Assembly (NCBI GenBank): GCA_019056805.1 | Contig: DXJG01000002.1 | Span: 39,855 to 103,854 of the forward strand | Length of the DNA: 64,000 nucleotides | Direction of reading: 5' to 3' | From: Candidatus Baldrarchaeota archaeon | GTDB lineage: Archaea > Asgardarchaeota > Baldrarchaeia > Baldrarchaeales > DXJG01 | Shown: positions 1-64,000 of the stretch, one piece after another | Numbering within the stretch: the stretch's first letter is position 1 | Layout: each line of letters starts with the position of its first letter | Notes under the pieces: model-generated | Seen by the model: the letters and a program-made list of their open reading frames with translations, nothing else | Told to the model about the DNA's origin: nothing | Database searches by the model: none | Made by a program: the position numbers and the translations under genes

Positions 1-395
1 ATTCCATAATTGAGATTATTTATACAAATAACAAAAAGATCTATGTTTCTTCTCGCGGCGTGAATAAGATGATTACCCCCAATACCTACCAAATCTCCGT
101 CTCCACTAATTACGACAACATTCAATTCTGGACGAGCTAACTTTAAGCCAGAAGCAAATGCAATAGGTCTTCCATGAGTAGTATGAAGCGAATCAGACCT
201 AAAGTATGGAGATACGCACCAAGCAGCACATCCTATTCCAGATACAAAAGCAAAATTAGATAAATCACGAGAACCAGTTTCTTCTAGTGCTTTTAGAAAG
301 CAGTTTATTACAATTCCGTTACCACATCCAGGACAAAATGCCGTAGGTAATACTTCTTCCCGTAAAAACTTTAAAGCAAAATGTTTATTAGTCAT
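1..395 (-). CDS. korB: 2-oxoacid:ferredoxin oxidoreductase beta subunit (partial, runs off window start)
   Basis: Reverse-strand translation gives MTNKHFALKFLREEVLPTAFCPGCGNGIVINCFLKALEE...VVISGDGDLVGIGGNHLIHAARRNIDLFVICINN; CPGCG and TPP-binding GDGD motifs; overlaps korA by a TAATGA junction. Absent from the ORF track because it is truncated. Confidence 0.9.
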   Translation of the reverse strand, partial: MTNKHFALKFLREEVLPTAFCPGCGNGIVINCFLKALEETGSRDLSNFAFVSGIGCAAWCVSPYFRSDSLHTTHGRPIAFASGLKLARPELNVVVISGDGDLVGIGGNHLIHAARRNIDLFVICINNLNYG

Positions 396-1570
396 TACAC
401 CGCCCTCCTTCTCAGAAACCTCTTTATCTCAGAAAGTATTTCTTCTGGTGTTATCATTTCTCCTCCACCAATTTTTGATATAGCTTTAACATGTGCTTCA
501 CAGCCCGCAACTCTTTCTACTTCATATACTAATTGCCCAAGGTTCATTTCAGGAACTAAAATAAAATTCACTTTTTCCGCTAATTTTCTTACAATTTTTT
601 CGGGAAAGGGCCAAATAGTTCGTAGCCTTACATGACCGACCGTTATACCTTCTCGCCCCGCTAATTCAATAGCATCATAAACTGATCGTGAAGTGCAACC
701 AAATGAAACAATACCTATATCTGCGTTCTCAATGTTTTGTATTTCAACATCAATTATTTTTTCCGCATTTTTTCTGATTTTATTTACAATTCGTGTCACA
801 AGTTTTCTATGTACTTCAGGATCAACAGTTTTCCTATATCCATATTTGTCATGTGTAGACCCAGTAATTAAAAGATTATAACCATCTCCTATTCGAGGCA
901 TAGGAGGAATTTCAGTTTCACCTACACCGCCAAAAACGGGTTCGCTAAAGGAACTAGGTTTTTTTCTATTATATATTTCTATTTTTTCAGGAGGAGGAAC
1001 GTGTACTTTTTCCCACATGTGCCCTATGATCTCATCTGCTAAAATAATGACAGGAACTCTGTAGAGTTCAGATAAATTAAACGCTCTTATAGTTAAATCA
1101 AACATTTCCTGAGGAGAATTTGGAGATAAAACGATAACTTCATGATCACCATGCGTCCCCCATCTAGCCTGCATGACATCCCCTTGGGCTGCCTTTGTAG
1201 CTTGACCAGTACTCGGCCCAACACGTTGAATATCGACAATAACGCAAGGAGTTTCAGTCATGCAAGCATAACCAATATTTTCCTGCATTAGACTGAATCC
1301 CGGACCAGATGTCGCAGTCATAGCTTTTAATCCGCCCCAAGAGGCCCCAATCACAGCGGATATGGACGCAATTTCATCTTCCATTTGAACGTATATACCT
1401 CCAACTTCTGGCAGCCTTTTAGCCATGTGTTCAGTAATTTCAGAAGCTGGAGTTATAGGATAACCAGCAAAAAATCTGCAACCAGCAGCTATTGCACCTT
1501 CCGCACATGCTATATCTCCTTGCCAAAAGTGTGTACCGCTCAAAACCTGTTTATCTTGTTTGTTAATCAT
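395..1570 (-). CDS. korA: 2-oxoacid:ferredoxin oxidoreductase alpha subunit
   Basis: ORF translation contains GCRFFAGYPITPASEITEHMA and GPGFSLMQENIGYA, typical of KorA; adjacent to korB. Confidence 0.9.
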   Translation of the reverse strand: MINKQDKQVLSGTHFWQGDIACAEGAIAAGCRFFAGYPITPASEITEHMAKRLPEVGGIYVQMEDEIASISAVIGASWGGLKAMTATSGPGFSLMQENIGYACMTETPCVIVDIQRVGPSTGQATKAAQGDVMQARWGTHGDHEVIVLSPNSPQEMFDLTIRAFNLSELYRVPVIILADEIIGHMWEKVHVPPPEKIEIYNRKKPSSFSEPVFGGVGETEIPPMPRIGDGYNLLITGSTHDKYGYRKTVDPEVHRKLVTRIVNKIRKNAEKIIDVEIQNIENADIGIVSFGCTSRSVYDAIELAGREGITVGHVRLRTIWPFPEKIVRKLAEKVNFILVPEMNLGQLVYEVERVAGCEAHVKAISKIGGGEMITPEEILSEIKRFLRRRAV

Positions 1571-1733
1571 TTTAACACCTCTAGCACTAATGCATAAATT
1601 GCCTTCTTTGTCAACAAAATAAATTTACCTACATTTTTAATTTATAATTAAGGATTAAATTTATGGTTATAATTTTGACTACCATACCAAACAAATCTAA
1701 CGTTCCAGTAGCTCAATTCTCCAGAACATTGAG

Positions 1734-3911
1734 GTGAAAGGGTTGGCAAAACGTAGAGTTGTTGAAGAAGTGTTAAAAATCATGAACAAGAAAGAACAAA
1801 TCAGAAATATAGGGATAATTGCTCACATAGACCATGGAAAAACTACTCTTACAGATTCTCTCCTAGCCGGAGCCGGTTTACTTTCTCCAACTCTTGCTGG
1901 CCAAGTTAGAGCACTAGACTACATGGAAGAAGAACAAAGACGTGGTATAACAATAAAAACCGCAAACATATCCCTTCTTCACAAGCTAGAAAATAAAAGG
2001 TACGTTATAAATCTTGTTGACACACCTGGACATGTAGATTTTTCAGGTAAAGTTACTAGAGCACTTAGAGCAATTGACGGAGTAGTAGTTGTTGTCGATG
2101 CAGTTGAAGAAATAATGGTACAAACTGAAACAGTAACAAGACAAGCATTAGAAGAAAGAGTGAAACCCGTTCTTTTCATAAACAAGATCGATAGACTTAT
2201 AAAAGAACTAAAACTTTCACCAGAAAAAATCAAAGAAAAATTGGAAAGGATAATCCAGAATTTTAATACACTCATTGAAAATTTTGGAGAAACCCTCTTC
2301 AAAAAGAAGTGGAAAGTTAAGCCGGAGGATGGATCAGTTATCTTCGGAAGTGCACTTCATAAATGGGGATTCACAATCCCTATAATCAACGAATTGGGGT
2401 TAAAATTTAAAGATATAATTAAATATTACCAAGAAGAGAATATAAACGAGTTACAAGAAATTTTACCACTTCATAAGGCTATACTAAGTGCGGTAGTGAA
2501 ACATTTACCTAATCCTATTATGGCACAGCAATACAGAATACCAAAAATATGGCATGGAAGTCTCGAATCAGAAATTGGACAAGCGATGTTACGTTGTGAC
2601 GATAACGGACCGATGATGTTCTGTGTTACTAAAGTGGTTATAGATCCTCACGCAAAACTAGTGGCAACAGGAAGGATATTTTCAGGAACAATAAAGGAAG
2701 GGCAGGAAGTTTACTTATTAAATGCAAAAGAATCGTGCAGAATACAACAAGTAGGCATGTACATGGGAGCTATTAGAGAAATTGTTAAAGAAATTCCAGC
2801 AGGAAATATAGCAGCAATAACTGGTCCAGAAAGAATCAGATCTGGAGAAACTGTAGTTGAATTAGGATACGAAACAAAAAGTATGCCTTTTGAAGAAATA
2901 AAATATATCACGGAACCAGTGGTAACATTAACGATTGAACCTGAAAAACCACAGTATCTTCCTAGAATGGTAGAATTTCTAAAAAAATTATCAATACAAG
3001 ATCCAAACCTACTAATTTCAATAAACGAGGAAACCGGAGAATATCTATTATCAGGAATTGGAGAACTCCATCTCGAAATAGCAATAAAGGAACTAGAAAA
3101 ATTAGGAGTAGAAGTAATGACATCACAACCTATTGTTGTATACAGAGAAACAATTAGAACACAGGGAGGACCAGTAATCGTAAATAGCATTAATGAATTA
3201 AATTCCGTTGTACTTAAAGTTGAACCTTTGGACAAAAAGATACTAAACTTCTTATTAGAAGGTCGTCTTACTCAAAAAGAAGATAAATCGGTTATTAAGA
3301 TCTTAACTAAAAAGATGAAACCATATTTTAAAAATACCGAGCAGATATGGGCTATCGAAAAACATGGAAACATCCTAATTTATGAAGGAGAAATAAACGA
3401 AGAAATTGCAAACGTAAAGAACTCGGTTATTACCGGATTTAAATGGGCATGCGAATCAGGACCACTTTGCAGCGAACCTCTACGAGGATTAAAAGTAGTA
3501 ATTCAAGAATTAAAAGTGCATAAAAACCCAGAACTGAGAGACTCCTCCCAGATAATACCCATGATCAAGAATGCTATATTTAAAGCAATACTTGCAGATA
3601 ATCCCACAATTTTAGAACCCATATATAAAATACAAATTAGAACTCCACCCGAAACGATGAAAAACGTACTAAGCGTATTATCGCAGCGAAGAAGCGATAT
3701 ACTTAACATAGAACATCGGGGATTTGATGCATTTATAACAGCAACAATCCCAGTCGGCGAAAGTTTTGGGCTTGCAGCTGAACTTAGATCAAAAACATCT
3801 GGAAGAGCGTTCTGGCAAATGCAATTTTCAAGCTGGGAAGAATTACCGGAAAACATAGTAAACCAAGTAATTAACGAAGTAAGAAAGAGAAAAGGTATGA
3901 GGGTCGAATAA
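1734..3911 (+). CDS. Translation elongation factor EF-2 family GTPase lacking the diphthamide His (aEF-2 or aEF-2 paralog)
   Basis: AHIDHGKTT, DTPGHVDF and NKIDR G-motifs; C-terminus GRAFWQMQFSSWEELP...RKRKGMRVE. Diphthamide loop reads VHKNPELRDSSQIIP instead of LHxDAIHRGxxQxIP. Confidence 0.93.
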   Translation: MKGLAKRRVVEEVLKIMNKKEQIRNIGIIAHIDHGKTTLTDSLLAGAGLLSPTLAGQVRALDYMEEEQRRGITIKTANISLLHKLENKRYVINLVDTPGHVDFSGKVTRALRAIDGVVVVVDAVEEIMVQTETVTRQALEERVKPVLFINKIDRLIKELKLSPEKIKEKLERIIQNFNTLIENFGETLFKKKWKVKPEDGSVIFGSALHKWGFTIPIINELGLKFKDIIKYYQEENINELQEILPLHKAILSAVVKHLPNPIMAQQYRIPKIWHGSLESEIGQAMLRCDDNGPMMFCVTKVVIDPHAKLVATGRIFSGTIKEGQEVYLLNAKESCRIQQVGMYMGAIREIVKEIPAGNIAAITGPERIRSGETVVELGYETKSMPFEEIKYITEPVVTLTIEPEKPQYLPRMVEFLKKLSIQDPNLLISINEETGEYLLSGIGELHLEIAIKELEKLGVEVMTSQPIVVYRETIRTQGGPVIVNSINELNSVVLKVEPLDKKILNFLLEGRLTQKEDKSVIKILTKKMKPYFKNTEQIWAIEKHGNILIYEGEINEEIANVKNSVITGFKWACESGPLCSEPLRGLKVVIQELKVHKNPELRDSSQIIPMIKNAIFKAILADNPTILEPIYKIQIRTPPETMKNVLSVLSQRRSDILNIEHRGFDAFITATIPVGESFGLAAELRSKTSGRAFWQMQFSSWEELPENIVNQVINEVRKRKGMRVE

Positions 3912-4129
3912 CCTATAAACTAAACCATATTTCATTTCTATTTCCTAAAGTTGATCATAAAAATATTTTTAGTGATCTCATATTTATCTTTGCTATTAAA
4001 TATGTGTTTTAAATCTACTTAATGATAAAACCTCAAAATAGGGAGTGTATTATTCTCCACAATTATAGCATATATTATGTTTATAAAAACATAAAAAATA
4101 AAACATAAAGTGCCTTAAGATAGAATTAG

Positions 4130-4207
4130 GCGGGGCTAGTCTAGCCTGGTCTAGGACGCCGGCCTCCCAAGCCGGTTACCCGGGTTCAAATCCCGGGCCC
4201 CGCACCA
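4130..4207 (+). tRNA. tRNA-Gly (anticodon CCC), CCA encoded
   Basis: Acceptor GCGGGGC/GCCCCGC, D-arm GTCT..GGAC, anticodon stem-loop GCCGG-CCTCCCAA-GCCGG region, T-arm CCGGGTTCAAATCCCGG, 3' ACCA. Confidence 0.93.
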
Positions 4208-4271
4208 ATTATTTATCAAAGGGATAGGAGAAATAGGATAATTTTACTTGAATAAAATTTTTATAACCAGA

Positions 4272-4760
4272 TTATAGGTTTATTTCTGTTGTTTCCTTTT
4301 CTGTGCTGAGTACAACACATGTAAGTGTCTTTTCTACCCCTTTAACTAATCTTAACCTGTCTACAATGAATTTTCCTAGTTCTTCTACGTCTTTTACTTT
4401 GACTTTGAGTAGAAGATCCCAGTTCCCAGTTATGATGTGAACTTCTTGAACTTCTGGGAATTTCGCTATTTTCTTTGCTACTTCTCTTTGTGATATTTGT
4501 TGTTCTGTCTTAGGTGTTTGATAGGTAAATGACACTAAGATAAAGGCAGTTGTGTTTTTCCCCAATTTTTCCGCATTCAGGACTGCTTTATATCCTTTGA
4601 TTATTCCTTGTTTTTCTAATCGTTTTATCCTTGCAAAAACTGTTGTTATCGGAGAGTTTATTCTTTTTGCTATTTCTCTAGCTGTTAATTTACAGTTCTC
4701 TTGAATTAAATTTAATATTTTTATATCTTTTTCATCTAGTTTCATTTTTCTCATCTGCAA
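4272..4760 (-). CDS. Lrp/AsnC family transcriptional regulator
   Basis: N-terminal HTH LDEKDIKILNLIQENCKLTAREIAKRINSPITTVFARIKRLEKQGIIKGYKAVL plus RAM-like domain. Confidence 0.92.
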   Translation of the reverse strand: MQMRKMKLDEKDIKILNLIQENCKLTAREIAKRINSPITTVFARIKRLEKQGIIKGYKAVLNAEKLGKNTTAFILVSFTYQTPKTEQQISQREVAKKIAKFPEVQEVHIITGNWDLLLKVKVKDVEELGKFIVDRLRLVKGVEKTLTCVVLSTEKETTEINL

Positions 4761-5176
4761 TAATTACATATAAACCTATATATTTTTAGCTATTTTTTCA
4801 ATTTTCACATATATTTCGTAAAAAATTTAATATAAGTTGATATCGAAGTTGTAGAGATAATTCGACCATAAAGGAGTATGGAATTTTATTATTTTGTTCT
4901 TAAGTTCTCTATGGAACTTGAAGATTGGGTATAAATAATAAATATTTGAGAAATGGGGGTTATATTTTGTTTTCAGATCTCAAGATCTTCTTCATAGCTC
5001 TTGCTCTGTGGGGCTGGATTTCAACATCTTGGGGTAAAGGCATCCAGTACTATTTTTGCGTATTAACTAATTAAATATATTACTTTCGGCTAACTCTCCC
5101 TTAGTAATACAATTAAAGGCACATGTATCATAATAAAGTAATAGATGGTAGTTAAGAAAAATGTGAGGAGACAATT

Positions 5177-6364
5177 TTGTCAAAAGATGTATTCGAAGAA
5201 GAACTAGGAAGACCTTCAATCTTTAAAGATGAATCAAAACTTTCAATAGACTACGTACCTCCCTCGCTTCCACACAGAGAAAAAGAACTTAGAACACTAG
5301 TTAGGACTTTTAAAATTTTACTTGAAAAACCTGGAAGCAAAAGTTGTAAGATACTAATTTCTGGAAGCGTAGGTACAGGAAAAACGGCTTTAGCGAAACT
5401 TTTTGGAAAATTGATATCTAACGAAGCACAACAACGCGGTGTTAACCTCCATTATATTCACATAAATTGTAGACGAGATAAAACAGAATTTTTAGTCCTA
5501 AAAAGAATCGTACATTATTTTAATCCCAGTTTTCCAACAAGGGGTTTTTCTCCAGAGGAACTTCTTTTCGCCCTACAAAAAACTTTAGATAATCATGAAG
5601 CATTTCTCCTAATAACTCTAGATGAACTTGATTTTTATATTAAAAAAAGTGGACCCGAACTACTATATGACCTAACAAGACTTTACGAAGAAAAATTGAA
5701 TGCTACACAAAGAATTTCGTTGATCGGTATAGCGAAAGATATCTCTTGGATGAGTTTAATAGATTCTAGTACACTAAGCACGCTACAACAAAATGTTTTA
5801 TATTTAGCTAGATACACTGCCTCGCAATTAAGAGACATTTTAGAAATGAGAGTAAAAGAAGCATTTTATGAAGGATGTGTGTCAGAAGATGCTATTAACT
5901 TAATTGCTGATATTGCAGCAGAATGGGGAGACGCTAGATACTCTCTGGAACTTCTTTGGAGAGCAGGAAAATATGCTGAGGCAGAAGGGGAGTTCAGAGT
6001 TTTACCTGAACATGTCAGACAGGCAAATGCTGAAATTCATCCAGTTATAAGAAAAGAAATTTTACTTGACCTACCCCAACATCATAGACTTCTTCTTCTA
6101 GCTTTAGCAAGAAAATTAAAGAAAAACGAAAAAGCGTATGTAACTATGGGTGAAATCGAAGATCTCTATCACATCGTATGCGAAGAATATGGGGAAAAAC
6201 CACGAGGACACACCCAAATATGGAACTATATTCATGATCTAGAAAGCTGTGGAATTATAAATATAAAGCCTTCAGGACCGGGGCTTCGTGGGAAAACAAC
6301 ACTCATAAGTTTACCAGATGTTCCTGCAACACTCTTAGAAAAGGAACTAATGTCCTTACTTTGA
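5177..6364 (+). CDS. cdc6: Orc1/Cdc6-type replication initiator (AAA+ ATPase)
   Basis: Walker A ISGSVGTGKTALAK, Walker B LLITLDELD, C-terminal winged-helix region with YVTMGEIEDLYHIVCEEYGEKPRGHTQIWNYIHDLESCGII. Confidence 0.9.
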   Translation: MSKDVFEEELGRPSIFKDESKLSIDYVPPSLPHREKELRTLVRTFKILLEKPGSKSCKILISGSVGTGKTALAKLFGKLISNEAQQRGVNLHYIHINCRRDKTEFLVLKRIVHYFNPSFPTRGFSPEELLFALQKTLDNHEAFLLITLDELDFYIKKSGPELLYDLTRLYEEKLNATQRISLIGIAKDISWMSLIDSSTLSTLQQNVLYLARYTASQLRDILEMRVKEAFYEGCVSEDAINLIADIAAEWGDARYSLELLWRAGKYAEAEGEFRVLPEHVRQANAEIHPVIRKEILLDLPQHHRLLLLALARKLKKNEKAYVTMGEIEDLYHIVCEEYGEKPRGHTQIWNYIHDLESCGIINIKPSGPGLRGKTTLISLPDVPATLLEKELMSLL

Positions 6365-6657
6365 AGGTGAAAACTATGAGCATGCAAAATGAAAAACTAC
6401 AAATAGAGAACGTTCTCTCATCTCGTGGAAGGGTAAAAATTATAAAAATACTTGCAAAAGAAGAGGAACTAAATATTTCAGAAATTGCGAAAAGAGCTGG
6501 ACTTAATCATAGCACTGTTGTACAACATCTAGAATATCTATGTAAAGTAGGTCTTATTCAAGAAAAAACATTCGGTCGCATTAGAATTTATAGATTAAGA
6601 ACCGAAAACACGAAAGTTAGAGCTTTAAAAACACTTTTTTCGCTCTGGGAAAGCTAA
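6361..6657 (+). CDS. ArsR-like winged-helix DNA-binding protein
   Basis: HTH: SSRGRVKIIKILAKEEELNISEIAKRAGLNHSTVVQHLEYLCKVGLI; start overlaps the cdc6 stop. Confidence 0.85.
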   Translation: MKVKTMSMQNEKLQIENVLSSRGRVKIIKILAKEEELNISEIAKRAGLNHSTVVQHLEYLCKVGLIQEKTFGRIRIYRLRTENTKVRALKTLFSLWES

Positions 6658-6691
6658 TAAACACATTCTACTCATTCTGGAGGGGTTCTAA

Positions 6692-7528
6692 ATACCCAGA
6701 TACGCCTTCAAATTAGCTTATCTCGGTACAAAATACAGTGGATACCAAAGACAACGTCATGCAAGAACAATCGAGGGAGAAATCATAAAGGCTTTCGAAA
6801 AACGTGGACTAATTCAAAAAAACAAACTTAAGCAACTTAAATACGAATACGCAAGCAGAACAGATGCACTTGTACATGCAACAAGCCAAGTAATAGCACT
6901 CACGCTTCCCATTAAAATAAGCATAACAGAAATAGACGAAGTAAACTCTCTTCTTCCCAGAGACATAAAAATCATAGGTTACACGCAAGTATCTCCCAGT
7001 TTTAGTCCAAGATATGATGCAATTTACAGACATTACAAGTACATAACCCCGCATAAAAAAGAAAACTTAACTTTAATGAAATATTTTTCGAAACTAATTT
7101 TAGGAATTCACGACTTCAAAAAAATCTCAAGTCGAAAAACAACAAAAAATACACTTAGAAGGCTTATTGTAATAAACATTAAAAAGCATGAGAATTTTTT
7201 ACACATAGATATCATAGGAAGAAGTTTCTGTCGTGGAATGATAAGAAAAATAATATCGTTATTAATAGAGGCCGGAAAAGGAAACATAAAATACAACGAT
7301 TTGTCTTTGTTGCTAAACCCAATAATTACCAAAACATTAGCCTTAAAACACGCTTCTCCTAGCAACCTAATACTATACGATATAAAATATTCAGTAACTT
7401 TTCACCGAGTCTCAAAAGCAATAGCCGAACTTATCGACCACATTAATTACGAACTTAACAACAACGAACTATCAGAACAAATATTTATGTCTTTTAAATC
7501 ATATCTTGCTAAAAATCAATTACTTTAA
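6692..7528 (+). CDS. truA: tRNA pseudouridine synthase TruA, apparently with an ATA start codon
   Basis: In-frame translation from 6692: I/M-PRYAFKLAYLGTKYSGYQRQRHARTIEGE...YASRTDALVHATSQ...SPSFSPRYDAIYRHYKYI...GRSFCRGMIRKI. SD GGAGGGG at 6679-6685; in-frame TAA at 6689-6691; no ATG/GTG/TTG until 7076. Confidence 0.88.
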   Translation: MPRYAFKLAYLGTKYSGYQRQRHARTIEGEIIKAFEKRGLIQKNKLKQLKYEYASRTDALVHATSQVIALTLPIKISITEIDEVNSLLPRDIKIIGYTQVSPSFSPRYDAIYRHYKYITPHKKENLTLMKYFSKLILGIHDFKKISSRKTTKNTLRRLIVINIKKHENFLHIDIIGRSFCRGMIRKIISLLIEAGKGNIKYNDLSLLLNPIITKTLALKHASPSNLILYDIKYSVTFHRVSKAIAELIDHINYELNNNELSEQIFMSFKSYLAKNQLL

Positions 7529-8773
7529 CAGTTTTATTATTTCTTTTGAAGTCTTATCAGTACCCACAATAAAAGCAATTTCTTCTTCATTAAATCTAAA
7601 CCACTTAGCTAACTTCGCTCCCATCTCCGGATTATTTTTAAATATAACCCTTATAAATGGCAAAAACTCATTAATAGCCCTTACTACCGAAGTATGACAT
7701 CTTTTCTTAATTTTTTCTCCAATGCTTTTTTGCAGATCTCTTTTTCCTTTTGTTGCTTTCATCTCTTTAAGCCATGTAGGAAAATTATATTTAACAAATC
7801 TAAATTTAGATTTATCACGCGCCAAAGCCACACCAGCTGACATAAGCTCAAGCGCATAAGGTAGAAGTTTCCAATTTTGTTCCCGTTTAATCCTCCCAAG
7901 AAATACATCTGCACGCGAAAGAGCATCATAAGCTTTTGCTAATTCTACAACATCTTCCATATGATGAGGGATATTTTCATTTATCCAATACATAAGCATC
8001 TCATAATCAACATCCGCTGTACTTAAAGCAAATGTAGCCGTTTTAGCCGTTTTAGCTGAAAAAAGCATCCTTAAAACTTCAAAAACATTCTTTTCTCTAT
8101 CTCTCCGAGCAAGAATACTTAACATATCCTTTGTCAAACGTTTTCTTCCTTCTGCTAATGCTTGAAGATCATTTATAGCGGAACGAAGATCACCCTCAGC
8201 ATTCTTTGCAATTTCTTTCAAAATCTCCGCGTCAGCAATAATTCCTTCTTTCTGACAAATCGAACGAAGAACCTTAACAATATCCCACATAGTTAGTCTT
8301 TTATATTCTATAAGTTCACAATACCGTCTTAGTGAAGCAAATCGAGGATCCCACGGATCATTTGCAGTAAGAACAACAGGAAATCTCGAACTTTTGATAA
8401 CATCTATAATAGCTCCAAGTCCACCTCTATCCTCCTTGCCACTAAGACCATCAATTTCATCAATTAAAACAATTTTCCCTTTCTTGGCAAAAAGAGAGGA
8501 TTGCATAGCAGCAGAACCGGCGACACGCATAACACTTCGAACATTCCTCGTATCACTAGCGTTCATTTCAATAACTTCGTAACCTAACTCATTTGCAACG
8601 GCATAAACACTAACGGTTTTCCCAGTACCAGGTGGACCGTAAAGTAAAATTCCTTTACTACCAGGTTTCCATTCTCTCACAAGTTTCAATAATTTCATAG
8701 CAGCATCAGTATTTTTAACTATTTCAGAAATCCTTCTTGGAGCATATTTCTCTGTCCAGGGAACAACACTCAA
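7520..8773 (-). CDS. rfcL: Replication factor C large subunit
   Basis: [46 protein letters not shown]. Confidence 0.95.
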   Translation of the reverse strand: MSVVPWTEKYAPRRISEIVKNTDAAMKLLKLVREWKPGSKGILLYGPPGTGKTVSVYAVANELGYEVIEMNASDTRNVRSVMRVAGSAAMQSSLFAKKGKIVLIDEIDGLSGKEDRGGLGAIIDVIKSSRFPVVLTANDPWDPRFASLRRYCELIEYKRLTMWDIVKVLRSICQKEGIIADAEILKEIAKNAEGDLRSAINDLQALAEGRKRLTKDMLSILARRDREKNVFEVLRMLFSAKTAKTATFALSTADVDYEMLMYWINENIPHHMEDVVELAKAYDALSRADVFLGRIKREQNWKLLPYALELMSAGVALARDKSKFRFVKYNFPTWLKEMKATKGKRDLQKSIGEKIKKRCHTSVVRAINEFLPFIRVIFKNNPEMGAKLAKWFRFNEEEIAFIVGTDKTSKEIIKLLK

Positions 8774-8779
8774 ACTATT

Positions 8780-9748
8780 CTATCCCCCCTGCATTTGAGC
8801 ACCCGCAAGAGCAAAGTGAGCAAGTAATGCACTTAACTGAATATCTTCGTGAGCTCCCTCACTAAGTCTAAAATCGATTTCTCCAGTATACTCTGCCAGT
8901 CTAACTTTCCATTCCTCGGAAATATCTAAGTTATAGATTTCTCGATGAATTTGTCGCACAATATCACTACCAGAAAGACCATAAGTAATAAGAAGCTCAT
9001 ATAACTTCTTTCTAGCCTCTATAAATCTACCCGAGAGAGCCAATTTAATCATTTCTCTAACTTCTTCAGGTCTGGCTCTTCCAGTAACCTTGTAAACAGT
9101 GTCCGAATCAACTGTTGTACCTAGAGCGGCTGCCGCCTGCAAAGTATTAATTGCTCTTCTCATATCCCCTTCTGAAACGTAAAGAATAGCTTGGACACCA
9201 TCCTCAGTTAGATTTACATTCTCCTGTTCGGCAATCCATTTTAATCGCTTAGCAACATCCTCTTCTTTTAAGGGCGCAAAACGGAAAACAGCGCACCTAC
9301 TTTGAATCGGCTCAATAATTTTTGAAGAATAATTACATATTAAGCAAAATCTCGCGGTACGTGTATATTTTTCCATAGTTCTTCTTAAAGCTTGCTGTGC
9401 ATCGGCAGTCATATTATCTGCTTCGTCTAAAGCTATAATTTTTACAGGCACATCTCCTATGGCTCTAGTACGGGCAAAATCTTTAACTCGAGTTCTAATA
9501 ATATCTATACCCCTTTCATCACTAGCATTAAGTTCAAGAAAGTTTTCTTCAAAATACTTACCAAAAAGATCGCGAGCAAATGCTAATATCGCAGTAGTTT
9601 TTCCAGTTCCAGGCGGACCTGCAAATAGTAAATGCGGAAAGTCTCTAGTTTTTACAAAATGTTTTAAACGTGACACGATTTCTTCTTGATTAACTATATC
9701 ATCCAAGGTTCTAGGTCTATATTTTTCTGTCCACATCATTTCAGACAT
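8780..9748 (-). CDS. rfcS: Replication factor C small subunit (no intein)
   Basis: [58 protein letters not shown]. Confidence 0.96.
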
Positions 9749-10031
9749 TCAAACACCACCCTCCGGCCATCATAAAATCCAATCACCCGTCTTCGTATAT
9801 ACTTTCCTAACACAACTTAAATAACTCTCGGTATATACCATTCTAAGATATTACAAATACACTAAATTTAAAATCAACTAATTTCACGGGGTATTTCTTA
9901 GGGTCTTAGTCAACTGGGCAATTTAATTACTTTCCTCAATAGGGATACAATTTTTTAATTTAAAGTTGTGAAGAAAATAAGTTTAGATAGGTCTATATAA
10001 GCAAAAGAATGATAAACATTTTCTAGTAGTG

Positions 10032-10706
10032 CTATTTGATACCTGTAATTCTTATTCCCGCGTTCTTAACACCATATATCATATTAATGTTAATTAGAAA
10101 TGCTGTTAATTCTTCAACTATGTGGGCATTGTCCAGAGACCCTCCGTCTATTGCCCTTATTCCAGGTATTATTTCTGCCAGTTCCATAACCTTTTTCTTT
10201 GCTTCTTCATCATCACCACATACGATAACGTCACAATCAACCTCTTCTTCCAGATTTTGCATCGCATCGGCTGGAACATTTTTAAATGCAGCGATAACTT
10301 TAACTCCCTTGGGTACTAATTGCTCGGTTAACTTTGCTGCAGAGCCAGACCAAACTCCAAGAGTTTTGGTAGGCGGACCATCTATTGCCGTCGCAAGCGG
10401 CACAATAACATCTATAAGAATAGTTCCAGGTCTCAGGGTTTTCTTAATGCTTTTTAATATACCAATTTGCGCGAAAAATGGAACAGATAAGACTACTATA
10501 TCGGCGACAGCCGCAGCTTCATGATTAACTTTTCCATCTACTTTTGCTTCTTTTCCCAATATTTCTCTTATCTTTTCAGCAGCCTTTTTAGCTTTTTCTT
10601 CTCTTCTACTACCAATAATAATGTGCTTTCCAGCTTTTGCCCATCGTAATGCTAACCCAAAACCTAAATCTCCTGTTCCTCCGATCACAGCTATCGTTTC
10701 CGTCAC
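10032..10706 (-). CDS. NADPH:F420 oxidoreductase-like (Fno/NpdG family)
   Basis: IAVIGGTGDLGFGLALRWAKAGKHIIIGSRREEKAKKAAEKI, typical Rossmann N-terminus of F420-dependent NADP reductases. Confidence 0.88.
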   Translation of the reverse strand: MTETIAVIGGTGDLGFGLALRWAKAGKHIIIGSRREEKAKKAAEKIREILGKEAKVDGKVNHEAAAVADIVVLSVPFFAQIGILKSIKKTLRPGTILIDVIVPLATAIDGPPTKTLGVWSGSAAKLTEQLVPKGVKVIAAFKNVPADAMQNLEEEVDCDVIVCGDDEEAKKKVMELAEIIPGIRAIDGGSLDNAHIVEELTAFLININMIYGVKNAGIRITGIK

Positions 10707-10980
10707 GTAAAAACCCCCTAAATCAAAATTACGTTGACAGTTTTGAATGAAATTTTAAATTTTTCTCTAACAAATATCGAAACTTCTAATCTATAAACTT
10801 CACGTACAACTAAGAAACGCGATAATAAAAGAAAATTCGAGAAACAAAGTATTTTAAATTAAATCATCTAAAAGGAATGAGGCAAAATAGATGTCATATA
10901 TTAATAGTTTGCAGAAGCAAGAGTGACGGATTCCGATAATTTATCGACAATTAATTGAGATAAGTAATAAATATATAATC

Positions 10981-12066
10981 TTGCCTAAATTTCTATTCAA
11001 ATTTCAGGTGCCAAAAATGGACGAGTATGCATTATTGCCGAAAAAAAACTTTGATGAATTAGTAAAGCGATTCACAAATAGTTTTCAGATATATGGACCC
11101 ACGGAAAAAGACGGAAAGTTTTCTTTTGATATTATATCGGACCCGTCAGAGCTTAGATTAGATATAAGTGGGGTACCAATACTTCCACCTAAAAAAATAC
11201 TTTTCCCCCCAGAAGAAGTTCTTTTCACGTATGAAATTATCAGTAACGATAATGTTAAAATTAATGATCCTCTAGATGAGATAAAAAAGAAAAAACAAGT
11301 CTTTATTGGAATTAGACCTTGCGATGTCCAAGGTCTAATTTTGCTAGATAAGGTACTTATGGATAAAACACCGGATCCTTATTACGTAACTCGCAGAGAA
11401 AATACGATAATAATCTGTATAACTTGCGATAATCCAGCTGAGTATTGTTTTTGCAATTTTACTCGAAGTGGACCGTTAATCAAAAAAGGATTTGACTTAC
11501 TACTTACTGATATCGAATATGCTTATTTTGTTGAAATTGGTAGTAAAACAGGAGAAAACATTGTAAACTCCAATTTAGACTTGTTTCAAAAAGCATCAAA
11601 GGAGGATCTTACTAAAAGAAATCGAAAAATACACGAAATCGAGGAAAAAATGTCAAAAATTCGATCAGCAAACCTTGATGAGTTATATCAGAAAATTACA
11701 AGCATTTTTGATAGTAGCTTATGGGACGAATATGGAAAGAGATGCCTTGCTTGTGGAAAATGTAATTTTACATGCCCTACATGTCGCTGTTTTGACGTGT
11801 ATGATGAGTTAGATTTAACGCTTAAAAAGGGTAAAAGAACAAGAAAATGGGATTCGTGTCATTTTCTTAGTTTCACTCAAGTTGCTGGAGGAGAAATTTT
11901 CAGAAAAGAGAGAACATCCAGGGTTAAACAAAGAATATACGATAAATATTGTTATCCCGTAGACGAGTTTGGAAGTATTTTCTGCGTAGGTTGTGGTCGT
12001 TGCATACAAGTTTGCCCCGCTGAGATTGACGTAAGGGAAATTCTTAAAAAAATCATAGGGATGTAA
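10981..12066 (+). CDS. hydB: Sulfhydrogenase/group 3b [NiFe]-hydrogenase beta subunit (4Fe-4S)
   Basis: GIRPCDVQGLILLDKV...CITCDNPAEYCFC...CLACGKCNFTCPTCRCFDVYDE...CVGCGRCIQVCPAEID; first gene of the hydBGDA order. Confidence 0.88.
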   Translation: MPKFLFKFQVPKMDEYALLPKKNFDELVKRFTNSFQIYGPTEKDGKFSFDIISDPSELRLDISGVPILPPKKILFPPEEVLFTYEIISNDNVKINDPLDEIKKKKQVFIGIRPCDVQGLILLDKVLMDKTPDPYYVTRRENTIIICITCDNPAEYCFCNFTRSGPLIKKGFDLLLTDIEYAYFVEIGSKTGENIVNSNLDLFQKASKEDLTKRNRKIHEIEEKMSKIRSANLDELYQKITSIFDSSLWDEYGKRCLACGKCNFTCPTCRCFDVYDELDLTLKKGKRTRKWDSCHFLSFTQVAGGEIFRKERTSRVKQRIYDKYCYPVDEFGSIFCVGCGRCIQVCPAEIDVREILKKIIGM

Positions 12067-12067
12067 A

Positions 12068-12892
12068 ATGGAAAACTTGTATATCCCAAACATAGCGATA
12101 ATAATAGAAACTAGAAAAGAAACTCCGGACATAAAAACATTTAGACTGAGCTTCAAAGATAGGGAGTTTCAAAGAAAGTTTATTTTTAAACCAGGTCAGT
12201 TCATCGAGCTATCTGTCTTTGGGTATGGTGAAGCGCCTTTCTCGATTTCTTCTTCACCAAACCAACATGATTACTTTGAATTAACCATAAAAAGAGTCGG
12301 AAACGTTACAAGTGCGCTTTTCAAGTTAAATAATGGAAGCGCAGTTGGAGTACGAGGACCTTTCGGAAACGGTTTTCCAATACAAGAACTTGAAAACAAA
12401 AATATACTATTCATCGGTGGTGGAATAGGTTTAGCACCGTTAAGGTCACTCATAAATTTTGTTCTTTCAGGCCGTGAGAAATACGGAGACTTAACGTTAA
12501 TGTATGGAGCGAGAACTCCAAAAGATATAGTATTCAAAGAAGAAATAGAAACATGGAGAAAACATATAGACGTTCATCTAACCGTTGATGTGGGCGACGA
12601 AACATGGAAAGGAACAGTAGGAGTTGTAACAGTATTATTTAAAGAAGTAGATGTCGATCCAAAGGATACTATTGCCGTAATGTGCGGTCCGCCTATAATG
12701 ATGCACTTTGTAACAAAAGAACTCTTAAAATTAGGGTTCCCGGAAAATCAAATAATTCTGTCTCTTGAACGATTAATGAAATGTGGCATAGGAATATGCG
12801 GCCACTGCAACATAGGAAGGAAATACGTGTGTAAACACGGCCCTGTTTTCACCTATAAAGAAACTAAAGATTTCTTAGAGTCGGCTATATAG
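12068..12892 (+). CDS. hydG: Sulfhydrogenase gamma subunit (FAD/NAD(P)-binding)
   Basis: FKPGQFIELSVFGYGEAPFSISSSP, FIGGGIGLAPLRSLI, C-terminal CGIGICGHCNIGRKYVCKHGPVF. Confidence 0.88.
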   Translation: MENLYIPNIAIIIETRKETPDIKTFRLSFKDREFQRKFIFKPGQFIELSVFGYGEAPFSISSSPNQHDYFELTIKRVGNVTSALFKLNNGSAVGVRGPFGNGFPIQELENKNILFIGGGIGLAPLRSLINFVLSGREKYGDLTLMYGARTPKDIVFKEEIETWRKHIDVHLTVDVGDETWKGTVGVVTVLFKEVDVDPKDTIAVMCGPPIMMHFVTKELLKLGFPENQIILSLERLMKCGIGICGHCNIGRKYVCKHGPVFTYKETKDFLESAI

Positions 12893-12903
12893 AGGGAGCT
12901 AAC

Positions 12904-13632
12904 ATGATTAATAAAAAACCTAAAGTAGGAATATTTAGCTTAGCTTCATGTGAGGGATGCATTGTACAAGTACTTAACTTAGAAGATCAAATACTGGACT
13001 TGTTAAATAAAGTTGATATTGTAAGCTTCAGAGTGTTGGAAAAGGAGAAGGAAGAAGGACCTTTCGACATAATATTTGTTGAAGGCTGTGTAACAAGTCA
13101 AAAAGACATTGAAAAAATAAGGAAGCTGAGAGAAAAATCAAAAATTTTAGTAGCACTTGGCGAATGCGCATGCACAGGTGGAAAATTTATAGTAAAGGAT
13201 TTTCAAGATAACTATAATCCATTACAATTAAAAGAAGTTCTAATTAATGCCCAATCAATTGATCATTACGTAACTGTTGATTATTATTTATACGGTTGCC
13301 CAATTGATAAAAATGAGTTCCTGGAACTTTTTAAAGCGCTCTTAATCGAGAAAATGATACAACCTAAGTCCTATAACGTTTGTGCGGAATGTATATTACA
13401 TGAGAATGCTTGTCTCATTGAAGCAGGATTACCTTGTGTAGGACCTATTACGAGGGGAGGATGTAACGCGATTTGCCCATCCGTTGGCAAAGAATGTATA
13501 GGTTGCCGTGGACTTGCTGAAGACGCAAACATAGAATCACTTATCGAAATTTTTCAAAAACACCAAATAGAAGTTCCAAGTTTCCTTAAACACCTCCAAA
13601 AAGCACAAAAAACGGAGATAAAGAGGAGGTAA
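12904..13632 (+). CDS. hydD: Sulfhydrogenase delta (small, Fe-S) subunit
   Basis: GIFSLASCEGCIVQVL, VEGCVTS, LVALGECACTGG; Cys-rich C-terminus. Confidence 0.9.
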   Translation: MINKKPKVGIFSLASCEGCIVQVLNLEDQILDLLNKVDIVSFRVLEKEKEEGPFDIIFVEGCVTSQKDIEKIRKLREKSKILVALGECACTGGKFIVKDFQDNYNPLQLKEVLINAQSIDHYVTVDYYLYGCPIDKNEFLELFKALLIEKMIQPKSYNVCAECILHENACLIEAGLPCVGPITRGGCNAICPSVGKECIGCRGLAEDANIESLIEIFQKHQIEVPSFLKHLQKAQKTEIKRR

Positions 13633-13637
13633 GCAAT

Positions 13638-14930
13638 TTGAGCAGCAACCTAATAACGATTAAAGATATTCCAAAAATTGAAGGACATCTAACTGTGAAC
13701 ATAGAACTCGAAAATAATATCATTAGAGAGCTAAGAGTAGAAGCTACGGAAGGTATCCGTATACTTGAAGAAATACTAAAGGGGAAAAATTTCAGAGAAA
13801 TACCGGACATAACAAGTAGAATGTGTGGGGTATGTCCCGTTATACATAAAGTTACATCAACTAAAGCCATGGAAAAAGCATTAGAAATAGAATTGCCCGA
13901 GAGACTTGAATATTTACGAAAAATATTAGTAATTGGGGGACATTTACAAAGCCATATACTTCACCTTTTCTTCTTCGTCCTTCCAGATCTTCTGGGATAT
14001 GAAAGTGTACTTTCGATGCTTCCAAAACACATGAATGATGTAAAAAGAGCATTAAAAATGAAAAAATTAGCAAATATTATAAGTGAAAGCATAGGTGGGC
14101 GAGCAGTTCACCCAATTACTCCCGTAATAGGCGGTTTCTCAACGCTGCCAACAAAACAAAAACTAGAAAGTTTGCTTAAAATAACAAAAGAATTTAAAAA
14201 AGAAGCTCTAGAAGGCGTAAATTTATTACTCTCACTTAAAGCACCGACCTTTGAGAGAAAAACCAATTATGTAGCAATAAACAGAGAAAGAGAGATACCC
14301 TTACTCGAGGGAAACATCTCTCTACTTAACGGTCCGAGTTTTTCGCCCGAAATGTACCAAAATTTCATAAGAGGTATAAAAGTACCATACTCAACAGCCA
14401 AACACTACGTACTTAAAAGTGATAATAATAGCTACATGGTTGGGGCATTGGCCAGACTCAATATAGGCTACAAATATCTCTCTGACACTGCTAAGGAGTT
14501 TTCGAAAACCTATGGGCTAAAATTTCCCAGTTATTCACCTTTTATGAACAACATAGCCCAAGCATTAGAAATATTACACTTTACCGATGAAGTAATCACT
14601 CTCATAGAAGATTTACTTGAAAAGCCTCCTTCAAAAAGTAAAGTTAACTTCAAAATTAAGGAAGGGGAAGGAGTGGCTGCAACAGAGGCACCTAGAGGAT
14701 TATTAATTCACCATTACAAAATAAACAATCATGGAAGAGTTGAATCAGCCAATATAATTACTCCGACAGCCCAAAACCTTAGAAATTTACAAGAGGACTT
14801 AAAAATATACGTATCTCAAATATTGAATCTTCCAAAAGACAAAATAACACTGGAAGTTGAAAAACTTGTTCGTGCTTACGATCCATGCGTCTCATGTGCG
14901 GCACGATTTTTAAAGGTAGAATTCGCATGA
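13638..14930 (+). CDS. hydA: Sulfhydrogenase alpha (large, NiFe) subunit
   Basis: L1 motif SRMCGVCPVIHKVTSTKAME and C-terminal L2 motif YDPCVSCAARFLKVEFA. Confidence 0.92.
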   Translation: MSSNLITIKDIPKIEGHLTVNIELENNIIRELRVEATEGIRILEEILKGKNFREIPDITSRMCGVCPVIHKVTSTKAMEKALEIELPERLEYLRKILVIGGHLQSHILHLFFFVLPDLLGYESVLSMLPKHMNDVKRALKMKKLANIISESIGGRAVHPITPVIGGFSTLPTKQKLESLLKITKEFKKEALEGVNLLLSLKAPTFERKTNYVAINREREIPLLEGNISLLNGPSFSPEMYQNFIRGIKVPYSTAKHYVLKSDNNSYMVGALARLNIGYKYLSDTAKEFSKTYGLKFPSYSPFMNNIAQALEILHFTDEVITLIEDLLEKPPSKSKVNFKIKEGEGVAATEAPRGLLIHHYKINNHGRVESANIITPTAQNLRNLQEDLKIYVSQILNLPKDKITLEVEKLVRAYDPCVSCAARFLKVEFA

Positions 14931-14938
14931 TTTAACAT

Positions 14939-16423
14939 CTAAAATAATAAAATCAATGTTTCAAGCAAATTTAAAACTTGTTTACCTTTTTCTGTTAATT
15001 GATAGTATTTTCTTCTTCCTTTCCATACGCTCTTTATAAGATTTTTATCTTCCAATTCATTTAGGTGCTGATAAACAGCCTGAATAGTTATATCTTTTCC
15101 CAAGGCCTTCCATATTTCATATCCATACGATACTCCTATGTCAAGAAGTTTTAAGACTTGAAGCTTCACACTTACATTTTTTCTGAAACCAATTCTCTTA
15201 CCTCTACGGATAATTGCCTCTAATACATATGGAGCCTTTAATCCACTAGCTGTTATTAAACAAACAACCCTTTCATCGTTACCGAGAGTTCCTTCATTTA
15301 ACAATTTTGAAAGAGCAGCAATGGTAGAGGCACTTGCTGGCTCAGCAAATAATCCTTCAGTTCTAGCAAGAAGCTTTTCCGCTGACATAATTTCTTCATC
15401 GGAAACTGCTACAGCTAAACCATTTGATTCTCTAATAGCTTTCAAAGCAAGGAAGCTATTAGCAGGATTTCTAACTAATATAGCTAATGCTTGCGTACTA
15501 GCTTCTTTCTCATAATATTTGTCGTTTTTTTCATTGAAAAAGGCTTTAACTATTGGAGAACATCCTTCCGCCTGAACACCAATCATGCGAGGCAACTCTT
15601 TTACGATGCCCAATTTCTTTAATTCAGTAAACCCTTTCCAAATAGAATAAATTGTTCCTCCACTCCCCATCGGGACTAAGACCCAGTCAGGGACGTCTAT
15701 TTCTTCAACTATTTCAAAAGATATAGTTTTTTGTCCCTCAAGAGTTAAAGAGTTATGTTCCGCAGTTGCATTATAAATTTTCCCTTCTCTAAGAATTTTT
15801 TCGATAAAAATTAAAGAATCATCTAATGTTTCACCCTTTTCAATTACTTTCGCATTGTAAATGAACATTTGGGCGAGTTTTCCAATATGAGTGGCCTTAG
15901 GTACAATAATTGTTGCATAAATATGTGCTTTTGCACAGTAAGCAGCAATTGATGCACCAAGATTACCATTAGATGCACAAACTATTTTATTATAACCGTA
16001 ATCTAGAGCTTGAGAAACCATTAAAGCAGCAGCTCTGTCCCTAAAAGAATTTGTAGGGTTTAACGTTTCATCTTTAAGAAACAAAAATTTCATTCCTACT
16101 TTCTTTGCTAAGTCCTCTGCAACTTTAAGCGGGGTTTTCCCTTCCCCTAAAGTTACTCTTTTTTGTATTTTAGGAAAAACCTTTTCATATCTCCAAATTC
16201 CACGATCTTTAAGATTTTTAAAATTGAAATCAATTTTTTCATATTCGTAAATGTATTCTAATAACATACCACATTCTCTACATAGATAATTAACTCCTAT
16301 TGGATCAAAGACACGTCCACAACTCGGACATTTCAAAGTATACATCATAAATGCTTCAACTCCACGAAAACTATTAATTGAAATAATCCCACATTTTTTA
16401 AGTCTATTTGTTATAGGATTCAT
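14939..16423 (-). CDS. Threonine synthase-like PLP fold protein fused to a C-terminal PadR-like winged helix
   Basis: N-terminal zinc ribbon CPSCGRVFDPIGVNYLCREC, threonine synthase core LGEGKTPL..LFLKDETLNPTNSFRDRAAAL..CASNGNLGAS, then LKLLDIGVSYGYEIWKALGKDITIQAVYQHLNELEDKNLIKSVWKGRRKYYQLTEKGKQVL. Confidence 0.85.
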   Translation of the reverse strand: MNPITNRLKKCGIISINSFRGVEAFMMYTLKCPSCGRVFDPIGVNYLCRECGMLLEYIYEYEKIDFNFKNLKDRGIWRYEKVFPKIQKRVTLGEGKTPLKVAEDLAKKVGMKFLFLKDETLNPTNSFRDRAAALMVSQALDYGYNKIVCASNGNLGASIAAYCAKAHIYATIIVPKATHIGKLAQMFIYNAKVIEKGETLDDSLIFIEKILREGKIYNATAEHNSLTLEGQKTISFEIVEEIDVPDWVLVPMGSGGTIYSIWKGFTELKKLGIVKELPRMIGVQAEGCSPIVKAFFNEKNDKYYEKEASTQALAILVRNPANSFLALKAIRESNGLAVAVSDEEIMSAEKLLARTEGLFAEPASASTIAALSKLLNEGTLGNDERVVCLITASGLKAPYVLEAIIRRGKRIGFRKNVSVKLQVLKLLDIGVSYGYEIWKALGKDITIQAVYQHLNELEDKNLIKSVWKGRRKYYQLTEKGKQVLNLLETLILLF

Positions 16424-16438
16424 TTAGGTGAACATTTA

Positions 16439-16990
16439 ATGTCGATCTTTCCCGACAATGAAGACGCCGAGTTAAAAAGACTTTCCTTCAAATTCAAGAA
16501 TATTAATGTAAAAGTTCGAATACTCGAAGACATACCACAACTATTTTTAGAAGGGAAGAGTATAGGGCCCCTGAAAAAAGATGATATCTTAGAACTAAGG
16601 CTTTGGCAAGCTATACCGCTAATAGAAGAAGGAAAAGCTAAACTAGAAGAGTTTCCAATTAAAGTATCATATACTGATATTCATAAATTTGTATGGAAGG
16701 AGACGCAGACACCTGAAATTCAAGAATTAAAAAATATTTCATATATAGGGCTTAAACAACGGGAAAAGTTAATGAAAATGTCAAGTAATGACATCGAGAA
16801 GTTTAAAACAGCGTTAAGAGATCTTATCACTGTAAGAACGAGAAAAATCATTAAATTATCTATGCAAGATTCAGAATTAATATCGTCTCTTAAACCATTA
16901 TTACCAGAAGAAAAATTACTTTACGAAAATCTCTCAAAAATATTATCTATTTGGAAACGAAGGATGTTAGAAGGAGAAGAATATGACTAG
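16439..16990 (+). CDS. GINS complex subunit (Gins23-like)
   Basis: Short B-like then A-like domain order; overlaps the mcm start by 8 nt, a common archaeal gins-mcm arrangement. Confidence 0.75.
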   Translation: MSIFPDNEDAELKRLSFKFKNINVKVRILEDIPQLFLEGKSIGPLKKDDILELRLWQAIPLIEEGKAKLEEFPIKVSYTDIHKFVWKETQTPEIQELKNISYIGLKQREKLMKMSSNDIEKFKTALRDLITVRTRKIIKLSMQDSELISSLKPLLPEEKLLYENLSKILSIWKRRMLEGEEYD

Positions 16991-19900
16991 CATGAAAGTT
17001 GAAGGAATATTTGACCCCATCGGAAGATTTGAAGATTTTATTAAAAGTTATAGAACCGAAGAGGGTATTTACAAATATCGTAGCATGCTTCAAAAATTAT
17101 CATTAACGGGAAACAAATCACTTGTAATAGATTTTGATGATTTATTAAGATTCGACCCAGAACTTGCAAAAAGAACACTTGACGATCCAGAAGATTACAT
17201 TGAAGCAGCTTCAAAAGCAATAAAAAATGTCATGGTCATAGAGGATCCTGATTACGCTCAAAAAATAGAAAAATTCCATCCAAGATTCAAAAACATCCCT
17301 AAAAAAATATCACTAAGACAAATAAGATCTCACCATATAGGCCAACTCGTAGCTATAGATGGTATAATAACAAGAGCAAGCGAGGTTAAACCACAACTAA
17401 TTGAAGCTGTTTTTGAATGCCAACGATGCCATGAAAAAATGGTTATCCCCCAAGAAGAGGGAAAATATGTACCACCTGTTCAATGTGTAAATCCAACATG
17501 CAGAAGAAAAGGCCCATTTAAACTAATAGTTGAAGAATCAAAGTTCATAGACTGGCAAAAAATACGGGTACAAGAAAGACCTGAAGATCTACCACCAGGT
17601 CAACTCCCTCGCTTCATCGATGCATATCTTAAAGACGATTTAGTAGATATTGCCAGACCAGGAGACCGCGTAACAGTAATAGGCATATTAAAAACCTCAC
17701 CAGAATTTGGACAACGAAGAGGAAAACTAACAACATTCAGAGTATTCATAGAAACAAACTACGTAGAACTAACCGAGAAAGAAGCAGAAAGACTAGAAAT
17801 CACACCAGAAGAAGAACAAAAAATACTAGAACTAGCAAAAGACCAATGGATACACAAAAAAATAATACGATCCATCGCACCCTCAATATACGGCTACGAC
17901 GACATAAAAGAAGCAATAGCACTCCTACTATTCGGAGGAGTACCCAAAACACTCCCAGACGGAATGAGAATCAGAGGAGAACCAAACATACTCCTAGTAG
18001 GAGACCCAGGAACAGCAAAAAGTCAACTACTAAGATACGTCGCAAGAATAGCCCCAAGAGGAATCTACACATCCGGAAAAGGATCCACCGCAGCAGGACT
18101 CACAGCAGCAGTAATAAGAGACCCAGAAACAGGAGGAATGAGCCTAGAAGCAGGAGCACTAGTACTCTCCGATCGCGGCGTCGCGTGTTTACATGAGGAG
18201 TCAAAGGTTTTAATCGATAATAGAATAGTTAACATAGGAAGTCTTTTCGATGAGCAACGAAAATTTAAGGCTCGATCTGGAAACGAAGAAGTTGAAATAT
18301 GCGAATTAAATACAAATACGGTTTCTATCGACTCTAAGCTTAAAACAATATCTTCAAGATCTTTATTAATAAGAAGAAAGAAGTATAAAGGCGAGATACT
18401 CGAAATAACACTAGCTTCTGGATTTAAAGTGAAAGTTACTCCCGATCATAAACTTCTAGACGGAAATACATTGGAATGGAGAGATGCTAAAGAATTTAAG
18501 AAAGGCGATTTTGTAATTGCTCCTCTAAAGCTTCCTGAGAATAAGGAAAACATATATCTTCTTGACATTATCCCAGACAATTGGCTCGTCATCCTCGGAA
18601 AAGAAGAAAAGATGGAACTCAAAAGAAAAGTACTTGCTATTTATAAAAGTTTGAGCAAATTTAACAAAAAATACGGTATAACAAAAGATTTTCTTTCTGG
18701 TAGAAGTCAAATAAAGGTCGGTAAACTGAGAAAAATATTAAAAGACCTAGGATGCTATGAGGAATGGAAAAATAAATGCCTTAAATATGGTAGAAAAGCT
18801 TCAGGAGAAATGTTAAAAGTTAATAAGATAACTCCGGAGCTAGCATATTTTCTTGGATTTATTTACGGCGATGGCGATGTTAAAATTTCGCACAGAAGAT
18901 CAAGAATATCAATAACACAATCGTTGAAAAACAGAAAACAAATAGAACGTCTTAAGAAGATGTTTCAAAGTTTTTCACAAAGGAAACTTGGAGAGTATAG
19001 AAGAAAAAGTGTAAGTTTAATAAGAGGGCAAAGAGTAGAAAGTGAAAACATCATTTTATACGCTAACTCTAATTTATTAGCATACATTTACAGCTATGTA
19101 GTCGGAGAAGGGCTGAAAAATCTTTTGAAACTGCCTGATGAAGCTTTAAAGGCATTTATCGCAGGCTGCTTAGATTCAGATGGATGTATTTCAGTCAAGA
19201 GAGGGAGAAAATCGGATAAAATCTATGAAACCGTACACATAGAGTTTCAACTATCAAAGAATGAAGAGGAAAACAAAGCGTTTATGCTTGCCCTAAGACG
19301 ATTTGATTGCTTCGCGAAACTTATAAGAGATAAGAGGATAAATAAAATTATAATAACCGGAAGAGAAGATGTTAGTCGACTTCTAAACGCTATTAAAAAA
19401 TACAGTGTCAAAATTAAAACTATCCCTACTAGAAAACATTTAGTCTCTTCTCTTAGCGATAAACTTCCAAACACTCCAGTTGCAAAAATAAGTACCCACA
19501 TAATATCCTCCGTAAATAAATCTATCTTGCTTAAAAAAGGTATATGGAGTACTCTCTACGCCTATAAAAATAAAAGATATCAACCCTCCAGACAACAACT
19601 TCTAAAAATCAAAAATGAAATTTTCGACTTCTTGGATGAAAAGCTACGAAATCAAATAGAACTACTAACATCCCGAGACTACTTTCTAGACAAGATAGTT
19701 GAAATAAAAACAGAGAAATACTCAGGATACGTCTACGATCTTTACGTTCCAAAATACCATAACTTTGTATGTGACGGAATTATAGTGCATAATTGCATCG
19801 ACGAATTTGACAAAATGAACCCGCAAGACAGGGTAGCCATCCATGAAGCGATGGAGCAGCAGTCTTATCATCCATCCTTTGAAATTACTTTGGCAGATGG

Positions 19901-22229
19901 AGCCAAGGTTAAAATCGGGGATTTCGTCGATGCCCTTTTCGAACAATTTCCAGATAGAAAAATAGATGGAATAGAATGCGAAATTCTTCAAATATCAGAT
20001 CTAAATATTGAAATTCTTACCACGGATTTTGATAAAATATTTAAAACAAAAATTAACAGAGTTAGCAGACATAAAGCACCAAGTCAATTTGTAAGAATAC
20101 TATATTCAAATGGTAGAGAGATACTTGTAACTCCAGAACATCCCATATTCGTTTTTGAAAATGGAGAAATTAAAACTATAAGTGCAGATAAATTAAAAGT
20201 TGGGTCCTTTGTTCCGGCAGTTGAAAAAATCGAGTTTAAGGGGAGTTACAAACTAGATACCGATGCGGGTAATGGAAGAAAAAAGGTTATACTCCCGGAA
20301 GTAATACAAGTTCCAATTGCTAGATTTTTGGGCTACTATGCGGCTGAAGGTTATTCCTATAATGGGGCCACTGCAGAAATTGGATTGAGTAATACAAATC
20401 AAGATATAATTTTAAACATGAAATCTGTTGTGGAAGAAGCTTTCGGAATAAGTCCAATTGACTATGTTGATGTAAATAGAACACTACGTATCGTATCTAA
20501 GTCTCTTTACAACTATATGTCTAAAAACTTTCCAGAATTAATGAAAAGAAGTACTGATAAACGAATTCCACAAAAAATATTTGTAGCAGGTAAAAGGGAG
20601 AGAATAGAGTTTTTAAAGACAGCCTTTGAAGGAGATGGATCCATTGAAAGTGAAGCAATTGCTTATTCAACCTCTTCAAAAGGTCTTGCCGAAGACTACC
20701 AGGACTTGCTTTTAACTCTTGGAATACATTCTCGAATATGCAAAGATGTTTATGATTTACCAAAAGGGCAATTAAAACGATACCGTTACAAAGTCTACAT
20801 AACTGGAGATAGCCTGAAAAAATTTGTAGACATTGTCATTCCTGAGCTTAAGTCACACGAAAAACTCAAAAAACTTGTTGAGAGGAGTGAAAGAATTAAC
20901 AGAAAGCACGATGTTTTACCACCGTACGTTGGAACGATGATAATAAAATGTCTAAAAAAGCTTGGCATGCCTTATAACGGTTACTTTAACGAACATATAA
21001 ACGGAAATTACGGAATAACAAGAGAAGTTGTGAATAGATATTTGAATATCATCGAAAGCAAGATCAAAGAACTTGAAAAAGATATCAGAAATATAAATGA
21101 TCTGCGAAAACTAAGGCAAACAATTGGTTATTCTCAAGCTAAAGTCGCAAAACTGATTAATGTAGCAAGAAGTACAATTGACTACATGGAAAGAGGCGGT
21201 TACGACTCAGAGAAAAGAAATAAACTGATACACGAGTTTAAAACGGCAGTATTAAAGGAAATTGAGGAAACAAAAGAAATAGTCAATAAGATCAAAAAGT
21301 TAAAGAAATTTAGATGGCTAAGAGTAAAAAACGTAGAAATTGTAGATAACTGTGGAGAATTAAAAACAGAATGGGTCTATGATGTTACAGTGGAGCCAAC
21401 AAGGAATTTCATAAGTCATGGACTTATACTTCACAATACAATTAGTATTGCCAAGGCTGGTATTATTGCTACTCTTAATGCGCGTACGGCTATTTTGGCT
21501 GCTGCTAATCCTAAGCTTGGTAGGTATGATCCTTATAGGCCTCCGGTGGATAATATAAATCTTCCACCGACAATTTTGTCTCGTTTTGATTTGATTTTTA
21601 TTTTGACGGATAGGCCTAGGGTGGAGGTAGATAAGCAGGTGGCTGAGCATATTCTTGCTTTGCACCAGATGAGGACTGTGGAGCCGCCGATACCTCCTGA
21701 TCTTCTTCGAAAATATATTGCATATGCTAGGAAAAATGTTCATCCAGTGTTAACTCCTGAAGCTGCACAAAAAATTGAGCAGTTCTATTTGGAGCTCAGA
21801 AGTGTAGGTGAGGCTCCAACGTCTCCTGTACCGATAACAGCAAGGCAGTTAGAAGCTTTGATTAGATTAGCTGAGGCTCATGCAAGGATGGCTCTCAGAG
21901 ATAAGGTAACTGTCGAGGATGCTGAGGAAGCAATACGTCTCATGAAGCTGTCCTTGCAACAAGTAGGAATTGATAGTGAGACAGGTCAACTTGATATAGA
22001 CCTAATAATGACAGGACACAGTAAATCGCAGAGAGATAAGATGGAAAAAATATTAGATTTAATAGACGAATTAGGAGAAGAACCAGACAAAGCTGTTCCA
22101 ATATCTAAACTCATTGAAAGAGCAAGCATAGAAAACATTGATGAGGATTTCGTTAAAAGAGCTGTAGAACGAATGAAAAAGGAAGGCATACTCTTCGAAC
22201 CAAAGCCTGGCTATGTCAAAAAAGCTTAA
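16983..22229 (+). CDS. mcm: Replicative helicase MCM, precursor with two inteins
   Basis: CQRCHEKM Zn-binding region, Walker A [13 protein letters not shown], split Walker B [27 protein letters not shown], C-terminal winged helix. Confidence 0.96.
   Translation: [1748 protein letters not shown]
18186..19793 (+). mobile_element. Intein 1 of MCM (536 aa) with LAGLIDADG endonuclease
   Basis: Starts [20 protein letters not shown], block B [10 protein letters not shown], DOD motifs [14 protein letters not shown] and [15 protein letters not shown], ends [22 protein letters not shown] followed by Cys+1. Confidence 0.94.
19863..21437 (+). mobile_element. Intein 2 of MCM (525 aa) with LAGLIDADG endonuclease and an embedded XRE-like HTH
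   Basis: Starts [23 protein letters not shown], block B [13 protein letters not shown], DOD motifs [15 protein letters not shown] and [14 protein letters not shown], ends [22 protein letters not shown] followed by Thr+1. Confidence 0.94.
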
Positions 22230-22248
22230 CATACGGGGGAAATAGAGA

Positions 22249-25200
22249 ATTAAAATAAAAGAACTGAATATACCTCAAAAAGTGAAAAAAATATTTCTTT
22301 CACAGGGAATAACAAGTTTATATCCCCCACAAGAAGAAGCTATCAAAAGGGGCGCTCTTAACCATGAAAACCTAGTTTTAGCTATACCAACAGCATCTGG
22401 GAAAACTCTTGTAGCAGAACTAGCAATGCTAAAATCGATAATTGAAGAGGGAGGTAAAGCCCTATATTTAGTGCCCTTAAGAGCTTTGGCCAACGAAAAG
22501 TATGATGAATTTAAAAAATACGAACAAATAGGAGTAAAAGTAGCAGTCTCTACAGGCGATTATGATTCATCAGATAAATGGCTCGAAAACTATGATATTA
22601 TAATTTGCTCCGTTGACTATAACGAACCTATAGTTATCAAGGAAAACGGGGTAGTAAAAAGTATTAGAATAGGAGAGTTCGTAGATAAATTAATGGAAAA
22701 ATCAAATAAAATAACTTTTACAAATGGATGTGAAGTTCTAGATATTTCGGACCTTAACTATGAAACTTTAGCATTTGACCCTCAAGACTACAGTATAGGC
22801 TTTAAAAAAATTAGCAAGATAATTCGACACAAAATAACAGAACCACTCTACAAACTATACCTTGAGACCGAAAGAGAAATAACCGTAACAAGCAGTCACA
22901 GTGTTTATGTCCTTGAAAATCTGAACATAAAAGCAAAAAGGGTATCCGAAATCCAAGTAGGAGATTACGTACTTATTCCTCGAAGACTCCCCATCCAGGC
23001 CATTGACACCAAGTCGAAAATAAATCCTTTTACTTTTACACAAATACCAGAAACACATCCAGCTTGTATGCTACCAGCAGATCAAGTAATTTCAATATTA
23101 AAACACTTAAACAATAAATTATTTACTCACTTTACAGAAAGAATCAGCAGAGAACATATTCTCAACATGTTAAATTCCATAAAAATCAAAATTCTCGATA
23201 TACTAACAAAACACAAGAAACTTAATAGTAGAGATATATCCTCACTTTTAAAGATTCACCACATCAAAATAAACCCTTATCTACGATTTCTACTGAAAAA
23301 AGGATTAATAAAAAGGAACGAAGACAGCAATGATCCCTTCTATAGTATATCCAAAAAAGGATTAGCCCTACTTGAAAAAATTAAAAAATTAAAAAGAGTC
23401 TTAAATTCAGATTTCGCATTTGCAAAAGTTAAGAAAATTGTCCAAGTATCCTCTTCATCAAACTATGTGTATGATGTATCTGTTCCAGGTTGCGAAAATT
23501 TCATCGCTGGGCTTGGCGGGGTTATATGTCACAATACAAATGAGAAAGCAGATTCGCTTCTACGACACCATTCCCCATGGCTTAGTAAACTTACCGTGAT
23601 AGTTGCCGATGAAATCCATCTAATTAATGATCCCCATAGAGGCCCAACTTTAGAAGTAGTGCTAGCTAGACTGCGGCAAGTAAATCCAAATGCTCAATTT
23701 TTAGCTTTAAGCGCAACAATAAAAAACGCAGAAGAAATTGCAAACTGGCTAAACGCTAAACTAGTACTAAGCAATTGGCGACCAGTAATTCTAAAAGAAG
23801 GAATATATGATGGAGAGATTATCGAGTTTAATGATGGCACCGTAAAAAAACCTAAAAGATTTGACAGTAATCCCGTAGTTTCACTCGCTATAGATACAGT
23901 GTACGATGGAGGACAATCTCTTATTTTTCTCGGCACTCGCAGATCAGCCGTAAGCATGGCAACAAAAACAGCAAAAATCTTACCAAAACTTTTGTCAAAA
24001 TCATTGCAAAGGACACTTGCAGAAGTAGCAGACGAAATTCTGAGGAGAGGAACCAGAACACAGCAAAGTGAGAAATTGGCCGAACTAGTTAAGCGAGGTG
24101 TTGCTTTCCACCATGCTGGTCTACACTACGAGCATAGAAAAATAATTGAAGACACTTTCAGACAAAATATTATAAAAATAATTTGTGCAACACCGACTTT
24201 AGCCGCTGGAGTAAATCTTCCAGCTCGACGAGTCATAATAAGAGATTATTACCGCTATGAATCAGATTTAGGTCGTTACCCTATTCCAATATTAGAATAT
24301 AAACAACAAGCAGGAAGAGCGGGAAGACCAAAGTATGACAAAGTTGGAGAGGCTATATTGATAGCTAAAAGCGAGGAAGAAAAAAGACAACTATTCGAAA
24401 CCTACATATTTGGCGAACCCGAAAAAATCTGGTCAAAACTTGCAAATGAACAAGCACTAAGAACACATGTTCTGTCAACCATCTCCGCGGGATATGCAAA
24501 CAGCGAAAAATCTCTTTTAAAATTTATAAATGAAACATTTTACGCCTATCAATATGATCCCGAAGATATAAGATCTGTTATAAGAAAGATTTTGAACTTT
24601 TTAACTATTGAAAAACTTTTAGTGAAAACAAATCAAACATTCTTACCAACACCATTAGGTAAAAGAACATCCGAGCTTTACATCGACCCCCTCACAACTG
24701 TGACTATACGTGAAGGCATATTAAACGCTAAAAAAGAAAAGATTACCCCTCTATCTATTTTACACCTGATTTCTCATACTCCTGATATGGTAAAATTATA
24801 TCTTCGTCGTAAAGATTACCAAAAATTCATGGAGATCGTAGATTTACATCACAGTGAATTCTTAGTAGAGGTACCAGATTATTTAACTCAACCCACTGAA
24901 TACGAATGGTTCCTTTCAGAAGTTAAAGTAGCTCAACTTCTACAAGACTGGATAGATGAAAAAACAGAAGACGAAATACTTCAAAATTACGGGATAGGAT
25001 CAGGAGATCTTCTCAGAATAGTTGAAACGGCAGATTGGCTCCTTTATGCTACTGAAGAAATAGCAAAAATAATTAAACGAGACGACTTAATTTCGGAGAT
25101 ATGGAAAATACGGCAAAGAGTAAAACATGGCGTAAGAGAAGAATTATTGGAACTAGTTCGTCTTAAGGGAATTGGAAGGGTAAGAGCAAGAATACTTTAT

Positions 25201-25389
25201 AGATACGGATTCAAATCCATTTTCGACTTACAAAAAGCAACAACAAAAGAACTACTATCCTTACCATTAATTGGGCCGGAAATCGTCAAAAACATAAAAA
25301 AACAAATCGGTGGAAATATCACAGAAAGTGATATAGCATTACTAAAAGAAGAAGAGAAAAAACAAAAAAGACTAACGGACTATAGTTAA
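22249..25389 (+). CDS. hel308: Hel308-type helicase precursor with an intein; start probably ATT at 22249
   Basis: IKIKELNIPQKVKKIFLSQGITSLYPPQEEAI..AIPTASGKTLVAELAML..YDIIIC|TNEKADSLLRH..VADEIHLI..QQAGRAGRP, C-terminal HhH. The ORF track gives GTG 22282. Confidence 0.93.
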   Translation: MKIKELNIPQKVKKIFLSQGITSLYPPQEEAIKRGALNHENLVLAIPTASGKTLVAELAMLKSIIEEGGKALYLVPLRALANEKYDEFKKYEQIGVKVAVSTGDYDSSDKWLENYDIIICSVDYNEPIVIKENGVVKSIRIGEFVDKLMEKSNKITFTNGCEVLDISDLNYETLAFDPQDYSIGFKKISKIIRHKITEPLYKLYLETEREITVTSSHSVYVLENLNIKAKRVSEIQVGDYVLIPRRLPIQAIDTKSKINPFTFTQIPETHPACMLPADQVISILKHLNNKLFTHFTERISREHILNMLNSIKIKILDILTKHKKLNSRDISSLLKIHHIKINPYLRFLLKKGLIKRNEDSNDPFYSISKKGLALLEKIKKLKRVLNSDFAFAKVKKIVQVSSSSNYVYDVSVPGCENFIAGLGGVICHNTNEKADSLLRHHSPWLSKLTVIVADEIHLINDPHRGPTLEVVLARLRQVNPNAQFLALSATIKNAEEIANWLNAKLVLSNWRPVILKEGIYDGEIIEFNDGTVKKPKRFDSNPVVSLAIDTVYDGGQSLIFLGTRRSAVSMATKTAKILPKLLSKSLQRTLAEVADEILRRGTRTQQSEKLAELVKRGVAFHHAGLHYEHRKIIEDTFRQNIIKIICATPTLAAGVNLPARRVIIRDYYRYESDLGRYPIPILEYKQQAGRAGRPKYDKVGEAILIAKSEEEKRQLFETYIFGEPEKIWSKLANEQALRTHVLSTISAGYANSEKSLLKFINETFYAYQYDPEDIRSVIRKILNFLTIEKLLVKTNQTFLPTPLGKRTSELYIDPLTTVTIREGILNAKKEKITPLSILHLISHTPDMVKLYLRRKDYQKFMEIVDLHHSEFLVEVPDYLTQPTEYEWFLSEVKVAQLLQDWIDEKTEDEILQNYGIGSGDLLRIVETADWLLYATEEIAKIIKRDDLISEIWKIRQRVKHGVREELLELVRLKGIGRVRARILYRYGFKSIFDLQKATTKELLSLPLIGPEIVKNIKKQIGGNITESDIALLKEEEKKQKRLTDYS
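22609..23535 (+). other. Intein in Hel308 (309 aa), no recognisable LAGLIDADG endonuclease
   Basis: Starts SVDYNEPIVIKENGVVKSIRIGEFVD, block B EITVTSSHSVYVLENL, block F/G YVYDVSVPGCENFIAGLGGVICHN followed by Thr+1; the extein rejoins as DIIICTNEKADSLLRH. Confidence 0.92.
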
Positions 25390-25439
25390 CAAGTTTCTAA
25401 AACTCAATACCTATCAAACAAAATAAACCTTAATTTGAT

Positions 25440-26828
25440 TTGGTGTTAAATATGGAAGAAGAAAAACACTTTATAGTTCACCCAATTGATTACCGATATG
25501 GTAGCTATGAAATGAAAAAAGTCTTTGATAGAGAAAACTGGCTACAAAAAATGTTGAAAGTAGAAGCAGCATTAGCAAGAGCCCATGCAGAAGTTGGAAA
25601 TATTCCTATGGAAGCAGCGGAATACATATCCAAGATGGCAACAATTAAACATGTAAAAATTGAGAAAGTAAACGAAATAGAAAAAGAAATTAAACATGAA
25701 ACAATGGCGGTTGTAAAGGCACTCACAGAAGTATGTGGACCATACGGGAAATATATTCATTTAGGAGCAACAAGTTCAGATATTCTAGACACAGTATTAG
25801 CCTTACAACTTAAAGAAGCTATCAATCTAATTGAAAAAGATCTGATCGAAATAGCATATTTACTAATAGATCTAGCAGAAAAAAACAAAGAAACAATTTG
25901 TGTTGGACGAACACATGGACAACATGCAATACCGTATATCCTAGGCCACAAATTTGCAATATGGGCATACGAAATCAAGTTACACATAGAAAGATTAAGA
26001 CAATGTAAAGAGAGAGTATGTGTCGGAAAAATGAGTGGGGCAGTAGGAACTCAAGCCGGATTTGGAGCAAATGCGCTAAAAATCCAAGAACTTACTATGA
26101 AATATTTAGGCATAAAACCTGCAGAAATATCTTCACAAATAGTACCACGAGACAGATTAGCAGAATTCATATGTCTACTCGCTTTAATATCAAGTTCACT
26201 GGACAAATTTGGAAGAGAGATCAGAAATCTCCAAAGAACAGAAATCCGAGAACTAGAAGAACCATTTAGAGAAGAAGTACAAGTCGGATCAAGCACCATG
26301 CCCCAAAAAAGAAACCCAATAAACTCCGAAAAAATATGCGGATTAGCAAAAATACTAAGAAGCCTGGTTATCGCCGCATTGGAAAACGTAGTGATAGAAC
26401 ACGAAAGAGACCTTACAAACAGTTCATGTGAAAGATCAATAATACCAGAAGCGTGCATTCTTCTAGACGAACAACTAAAAACCATGAAAAAAATCCTCAA
26501 AGGACTAAGAATTTACCCAGAAAACATGAAAAGAAACCTTAACCTAACAAAAGGACTAATTATGTCTGAGGCAGTTATGTTAACGCTAGTCAAAAAAGGC
26601 CTTGGACGACAAGAAGCACACGAAATAGTTAGAAAATGTGCAATGAAAGCATACAAAAACAACATGGACTTCTTCGAAGCATTAAAAACCGACAAAAACA
26701 TCCAAAAATATCTAACGGAAGAAGAAATAAAAGAAGCACTAAACCCATACAACTATACCGGAACAGCAAAAATCCAAATAGAAAACATAACAAGACAAAT
26801 AAGAAACTATTTACAAACAACAAAATAA
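25440..26828 (+). CDS. purB: Adenylosuccinate lyase
   Basis: HLGATSSDILDTV, GRTHGQHAIPY, signature GSSTMPQKRNPINSEKI. Confidence 0.95.
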   Translation: MVLNMEEEKHFIVHPIDYRYGSYEMKKVFDRENWLQKMLKVEAALARAHAEVGNIPMEAAEYISKMATIKHVKIEKVNEIEKEIKHETMAVVKALTEVCGPYGKYIHLGATSSDILDTVLALQLKEAINLIEKDLIEIAYLLIDLAEKNKETICVGRTHGQHAIPYILGHKFAIWAYEIKLHIERLRQCKERVCVGKMSGAVGTQAGFGANALKIQELTMKYLGIKPAEISSQIVPRDRLAEFICLLALISSSLDKFGREIRNLQRTEIRELEEPFREEVQVGSSTMPQKRNPINSEKICGLAKILRSLVIAALENVVIEHERDLTNSSCERSIIPEACILLDEQLKTMKKILKGLRIYPENMKRNLNLTKGLIMSEAVMLTLVKKGLGRQEAHEIVRKCAMKAYKNNMDFFEALKTDKNIQKYLTEEEIKEALNPYNYTGTAKIQIENITRQIRNYLQTTK

Positions 26829-27017
26829 CAAAAAATATAACAAAACACCAACCGGTACAACAAGCGGTTTCCGTGCTTAAAAAATTTCCCAGACCAGACA
26901 CCTATGAGTAGGGAATCTTGTTACCTTAGTACAAGAATCATACTATTTTTCGCTTAAGAGTTTTATGTCAAATAAAAGGTTAGGCCACATTAAAACTAAT
27001 TTCACCCTTTAAAATAT

Positions 27018-27149
27018 TGGTGGGGCCGCCGGGATTTGAACCCGGGACCACCAGCGGACTGGCCTGCTTTTGTTTTTGCAGGTCCCCAGGCTGGCATCCT
27101 ACCAAGTTCTCCGGAAAGTTGTTTCAGCTTTCCCCTAGACTACGGCCCC
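27018..27149 (-). tRNA. tRNA-Pro (anticodon GGG), CCA encoded, two introns
   Basis: Acceptor GGGGCCG/CGGCCCC-ACCA, T-arm CCGGGTTCAAATCCCGG, anticodon stem CCAGC/GCTGG with a 27-nt intron at 37/38 (27057-27083), and a 37-nt D-loop (27100-27136) implying a second intron. Confidence 0.88.
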
Positions 27150-27271
27150 GTTTTTACCTTGTTTAAGAGTTTCATGTGTTGTTATATCTGTGTTGTATCT
27201 GTATGTTTGGGATTTAAGGTTTATCTTGGTTATGTTAAGTTTACTACTGGCTTTGGTTTTAATTTATGCAT

Positions 27272-27838
27272 CTATTTTGCTGTTATTTCTTTTAATGTGG
27301 TGTATATAGGTCCTTTGGGTGTTAATTGACTTCTCATCAGCTTTACAGATCGTACTTCCATATCTCCAAATGTAATGTTTGCTAATTCCATTAGTTTTTT
27401 AGATAGTAGCGGTTTCTTCTTGACGAATTTTACTCTAAAAATTGTACAGTGTGGTATGTATTGTTTTCCTTCCGGTTTAAATCCCAGTTTTTTTAATCCC
27501 TTTTCTATATGATTATATATATCTATAATATGTTCGGAACCTTCTCCAGCACCGACCCAAATTACTCTAGGTCTACTAAGACTTGGAAACGCGCCTATTC
27601 CCTTTACAACGAGTTGAAAAGGAACAAAATCAATTTTCTGTAAAATTCTATATATTTCATCCACCTGTTCGCTTGTGATATTTCCTAAAAAACGTATTGT
27701 ATAATGGAGGTTTTGCGGTTCTACAGGTTTCATTTTTGCGGCATTTATATTTTCTATCTCTTTTTGTATCTGTACAATTCTATTTACAATCTCTGGTTTA
27801 TCGATATCTATCGCTATAAATGCTCTAATTCTTTCCAT
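27272..27838 (-). CDS. thpR: RNA 2',3'-cyclic phosphodiesterase (2'-5' RNA ligase family)
   Basis: Two HxT-type motifs: LHYTIRFLG and PHCTIFRVKF. Confidence 0.9.
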   Translation of the reverse strand: MERIRAFIAIDIDKPEIVNRIVQIQKEIENINAAKMKPVEPQNLHYTIRFLGNITSEQVDEIYRILQKIDFVPFQLVVKGIGAFPSLSRPRVIWVGAGEGSEHIIDIYNHIEKGLKKLGFKPEGKQYIPHCTIFRVKFVKKKPLLSKKLMELANITFGDMEVRSVKLMRSQLTPKGPIYTTLKEITAK

Positions 27839-28433
27839 AGTGATCCCTCTTAATACCTCTCTGTATAAATCTTATATAGCTTTAGAGAAATAAACTCTAT
27901 TTTTCGCCATATATTTTTTATGAGGGGAGAACTGATTTAACCATAACATGATAAGGGTCATGACATCAAAAGCAAATAAGAAAAACATGTTACTTATTAT
28001 CCTATAGTAAAAGAACGACACTCATCTATTGAAGAACGGTTAAGGGTTGATATCTTTAATTGATATTTATCGAAATAGAAATGATAAAGAGAAAAGTTGT
28101 GAAAAACAGCGAAGCTTAACAGCACGACGAAGCCAAATTCATTGAATATTTTCTAAGAAATGTTCTAACTTGCTCGCCTTGTACTATTTCTCACCTTAAG
28201 TTTTTCATCAATTAACATAGGTTAATGTTTAAATCTTTAGGTATAACGATATACAAAAAAGTAAAAAAGAAAAGATAATCGTTAAAAGAATAGACACTAG
28301 CAAGAAAAATGCCATGCATTTTAAAAAATAATGTTCCATGTTCATTTTTTTATTTATCGCAAAAAAATTTAAATTACGTTCGAAGTAAAAAGGAAAGAGA
28401 GGGATTAATATGATTCAAATCTGAGGTGGTCAA

Positions 28434-29579
28434 GTGACACGAAAAAACCATAAACTACGTCATGCATCAACAAGTACTAGTGAACTCGATAAAGCAAGAG
28501 CAAGCGGCAAGAAAATCAGTATACCTTCCCTAAAACTAGTGGTTCTAAAACCTATAGGATATCCCCTTCGATCTATTGGTGATGAAAGACCAATCTCCAT
28601 TACAACGGACAATATAAAGCTTTTTGAAGCATATGCAAAGGAGCAATGGTCTGGCTTTTATGTTAAAGAAGGCGATTTTCTCTTCGATCAATTTATGTAT
28701 CCCGACTTTGCTTTCGAGGTAGTAAAAGTTTCGCCTCGTGGTGGAGGTAGAATTAGCAATAAAACAGAAATTCGCCTTAAAGTAGATACTTTAAGTCCAG
28801 TCGTTCGAGAAATTCCTAAAGTTAAATTTTCTGATGTCATTGGTCACGAAAAAGCAAAAAATAAGTGTAAAATCATTCAAAAATATCTAAAGTATCCTGA
28901 AAAATTTGGAGAATGGGCCCCGAAAAACATCCTCTTTTATGGGCCTCCTGGAACTGGAAAAACCATGATGGCTAAAGCTTTAGCTTCTGAAACAAATGTA
29001 CCTATCTTCTTAACTAGAGCGACAGATCTCATAGGACTTCATGTAGGTGATGGGGCAAGAAGAGTTCATCAACTTTTTGGTGAAGCAAGAGAATCTGCTC
29101 CTTGTATAATTTTCATAGATGAGCTTGATGCAATAGGGTTAGATAGAAGATACCAATCTATTAGGGGTGACGTCTCCGAAATAGTTAATGCATTGCTTTC
29201 AGAAATGGATGGATTAAATCCTAATCTGGGAATTGTCACAATTGGTGCGACAAATGCTCCGGAACTTCTTGACCCAGCTATAAGAAATAGATTTGAAGAA
29301 GAAATAGAATTTCCACTACCTACAAAAGAAGAAAGATTCGAAATATTGAAGCTCTACGCGAAACGCTTACCTCTTCCAGTAAAAGTTAACCTGTGGAAAA
29401 TAGCAGAGGAAACAGAAGGATTTTCGGGTAGAGATTTGAGAGAAAAAATTCTAAAGAATGCTCTTCACATGGCAATTCTAAAAAATAGACGAATAATCGA
29501 TGAAAAAATTTTAAGAGAGGTCTTGACTTTCGCAAGAAAACAGTTAAAAATGGATGGATGGACGGGAATGTTCCTTTAA
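28434..29579 (+). CDS. AAA+ ATPase (proteasome-regulatory-like, archaeal family)
   Basis: [69 protein letters not shown]. Confidence 0.85.
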
Positions 29580-29596
29580 CTGGAGAGTGAAAATAT

Positions 29597-30244
29597 TTGA
29601 AACTGGTTCTGGGGGTCTGCGGGCTTCCGGCTTCCGGAAAATCTACTTTTATAAATTTTTCTAGAGAGTGGTTAAAGCTAAAGGGTTGGTCTTCTCTTTC
29701 TATAAAAATGAGTTATGCTCTCTTCACCTATTACAAAAACTTATTTGAAAAAAAATTTGGTGTTAAAAATTATAAAGAAGTAAAAAGACATATGTTTCAG
29801 AAAATAGGTGATGTTGCGAGAAATGAACTTGGAGAGGATGCTATAGCAATTTTAACTTACCGCCTACTTAATGAGCAAGTCATGAAACATAATGATGTGG
29901 ATGTTGTATTTATTGATGGAATAAGAGATGCTGGAGAAGTTAAATATTTTGACAAAAAGTTCGACGACATATTTTATCTAGTTGCAATAGAAGCTTCCCT
30001 AGAAATTCGATTAAAAAGAGCAGCTGAAAGAAATGAGGGAGAAAAAGATAAGCTTCAAAAAGAAGAATTTATACAAAGAGATGTCTGGGAACAAGAAAAA
30101 TATCAAAAAACAATTAATATGGCCAAGAAAATACTAAAAGAAAATAAAAGATTTTTTAAAATAACAAATACAGGAACAAAAACAGAACTCGAGAAAAAAA
30201 CAATAGAGACATTAAAAACTATTCTATCAAATCTCAAATCTTAA
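29597..30244 (+). CDS. P-loop nucleotide kinase-like protein (UPF0200-type)
   Basis: Walker A GVCGLPASGKSTF; VVFIDGIRDAGEVKYF; adjacent to a UPF0201-like gene. Confidence 0.75.
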   Translation: MKLVLGVCGLPASGKSTFINFSREWLKLKGWSSLSIKMSYALFTYYKNLFEKKFGVKNYKEVKRHMFQKIGDVARNELGEDAIAILTYRLLNEQVMKHNDVDVVFIDGIRDAGEVKYFDKKFDDIFYLVAIEASLEIRLKRAAERNEGEKDKLQKEEFIQRDVWEQEKYQKTINMAKKILKENKRFFKITNTGTKTELEKKTIETLKTILSNLKS

Positions 30245-30269
30245 CACTTAACAATTAGGGGTTATTCTC

Positions 30270-30704
30270 ATGATAAAAATACGAGTTGAAGCACCACTAT
30301 ACCCAACGGAAGACTTTAATAAAGTAAAAAAGGCTATCGAAAACATCATACCAGGTATCGACTGCAAAATAGAAAAAATAGGTAAAAACACGTACATAGT
30401 AGGAGAAATTGAAGGAGTAAAAGGATTAAGACTCTTTCATCAACAGCTAAGAGAACAACAGATTCTTGATACCGCTAGATCGGTACTTAAAAGAGGCGTA
30501 AGTGGAAATACCATTATATTTTATATTCGCAAACAAGCAGCTTTCATGGGCAAAATACATTTTTGTGATGCCTATGCAGAAACACCCTTAGGTCCAATCA
30601 CTATTCAAATCACGTCAGATGATCCTCAAAAAATCATAGATTGGCTTGCACCTCCCACAAAAAGAGGACAACCAATATTTGAAATAAAAATTCAAGAAGA
30701 GTAA
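30270..30704 (+). CDS. UPF0201-like conserved archaeal protein
   Basis: IRVEAPLYPTEDFNKVKKAIENIIPG..LRLFHQQLREQQILDTARSVLKRG. Confidence 0.75.
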   Translation: MIKIRVEAPLYPTEDFNKVKKAIENIIPGIDCKIEKIGKNTYIVGEIEGVKGLRLFHQQLREQQILDTARSVLKRGVSGNTIIFYIRKQAAFMGKIHFCDAYAETPLGPITIQITSDDPQKIIDWLAPPTKRGQPIFEIKIQEE

Positions 30705-31618
30705 GGTATATGGATAGTCAAAAAATCATAGGAAATAAAACTTGCAGGAAATATATCTCTTATTTCCTTTTCTAGTTTTTTCACATCTTCTTCTGTATAT
30801 CTCGGGCTGATATGAAATATTGCTAGTCTTTTTACACCAGCTTTTAAAGCGATTTTTGCTGCATCAATAACGGTTGAATGTCCACCTTCTAAAGCTTTTT
30901 CCTTTAAATTTTGATCAAAAGTTCCGTCGTGAATTAAAAGATCAGCTCCTTGTGCAAATTTTATCATTTCACTACAAGGTCTAGTATCTCCACTATAGAC
31001 AATCTTTCTACCTGGTCTAGGTTTTCCAACAACCTGTTCGGGACGAATAACTCTTCCATTTTCTAATGTAATAGGTTTTCCCAGTTGAAGCTTTTTCCAT
31101 AAAGGCCCTTTTGGTACACCTAGAGCTTCTGCCTTTTCGGGGGAAAATTTTCCTGGTCTAGGTTTTTCGATCAAAGCATAGGCAAGAGTATAAACTCCAT
31201 GATCAACAGGAGTACATGTTACATAATAGTCTTCTTCTTCAACTACTAGTCCTTTTTCAATCTCAGAAACTTTCACATCGAAAGTTAATGTAAATTTTAC
31301 AGTCTTTATAATGGCCTTCAAAAAATCACTAATTCCTGGGGGACCATAAATTTCTAGAGGTTTATCCCGGCCTAAAAGTGAAAAAGTTTGAAGTAAACCC
31401 GCTATACCAAGTACATGATCACCATGAAGATGAGTAATAAAAACCTTGGATAATTTGCCAATTTTTAAGTCAGATTTAAGTATTTGTCTTTGAGTTCCCT
31501 CACCACAGTCAAAAAGTAATAATTCCCTTTCTTTTCTAATTGCAATAGCGGGTAATCCTCTATCTTTCGTAGGCATACTGCCTGATGTTCCCAAGAATGT
31601 TATTTTCAAATAAAACAC
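30692..31618 (-). CDS. rnz: Ribonuclease Z
   Basis: FLGTSGSMPTKDRGLPAIAI, metallo-beta-lactamase HLHGDHVLGI, YSGDTRPC, HISPRY. Confidence 0.94.
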   Translation of the reverse strand: MFYLKITFLGTSGSMPTKDRGLPAIAIRKERELLLFDCGEGTQRQILKSDLKIGKLSKVFITHLHGDHVLGIAGLLQTFSLLGRDKPLEIYGPPGISDFLKAIIKTVKFTLTFDVKVSEIEKGLVVEEEDYYVTCTPVDHGVYTLAYALIEKPRPGKFSPEKAEALGVPKGPLWKKLQLGKPITLENGRVIRPEQVVGKPRPGRKIVYSGDTRPCSEMIKFAQGADLLIHDGTFDQNLKEKALEGGHSTVIDAAKIALKAGVKRLAIFHISPRYTEEDVKKLEKEIRDIFPASFISYDFLTIHIPYSS

Positions 31619-31619
31619 C

Positions 31620-32777
31620 TCACATATTTCTTAAAATAGCTATTTTACGTGTCAAGCTCTTGTGAACACGCATCAAATAACTTTCAACAAGTTTAAGACC
31701 AAAGTTCTCTGCAAATTCTTCAAGAGGAATCCAAAGAGGAGTAGCTATCACCATATAACTACCCTTCTTCATCAGTGGTGAAGCATTTTCAATAAACGCA
31801 TAAATTAGCTTTCTAAGAGGGCTACCCATAGTAGAAGAAGATATTCCATAGGGAGGATCAGTGCTAATAGAATCTACCTTCGATATTGTTATAAGTCTCG
31901 CATCAGCGATAAACAACGCATTTACATCTAGACCATAGTGCCTAAGGTTATACATAGCGCCCCTAATCATTTTAGCACTAACATCAGAACCAATGACTCT
32001 ACACCCTATTAAAGCAGCTTCAATCAAAATTCCTCCGGCTCCACAAAAAGGATCATAGAAAATACTATTAGCCCTTGCTCGGGAGAGGTTAACTAGAAGC
32101 CTAGAGAGAAAAGGACTCATAGAACTTGGGTGCATATATGGACGTAGATGCGTCGCTCTTAAATTAAACCTCCCTCGTTTAATTTTAGCCATACAAAGAC
32201 CAAAAACAAAATTTTCTTCTGTTAAAACACCATAGAAACAAACATCCGGATTTGTCAGGTCAACTTTAATTTTTTTTCCAGAATTTTTCAATATATTCTC
32301 GCCGAGGAGTTTTATCAATTCAACACTATTTATATGCGGAGAATATTGCTTTATACGTTTAACTTCAACAAGAAAACTGGATTTTCCATCCAAAATACTA
32401 TCAAACGGAACATCTTTCATACAACTATTAATATCAAAAATATTAGCTTCACAACAAAATAAAAGTTTGCAGCAGACATGCGTATAAGCAGCACGCTTGG
32501 CAACAACTTTGCACGGATCACTAGAACATTTTAATATAATTACTTGATTCAATACATCAATAATCTTATACTCGATACCCTCACTTTCTAAAATGGCTCT
32601 TAATTCAGCAAAAGGAAGAGATTCCAACTCTCCAGAAACAACGAAGAAATACTCATTCATGATATACACCTCAATATCACTCACCATATATATCAAAACC
32701 ATTAATAGAATTTGCTTTTGTAAAAAGTCTAAACCCGGTTCGAGTTTAACGTAAAAAAGAGTAGTAACTATTAACAT
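31620..32777 (-). CDS. THUMP-domain tRNA guanosine-N2 methyltransferase (Trm11/TrmG10 family)
   Basis: RATHLRPYMHPSSMSPFLSRLLVNLSRA, FYDPFCGAGGILIEAALIG, STDPPYGISSS. Confidence 0.85.
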   Translation of the reverse strand: MLIVTTLFYVKLEPGLDFLQKQILLMVLIYMVSDIEVYIMNEYFFVVSGELESLPFAELRAILESEGIEYKIIDVLNQVIILKCSSDPCKVVAKRAAYTHVCCKLLFCCEANIFDINSCMKDVPFDSILDGKSSFLVEVKRIKQYSPHINSVELIKLLGENILKNSGKKIKVDLTNPDVCFYGVLTEENFVFGLCMAKIKRGRFNLRATHLRPYMHPSSMSPFLSRLLVNLSRARANSIFYDPFCGAGGILIEAALIGCRVIGSDVSAKMIRGAMYNLRHYGLDVNALFIADARLITISKVDSISTDPPYGISSSTMGSPLRKLIYAFIENASPLMKKGSYMVIATPLWIPLEEFAENFGLKLVESYLMRVHKSLTRKIAILRNM

Positions 32778-32800
32778 AGGTTGTACATCAAGGGGCTTGA

Positions 32801-33928
32801 ATGGAACACTTTACAAACTTGCAGAAAGACTTTTATTTAAAAAATAGTGAATTACGAGTAGGAGGAAACAAAATGATAAAGGAAGCAACCGCACCTCACA
32901 CAAAACTGCCAGATAACAAAGTAAGGTGTGATCTTTGCCCTCGACATTGCGTGTTAGAAGTTAATAAGATTGGTGCATGTAAAACGAGGAAAAACATAAA
33001 CGGAAAACTATATACATTAATCTATGGATCCGTTTCAGCTATGGCTGTGGATCCCATAGAGAAAAAACCGCTTTTTAACTTCTATCCAGGAAGTTTAGCC
33101 TTCTCTATCTCAAGCGTTGGTTGTAATTTCTTTTGTAAATTCTGTCAAAACTGGCACTTATCACAATCATCCCCGGGACAAATAAAAACAGAAGAAGTTC
33201 CACCAGAAAAAATAATAGAATTAACAAAACGTTATAAATGTGAGTCCATTGCTTATACCTATAATGAACCCCTGATTTGGTGGGAATATGTTTTAGACGT
33301 ATCTAAACTTGCGCATAAAGAAGGTATATTTAATGTTCTCGTTACTAATGGGTATATTACTTTAGAGGCTCTAGAAGAACTTCTGCCCTACATAGATGCT
33401 GCAAATGTCGATGTTAAGGCTTTCAAAGATAGTTTTTATCAAGAGCTATGCGGTGTTCCCAGCTTAAAGCCTGTACTTGAGACTTGCGAGATGATGAAGG
33501 AGAAAGGAATTCATGTAGAAATTACCAACCTCATTATTCCAGGCTATAATGATGACATAGAAGAGATTAGATCTATTTGCAAATGGGTAGTTGAAAAATT
33601 AGGACCAGATACTCCTTTACATTTCTCTAGATTTTACCCACATTACAAAATGACTTACGTATCACCCACTTCAACATCTACTCTAGAAAAAGCTAGAAAA
33701 ATAGCCTTGGAAGAAGGTGTACATTACGTTTATATAGGTAATGTTCCGGGGCATGACGGTGAAAATACTTATTGTCCAGGGTGCGGTAAACTTTTGATAA
33801 GACGATTTGGATTCGATGTAGTTGAATGGAATTTAACCGAGGAAAATAAATGTAAATATTGTGGTAAAAAAATAGCTATAAGAGGTAAGTTTGTTAAAAG
33901 AGGTGGATGGATACCATTTATAATTTAA
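32801..33928 (+). CDS. amrS: AmmeMemoRadiSam-system radical SAM enzyme
   Basis: CDLCPRHCVL..GCNFFCKFCQNWHLSQ..YTYNEPLIW..VYIGNVPGHDGENTYCPGCG. Confidence 0.88.
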   Translation: MEHFTNLQKDFYLKNSELRVGGNKMIKEATAPHTKLPDNKVRCDLCPRHCVLEVNKIGACKTRKNINGKLYTLIYGSVSAMAVDPIEKKPLFNFYPGSLAFSISSVGCNFFCKFCQNWHLSQSSPGQIKTEEVPPEKIIELTKRYKCESIAYTYNEPLIWWEYVLDVSKLAHKEGIFNVLVTNGYITLEALEELLPYIDAANVDVKAFKDSFYQELCGVPSLKPVLETCEMMKEKGIHVEITNLIIPGYNDDIEEIRSICKWVVEKLGPDTPLHFSRFYPHYKMTYVSPTSTSTLEKARKIALEEGVHYVYIGNVPGHDGENTYCPGCGKLLIRRFGFDVVEWNLTEENKCKYCGKKIAIRGKFVKRGGWIPFII

Positions 33929-33949
33929 GATTTAAATTGGTGATAAACT

Positions 33950-34159
33950 ATGCCTGTATGTCCTGAATGTGCTGCAGAAATGAAATGGGATCGCAATAGA
34001 TTTATGTATGTTTGTAAGACTTGTGGACTTGCTCTAAGAAGAGAGGAGTTAGATAGAATTAGAGATAAACAGAGAAGAGAAGTTTTAACAGAGGAAGAAG
34101 AAAAGAAAAAAAGGAGAAAAGAATATCTAGAATGGTGGCTATCAAAGGAGAAAAAATAA
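33950..34159 (+). CDS. Small zinc-ribbon protein
   Basis: CPECAAEMKWDRNRFMYVCKTCGLALRREEL. Confidence 0.75.
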   Translation: MPVCPECAAEMKWDRNRFMYVCKTCGLALRREELDRIRDKQRREVLTEEEEKKKRRKEYLEWWLSKEKK

Positions 34160-34213
34160 ATTATCGCCCATAAATAACAGCTCTTAGGATTAGTTCATAC
34201 CATTTTTAATGTT

Positions 34214-35344
34214 TTAGCTGACTGGTTTCCATAGAATGTTTAATTTGTCTGCAATTTTATAGGCTTTTTCCATTTCTTTTCCACTAGGCCGTCTATCAAT
34301 ATCACTGTATTTTGGGTTTCCAGGAACTTGAAATAGAGGCCTATACTGTTCCATGATATTTACTAGAGCTTTAGGACAGTTTTCAGCTATCCATTCTAAT
34401 ATTGGACGGGTACAACATTCTATGTGATTTGGCAGTACTAAGTGTCTAATAATCATACCAGAAGTACCTTGTGCAACTGTTTCATCATAAGCCATTTTAT
34501 GATTCCTTGAAACTATACTCCAATAATTTGGAACTTTTGAAAGGCGTTTTGCGCACTCATCACTTCCATATTTAAAGTCAGGAAGCCAAAAATCAATGAT
34601 ATCCAGAAGTAGTTTCATCAGTTCCTTTGAGCAATACATATTAGAGTTCCATAGTTGAGCAATATTAACTGTAGTATACTTCATGGATGCAATTATATGA
34701 TATGCATTAGGTGTAGGTTCCCCACCGACCCAATTAACATTTCTCGCACCTTCTCTCTTAAGACTATTAACAATTCTGGCTAACTTTTCAGGTGTAACGA
34801 CTTCACCATTATCGGGATTATTTGAAATATCCCAGTTCTGACAGAAAACACATGGACCAAAATTACAACCAGCAAAGAAAATAGTCCCCGATGGAACTAG
34901 CGGGGCTTCTTCTCCCATGTGGAGAAACGCTGTGGAAACTCTCGCTTTATCATCAATTCTACAGAATCCTCTTTCGCCTTCCAATCTGTTAACTTCACAG
35001 CGTCTTTCACAAAAACAACACTTCTGAAGAATACGGCAGGCAATTTCTACCTTCAAATCTAGATAAGAAACTTTAGGAGAATCTAAATCTTCAAGATTTA
35101 CTTGATTACTATCAATTTTCTTAAGTAGAGATCTAAATCTTTTACTCGCTTTATTGTGCGCAAACCAAAGTCTTTCGATGGGAGCATCTAAACTTACATC
35201 AACCGATACTTTTTTAGCGATTAAAAACTTAGCAGGCAAATTACCTTGCATAATAGCATAATATCGCCTAAGTCTTTCCTTTACTTCAATATTACGCCAA
35301 ACAGCAACAGCATCAGGCCTATAAAACATCCACAAACCCAACAA
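34214..35344 (-). CDS. Radical SAM protein, PflA-like
   Basis: GCNFGPCVFCQNWDISN..NWVGGEPTPNAYHIIASM, N-terminal CCFCERRCEVNRLEGERGFCRI. Confidence 0.85.
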   Translation of the reverse strand: MLGLWMFYRPDAVAVWRNIEVKERLRRYYAIMQGNLPAKFLIAKKVSVDVSLDAPIERLWFAHNKASKRFRSLLKKIDSNQVNLEDLDSPKVSYLDLKVEIACRILQKCCFCERRCEVNRLEGERGFCRIDDKARVSTAFLHMGEEAPLVPSGTIFFAGCNFGPCVFCQNWDISNNPDNGEVVTPEKLARIVNSLKREGARNVNWVGGEPTPNAYHIIASMKYTTVNIAQLWNSNMYCSKELMKLLLDIIDFWLPDFKYGSDECAKRLSKVPNYWSIVSRNHKMAYDETVAQGTSGMIIRHLVLPNHIECCTRPILEWIAENCPKALVNIMEQYRPLFQVPGNPKYSDIDRRPSGKEMEKAYKIADKLNILWKPVS

Positions 35345-35468
35345 CCTCCAGATTCATCCAATACAAAATAAGATTAGCACATTATATCTACATTTCTAAT
35401 AGACTCTTATACCACAATAAAGAAGTTTTATCCTAACAAAAATGTAGGTCAAAAGAAGAAGTTAAAAT

Positions 35469-37286
35469 TTACATCACTGTTACTGATTTTGCTAGGTTAC
35501 GAGGTTTATCTGGATCCACTCCTCTTTTTACAGCTACATAATAGGAAAACAATTGAAGTGGGATTATATAAGTGATTGGTGAAAATATAGGAAACGTTGA
35601 CGGTATTTTGAAGGTAACATCCGCTAGTTGTGGGACTTTTTGATCTTTTTGATCTACTACTGCTATTATTTCTGCTCCCCTGGCTTTCATTTCCATAATA
35701 TTCCCTATTATATGTTTGTGTGTTTCATCTGGAGGCGCTATAAAGACGCACGGATATCCAGGTTCTATTAGTGCAATGGGTCCGTGTTTAGATTCTCCTG
35801 CCGGATAACCTTCTGCATGAATATACGATATTTCTTTTAGTTTTAGAGCTCCTTCTAATGCCGTTGCTGTACTTATCCCTCTTCCCAAGAAGTAAAAGTT
35901 ACTTTTTAGATAATACCTTTCTGCCATGGTTTTCGCTTTTTCTTCGTGCACCTCTATGATTTCTTTCACTTTTTGTGGTATTTGATATAATTCTGAAAGT
36001 AATTGTTTCGTCTCTGTTTCTGCTAATGATCCATTTTGTTTTGCTAAATTTATTGTTATTAATGCTAAGGTTGCAAGTTGTGTTGTAAAGGTTTTTGTTG
36101 CTACCACGCCTATTTCTGGTCCCGCCTGCATGTAAATCGTGTGATGAGCAATTCTTGTTATAGAACTTCCCAAAACATTAGTTATTGCTAAGATCTTTGC
36201 ACCATACTTTGCTGCATGTCTTACAGCATTTAATGTATCCGCTGTTTCTCCCGATTGAGTTATTGCTATAATTACAGCGTTTTCATCTAATGTTTCTCCT
36301 ACAAGTTCTGGAAACTCAGAAGCAATTATTGCCTGTGAATATGTTTTTGCAAGGTTCGAAAACATGTACGCGCCAGTTAACCCTGCATGATAAGAAGTAC
36401 CAGCAGCCACAAAATATATTCGGTTCGCTTTCATTAAGTTTTCAACAAAAACATTTACGTATTCTGGACGCACTCTAAGTGTGTCTTTTATCGCTCTGGG
36501 CTGTTCATGTATCTCTTTTAGGATAAAGTGAGGAAATCCACCTTTTTGAGCCATTTCTGCAGTCCAGTTTATAACCTTAACTTCCTTAGTTAAAATCTCT
36601 CCATTAAGATTTTGTACAGTCACACTATATGGAGTTAATACTGCTATTTCACCATCATTGAGAAAAATCACTCTATTTGTCATTGGCAAAAACGCTGGAA
36701 TATCTGATGCGCAATAAACAGCTTTTTCACCAATTCCGATAACTAAAGGACTGTCCTTTCTAGCACAAACAATTTTATTTGGCTCGTCAGCATAAATGAC
36801 AGCTATAGCGTATGAACCTTTTAACTGTTTAAGAGTTTCCCTTACAGCATCTGCTAAATTGTAACCCCTTTTTACATAGTTTTCAATTAAATGTGAAATA
36901 ACTTCGCTATCTGTCTCTGATCGAAATACATGGCCCTCTTTTTCGAGTTGTCTCCTTAGTTCCAAAAAGTTTTCTATTATTCCATTATGTACAACTGCTA
37001 TTTTTTCTGTACAGTCGGTATGTGGATGGGCATTATGTTTTGATGGTGCCCCATGCGTCGCCCATCGAGTATGTCCTATACCTACATGTCCTGGAAGCGA
37101 ATCAAAATTTAATTTTTTATGAATTTCGTCGATTTTTCCCTTATCTTTCTTTGTGTGCAATGTGGAGTTGTATATAGTTGTTATCCCTACTGAATCATAG
37201 CCACGATACTCTAATCTCTTAAGACATTCCCTTAGTAAACTTGCAACCTTTTGATTGTTAGACGCGATGCCGATAATACCGCACAC
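35469..37286 (-). CDS. glmS: Glutamine-fructose-6-phosphate aminotransferase
   Basis: MCGIIGIAS, GIGHTRWATHGAPSKHNAHPH, two SIS domains, C-terminus NLAKSVTVM. Confidence 0.97.
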   Translation of the reverse strand: MCGIIGIASNNQKVASLLRECLKRLEYRGYDSVGITTIYNSTLHTKKDKGKIDEIHKKLNFDSLPGHVGIGHTRWATHGAPSKHNAHPHTDCTEKIAVVHNGIIENFLELRRQLEKEGHVFRSETDSEVISHLIENYVKRGYNLADAVRETLKQLKGSYAIAVIYADEPNKIVCARKDSPLVIGIGEKAVYCASDIPAFLPMTNRVIFLNDGEIAVLTPYSVTVQNLNGEILTKEVKVINWTAEMAQKGGFPHFILKEIHEQPRAIKDTLRVRPEYVNVFVENLMKANRIYFVAAGTSYHAGLTGAYMFSNLAKTYSQAIIASEFPELVGETLDENAVIIAITQSGETADTLNAVRHAAKYGAKILAITNVLGSSITRIAHHTIYMQAGPEIGVVATKTFTTQLATLALITINLAKQNGSLAETETKQLLSELYQIPQKVKEIIEVHEEKAKTMAERYYLKSNFYFLGRGISTATALEGALKLKEISYIHAEGYPAGESKHGPIALIEPGYPCVFIAPPDETHKHIIGNIMEMKARGAEIIAVVDQKDQKVPQLADVTFKIPSTFPIFSPITYIIPLQLFSYYVAVKRGVDPDKPRNLAKSVTVM

Positions 37287-37517
37287 TAGCGAACCTCCAA
37301 AATCGGTGAGGAGGTATCTACTTCAGATAACTTATTAAGTATTATTAAGAAAATATTTAGAATTGTCTAGTCAACTTTTTTACATACAAATAGCCGCCCT
37401 CTGAAAGCAAGAGTAATTTTGGACAAAAAGAAAGGAGATCATACTTTTAACTTTAATATTAAGTTAGGAACAGTAACTATTATAAAATCATTTGTAATAT
37501 TATAAAATACATTTTAC

Positions 37518-38480
37518 ATGGAGGTAACTTGCTTGAATCCTTATGTACTGTTTAAGAGAGAAGACAAGTATGTTGTTGTTCCCGCTAAGCTACTTGACGA
37601 ACCAAACAAGATATTGGCAGTTGCCAATCCACTAAGAATAAAAATTCTGAAAATACTTGCAGAACAACCCATGTATTCTCGTCAATTAGCCAATTTCCTA
37701 AAAGTTGACGAACAAACCATATATTATCATGTTAAGTTTTTAGAAAAAGCGGGTCTTATAAAACTTCAAAGAAGAGAGGAGAAAAAGGGAGCTGTAGCAA
37801 AATATTACACAGTGGAGTCGCCCAGTTTAGTATTTAACCTAACTGAACCAAAAGATGTTGAAGAGTTTATCTTGCCTAAAGTCCCGCTAAGTGAAAAGGC
37901 CAGAAATTTCTTAAATCCTCATTTAAAAAATGGAGATTTAGATACGCTTATTATAATTGGAAGCCCTGATTCACATGGCCCATATAGAAGCCAAGCAAGA
38001 GATGGGCACTACGCGGTAGATTTAGCCATTTTTCTTGGGTCAATTTCCCGTTGTGAACCAAATTTTATTACACGATTAGACACTGAAATAAGGGAAAGTG
38101 ATTTGAAAAGAAACTTAATATTAGTGGGCGGTCCAATTGTTAATACTGTGACATATAAGATTAATGAAAATCTTCCTATCTACTTTGATGTAAGTCATCA
38201 AAGTAGAATTGTTTCAAAAATATCTCATAAAGTATATTATGAAGATGAATGTGGTATTATTGTAAAGATATCCAATCCTTTTAATCCTGATAATACAGGC
38301 ATTTTAGTTTTAGCAGGAAAACGTTATTGGGGTACACGAGCAGCAATAATAGCCGTTGTTAAACATCTTGATGAAGTTGCAGAGAATAATTTTTATAATT
38401 CTGATATTCCAGCAAGGGTAGTTAAAGGTATAGATGAAGACAGTGATGGAATAATCGATACTGTAGAGTTCCTAGAGTGA
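37518..38480 (+). CDS. ArsR-type winged-helix regulator with C-terminal S-layer-like domain
   Basis: HTH ANPLRIKILKILAEQPMYSRQLANFLKVDEQTIYYHVKFLEKAGLI; C-terminal LILVGGPIVNTVTYKINENLPIYFD..LVLAGKRYWGTRAAI..GIDEDSDGIIDTVEFLE. Confidence 0.8.
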   Translation: MEVTCLNPYVLFKREDKYVVVPAKLLDEPNKILAVANPLRIKILKILAEQPMYSRQLANFLKVDEQTIYYHVKFLEKAGLIKLQRREEKKGAVAKYYTVESPSLVFNLTEPKDVEEFILPKVPLSEKARNFLNPHLKNGDLDTLIIIGSPDSHGPYRSQARDGHYAVDLAIFLGSISRCEPNFITRLDTEIRESDLKRNLILVGGPIVNTVTYKINENLPIYFDVSHQSRIVSKISHKVYYEDECGIIVKISNPFNPDNTGILVLAGKRYWGTRAAIIAVVKHLDEVAENNFYNSDIPARVVKGIDEDSDGIIDTVEFLE

Positions 38481-38515
38481 AACACAAATAGAAAATTAGT
38501 AAGAATATTACGCAG

Positions 38516-40447
38516 GTGAAAAGTTTGGAGGAAAAATATGACTACAAAAAACTAGGATTTAAAGCCGGTTTAGAGATTCATGTTCAACTTGATACAAAGA
38601 AAAAACTCTTTTGCCGTTGCCCTGTAATTCTCCGTACGGACGAGCCAGATTTCTATGTCAAAAGATTTTTCAGACCAGTTATGGGCGAGATGGGAGAATT
38701 CGATAAAGCTATGCTAAGAGAATTTGAAAAGGGACTAACAATAATCTACGAAGGGTACAATGACACTACATGTTCATACGAACTCGATGAAACACCACCG
38801 TTCCCTCTTAACGAAGAAGCCATAGAGATAGCACTCATGATATGCCTATTATTAAACTGCAATGTTGTAGACGAGCTACATGTTTGTAGAAAAAATTACC
38901 TAGATGGTTCAGTTCCCTGCGGTTTTCAAAGAACAATCTACATTGGAGGAGGCGGATATCTCCCTATCAATGGAAAGAAGATAAGTATCTTACATGTTTA
39001 TCTCGAAGAAGAAGCAGCAAGAAAAGATGATAAAAAGAGTAAAGGGAAAACTGTTTACTACAAACTTGATCGACTTGGAATACCACTCGTTGAAATAGTA
39101 ACAGGTCCTGATATGCATACACCACAAGAAGTTGTAGAAACCGCAAAACGTTTAGGTACGCTTTTAAAAACAACCGGAAAAGTTAGAAGAGGACTTGGCA
39201 CCATAAGACAAGATATAAACGTAAGTATCGAGGGAGGAGCAAGAGTAGAGCTAAAAGGTATACAACTTTTAGACATGATACCTAAAGCTATCAACATGGA
39301 GATTAGAAGACAACTCGAACTTATAAAAATAAAAGAGAAACTCAAAGAAAGAAACATAAAACCAGAAGACATCAAAGAGAACTTTATAGATGTAACACAA
39401 ATATTTCAAGATACTAAATGCAAATTTTTAAAGAAAACCATAGAGAGAGGTGAAAAAGTTCTAGCCGTAAAACTTAAAGGATTTGGTGGATTATTAGGCA
39501 AAGAAATACAACCAAACAGAAGATTCGGAACAGAACTCTCAGATCGAGTAAAAGCTTATACAACTCTAAAAGGCATAATACATTCAGATGAGAACTTACC
39601 TGCATATGGATTTTCTGAAGAGGAAATTAAGAAACTTTTTGAACAAACAGAAAAAGGTGAAAATGATGCCATAGTTATAGTGGCTGGCGAAGAAAACGAA
39701 GCTAAACGAGCATTAAAATTGGTTATTGAACGTGCCCGAACAGCCTTAAAAGGAGTTCCGGAAGAGACCAGACAGGTAAAAGAGGACGGAACATCATCCC
39801 TCCTTAGAGAACTACATGGCCAAGCAAGATTATACCCGGACACAGATACACCACCTATTACAATTTCTAAAAACCGAATAGAAAAAATAAGAACAAATCT
39901 CCCAGAATATCCTTGGGATATGAAGAAGAGAATAATAAAAGAATATAATTTAAGTAATGAATTCGCAGAACTACTTATTTATGAGGGACTAGCTAGCTTT
40001 TTCGAAGAAATTGTGAAGAAATACAATTTATCTCCAGTCTTAGTAGCGTCAACCTTATTTCAAACATTAAAAGCCTTGCACAGAGACGGTATACCAGTAG
40101 AAAATCTTACACAAGAACATTTGAGAAAACTGTTTGAATCACTATCTCATGGAATGTTTGCTAAAGAAGCAATTCCTACCATATTGACCCTATGGGCTAA
40201 AAAACCAAATCAAGAATTATCTAGTATCTTAAAGGAAGCAGGAGTTTTGGCTATTTCAGAAGAAGAACTTAAGGAAATCATTCAAAAAATTATTCAAGAA
40301 AACATGAACTTAATTAGAGAACGTGGAACGGGAGCCTTTGGGCCTTTAATGGGTAAAGTTATGAGCAAAGTCCGGGGCAGGATAGATGGAGCAACAGTTA
40401 GTAGGATACTCCAACAAAAAATAAAAGAGGCGTTACATAGCGATTAA
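38516..40447 (+). CDS. gatE: Glu-tRNA(Gln) amidotransferase subunit E
   Basis: GFKAGLEIHVQLDTKKKLFCRCP..GIPLVEIVTGPDMHTP..RVELKGIQLLDMIPKAI..LYPDTDTPPI. Confidence 0.96.
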   Translation: MKSLEEKYDYKKLGFKAGLEIHVQLDTKKKLFCRCPVILRTDEPDFYVKRFFRPVMGEMGEFDKAMLREFEKGLTIIYEGYNDTTCSYELDETPPFPLNEEAIEIALMICLLLNCNVVDELHVCRKNYLDGSVPCGFQRTIYIGGGGYLPINGKKISILHVYLEEEAARKDDKKSKGKTVYYKLDRLGIPLVEIVTGPDMHTPQEVVETAKRLGTLLKTTGKVRRGLGTIRQDINVSIEGGARVELKGIQLLDMIPKAINMEIRRQLELIKIKEKLKERNIKPEDIKENFIDVTQIFQDTKCKFLKKTIERGEKVLAVKLKGFGGLLGKEIQPNRRFGTELSDRVKAYTTLKGIIHSDENLPAYGFSEEEIKKLFEQTEKGENDAIVIVAGEENEAKRALKLVIERARTALKGVPEETRQVKEDGTSSLLRELHGQARLYPDTDTPPITISKNRIEKIRTNLPEYPWDMKKRIIKEYNLSNEFAELLIYEGLASFFEEIVKKYNLSPVLVASTLFQTLKALHRDGIPVENLTQEHLRKLFESLSHGMFAKEAIPTILTLWAKKPNQELSSILKEAGVLAISEEELKEIIQKIIQENMNLIRERGTGAFGPLMGKVMSKVRGRIDGATVSRILQQKIKEALHSD

Positions 40448-40462
40448 AACATAATTTAATCC

Positions 40463-41842
40463 TTAAAGTTCTTTTATAATTTTATCAATTTCCAGGATTC
40501 CACCTTGAAGAACGATATAACCATTATAGGGCTCTCTCTCAGTGATTTCACCAGCAATATTTGTTTGCATAAGTTTCTTTACTTCATCCATGTTTTGTGT
40601 ATGACCTAAAACCCACATTAACTTCACATATGCCACTTCTGGAAGCATGTTCATACCCGGAATTACACCAAAATTTAAGAGATCTCTTCCTGTTTCATAA
40701 ACATTCATCCCAACAAAACCCCAAAGACATTGAGTAGTCATAACAACTGGGATATTTTCATCGATTGCTCTCTTTACAGCGTCAAAAAGATAAGTTGCAA
40801 CATGGCCTAGTCCGGTTCCAGCAATTACAATTCCTTTATATCCAGCGTCGACAAAATGATGTATAACATCTGGCCGCATTCCCGGGTAAAAATAGATCAA
40901 AGCCACATGGTCTTCAAGTTTCACATCCACAGAAACGGAACCTTCTGTTCTTTTTCTGTAGTCATTTCTGAACATCGTAATTTTTCCATTTTCAACTTTA
41001 CCAAGTGGAATATCACCAATTGTTCTAAAAGCATCCCTGCGAGAGGAATGCATCTTTCTAACTCTGGTACCTCTGTGAATTAATGAGTAATTATCACTCG
41101 TAGTTCCATGCATGCAAACGGTAACTTCAGCAACATCACCTTTTGATGCAAGAGTTACTGCATTAATTAAATTTACAGCAGCATCGCTGGACGGTCTGTC
41201 ACTACTTCTTTGGGAACCCACTAACACGACAGGAACAGGCAGGTTTCTCAACATAAACGATAAAGCAGCTGCTGTGAAACTCATAGTATCCGTCCCATGA
41301 CCCAGAACAACTCCTTGCGAATTGTTTTCATTGATTTCTTTCTCGACCTCTTTTGCAATTTTAATCCAATGTTCAGGAGTCATATTTTCACTAAATAATT
41401 CAAATAAGAGTCTTGGATAAACAAAAGCTATATCCGCCAATTCAGGAACCATACTGTAAAGTTCTTCTGGAGTCAAGGCAGGAATTACAGCACCACTACG
41501 ATAATCAAGTCTACTAGCGATCGTACCTCCACACCCTAACAAAGGTATTCTTGGTTTTCTTTCATCAGGTTTTACGGAGGGAGATGGAAGTTTATACTGT
41601 CCAGGCTCATAACCGATTTCTTTCATCTCAATAATGTCATCAACATTTAAACCAGTGTTATATCCCGTGGGAAGCTTAATCGTGATATGTCTATCATCAG
41701 CGAGTTGATATCTGGGTAAAATTATTCCTCGAAAGCTTCCGGTTTTTGTGATAACCTCTACAACACTCCAAACTTTTACTCCAAATTTTTCTAGTATTTT
41801 TCTTGCTTTTCCTCTATAACCTTCATAAACATCTTCATTCAC
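40463..41842 (-). CDS. gatD: Glu-tRNA(Gln) amidotransferase subunit D (asparaginase-like)
   Basis: LLGCGGTIASRLDYRSGAVIPALTPEEL, GVVLGHGTDTMSFTAAALSF. Confidence 0.96.
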   Translation of the reverse strand: MNEDVYEGYRGKARKILEKFGVKVWSVVEVITKTGSFRGIILPRYQLADDRHITIKLPTGYNTGLNVDDIIEMKEIGYEPGQYKLPSPSVKPDERKPRIPLLGCGGTIASRLDYRSGAVIPALTPEELYSMVPELADIAFVYPRLLFELFSENMTPEHWIKIAKEVEKEINENNSQGVVLGHGTDTMSFTAAALSFMLRNLPVPVVLVGSQRSSDRPSSDAAVNLINAVTLASKGDVAEVTVCMHGTTSDNYSLIHRGTRVRKMHSSRRDAFRTIGDIPLGKVENGKITMFRNDYRKRTEGSVSVDVKLEDHVALIYFYPGMRPDVIHHFVDAGYKGIVIAGTGLGHVATYLFDAVKRAIDENIPVVMTTQCLWGFVGMNVYETGRDLLNFGVIPGMNMLPEVAYVKLMWVLGHTQNMDEVKKLMQTNIAGEITEREPYNGYIVLQGGILEIDKIIKEL

Positions 41843-41853
41843 TTACAAACACC

Positions 41854-43452
41854 TCAACTTATATGTTTAGAAACATATGGACCGTCTTTTCGATAACCTA
41901 AGGAATAGTAGTATTCTCTTACTCCTATACCACTAGTTACTAAAATCTTTTTAGCATCAAATTCTTCTCTAGCTATTCTCTCAGCTTCCATCAACAACCT
42001 TCTACCATAACCTCTATGTTGCCATTCTTCTTCCTCAGGAACTTTTCCCAACTTAACAAGGGGGCCATAAACATGTAATTCCCTAACAATTGCTGAGGGC
42101 GTTTCATTAATTTCAGGCCTATGCGCTTTTTCAGAAGGTATTCGTAATCTAAGAAAACCTATCAAAATATCATTTTTAACATCTTCATAAGAAAGAAATA
42201 ATTCTACACCTTCAGAAGCTTTGTACTTCAAGGTTTTCAGTCTAATATTCTCGATATTAGGTTCTAAACCTAATTTTAGCATTACATGACCTACTTCCCG
42301 GCAACGAATGCAATAACATCTTTCTCCTAGCTTTCTAAGTTCCCTCCAAACAATTTCCCTTAAATTTCCTTTCTTAGGTCCAGCAGCAATAACTGTTGCT
42401 GGTATATCACGCATAACACGCTTAATACGCACATACCTAGGAATATACTTCCTTTTTACCTCAACTAATAACCTAATGAGCTCGTCGTCAGTTAAAGGGC
42501 TATATCTTCCCTTTTGCCACATATCATATAAGGTAGTTCCAGGAACAACTAAAGTAGGGTAAATCTTTAATTCATCAGGCTTAAATCTGGAATCAGAAAA
42601 AACACGTTTAAACATTCTAAGATCACGTTCAAAGTTTGAGCCCGGCAATCCAGGCATTAAATGATAGGTTACTTTAAGTCCTGCATCTTTTAATATTCTG
42701 GTAGCTTCAACAACATCTTCTACACTATGTCCCCTTTTAACTAAATCATAAATATAATTGTAAATAGTTTGTACACCAAGCTCTACCCTTGTAACTCCCA
42801 TCTTTAACATACGATCCACATGTTGCACCTTACAAAAATCGGGTCTAGTTTCTACGGTAATACCAACATTTCTAATGTCAGTTTTTTCTGCTTTGTTCTG
42901 AGCTTCTTCTAAAGTCATAGAATTATCATTATTCATAGCATCTAAACATCGCCTAATAAACCACTCCTGATAACAGAGCGGATAAGCAGGAAAAGTACCA
43001 CCCATAACAATTAATTCAACTTTATCGATGGGATGGCCAATAGTTTTTAACTGTTCTAAACGATTTTTAACCTGGGCATAAGGATCAAACATGTTGTGTA
43101 AAGCTCTCATAGTAGCAGGCTCACGACCAGTATAACTCTGAGGAACGTCCCCAAAAACAGAATCAGGACCACCAGGACAATAAATACAACGACCATGAGG
43201 ACATGGATAAGGTTTAGCCATAACAGCAACTATCGCAACACCAGAAATAGTACGGACAGGCTTTCTCTTCAAAATTTTCAGAAGTTTATCCCTCAAATCG
43301 GGAGAAACAGAACTTAAAATTTCAGAGTTACTAGGTATCCTATCTAGCCCGTACTTTTTACAAACTAAAGTCTTAATACGATTAACATCTTCCTCTGTTA
43401 AAATTTCACGATTTAGGAGTTCTTCTATAATTTCCCTATAAATGACTTCCAA
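41854..43452 (-). CDS. elp3: Elp3-family tRNA uridine modification enzyme (radical SAM + GNAT)
   Basis: PYPCPHGRCIYCPGGPDSVFGDVPQSYTGREPATMRA; C-terminal acetyltransferase QHRGYGRRLLMEAERIA. Confidence 0.95.
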   Translation of the reverse strand: MEVIYREIIEELLNREILTEEDVNRIKTLVCKKYGLDRIPSNSEILSSVSPDLRDKLLKILKRKPVRTISGVAIVAVMAKPYPCPHGRCIYCPGGPDSVFGDVPQSYTGREPATMRALHNMFDPYAQVKNRLEQLKTIGHPIDKVELIVMGGTFPAYPLCYQEWFIRRCLDAMNNDNSMTLEEAQNKAEKTDIRNVGITVETRPDFCKVQHVDRMLKMGVTRVELGVQTIYNYIYDLVKRGHSVEDVVEATRILKDAGLKVTYHLMPGLPGSNFERDLRMFKRVFSDSRFKPDELKIYPTLVVPGTTLYDMWQKGRYSPLTDDELIRLLVEVKRKYIPRYVRIKRVMRDIPATVIAAGPKKGNLREIVWRELRKLGERCYCIRCREVGHVMLKLGLEPNIENIRLKTLKYKASEGVELFLSYEDVKNDILIGFLRLRIPSEKAHRPEINETPSAIVRELHVYGPLVKLGKVPEEEEWQHRGYGRRLLMEAERIAREEFDAKKILVTSGIGVREYYYSLGYRKDGPYVSKHIS

Positions 43453-43595
43453 ACATATCCCTCACAGTCAAAATTGCCCTGACTAACTAGTAAGAACAGT
43501 CATCAAATCTAACCTGTAATTTCCCTAAGGAAATAAAATCAAAACAAGATATGAGTATTTCTATAAACAATAAATCGCTATTAAAATGAGAAATG

Positions 43596-43757
43596 TTATA
43601 CGGGCTGTCCACTAGACTTCTTAAGGACCACATACTTAATGTAATTCTTTCTATTTCTCACACGTGGAACTAGACTTCTTCTAGGCTTACCTTCAACTTT
43701 TGGAGTCTGATTTCTAACTTTTCCAGCCTTACTTAATGAACCGTGTGAACCAGGCAT
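43596..43757 (-). CDS. rps30e: Ribosomal protein eS30 (53 aa; not in ORF track)
   Basis: Manual translation: [53 protein letters not shown]. Confidence 0.93.
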
Positions 43758-43993
43758 AATTTATCACCGATTCTAACCTTTTAATTTTCCTTATTAAACT
43801 TTATGTTTGATACTTTCTATAAAAATAATATTTTCAATCGTCAACCAGCAAAATTCGTAATAAACTCGAATTTCATAGACTTCAAACTCTCGATAGAAAA
43901 TGAAATATAACCAGACAAAACATGTTAGAACACTTTTATAGCCACCTACTTCGTGGAAAAGCTTAAATTAAAGGTCTGAACTGTATAATTAAT

Positions 43994-44043
43994 GAAACAT
44001 GATTGATACGCTAATTTTCTGTTTAACGTATCAATCATGTTTC
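43994..44043. repeat. Perfect inverted repeat, 17-bp arms, 16-nt loop
   Basis: GAAACATGATTGATACG (43994-44010) / CGTATCAATCATGTTTC (44027-44043), 22 bp upstream of the subtilase start. Confidence 0.97.
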
Positions 44044-44065
44044 TAAACTTTTTGAGGCGTATAAA

Positions 44066-47000
44066 ATGAGAAAATGGCCACTATTACTAATATTTATTAT
44101 ATTGTTGACATCTTTTACCCCCTTATCGATAAACGAAACCATCAGCAGTTACTCAGATTCATCAGAGAATATTTTCCATTTCAGCCGCAAAACATCCGCG
44201 GAACTTGAGAACATCCTTTACTCACCAAAAGTTTCCGATGACGAAAAAATCTCAGTAATACTAGTAGCGAAACGGAGTCTCAGTGCAAGCGAATACGATG
44301 AACTTGCAAATGTGTGTGAAATTTTAGCCAATACTAGCAGAGTTTTTGTAATAAGAACATTCAAAAACGACATTACACGTATAGCATCTCTCCCATTTAC
44401 ACTTTACTTAGATTCAGGGCTTAAAACCGCCGAACCTCATCTAATGGATACTTCCATTACAACGCGCACAAACTACGCATATTATGTGAAAGATGTTTCT
44501 AACCAAAATGTAACTGGCAAAGGAATCAAAATAGGAATTATCGATACAGGAATAGACTGGAGACATCCATTCTTCTATTATGATGATGGACTGACTTGGG
44601 AGGTTATAAACGAAACCTTTGCTATGCTACCAAACGGGACTCTATGTAATTATTCCTTTATAGACGTTGTAACTGTTCAGCCAGCTGCTCAGGGAGCTCC
44701 ATCAGGAGATCTTGTAATACCAGTTCCCGATGGAGTGTTCAATATAGGCTATGAATACCTTTACCTAGATCTCGATAATGACAGCAAACCCGATGTAGAT
44801 CCCGACAATCCTCAGAGGATAGAATATGGAATCTTAATAGACTCTGATGGGAATGGTATCCCGACAGCAGGTGATTTTATTAAAATGTTACGAACACCAA
44901 AAATCAAGAAGATCCTTGATCAAAGATCATATCCCTACACCGTATATATTAGTGGAGTAAACCTATCACAATTTGATCCTGTAGATTCTTCCGGAGGGGG
45001 GGGCATGGTGCTCACGTCGCAGGTATAATTCTAGGAGGTCATAGTTTAATGAAGATACATGGAGTAGCACCTGACGCGGAAATTTACGTTGTTGCTAACG
45101 GGGGATATTTCACATCTGAAAACGTTATCTACGGAATGACATGGCTTGCACAAGAGAACGTTAGCGTAATAAATATGAGTTTTGGCGGAACAATGGGATA
45201 CTTAGATGGTTCAGATCCATGGGATATAGCAATAAATGATTTATTCAAACAGGGAATTATATCGATTGTATCCGCTGGGAATGACGGTAATAAAAACCAT
45301 CATATCGAAGTAGAAATACCAGCATTAAGTAACGTAAATTTAACGTTTAATGTTCATGACTTAAACATATATCTAAATATTCTATGGAGAGAACCTTGGA
45401 GTAACCTAGAATTCTACATAATTTCACCATATGGAAATGAATACAATCTAGGATCTTTTACAAATCCCTTATTTGTAGACATTCCAGGAGTAAACATTTC
45501 TTGTACAAGCTCTATGTCACCCAGATACACCCGTCAATTCCTAATAAGCATATATAACCTTACACCTCTAGACGGAGCTATATGGACACTAAAGATCCGC
45601 AATCCGACAAACAAGATGCAGAAAATAAATGGTTACCTCTTGTGGTCAACCTCTAACACATGGAATCCGCCATACCTAAGTAAAGAGCACACAATTACCT
45701 CTCCAGCTACGGCAGACTCAGCAATAGCGGTTGGAGCATTAACTAAAGATGGTTGGTTAACGTCTTACAGCAGTATAGGACCAAGAATTGACGGAGTTAA
45801 TAAGCCAGAAATTTGTGCACCAGGTGGACACTATGACCTAGGATATGATAACCCCTATATTCTCTCAGTTGACGGCGATGTGTCCAACGGTCAGCCTCCA
45901 TATACCCATGGACATGGATATTATACGTATATGTGTGGAACAAGTATGGCAGCTCCCCACATCACGGGTTTTGTAGCACTTCTTCTACAGGATAACCCAA
46001 ATCTATCACCAACGGAGATTAGAGAGTTACTATTTCTATCTACAGGATATACACATTTCCTACCTCACACTGTGTATCCCATGCCTGATGATACCGTAGG
46101 CTACGGTGGATTCGGATACATGAATATTCCACAGCTACAAACTGACGGAATTAATGGACCAGGACCTGTTTATGTTACCTCATGGTACCCATCTGGTTTT
46201 TCCATCGCTTATAATAATTGGCTCTCTGGTAGTCGAGGTATCATTGTTGACGGTGACGACAATGACTGGTTAATATACTATCCAGTAATAATACATAATG
46301 ATTCAAGATGGTACGAAGAATATAGTTTCAAGTTATATTCATGGCATGAAAATGAGTCGCATATCTTCTTCTACATGAAATTTAGAGTAAACTATGTTCC
46401 CGTTGGATATATGATTAATGTTTATATTGGCAGGGAAAGACCAGGCTTCATGGGTGTTGTGGATTATTATTTACCTGAATGGAAACTTTCCTACAACACT
46501 TCCTCTGGAATATCTCAGTTAGAGTTGTGGAATAATCAAACAAATCAGTATGGGGTAATGCCAGCTGGCGGATTTTTCGGGGTAAGCACAGGATTTTCAT
46601 CGATAGATGGTAACTGGCTTATAGAATTCTATGTTCGAAAAGATTATATTGAAATGCAAAGCTTAAGCGAAGCAATAATATATTTTGCAGTATATGACAT
46701 AAACTACGCGGCTCTCTTAAACAACAATGACCCTTACAATAGACCTGGAGCTTCATTCTATGCATCTATAGATCAAACACCCGTAGCTAGTTATGTAAAC
46801 ACAACATATGTTAGTAATAGTCATGGAATGTATATAGATATAGTAACATCGCTTAATGACTACTGGGGCAATGTAAGCAGAGTTCTACTTATGAGCTACT
46901 CACCCAGCGGAACTTCTACAATCATATATATGGAATATAATTCTAACACTAATCTCTGGGAAGCTAGTTATAGCATCACCCCAGCAAATCAAAGCATAGG

Positions 47001-47703
47001 CGAGTTTAAGAACATATTGATAATTTACGACGAATTAGGAGCGAAAACAACAATAAATTCACCGCCAACAGTCATGTATACGTTAATTGACAATGTTGCA
47101 CCTCTAATATCACTTGAAATACCAATGTACGCTACTGGAACGATTCAAATCAACTGGACCGTAAATGAGGAAAATCTCAAGAATTTAACATTGTATATCG
47201 ACTCTGACAAATACGATGTCCTCGGAACTAACATCTTCACTTGGGATACAACACAATACGACGATGGAAACCATATAATCAGATTATATGCTCAAGATGC
47301 TGGCGGACTTGAAAGCGAAGTTATAGGAAATGTTATTGTTGATAATACACCTCCAGCAATAATCATAATTTCTCCGATTAACAACACAAGAATAAGTGAG
47401 GATTCAATAGAGGTAACTTGGCAAGCCTTTGACAATGTAAAAGTAGATCATTTCGATATCTACCTGGATGGAGTATTAATAATGCAAAATGTTTCAGCAA
47501 GTCAAAGAAGCGCTACTATAACCGAATTATCACAAGGAACACACGTATTAAAGATAAAAGTGTACGACGAAGTTGGAAATTACTCAGAAGCGACACTTAT
47601 ATTCACATACAAACCACCGACAATAATGTATATAGTAGCAGCAACCCTCATAATAGGATGCGCCGTTGCAGTAATTCTAATCAAAAGAAGAAAAACCACT
47701 TAA
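44066..47703 (+). pseudogene. Subtilisin-like (S8) serine protease, membrane anchored, split by a frameshift at a G8 tract (disrupted, phase-variable or programmed frameshift)
   Basis: ORFs 44066-45028 and 45049-47703. Signal peptide; Asp motif GIIDTGIDWRHP (frame 1); GHGAHVAGIILGG (frame of ORF 2, from 45004); GTSMAAPH Ser motif; C-terminal TM helix MYIVAATLIIGCAVAVILIKRRK. Confidence 0.85.
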
Positions 47704-47740
47704 ATACCTATCATTTTATTTTTATGATAAAACTAAAGTT

Positions 47741-48559
47741 CTAAATATTAAAGTTAATAGGTAGACCAGAGGATGATCTTTTAAAAACACCAAATTCATC
47801 TCTTATTCTTCTCAACATCTCACTGTTAAATACGGGGCCGTCCTTACAAACCAAATATTCACCAATACAACAACTACCACAAAGTCCCATACCACATTTC
47901 ATATATCTCTCCAAACAAGCCTGAACTTCAACCCCTCTTTCCTCAGCTTTATCAAAAATTTTCCTCATCATTACTTCGGGACCACACATGTAAATGCAGT
48001 CAAATTTTCTTTCTTCTAATAACTTGACAGCAATATCAGAAGCTAAACCTTTTAGACCAGCGGAACCATCATCGGTAACAATCATAAGAGAGTCGCGATT
48101 ATTATTCAGGATGTTAGAGATTCTATCGACAAATAAAAGCATTTTCGAAGTTCTGGCAGCCAAAATAACGGTAATACTATCAGAAACACGCGAAAGTTCA
48201 ACTATTAAAGGATAAAGAGGTGCTATACCTATCCCTCCGCCGACAATAAGAACGTTTCCGTTAGAAAGAGAAAACCCATTTCCAAGTGGACCTCTAATTC
48301 CAATTCTATCACCAACAGTTAAACCATGTAATGCAGCAGTAGCGTCACCAACCTTTTTCACGGTAATTCCTAATTCATTTTCGCTAATAAAAGAAACACT
48401 CATAGGAATCTCATCAACATCAGGGATCCATATCATAAAAAACTGTCCAGCCTTAGGTTTTTTTAGGTCTTTTCGATCAAAAAATATACTCTTTACATCA
48501 TAAGTCTCTTCTACAATTTTTTTAACTTCAACAACTTTTAGGCAATCCACTTCTATCAC
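47741..48559 (-). CDS. pyrK: Dihydroorotate dehydrogenase electron transfer subunit
   Basis: KAGQFFMIWIPDVDEIPMSVSF, NVLIVGGGIGIAPLYPLIVEL, CGMGLCGSCCIGEYLVCKDGPVF; precedes/overlaps pyrD. Confidence 0.92.
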   Translation of the reverse strand: MIEVDCLKVVEVKKIVEETYDVKSIFFDRKDLKKPKAGQFFMIWIPDVDEIPMSVSFISENELGITVKKVGDATAALHGLTVGDRIGIRGPLGNGFSLSNGNVLIVGGGIGIAPLYPLIVELSRVSDSITVILAARTSKMLLFVDRISNILNNNRDSLMIVTDDGSAGLKGLASDIAVKLLEERKFDCIYMCGPEVMMRKIFDKAEERGVEVQACLERYMKCGMGLCGSCCIGEYLVCKDGPVFNSEMLRRIRDEFGVFKRSSSGLPINFNI

Positions 48560-49474
48560 CTAAACCTTATGAGCCAAACCTACGATGTCACTAATTCTCT
48601 TATACCCGCTTTTTTCTAAAAAATCTTCTAATCCTTTTGTGATTTCTCTAAAAATTGATAATCCTTTCGCTATACCACTACCAATTTGTACAGCAGAAGC
48701 ACCTGCCATAAAAAACTCAACAGCGTCTTGCCACTTACAAATCCCACCAACCCCCACAATGGGTACATTAACAGCCCTATAAATCTCGTAAACACATCTA
48801 ACGGCAATAGGTTTGATAGCAGGACCAGACAGACCCCCAAAAACATTATTCAAAACCGGTTTCCCAATTTCAATATTTATATACATCGCTTTAACCGTAT
48901 TAATTGCTGTAATAGCATCGGCGCCTGCATCAACAGCAACCTTAGCAATTTCCGTAATATCAGTAACATTAGGCGTCAATTTAACAAAAACAGGTATATT
49001 AACTGCACCCTTCACAGCCTTAACAATCTGATATGTCAATTCTGGACTTTGACCGATTAAGCCAGCCCTAGCATGAGGACAGGAAACATTCAACTCTAAA
49101 GCATCGATACCAGCCTTTTCCAGTTTTAAAGCAACTTCAACAAACTCCTCAACCTGTTCTCCAACGACACTTCCAATAACAGGCGCCCCTCCTTCCTTTG
49201 CAATTGCTACTTCTTTCACAAAATAATCTACACCAGGATTAGGCAGTCCCATAGCATTAATAAAACCACAATCAACTTTAACAATCGTAGGATTAAGGTA
49301 ACCAGATCTTGGATGAAGACTAATAGACTTGGTGACAACAGCTCCAGCTCCAGCCATAGCCACTTTCCTCAAAAGCTTCCCGCTAATCCCAAGAACTCCT
49401 GAAGCTAACATCGTAGGATTTCTAAGGTGAATTCCAGCAATATCAACTGAAAGACTAACCATAACTAAATCCAC
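48560..49474 (-). CDS. pyrD: Dihydroorotate dehydrogenase catalytic subunit
   Basis: NPTMLASGVLGISG, NAMGLPNPGVDYF, LELNVSCPHA, FGGLSGPAIKPIAVRCVYEI. Confidence 0.95.
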   Translation of the reverse strand: MDLVMVSLSVDIAGIHLRNPTMLASGVLGISGKLLRKVAMAGAGAVVTKSISLHPRSGYLNPTIVKVDCGFINAMGLPNPGVDYFVKEVAIAKEGGAPVIGSVVGEQVEEFVEVALKLEKAGIDALELNVSCPHARAGLIGQSPELTYQIVKAVKGAVNIPVFVKLTPNVTDITEIAKVAVDAGADAITAINTVKAMYINIEIGKPVLNNVFGGLSGPAIKPIAVRCVYEIYRAVNVPIVGVGGICKWQDAVEFFMAGASAVQIGSGIAKGLSIFREITKGLEDFLEKSGYKRISDIVGLAHKV

Positions 49475-50045
49475 CGTCTTTTCATTCTCTTCATATTATA
49501 ACTTGAATATAAGTCAATAACTTTCCGTTTATTAAGTTAGGTTCATTGTAATTAGAAACCTATTCTACATGTATCACCTAATAGAAGCTTACGTTCACCC
49601 ACTACATGTATCCCTAAAATCAAAAATGCTACTGAGACATGGACTTACTAATATTTTGCGCATAAGAAAAGAGTGATGATAGTATAATGGTTCTAAAATT
49701 AACATTATAAAAACTTGAGAGTAGAATGACGAAAACATACTAAATGAATCATTTGGTTCAATTCCCTTGTTGTTTTCCTTCATAAAATAAACAAAACAAC
49801 TACTTTAGGTAGTAATTGGATCCCGCTATTCTTAAATAGTTGAATTTGAAATTTAAAGTTAGAAAGATTGAAAGTATTCTTCGCCCAAAGTAAGCGGAGA
49901 ACATAATCATAATTTAATCTCTTGAATAAATGAAAACATAATAAGGACAAATGTTGTCGGTCCAGGTAATAAGCAATAATTTATCAGTTCCAATATATAG
50001 ATTAGAAAATACTGAGAGTAACCGATGATGCTGGGAGGGTGACAT

Positions 50046-51284
50046 TTGAAAAAAATACACATAATAGAAACCATATTGGGTATAATAGCAGCAGATGAGC
50101 AGGGAAATGTATTAGAAAAAGAACTATTCGAGAAAAACCCGGAAGAGATAGCAGAGAAAATATACAAATTGCAACGAGGAGAAGTAATACCTGAACTTCA
50201 ACGCATTATTCAAAAAACAAAAGACGCTGAAGAAATAATAGTAGAAGACGACTCCCTCGTAAAATCGCTAAAAGATATATGTTCAACAAAAATAACTGTT
50301 GAAAAACCAAGTACAATAGCTCAGCAAATAAGAGCACAAATTCCCGAATTAGCCCAACAATATGATTACATAAAAACACTTCAAGAATATATACAGCTAA
50401 CTCGACAAATAGCTACCTATCTAACAAGGAGAAAAATCAGAACAGCAGCTGAAAAAAGAGATCAACTCATAGCACAAGCAATAGAAACAATTGATGATAT
50501 CGATAAAACTGTAAATCTTTTCGCTTCAAGAATACGTGAATGGTACGGATTACATTTCCCAGAACTAAACAAACTAGTAGAAGAACATAGAACTTACATG
50601 AGACTGGTATCTGAATTAGGGTTAAGAAAAAATTATACAAAAGAAAAACTACAAAAAATGGGATTTCCATCTGAAAGAATTAAAGAACTCGAAGAAGCAG
50701 CAAAAACTTCCATGGGCGCAAACATAGCAGAAGAAGATATGCAACCCATACAAAAGTTTGCAGATATAACACTAACCCTGTACAGATTAAGGAAAGAATT
50801 AGAAGAGTACATTGATGAATCTATGAAAGAAACAGCACCAAACATAAGAGGACTAGTAGGATCGTTACTAGGAGCAAGATTAATCAGCTTAGCAGGATCA
50901 TTGGAAGAACTAGCCAGAATGCCAGCATCAACAATTCAAGTACTCGGCGCAGAAAAAGCCCTTTTCCGTGCACTACGAACAGGTGCAAGACCACCAAAAC
51001 ACGGAGTTCTTTTCCAATTCCCCGCGATCCACGGTTCCCCTAGATGGCAACGAGGAAAAATAGCCCGTGCAGTTGCTGGAAAACTAGCAATCGCCGCAAG
51101 AATTGACGCTTTTTCCGGGGAATATATGGCAGACGAACTAAGAGCAGATCTCGAAAGACGTATTGAAGAAATAAAGAAGAAATATCCAAAGCCTCCGAAG
51201 AGAAAAAAGCCAGAAAAAGTTAAAAAAATAAAATTGCACAAAAAAGGAAAGAGAAAAAGAAGAAAAGAAAAGAGGGAAAAATAA
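50046..51284 (+). CDS. Nop5/Nop56-58 C/D RNP core protein
   Basis: LLGARLISLAGSLEELARMPASTIQVLGAEKALFRALRTGARPPKHGVLFQFPAIHGSPRWQRGKIARAVAGKLAIAARIDAFSGE; Lys-rich tail. Confidence 0.96.
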   Translation: MKKIHIIETILGIIAADEQGNVLEKELFEKNPEEIAEKIYKLQRGEVIPELQRIIQKTKDAEEIIVEDDSLVKSLKDICSTKITVEKPSTIAQQIRAQIPELAQQYDYIKTLQEYIQLTRQIATYLTRRKIRTAAEKRDQLIAQAIETIDDIDKTVNLFASRIREWYGLHFPELNKLVEEHRTYMRLVSELGLRKNYTKEKLQKMGFPSERIKELEEAAKTSMGANIAEEDMQPIQKFADITLTLYRLRKELEEYIDESMKETAPNIRGLVGSLLGARLISLAGSLEELARMPASTIQVLGAEKALFRALRTGARPPKHGVLFQFPAIHGSPRWQRGKIARAVAGKLAIAARIDAFSGEYMADELRADLERRIEEIKKKYPKPPKRKKPEKVKKIKLHKKGKRKRRKEKREK

Positions 51285-51285
51285 T

Positions 51286-51984
51286 ATGAGTGCAAAAGTT
51301 GAACTTCATGAAAAATTTGAAAATATTTACTGGGCAATTTTTGAAGACACGGGAGAAAAAAAGTTAGCAACAAAGAATTTAGCACCCGGTTATGCGGTTT
51401 ATGGTGAACGTTTAATAAAATATAAAGGAGAAGAGTATCGTTTATGGGATCCATACAGATCAAAACTAGCAGCAGCAATACTTAGAGGAATAAATTTTGT
51501 TCCAATAAAAACGGGAGATCGTATCTTATATCTAGGAGCCGCTACTGGATCAACTAGTTCTCATTGTAGCGACATTGTAGGACCTAACGGCATTGTTTAT
51601 TGTGTAGAGTTCTCACCTCGAGTTTTAAGAGAACTAGTAGGTGTTACAGAACATCATAAAAATATGATACCCCTACTTGAAGATGCACGCTTCCCTTGGA
51701 AATACAGAATGTTAGTACCCCAGGTTGATGTTATTTATCAAGATGTCGCACAACCTGAACAAGCTAAGATATTAGCAGACAATGCTGAATTCTTCCTAAA
51801 ACCTAATGGTTGGGCCTTGTTAGCAATTAAGGCTCGAAGTGTTGATGTTACTGCAGAACCTTCCGAAGTCTATAAAAAGGAAATAGAAACATTAGAGAAA
51901 AGGAATTTTGAAATAAAAGATGTAGTACACTTAGAACCATTTGATAAGGCACATGCATTTCTTGTGATGCAATATAAACCATAA
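51286..51984 (+). CDS. flpA: Fibrillarin-like rRNA/tRNA 2'-O-methyltransferase
   Basis: WDPYRSKLAAAILRG..ILYLGAATGSTSSHCSDIVGPNGIVYCVEFSPRVLREL; 2 nt after nop5. Confidence 0.96.
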   Translation: MSAKVELHEKFENIYWAIFEDTGEKKLATKNLAPGYAVYGERLIKYKGEEYRLWDPYRSKLAAAILRGINFVPIKTGDRILYLGAATGSTSSHCSDIVGPNGIVYCVEFSPRVLRELVGVTEHHKNMIPLLEDARFPWKYRMLVPQVDVIYQDVAQPEQAKILADNAEFFLKPNGWALLAIKARSVDVTAEPSEVYKKEIETLEKRNFEIKDVVHLEPFDKAHAFLVMQYKP

Positions 51985-52110
51985 GGAATTCTCACTTTTC
52001 ATTTTTAATTCTTTTATTTTTATTCAGCCCATAACATAACATCGTTCAGCGGACATGGAATTCGGTAAGCATATATAGTAGTTTAATTTGTCAAAAAGTA
52101 GGGTTGAAAT

Positions 52111-52590
52111 ATGAGCGAAGACAAATTTTTAAGAGTTATATGGAAGTATGAGATAGAAAGAATCAATGATCATTTGCCTAAGAAGACTAGATCCCTATCG
52201 AGTCTCTTAGAAGATGAAGATCCATATGTCATTTCTAGAGATGGTAGTAATTTTACCATAGATAAGGATGAGTTGAACTTTCTTGCTTCTTTTATACCCA
52301 AGGAGCTTCATGATTTTATTAGGCTTCCTATTGTTCTTATTCGTAGATTAGATCTGGGTAGAGGAGTTTTTACTATTAGTGGTGGAAAACTCGAGCGGTT
52401 CGTTATTCATAAACTTTTAAAGAATACAAACGCTTCATTTTCAGAATATAGAAACATAGAACTACCTCTATACATCTATTGGCCTCACGTTGTTGAATTA
52501 AGAAGAAGATTTAAAACCATTATTACAATCGGATTTGGAGTTTCTAAGAAAGATATGGATGACGCTAGAAGATTTCTTAGAGGTTATTGA
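52111..52590 (+). CDS. UPF0216-like conserved archaeal protein
   Basis: RINDHLPKKTRSLSSLLEDEDPYVISRDGSNFTIDKDEL..YIYWPHVVELRRRFKTIITIGFG. Confidence 0.7.
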   Translation: MSEDKFLRVIWKYEIERINDHLPKKTRSLSSLLEDEDPYVISRDGSNFTIDKDELNFLASFIPKELHDFIRLPIVLIRRLDLGRGVFTISGGKLERFVIHKLLKNTNASFSEYRNIELPLYIYWPHVVELRRRFKTIITIGFGVSKKDMDDARRFLRGY

Positions 52591-52663
52591 TGCTTTATTG
52601 ATAGCGATTAGTTTTTAAGTCAGTTGTTTATCCTATTTTTTAGAAATCAAGAGGCAGTTATCC

Positions 52664-53629
52664 ATGCTCTCAGAGCGGTTAATGCTATTAGAACGTGTTA
52701 AGAAGGTATTTGAAGAAGCTGGTTTTGCTATTTCTATGTACTGCAAAATAAAATCCACATGTTTCGACCTTGTTGCTAGAAAAAACAGATGGCTTTTATT
52801 TGTTAAGGTGTTATATAATGTAGATAGCTTACAACAAGGCCATGCAAAAGAATTAAAAATCCTTTCTCTGATTTTCTCTGCATCTCCATTAGTTATCGGA
52901 GAGAAAAGCGGTCACACGGTATTAGAGGACGGAGTTGTTTACGAAAGATACGGCATACCCGTAATCAATATTAATTCACTTATTAATGCTCTAATCGAAG
53001 GCAGGTTTCCATTAATTCTTGCTAAAAGAGGAGGATTTTTTGTAAAAATAGATAATAAAACCTTGAGATCTAAAAGAATCAGAAAAAATCTTTCACTCGG
53101 CGTATTAGCTGAAATGATTGGGGTATCCAGAAAGACTATTTATGAATATGAAAGGGGTAGCATGGATGCTACAGTCGAAACTGCGCATAAACTAGAAAAT
53201 TTACTAAATGCGAAGTTAACACAACCAATAAACGTTTTTTCATGGAAAGTTGAGGATGTGGATCTTCTGGAAACTAAAGATGCTGAAAACGAATTAAAAG
53301 AAATTGTATGTGAATTATTATCCGAACTAGGTTTTGGTGTTATCCCTACCTTTAGATCACCTTTTGATGCTGTTGCAAAAACTCCTGAAGCTAGAATTAT
53401 TTTACTAACTGGAGTGGGATATCCGGGTGAAAGAGGTATAAGAAAAAGAATAAAGATTGTTAAGAGCGTATCTCAGATAATACGAAAGTACGCGGTCTTT
53501 GTTTTGGAGGGGAAACGTGTTTCTCCAAATATAGATGGAGTTCCTATATTAAAGACCAGTGAACTCAAAAGAATGGAAGAACCAGAGGAATTACTCAGTA
53601 CAATCATGAAAAGACAGGTAATTAATTAG
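52664..53629 (+). CDS. Archaeal HTH (XRE-type) transcriptional regulator
   Basis: RIRKNLSLGVLAEMIGVSRKTIYEYERGSMDATVETAHKLENLLN with flanking conserved domain. Confidence 0.82.
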   Translation: MLSERLMLLERVKKVFEEAGFAISMYCKIKSTCFDLVARKNRWLLFVKVLYNVDSLQQGHAKELKILSLIFSASPLVIGEKSGHTVLEDGVVYERYGIPVININSLINALIEGRFPLILAKRGGFFVKIDNKTLRSKRIRKNLSLGVLAEMIGVSRKTIYEYERGSMDATVETAHKLENLLNAKLTQPINVFSWKVEDVDLLETKDAENELKEIVCELLSELGFGVIPTFRSPFDAVAKTPEARIILLTGVGYPGERGIRKRIKIVKSVSQIIRKYAVFVLEGKRVSPNIDGVPILKTSELKRMEEPEELLSTIMKRQVIN

Positions 53630-53644
53630 AATACTATCTAAATG

Positions 53645-54304
53645 TCATAACAGTTTTTTCTGTAAAACACATCTCTCATAGATCCTTTTGGCAGTTGACC
53701 AGGTTTTACGAACACAATCCGGCAGTCTACGGTGTTTTTTTACATAATTTTCCAAAAATTGGACAGTTTTTTTATCTGAAGGATATCCACTGCCAAAGTC
53801 TCCATATATCTTTTTTAACTGCATAATTACTTGATCTCTTCTAACTTTAGCTATAATAGATGCTGCAGATACAATAGGATAAGTTTTATCTGCTTCATGC
53901 TCGGAAATAATAGTTATTTTTCTCATTGAGGCTGGTAAAAAAGATATAATAGTTTTAGAAAATCTCTCTGGCTTGACATCCGCAGCATCTACATAAACAA
54001 CATCAGGATTCAATTCTACGATTATTTCTGACATATATTTTGCCTCTAATGTGTTTAGTGACATTCCTAATATTATTCTGTCGTCTATTTCTTTTGGACT
54101 AATCTCTATTATCTTAATTTTCTCTGCAACCTGCCTAATTTTCTCTGCAAGCCTTTTACGTATATTTGGTGACAGAAGTTTAGAGTCACGAACACCAATA
54201 CTATTAAGATGACCTACACTTTCTTGTTTAATCAAAACACCCACAATAACCATCGGCCCTATTACTGGCCCCCTACCTGCTTCATCGAGACCTAATATAT
54301 TCAA
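53645..54304 (-). CDS. rnhB: Ribonuclease HII
   Basis: MNILGLDEAGRGPVIGPMVI; YVDAADVKPERF; SAASIIAKVRRD; GDFGSGYPSD. Confidence 0.95.
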   Translation of the reverse strand: MNILGLDEAGRGPVIGPMVIVGVLIKQESVGHLNSIGVRDSKLLSPNIRKRLAEKIRQVAEKIKIIEISPKEIDDRIILGMSLNTLEAKYMSEIIVELNPDVVYVDAADVKPERFSKTIISFLPASMRKITIISEHEADKTYPIVSAASIIAKVRRDQVIMQLKKIYGDFGSGYPSDKKTVQFLENYVKKHRRLPDCVRKTWSTAKRIYERCVLQKKLL

Positions 54305-54418
54305 TCTAGTCTTCTCTCCTGCAATGGTCTTTGGAATCTCTTATTATTTGTCACAACTAAAAATTTGGGTAATGTTGATTAAATGTTATATGTTTGTGAG
54401 ATCATGGAGGAATGATCA

Positions 54419-55684
54419 TTGTTTAAATGTACTGATAAATGTCCAGCTTATGGATGGTGTCATACAATCCGTGAAATGGTAGGAAAAAATTATATAAAAG
54501 CTGTAGAGATGTTCAAAGAAACCGAAAAACCACAATTTTTTAAACAAATTAGAGAAAAGAGGGTTAGATTTTCTTATCCAGCGATGAAACCTGTTAACAT
54601 GCTTAACAGAGATATTTCAGTTGCAGCACTTCAATCATTCCAGAAAAACAACGATAAAAAACTGACAGTATGCGAACCACTTTCAGGATGTGGAGTTCGC
54701 GGCATAAGATACGCTAAAGAGGTTAAAGGAATCGAAAAGGTCGTAGTTAACGATTGGAGCCCTTTAGCTTTCTCTTTAATCAAGGAGAACATAAAAATTA
54801 ATGATGTCGAAAATAAGGTGAGCGCGTATAATGAAGAGGCGTCGTCATTAATGTGCAAATTCTCTGCTCAAGGTATACGTTTTGATGTTGTTGATATAGA
54901 TCCATATGGATCTCCAGTACCATTTTTAGATGCAGCACTTAAAGTTCTAAGAGCTAAGAACGGTTTTTTATGTATTACGGCAACAGATACAGCAACTCTT
55001 TGCGGAGTGTATCCTGAGGCATGTTACAGAAAATATCATAGTAAGCCTTTAAGAACGGAGTATAATCATGAACTTGCTGTGAGAATTCTTACAGGTTATG
55101 TTGCAATGGAAGCCGCTAGATATGACATAGGAGTTAAACCAGTTTTTTCGTATTTTAATGAACACCATTTAAGAATTTTTTTGGAAACTAACCAAGGTGC
55201 AAGACGCGCAAACGAAAGTATCAGAAAGTTGGGGTATATACTACATTGTTTTAACTGTAATCATAGAGAGGTTTTAAAAGAAATTATAGGATTCTTACCC
55301 AACGCATGTAAAGTTTGTGGATCCGATAAAATTGATTTAGGAGGACCTCTTTGGATAGATAAGATAGTAGAAAAAGACTTTTGCAGAAAAATTTTTACAA
55401 TTCTCGAAGAAATGAATTTTTATACCAAAAAATACGCATTAAAATTTGTAGGTACAATTCTTGAAGAAGCTGATGCACCAATTTTTTACCATAACATTCA
55501 TAAGGTTTGTAAGGAGGCTAAGGTTCAAGTACCACCTAAGATAATTCTAATTGAAGAATTGAAAAAAAGAGGATTTAGAGTATATGAAACACACTTCAGT
55601 CCCTACGGAATAAAGACAGATGCACCACGCAAGGAACTGTTAGAGATCGTAAAACAGCTACAAGATGACCAACACTTAGTTTAA
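54419..55684 (+). CDS. trm1: tRNA (guanine26-N2)-dimethyltransferase Trm1-like
   Basis: MLNRDISVAALQSF, CEPLSGCGVRGIRYAKEV, DIDPYGSPVPFLDAAL, ATDTATLCGVYPEACYRKY. Confidence 0.9.
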   Translation: MFKCTDKCPAYGWCHTIREMVGKNYIKAVEMFKETEKPQFFKQIREKRVRFSYPAMKPVNMLNRDISVAALQSFQKNNDKKLTVCEPLSGCGVRGIRYAKEVKGIEKVVVNDWSPLAFSLIKENIKINDVENKVSAYNEEASSLMCKFSAQGIRFDVVDIDPYGSPVPFLDAALKVLRAKNGFLCITATDTATLCGVYPEACYRKYHSKPLRTEYNHELAVRILTGYVAMEAARYDIGVKPVFSYFNEHHLRIFLETNQGARRANESIRKLGYILHCFNCNHREVLKEIIGFLPNACKVCGSDKIDLGGPLWIDKIVEKDFCRKIFTILEEMNFYTKKYALKFVGTILEEADAPIFYHNIHKVCKEAKVQVPPKIILIEELKKRGFRVYETHFSPYGIKTDAPRKELLEIVKQLQDDQHLV

Positions 55685-55721
55685 ACACAGTTATTTACAC
55701 CTTTGAATTTTTACTAGAGAG

Positions 55722-56333
55722 GTGAAACTGTTGGGAAAAGATTGGATAAGGAAAAGAAAAAAAGATTTCTACTATAGGAAAGCTAAAATTGAAGGTTTAA
55801 GATCTAGAGCTGCCTACAAACTTGCTCAACTCGATAGAAAATTCAAAATTTTTAAAGGAGTCAAAAAAGTCTTAGATTTGTGTTGCGCACCTGGTGGTTG
55901 GTTACAGTATTCCTTGAGCAGAGTAGGGGATGATGGATTAGTTATTGGAGTTGATTTATCCGAAATTTCTCCCCTTCCTAATGTATATTTTATTCGAGAA
56001 GATATAACACGTGAAGAAACACTAGAAAAAATTGTAAAAATAGCTGGCGGTAAAATTGATCTTGTTTTAAGTGATTGTTCACCGAATGTAAGTGGAATTT
56101 GGGAATTAGATCATGCCAGACAAATATTTCTTGCCGAGAAAGCTTTGAAAATTGCTGAGAAAATACTTAGGAGAGGCGGGAAATTTGTTGTTAAGGTCTT
56201 TCAAGGGGACCTCTTTAATGAATATTTAGACAAAGTAAAAACAGTTTTTAGAAATGTTAAAGTAACAAAACCTGAAGCTTCTCGAAAAGAAAGCGCAGAA
56301 ATGTATATAATAGCTTTTGATTTTATTGGTTAA
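55722..56333 (+). CDS. rlmE: FtsJ/RlmE-like rRNA 2'-O-methyltransferase
   Basis: RSRAAYKLAQLDRKFKIF..VLDLCCAPGGWLQYSL..LVLSDCSPNVSGIWELDHARQI. Confidence 0.92.
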   Translation: MKLLGKDWIRKRKKDFYYRKAKIEGLRSRAAYKLAQLDRKFKIFKGVKKVLDLCCAPGGWLQYSLSRVGDDGLVIGVDLSEISPLPNVYFIREDITREETLEKIVKIAGGKIDLVLSDCSPNVSGIWELDHARQIFLAEKALKIAEKILRRGGKFVVKVFQGDLFNEYLDKVKTVFRNVKVTKPEASRKESAEMYIIAFDFIG

Positions 56334-56700
56334 TTTCGTTCGAATTCTTCTTTATAAGTTTTAATATCCAATTAGTTAGTTCCTTACAATTTGCTGGGGT
56401 AATTGCGCTTCCAAGTTTACATTCTCTAATATTAGGGCATGTAAAACACGGACATCCATTCAACGTGGTCCATTGTACTTCTTTTGTTTCAGTTTTAATC
56501 GGAATTAGCTTGTATGTCCATCTTCCTTTATAAAGAACTTTCTCTCTCCTAATTTGCCCTTTCTTTTCCAATCTGGCCGCTATTCTGGACCCTTCTCTAC
56601 TATTAGTTTTTAGTATTTTCCAAAGTTCACTTTGAAGAATACCCTTTTCTCCTGCACGTTTGATGAGTTCGTATGCTTCTTCTTCCATGTTTATTCCCAT
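56323..56700 (-). CDS. Rpc34-like winged-helix protein with C-terminal Cys (Fe-S) motif
   Basis: w[35 protein letters not shown] then [36 protein letters not shown]. Confidence 0.78.
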
Positions 56701-57626
56701 TTAATGTTTGATGGTATTCTCAAATTTAATCTTTCAACGAGTTCCTTATATCGATTCCTAATGGTAACTTCCGTTACATGAGCAGTTTCCGCAACTTCTC
56801 TCTGGGTTCTCCTCTCATTCGCAAGTATGCTTGCAATATATATAGCTGCTGCAGCAATACTTTTAGGTCCCTTGCCCAGAGTTATACCTTTCATGTTAGC
56901 CTGTTTAATTATGTTAATTGCGATGTTCTGTACTCGGCTAGAAAGTTTAAGTTCGGAGGCAAGTTTAGGAATATAATCGATTGGATTTATTGGAGGGAAT
57001 ATTATGCGGAGTTTTTTAGCCAAAAACCTATGATTCCTTCCTATGTCCTTCTTCTTTATTCTTGAGATTTCTGCTATTTCATCCAACGTTACTGGAACTT
57101 TACATCGGCGGCATGCTGCGTAAATCGCAGCCGCAGCGATTTCCTCAATTGATCGTCCTTTGATTAGATTAAGCTCCATAGCCTTCCTATAGATAACAGC
57201 AGCCGACTCTCTAACATTTTTCGGCAAATCCAGATGCGAGGCTATCCTATTTAATTCCGATAAAGCAAAGATCAAATTTCTTTCAGTAACATTTGATGCT
57301 ACTAAGCGTTTTTGAAGTTTACGTAGCCTGTAAATTTGTGCTCGTTTCATTAGAGGTATATTTCTTCCATGTATATCTCTATCCTTCCAATCAATCATGG
57401 TTGTTAAGCCCTTGTCATGTACCGTATGTGTTACCGGAGCACCAACACGAACTCGTTTCTTTTCCTCTTCTTTATCAAAAACACGCCACTCGGGACCGAG
57501 ATTCTCGATTTTATCCTTAATTACAAGACCACAATTCGTACATATAAGTTCAGCTCTTTCATAATCCTTAATTAGCTCAATTTCTCCACATTCAGGACAT
57601 CTTATTTTTTTATCCTTTTCTACCAC
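56691..57626 (-). CDS. tfb: Transcription initiation factor TFB (start revised to GTG 57624-57626)
   Basis: [29 protein letters not shown]; two cyclin repeats; SD GGAGGA immediately before GTG. The ORF track extends to 57695. Confidence 0.93.
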
Positions 57627-57900
57627 GCATTTTCCTCCTAGAATGTGCTTTTCTTGGCTTTTTAAAAGATGGAAGTACATAAAGAGGTTGTCCAACTAAG
57701 CTATCCAAGGATGAATTTTCATTAGGTTTAACAGCTATATAAGGCCTAGAAACCGGACCAAAAACATCTGAAATTTTCCCTATTTCCGTTAAATCTTTTG
57801 TAACAACAACATCACCAATCTTAGGAGCAAACTCTGACCTTAAAATAAGCTTCCTATGAGAAGATATGTGAGAAACTTTTCCTAATCTTTTCAAAAACAA
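57610..57900 (-). CDS. gar1: H/ACA RNP protein Gar1
   Basis: [32 protein letters not shown]; basic tail [16 protein letters not shown]. Confidence 0.9.
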
Positions 57901-58001
57901 TCCTCCTATCTACATCTTAATAAGTCGTATCTTATACCTAAAATTTTTCTTAAATTTTTATTAAAAATTTTGCTTTGAGAGAACATCTAAATTAAAAAGA
58001 A

Positions 58002-58304
58002 TCAATTACTGCTACTTCTGATTTCTTTTAATATTTTTCCAATTTTTTTAAGAATCGAAGTTTTCGTTTCTTCATTACTGATCTCGACCAAAATTCTTCC
58101 TTTATAATTCCACCAATCTTTCGGATATTTTGCATTTGGCTCAATTATCGTTTTTAAACCAAGTTTTCGCGCAGCTTTTTCTATTTCCATGAGTGTAGGA
58201 TTGTCAATACTGAACTTTAAGGGGACACGTCTACCTTGATTTCTAGATAATCGCTTATCAAAATAAGCTGTCCATAAGATGACGTAATTTCCCCTTTTTC
58301 GCAT
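58002..58304 (-). CDS. srp19: Signal recognition particle protein SRP19
   Basis: YVILWTAYFDKRLSRNQGRRVPLKFSIDNPTLMEIEKAARKLGLKTIIEPNAKYPKDWWNYKGRILV. Confidence 0.93.
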   Translation of the reverse strand: MRKRGNYVILWTAYFDKRLSRNQGRRVPLKFSIDNPTLMEIEKAARKLGLKTIIEPNAKYPKDWWNYKGRILVEISNEETKTSILKKIGKILKEIRSSSN

Positions 58305-58370
58305 ACTTATACCTCAGAATACCTATAAACATAAAACTTTAGTTATTTTTTAAATGAATGAAATATGTAC

Positions 58371-58763
58371 CTACTTTTCTTTTTCTTTAATTAATATAGC
58401 GTTCACAACTCCGTTTTGTCCAGGTCGACTTGTAACTTTTGCTATTCCTATTTCCGTCTTTATAATGGCTCCTCGGGTTATTATTCTTCTACGAGAGTAA
58501 TCTATGTTTGCTGGATTTTCTATTGCATCAAGAATTTTTACCTTCTTAGTTACTCCCGTGTCCGGGTCTGTGACATTAGCATATTCAGTAGATAATAATT
58601 TTACTTTAATGTTTCCTCCCCGGGTCCGAACGATTTTCCTCTTTTCAGGACCTATAATAGTTTCAGCAGGGTCACGACCCATTTCATACTTTCTCTTTTT
58701 CCTGAACTTCTTTCTTCTAGCTCCCGTAGGTAATCGCCGTGATTTTCCATGCCATATTCCCAA
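58371..58763 (-). CDS. rps8e: Ribosomal protein eS8
   Basis: [71 protein letters not shown]. Confidence 0.96.
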
Positions 58764-58857
58764 TTCTGATCACCCTTTAACACTCAGCATTAAAGACCTT
58801 CAAGATCAAATTTATAAATTTATCTCAGCAATCCTATGCAGAAAGGAGGCGGTGTCA

Positions 58858-59877
58858 TTGGAAAGAACAATCGAATTATCACATGGCGCTGGTGGAACAT
58901 TGATGGAATCGTTAATAAAACAGTTGATTCTACCTAAATTTAAGAAAAAAACTGTTGGAGGTCTAGGTTTAGACGATATGGATGATGGAGCGTCGATTCC
59001 ACTAGGTAGTTATGAAATAGTGGTTACAACTGACGGACACACGGTGGACCCTGTATTCTTTCCGGGAGGAGACATTGGCAGCTTAGCGATTTCTGGAACT
59101 ATAAATGACCTAGCTGTAATGGGGGCTAAACCTCTAGCAATAACCACTGCACTAATAATAGAAGAAGGTTTTCTAGTCACCGACCTTGAAAAGATAATAA
59201 ATTCTATGGCAAAAACAGCTGAGGATGTTAATGTGGCTATAATTGCTGGTGACACTAAAGTAATGCCCAAAGGACATCTCGATAAAATAGTAATAGCTAC
59301 ATCAGGAATCGGATTAGTAAAAAAAGGTCAAGTTATAAGTGATGCTGGACTTAAACCTGGTGATAAAATTATTGTAACCGGCACCGTAGGAGACCATGGA
59401 ATAGCACTACTAGCTGTGAGAGAAGGATTAAATTTTGAGACTAAACTTCAATCAGACGTAGCCCCAATATGGGAAACAATAGATGCAGCACTTAATGTTG
59501 GAGGAATTACAGCAATGAAAGACCCAACAAGAGGAGGATTAGCATCAGCATTAAATGATCTAGCAGAGAAGTCAAAAGTTTCTATATGGATAAATGAAGA
59601 TTCAATCCCTATTAGAGAGGAAGTTAGAGCAGCTGCTGAAATGTTAGGAATAGATCCTCTTGAAGTTACAAATGAAGGGAAAGCCATAATCGGGGTCAAA
59701 CCAGAATATGCAGAGAAGGTTCTAGAAGCTATAAGAAAAACTAAGTATGGAAAGCATGCACAAATTATCGGGGAAGTCAAAGGAGAAAGACCAGGATATG
59801 TTTTCCTTAAAACCACAGTAGGTGGAATAAGAATACTTGAAAAACCCTATGGAGAACCTATACCACGTGTATGTTAA
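58858..59877 (+). CDS. hypE: Hydrogenase maturation factor HypE (start revised to TTG 58858)
   Basis: MERTIELSHGAGGTLMESLI..GDIGSLAISGTINDLAVMGAKPLAI, C-terminal PIPRVC with the HypE terminal Cys; SD GGAGG at 58845-58849. Confidence 0.93.
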   Translation: MERTIELSHGAGGTLMESLIKQLILPKFKKKTVGGLGLDDMDDGASIPLGSYEIVVTTDGHTVDPVFFPGGDIGSLAISGTINDLAVMGAKPLAITTALIIEEGFLVTDLEKIINSMAKTAEDVNVAIIAGDTKVMPKGHLDKIVIATSGIGLVKKGQVISDAGLKPGDKIIVTGTVGDHGIALLAVREGLNFETKLQSDVAPIWETIDAALNVGGITAMKDPTRGGLASALNDLAEKSKVSIWINEDSIPIREEVRAAAEMLGIDPLEVTNEGKAIIGVKPEYAEKVLEAIRKTKYGKHAQIIGEVKGERPGYVFLKTTVGGIRILEKPYGEPIPRVC

Positions 59878-60065
59878 ATTGTTATCAATAATTTACAAAA
59901 TTTAATAATTCTTAGTTTTTGCTGTCAGCGAAGCAGCAATTTCAACAATATACATTTCTGCGGTTATATTCTTCTTGAAGTGATATGACAGTTTAAATAA
60001 TACATAAATAGAAGCAAGAAGTTAAAAAGAGCAAGATAAGATTATAAACTAATTTTAGGTTACAT

Positions 60066-60452
60066 TTACGTTAATATATCTAAAATTTTCCTCAAATTCA
60101 CCATTATTAGTCCAAGTTGAGCTCTTGCATCGGAACTGGCAAGAGCTATAAGTGACATTGTAGGTGACGAAGCGATTATAATATATCCCTCATCTCCAAC
60201 CAGATGAAGTTCTTTAATATTTCCTTTGCCCATTTCTTTACTTAGATTATTTATTTCGTTGATAATTTTTGCAAGTTTTGCTAATATGATATCACTTGGA
60301 CTTTTAGAAATGGTTTCAGAGGCAAGTACAGTTCCATCTTTAGAAATAGCAACTAAACCTTCTATAGTTGTTATTTCATCCATTAATTTTAGAAACACTT
60401 TTCTAATTCTTTCTTCACTATGCATGCCTTCCACTTCCCGCAAATAAGCCAT
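60066..60452 (-). CDS. Roadblock/LC7-domain protein
   Basis: IEGLVAISKDGTVLASETI..GNIKELHLVGDEGYIIIASSPTMSLIALASSDARAQLGLIMVNLRK. Confidence 0.82.
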   Translation of the reverse strand: MAYLREVEGMHSEERIRKVFLKLMDEITTIEGLVAISKDGTVLASETISKSPSDIILAKLAKIINEINNLSKEMGKGNIKELHLVGDEGYIIIASSPTMSLIALASSDARAQLGLIMVNLRKILDILT

Positions 60453-60607
60453 ATAGATTATTACTAAGTAGTTATATTTAAATTAACCTCTCAGACATAT
60501 CTCTCTTAGATCTTGTGTTTTATCAGATAATTATGATTTTTACGCTAAAGGTTTAAAAGAAAGTTGACATGATATTTGTGTAGTTATAAGCGATTAAGGG
60601 AAGTAAT

Positions 60608-60892
60608 ATGATCAGTCAAAAATGGATTAAAGATACTATAGAAAGATTAACAAGTCATGAAGGAGTAAAAGGAGTTGTAATTACAAGCGCCGAAGGAATA
60701 CCTCTAAGTTCTACTTTAAGTTCTGATGAAACGGAGAAAATAGCAGCATTTGTTACATCAATCGTAGATAAAGCAAGGAAAATAATTAACGAGTTGGGAA
60801 CCGGTAAACTAAATTTTCTAACGGTCGATGCATCAAAAAAGGAGTTACTTATAGCATCTGAGAAGGATTACATTCTAATAGTCTTAAGATAG
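60608..60892 (+). CDS. Roadblock/LC7-like small protein (94 aa)
   Basis: HEGVKGVVITSAEGIPLSSTLSSDETEKIAAFVTSIVDKARKIINELGTGKLNFLTVDASKKELLIASEKDYILIVL. Confidence 0.78.
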   Translation: MISQKWIKDTIERLTSHEGVKGVVITSAEGIPLSSTLSSDETEKIAAFVTSIVDKARKIINELGTGKLNFLTVDASKKELLIASEKDYILIVLR

Positions 60893-60924
60893 TATTTAAA
60901 TTGTAGACCGTGAAGGTGTAAATT

Positions 60925-61389
60925 ATGATAGATGTTAAACTATTTGAAAAAATCCTCAACGATCTAATAAAAAGTGAAAGTGGAATACGAAAAGTAATCC
61001 TTGTAGACAGAACAGGATTAACCATTGCACACGCTTCGAAATTTTCCTATTACCCCGTAGATATCGATGGAATAGGAGCAATAGCAAGTGCAGTCTTCGT
61101 TGCTAGTGAAGAACAAGGAAAAAACCTAGATATAGGCGAATTAATGTTAGTAACGTCTGAATTTGAACAAGGAAAAATATTTGCTGCAAGCTGCGGAAAA
61201 GGTGTGCTCTGTGTTATAACAGACTCCGATGTAAATATTGGAATGGTGCGTTTACTAATGAAAAGAGCAGCTACAGAACTAGGAAAGGTTCTCGATGAAT
61301 TCCTCGCAGAACAGCCTACATTACCAGCGGCTGAAGATGAAACACGTGACAAATTGAAGTCAGCATTGGACAAATTAGAAGAATTTTAA
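60925..61389 (+). CDS. Roadblock/LC7-like protein with C-terminal helical tail
   Basis: SGIRKVILVDRTGLTIAHASKF..DIDGIGAIASAVFVASEEQGKNLDIGELMLVTSEFEQGKIFAASCGKGVLCVIT. Confidence 0.78.
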   Translation: MIDVKLFEKILNDLIKSESGIRKVILVDRTGLTIAHASKFSYYPVDIDGIGAIASAVFVASEEQGKNLDIGELMLVTSEFEQGKIFAASCGKGVLCVITDSDVNIGMVRLLMKRAATELGKVLDEFLAEQPTLPAAEDETRDKLKSALDKLEEF

Positions 61390-61411
61390 TTAGACTTGGA
61401 GCGTTACAGCA

Positions 61412-61993
61412 GTGAAAAGAGATAGAGATGGACGAGTACATTTCAAAATTGTATTTTGGGGGCCTTCCCTATCTGGAAAAACCACTACTCTTAGATGGAT
61501 ATACGATAATGTTTCAGGTTTATCTAAGGGTGGATTTACCTCCATCGAAGATCCTACCGGAAGGACGTTATATTTTGATTATACCCCCCTTTCAGCTAGT
61601 GGAGATGTAATTTTTGACGTTTATACAGTTGCAGGCCAAAAAAGACATAAACACCAACGGAAAATCATTTTACAAGGGATCGATGGTATAATTTTTGTAG
61701 CCGATTCTGATCCATCACAACTTGATGCAAATGAGGAAAGTATGGAAGAATTAAGAGAACTACTAAAAGACCGTCTTGGAACAGAAATTCCATTAGTAAT
61801 TATGATTAACAAAAGAGATCTTCCAAATGCTGCAGATAAAGATGAAGTCCTAGAAAAACTTCATGTCACGAGTATGGATGTACCTATTTACGAGACAATC
61901 GCAACAAAAGGAATAGGTGTAAAAAGAGCTTTCCAAGCGATTGCTAGGGAAGTTTTATTAAGAAGACTTTACAATTTAAAAACAACGACATGA
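61412..61993 (+). CDS. MglA-like small GTPase
   Basis: G1 GPSLSGKTT, G3 YTVAGQKRH, VFVADS, G4 MINKRDLPNA; followed and preceded by Roadblock genes. Confidence 0.88.
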   Translation: MKRDRDGRVHFKIVFWGPSLSGKTTTLRWIYDNVSGLSKGGFTSIEDPTGRTLYFDYTPLSASGDVIFDVYTVAGQKRHKHQRKIILQGIDGIIFVADSDPSQLDANEESMEELRELLKDRLGTEIPLVIMINKRDLPNAADKDEVLEKLHVTSMDVPIYETIATKGIGVKRAFQAIAREVLLRRLYNLKTTT

Positions 61994-62061
61994 AGATATA
62001 ATGGTATGTTACATAGGTTTTCATAATCTAGATAAAAATCATAAAACTGGGTGAAACAACA

Positions 62062-62433
62062 ATGTCTGAAGCAAGTAGTGAAACCTTGGAAGATATACTC
62101 AAGGACCTAGAAGCCACAGTACCCGATATCGAAGCCGCTGCAATTGTCAGTATAGAAGGATTACCGATTGCTTCAGCTTTACCCGCTGATGTAGACGAGA
62201 CACGAGTTGCTGCTATGACGGCGGCTATGTTATCTTTAGGAGAAAGGGCTGCATCGGAGTTGGGAAAAGGCGAGCTGGAACAAATATTTGTCAAGGGTAA
62301 AGAAGGGTACATAGTTGCAATGAGTGCTGGGCCCAGTGCCGTATTAACAGTGACAGCGAGAAAACAAGCGAAGTTAGGTCTAATTTTCCATTACATGAAA
62401 CAAACAGCGGAGAAAATAGCAAAAATGATTTAA
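62062..62433 (+). CDS. Roadblock/LC7-domain protein (MglB-like)
   Basis: VPDIEAAAIVSIEGLPIASALPADVDETRVAAMTAAMLSLGERAASELGKGELEQIFVKGKEGYIVAMSAGPSAVLTVTAR. Confidence 0.9.
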   Translation: MSEASSETLEDILKDLEATVPDIEAAAIVSIEGLPIASALPADVDETRVAAMTAAMLSLGERAASELGKGELEQIFVKGKEGYIVAMSAGPSAVLTVTARKQAKLGLIFHYMKQTAEKIAKMI

Positions 62434-62467
62434 TAACAAATATAAACAATTTTTCTAGGGGAAGTTT

Positions 62468-63232
62468 ATGCGCGTCCTTGCACCGATTTACAAGCTTTAT
62501 GAATGGTTATTATGGAAGCAAATAAAACAAGGAAAAAAACCTGAACATATTGGTGTAATACTAGATGGTAATAGACGGTACGCTAAACAATTAAAACTAG
62601 AAACATGGAATGGTCATAAAATAGGGGCTGAAAAAGTAAAAGATTTTTTGGAGTGGTGTTGGGAAGCAGGTATAAGAGTTGTAACACTATATGTTTTTAG
62701 CACAGAAAATTTTAAGCGTAATAGAAAAGAAGTTGAAGAAATAATGAAACTAGCTAAACAAAAATTTGAAGAAGTCCTCACGGATCCTCGTATCCATAAA
62801 CATCAAGTGAGAATAAAAGCAATCGGTAGATTACATTTATTACCTAAGGATGTACGCGAAGTCGTAAAGAAAGCAGAAGAAGAAACTAAATCCTATAATA
62901 GGTATTTCTTAAATGTTGCAATAGGATACGGAGGACGAGCAGAAATTGTTGATGCATTCAGAAAAATTGCAAAAATGGTAGCAAAGGGAGAACTGAGCCC
63001 TGAATCCATAAATGAAAATCTTGTCGAAAAATACCTATATACGGCAGGATTACCCGATCCAGATCTTATTATTCGTACATCCGGAGAGGAAAGACTTTCA
63101 GGTTTCCTTCTCTGGCAGTCTGCATATTCCGAATTTTACTTTTTGGATGTTTATTGGCCAGCAGTTAGAAAAATAGATTTGTGGAGAGCTATAAGAACTT
63201 ACCAGCAACGCCAGCGACGTTTTGGAAAATAA
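62468..63232 (+). CDS. uppS: cis-prenyltransferase (undecaprenyl diphosphate synthase family)
   Basis: HIGVILDGNRRYAKQLKLETWNGHKIGAEKV..LYVFSTENFKR..DLIIRTSGEERLSGFLLWQSAYSEFYF. Confidence 0.95.
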   Translation: MRVLAPIYKLYEWLLWKQIKQGKKPEHIGVILDGNRRYAKQLKLETWNGHKIGAEKVKDFLEWCWEAGIRVVTLYVFSTENFKRNRKEVEEIMKLAKQKFEEVLTDPRIHKHQVRIKAIGRLHLLPKDVREVVKKAEEETKSYNRYFLNVAIGYGGRAEIVDAFRKIAKMVAKGELSPESINENLVEKYLYTAGLPDPDLIIRTSGEERLSGFLLWQSAYSEFYFLDVYWPAVRKIDLWRAIRTYQQRQRRFGK

Positions 63233-63238
63233 GAAAAA

Positions 63239-63490
63239 TTAATGTTCTTCGGCTATATTTTTCTCATCTGTGATGTAAACTCCCTTTTTAACTAGTACTA
63301 TGTCTTCTATTGCTGAGAGCCAATGATACGGTATTACTATTCTCTGTTCTTCGCCAGAAGGTAACTTAACATCTACATCGATTTTTGTAATTCTTTTCTT
63401 TTTTAAATCGATCACGACATCAGCAACGTTTCCAATATATTTACCCATGATACTATATACCTTTTTTCCCAAGAGAGAAGTAAGTTTCAC
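63239..63490 (-). CDS. PRC-barrel domain protein
   Basis: LLGKKVYSIMGKYIGNVADVVIDLKKKRITKIDV..IPYHWLSAIEDIVLVK. Confidence 0.82.
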   Translation of the reverse strand: MKLTSLLGKKVYSIMGKYIGNVADVVIDLKKKRITKIDVDVKLPSGEEQRIVIPYHWLSAIEDIVLVKKGVYITDEKNIAEEH

Positions 63491-63502
63491 CTATTTTTCC
63501 TC

Positions 63503-64000
63503 CTAGGAAGAAGATGATAATATTATACGGGCGTCAACGGTTTTTGCACCTTTGTCGTATGCAAATATGGGATTTAAATCTAATTGATCAATTTCTGGAT
63601 GTTCTATAACTAGTTTTGAAACTTTTAAAATAATATCAACAAGTTTATCAATGTCTACAGGGGGTCTTCCTCTAATTCCAGTAAGAATTGGGTAACTTTT
63701 AATTTCTGTTATCATTTCTCTAGCATCATATTCTGTAAGAGGGGCAATTCGAAAGCTCACATCTTTAAATACTTCTACAAAAATACCACCCAATCCAAAC
63801 ATTATGGCAGGACCGAACTGCGGATCTTTAGTCATTCCCACAATGACTTCAGCAATAGGTTCGGGAGCATACTCTTGTACTAGGACTCCTATAATCCTTG
63901 CATTTGCCTTATATTTCTTTACATTTTCTATAATTTCTTTATAGGCTTTTTTCACTTCCTCATCACTTTTAAGATTAACTTTTACTCCTCCTGCATCACT
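63503..64000 (-). CDS. ADP-forming acyl-CoA synthetase beta-like ATP-grasp protein (partial, runs off window end)
   Basis: VLVQEYAPEPIAEVIVGMTKDPQFGPAIMFGLGGIFVEVFKDVSFRIAPLTEYDAREMI; open reading continues to 64000 (SDAGGVKVNLKSDEEVKKA). Confidence 0.9.
   Translation of the reverse strand, partial: SDAGGVKVNLKSDEEVKKAYKEIIENVKKYKANARIIGVLVQEYAPEPIAEVIVGMTKDPQFGPAIMFGLGGIFVEVFKDVSFRIAPLTEYDAREMITEIKSYPILTGIRGRPPVDIDKLVDIILKVSKLVIEHPEIDQLDLNPIFAYDKGAKTVDARIILSSSS

Follow-up and report, generated by a model that had tools for sequence, protein, structure and literature searches.

What is to be made of a protein that carries the name of an enzyme, lacks the catalytic lysine of that enzyme and ends in a winged helix? 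The question is raised by a minus-strand open reading frame (16423-14939, 494 aa, a single polypeptide) in the window, by which we mean the whole stretch of 64,000 nucleotides that was analysed (G000:C9:39855-103854, where G000 is the window's own genome and C9 the label of the contig). A sequence-only reading of this locus had inferred an archaeal regulator in which a fold type II threonine synthase (ThrC) domain acts as a ligand sensor. That inference is supported here by a second thrC in the genome, by the co-occurrence of lysine loss with the fusion and by structure prediction, and it is extended to a likely ligand and regulon, vitamin B6, by way of an ECF S gene, pdxS-pdxT and a shared operator. 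The window protein is very probably a defunct enzyme that has become a gene switch; the regulator appears to sense vitamin B6 and, in many archaea, to govern how the vitamin is taken up or made, both the ligand and the DNA binding being inferred.

Gene model and domain architecture

The features discussed below are collected in Table 1. The upper boundary of the gene had previously been placed at 16360, where there is no start codon; translation likely begins at the ATG at 16348 (giving 469 aa), since homologs align from there and the open frames of relatives are only a few codons longer.

Table 1. Coordinates of the features in the window and, where a contig label is given, elsewhere in its genome
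Feature	Position	Strand	Basis or remark
Regulator CDS, 469 aa (zinc ribbon, ThrC-like PALP domain, linker, PadR-like winged helix)	14939..16348	-	ORF, Pfam, model
Zinc-ribbon Cys pairs C7, C10, C23, C26 (residues 7-26)	16271..16330	-	Invariant or nearly so in the family
ThrC-like PALP domain, fold type II, residues 65-366	15251..16156	-	Pfam PF00291, E 2e-75; Foldseek
Arg103 codon AGG at the Schiff-base Lys site (residue 128 of the long ORF)	16040..16042	-	Alignment to Lys61, Thermus thermophilus ThrC
Asn129, equivalent of T. thermophilus Asn87, PLP pocket	15962..15964	-	Kept in 94-100% of each fused group
Gly-rich loop G228-S-G-G-T232, equivalent of GNAGN 187-191	15653..15667	-	Alignment to ThrC
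Thr366, equivalent of T. thermophilus Thr317, PLP pocket	15251..15253	-	Kept in 95-100% of each fused group
Linker, residues 369-391	15176..15244	-	Predicted disordered, pLDDT under 50
PadR-like winged helix, residues 394-468	14945..15169	-	Pfam PF03551, E 4e-11; PDB PadR chains; model
ECF S gene of the window genome	G000:C11:249869-250654 (L215:9870-10655)	-	Matches 4HZU_S, E 2e-14
MCM and Hel308-like helicase genes with inteins	16983-22229 and 22282-25389	+	Replication cluster with Cdc6, RFC subunits, GINS

The fusion of a threonine-synthase-like domain to a PadR-like winged helix, first proposed from the letters alone, is borne out by Pfam, by the predicted structure and by Foldseek. Specifically, PF03551 scores 43 bits against a Pfam cut-off of 27 and PF00291 is also above its own cut-off, while PadR chains in the PDB match the winged helix with a best E of 2e-5. 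The AlphaFold2 model (mean pLDDT 87) has a confident ThrC fold, a disordered linker and a separately folded winged helix, whose helices and wing strands mostly reach a pLDDT of 77-94 and whose wing is followed by a single long C-terminal helix (residues 453-468). Threonine synthases account for every top Foldseek match in the PDB (E 3e-33 and down), and identity to solved ThrC structures is about 35-42%. The NCBIfam family NF004170, 'threonine synthase', spans the entire protein including the winged helix (456 bits, cut-off 421), and the cut-off of TIGR00260 is exceeded as well.

The Schiff-base site and the PLP pocket

The protein carries the motif NPTNSFRDR, in which the Schiff-base Lys of the SFKDR motif is absent and Arg stands in its place, as the sequence-only reading had noted; alignment to Lys61 of T. 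thermophilus ThrC confirms the loss. The same Arg is common to two genomes of the same genus, whose proteins are 76% identical, and it is the commonest residue at this site in 119 distinct fused proteins, so the Arg codon is not a sequencing slip. Among those 119, the site is occupied by Arg in 60, Lys in 24, Leu in 16, Ile in 14, Ser in 2 and Met, Asn or Val in one each. Lysine is therefore absent in 95/119 fused proteins and present in 57/58 unfused homologs, which is the co-occurrence of lysine loss and winged-helix fusion that had been proposed as a check; the fused proteins that have Lys are found only in Lokiarchaeia.

The remainder of the pocket presents a different picture. In T. thermophilus ThrC, we take Asn87 and Thr317 to lie in the PLP pocket and the GNAGN loop (187-191) to bind the PLP phosphate. 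The equivalents of Asn87 and Thr317, together with the first glycine of the phosphate loop, are conserved at 94-100% across all fused groups; the rest of that loop is altered in fused proteins, most of all in Lokiarchaeia. T66, G68, A194 and D323 (in the T. thermophilus alignment) are constant in true ThrC, lie outside the PLP contacts and are altered in every fused group. Because the PLP positions are conserved while other ThrC-constant positions have changed, the pocket looks to have been retained for PLP and not for catalysis.

Family, distribution and the Lokiarchaeial members

The same end-to-end architecture exists in Asgard archaea, Bathyarchaeia, other Thermoproteota and a few MAGs labelled otherwise. 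A fused homolog is present in about 85/228 Asgard genomes (a count compiled by hand from the homolog search) and, at E 1e-98, in 47/349 genomes of Thermoproteota (Bathyarchaeia and others). The protein of the nearest named relative, a Candidatus Baldrarchaeota (Asgard), is 76% identical. Most of these genomes are metagenome bins, genes were called by a simple script and near-identical genomes inflate some of the counts.

Elsewhere in the window genome there is a ThrC-type gene whose NPTGSFKDR motif is intact (C9:609832-610995), the second bona fide thrC that the sequence-only reading had suggested looking for, and there are several other PALP enzymes. On four Bathyarchaeial contigs (L059, L061, L062, L104), the fused gene has a true thrC with its Lys 2-5 kb away, on the other strand.

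A quick tree search, made without an external outgroup, needs only one change of fusion state to account for the fused proteins. It places the Lys-bearing Lokiarchaeial proteins in a single clade with support 100, nested among Arg proteins, which suggests that their Lys was either regained or retained with many losses elsewhere; the tree does not settle whether Lys gave way to Arg or the reverse in this group. These proteins (loci L019-L022, L068-L070, L072, L074, L075, L079) share the remaining substitutions typical of fused proteins, and their genes likewise come with the ECF S neighbour and the operator. In 9/14 Lokiarchaeial genomes searched, no further ThrC-type protein turned up, just threonine-dehydratase-like matches, and the Lys-bearing fused proteins may therefore be bifunctional, or some fused proteins could still be enzymes. 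A search for homoserine kinase, bearing on the same point, gave just weak partial matches in all but one genome. Homologs that combine Lys with the same fusion, which together with ThrC activity would have refuted the regulator reading, thus do exist in Lokiarchaeia, while their ThrC activity is unknown.

This bears on the view that the window protein is still an enzyme, performing the threonine synthase reaction or another fold type II reaction with a different Lys or with none, its DNA-binding tail being secondary. The residues found at the site in the 95 proteins without Lys include some that are unable to form an aldimine, another Lys-bearing ThrC is available in the window genome, and the operator described below tracks the presence of the fused protein; against these points can be set the Lys kept in Lokiarchaeial members, the two NCBIfam cut-offs exceeded and the name that NCBIfam gives to the family. 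We consider such an enzyme very improbable, and continue with the regulator.

Gene neighbourhoods and the linked transporter

The surroundings of the gene in the window are as follows. A four-gene NiFe-hydrogenase operon (10981-14930, plus strand; Fe-S subunit, flavin reductase-like protein, small and large subunits) is convergent with the regulator and ends 8 bp from its stop codon, an arrangement kept in the same genus only. The MCM helicase gene is interrupted by two inteins, of which one has a LAGLIDADG domain, and the Hel308-like helicase gene beside it by another. Control of these neighbours (GINS, MCM, hydrogenase operon) by the regulator was entertained and dropped, as there is no operator in the window and the neighbours are not kept in most relatives.

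Across the family, a different association emerges. An ECF S-component gene or pdxS/T lies within two genes of the regulator in 30/41 of the fused loci first collected (ECF S in 28, pdxS and pdxT in 2), versus 0/38 unfused thrC loci (Fisher p 6e-13). At 40 further Asgard loci, ECF S is within two genes in 28, with one more found by translated search, and pdxS-pdxT in 6, with a seventh locus three genes off; the two sets share some genomes. In Thermoproteota, the S gene adjoins the regulator in 23/30 short loci. The S gene or pdxST may be downstream of the regulator, convergent or divergent, and the association is therefore not one inherited gene row. The lineages without linkage among the 40 Asgard loci are Baldrarchaeota, f6, f12 and G049, and each of them has the operator before ECF S or pdxS elsewhere.

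As neighbour and operator target, pdxS-pdxT take the place of the S gene in f24, G024, G003, G063, f6 and f12; G003, from the same order as the window genome, has a regulator-pdxS-pdxT row. In G001, from the same genus, an ECFS-pdxS-pdxT row (L216) stands behind the same operator, although the contamination of this bin is 9%. The window genome is without pdxS, and the pdxS and pdxT that follow the S gene in G001 are missing after its own. Furthermore, in the 30 Asgard genomes where regulator and S gene lie side by side, pdxS is absent throughout, which is what one would expect if they import B6. Taken as a whole, the genomic context points to vitamin B6.

The linked S components belong to PF07155. 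A profile built from 25 of them has a sole strong match in the PDB, 4HZU chain S (HmpT/PdxU2), with E 4e-29, the next match having 0.08. The S components are of the same family as this chain and keep most of its ligand contacts: the contact residues Tyr120, Asn140 and Gln143 are invariant in the archaeal S components and Glu41 is Asp or Glu, whereas His84 is replaced by an invariant Lys and Trp76 mostly by Tyr or Phe. The S gene on contig C11, whose product matches the same chain, is a candidate for the vitamin B6 S component of the window genome, transport being inferred. Pyridoxamine was identified from HmpT/PdxU2 by mass spectrometry, and the assignment of substrate rests on that and on simulation (PMC4860826); the archaeal S component could import another pyridine or pyrimidine. 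B6 transporters have been described as unknown in most species (PMC9997740).

One such substrate would be the thiamin precursor HMP, in which case the regulator would belong to thiamin metabolism. HmpT was originally named for HMP (PMC4860826), and an AIR-synthase-family gene with weak similarity to ThiL follows the S gene in Bathyarchaeia, but the substitution of pdxS-pdxT for the S gene in several lineages, the row that joins both in G001 and the PLP-enzyme fold of the sensor leave this reading with very little credit. The Bathyarchaeial gene (about 335 aa, weakly like HypE as well) occurs after the S gene in 11 loci (L048, L051, L052, L054, L056-L058, L060, L065, L066, L077) and might encode a kinase for the imported vitamin.

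A shared operator

Palindrome scans identified a recurring 22-bp dyad, TATACAAGTTNNAACTTGTATA, that precedes ECF S genes and pdxS, its variants being TATATAAGT..., TATATAGGC... and TAGTATAGTTATAACTATACTA; the half-site of the palindrome is TATAcAAGTT. The same kind of site is found before the S gene in Thermoproteota (e.g. TTAAAGTTTAAACTTTAA). For scoring, a half-site model was trained on ECF S promoters only, from a training set picked by eye. It was run on MAG sequence in which genes had been called by simple means, and 1042 further promoters from these loci provided the comparison. Among 20 held-out pdxS promoters (some from the same genomes in two collections), 15 scored above the 99th percentile of the 1042 and 10 above all of them. 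The five misses comprise two genomes without the regulator (G012, G030), two pdxS genes that stand second, behind another gene of the row, and one weak site (p 0.013). A few of the ECF S and pdxS promoters score low, some of these having doubtful start codons or being second in an operon.

The presence of the operator follows that of the regulator. Counting only genomes of clear status, the pdxS operator occurs in 12/14 Asgard genomes with the regulator versus 0/15 without it (Fisher p 2e-6), and 19 more pdxS loci from genomes without a demonstrated regulator gave zero sites above threshold. The window genome (1.92 Mb) has a single perfect match, TATACAAGTTAGAACTTTAATA at C11:250705-250726, 72 bp upstream of the ECF S gene, and with a looser core nearly all perfect matches in 22 genomes are at S-gene or pdxS promoters. 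Matches in a one-mismatch scan were no commoner than in the reversed control, therefore only perfect matches were used. No operator lies within the window, and the promoter of the regulator itself is without one in the window genus.

These targets also bear on the nature of the ligand. The same regulator might respond to threonine, phosphohomoserine or an amino acid-PLP aldimine, with B6 control matching cofactor supply to amino acid metabolism; the sensor domain does have the threonine-synthase fold, and the Lys-bearing thrC of the four Bathyarchaeial contigs is only a few genes away. However, the genes adjoining the operator in distant lineages are those of a B6 transporter and of PLP synthase and not, as a rule, of threonine biosynthesis, and several positions conserved in true ThrC but not in contact with PLP are altered in all fused groups, which makes a ligand from amino acid metabolism decidedly unlikely in our judgement. 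A B6 ligand remains the preferred reading.

With respect to the better TATA-like match, the operator is downstream in 48 promoters and upstream in 5, with 14 ties, the search ranges on the two sides being unequal in length. It is usually 16-24 nt from the TATA centre; the window genome has a perfect TTTATATA whose centre lies 16 nt ahead of the operator. A protein bound downstream of the putative TATA would therefore cover the start site, which favours repression. The opposite sign, activation of B6 genes, has a bacterial precedent, namely apo-PdxR, which activates pdxST with PLP opposing it (PMC5320631), yet with the operator so placed we regard an activator as unlikely, if less so than the other alternatives.

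Proposed mechanism

We are rather confident that the protein is a one-component, PLP-sensing repressor of B6 uptake or synthesis derived from threonine synthase; PLP binding, DNA binding and the sign of control are inferred, without any experiment, from the computed domains, Lys loss, linkage to ECF S and pdxST, shared operator, co-presence of operator and regulator, and HmpT-like S component. More specifically, a one-component transcription factor would have evolved from threonine synthase, and its enzyme-like domain, with the Schiff-base Lys gone and the rest of the PLP pocket kept, would probably bind PLP (or a close B6 vitamer) reversibly and non-covalently. Without the Lys, PLP would be able to leave again and the domain would have no enzymatic activity, as would fit a sensor of free PLP. 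The PadR-like winged helix, as a dimer, is predicted to bind the 22-bp palindrome. When B6 is plentiful, PLP would act as co-repressor and the complex on the operator would shut the B6-importing ECF S gene; in lineages that make PLP, the repressed target would be pdxS-pdxT instead. When B6 is short, the apo-protein would release the operator. For the window genome, the model predicts a single target, namely the ECF S gene of contig C11.

Significance

Neither the fusion nor an archaeal B6 regulator was found described in the open-access literature (subscription journals and preprints were not covered, and priority is uncertain); the only archaeal thrC fusion found there is cysH-thrC, a different one (PMC11237513). 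As far as the literature searched shows, archaeal control of vitamin B6 is undescribed, and the role of sensing and controlling B6 is so far known only from unrelated bacterial proteins. If the proposal is true, it would (i) provide candidates for both the regulator and the transporter, along with the operator, (ii) represent a second evolutionary origin of a PLP-responsive switch, from another enzyme fold and with the catalytic Lys discarded and (iii) be a main system by which Asgard archaea, Bathyarchaeia and some of the Thermoproteota control B6, naming their B6 transporter.

Comparison with known systems

The regulator resembles several known families, each in part. With ThrC (NF004170/PRK05638) it shares the fold type II ThrC fold, but the catalytic Lys is replaced and the genetic links are to B6 genes. 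In the NF004170 members examined, Arg takes the place of the catalytic Lys, and most of their genes sit next to that of a B6-type transporter; to call this family 'threonine synthase' is probably an error of annotation, and its members in these archaea should not count as evidence of threonine synthesis. With the PadR family it shares a winged helix above the Pfam PadR cut-off and a dyad-symmetric operator, but here the winged helix is a C-terminal domain on a pseudo-enzyme in place of a small protein with an N-terminal wHTH, and the PadR order of N-terminal wHTH followed by dimerisation helices is not met.

The closest parallel in function is provided by the MocR/PdxR regulators, which have been reported absent from Archaea (PMC5320631). 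Both combine a winged helix and a PLP-enzyme domain in one polypeptide, and both are linked to pdxST and B6 transport genes and use palindromic or repeated operators, the linkage being met here via the shared operator. The differences in fold and domain order pointed out in the sequence-only reading are upheld by the domain tests. It is probable that these proteins constitute an archaeal transcription-factor family that is convergent with and unrelated to MocR/PdxR, in which a Lys-less ThrC serves as a reversible PLP sensor acting on a palindromic operator for B6. In PdxR, the winged helix is of the GntR type and comes first, and the PLP-enzyme domain is a fold type I aminotransferase; in the archaeal protein, the winged helix is PadR-like and comes last, and the PLP-enzyme domain is a threonine synthase of fold type II, from which, in most archaeal members, the Schiff-base Lys has been lost.
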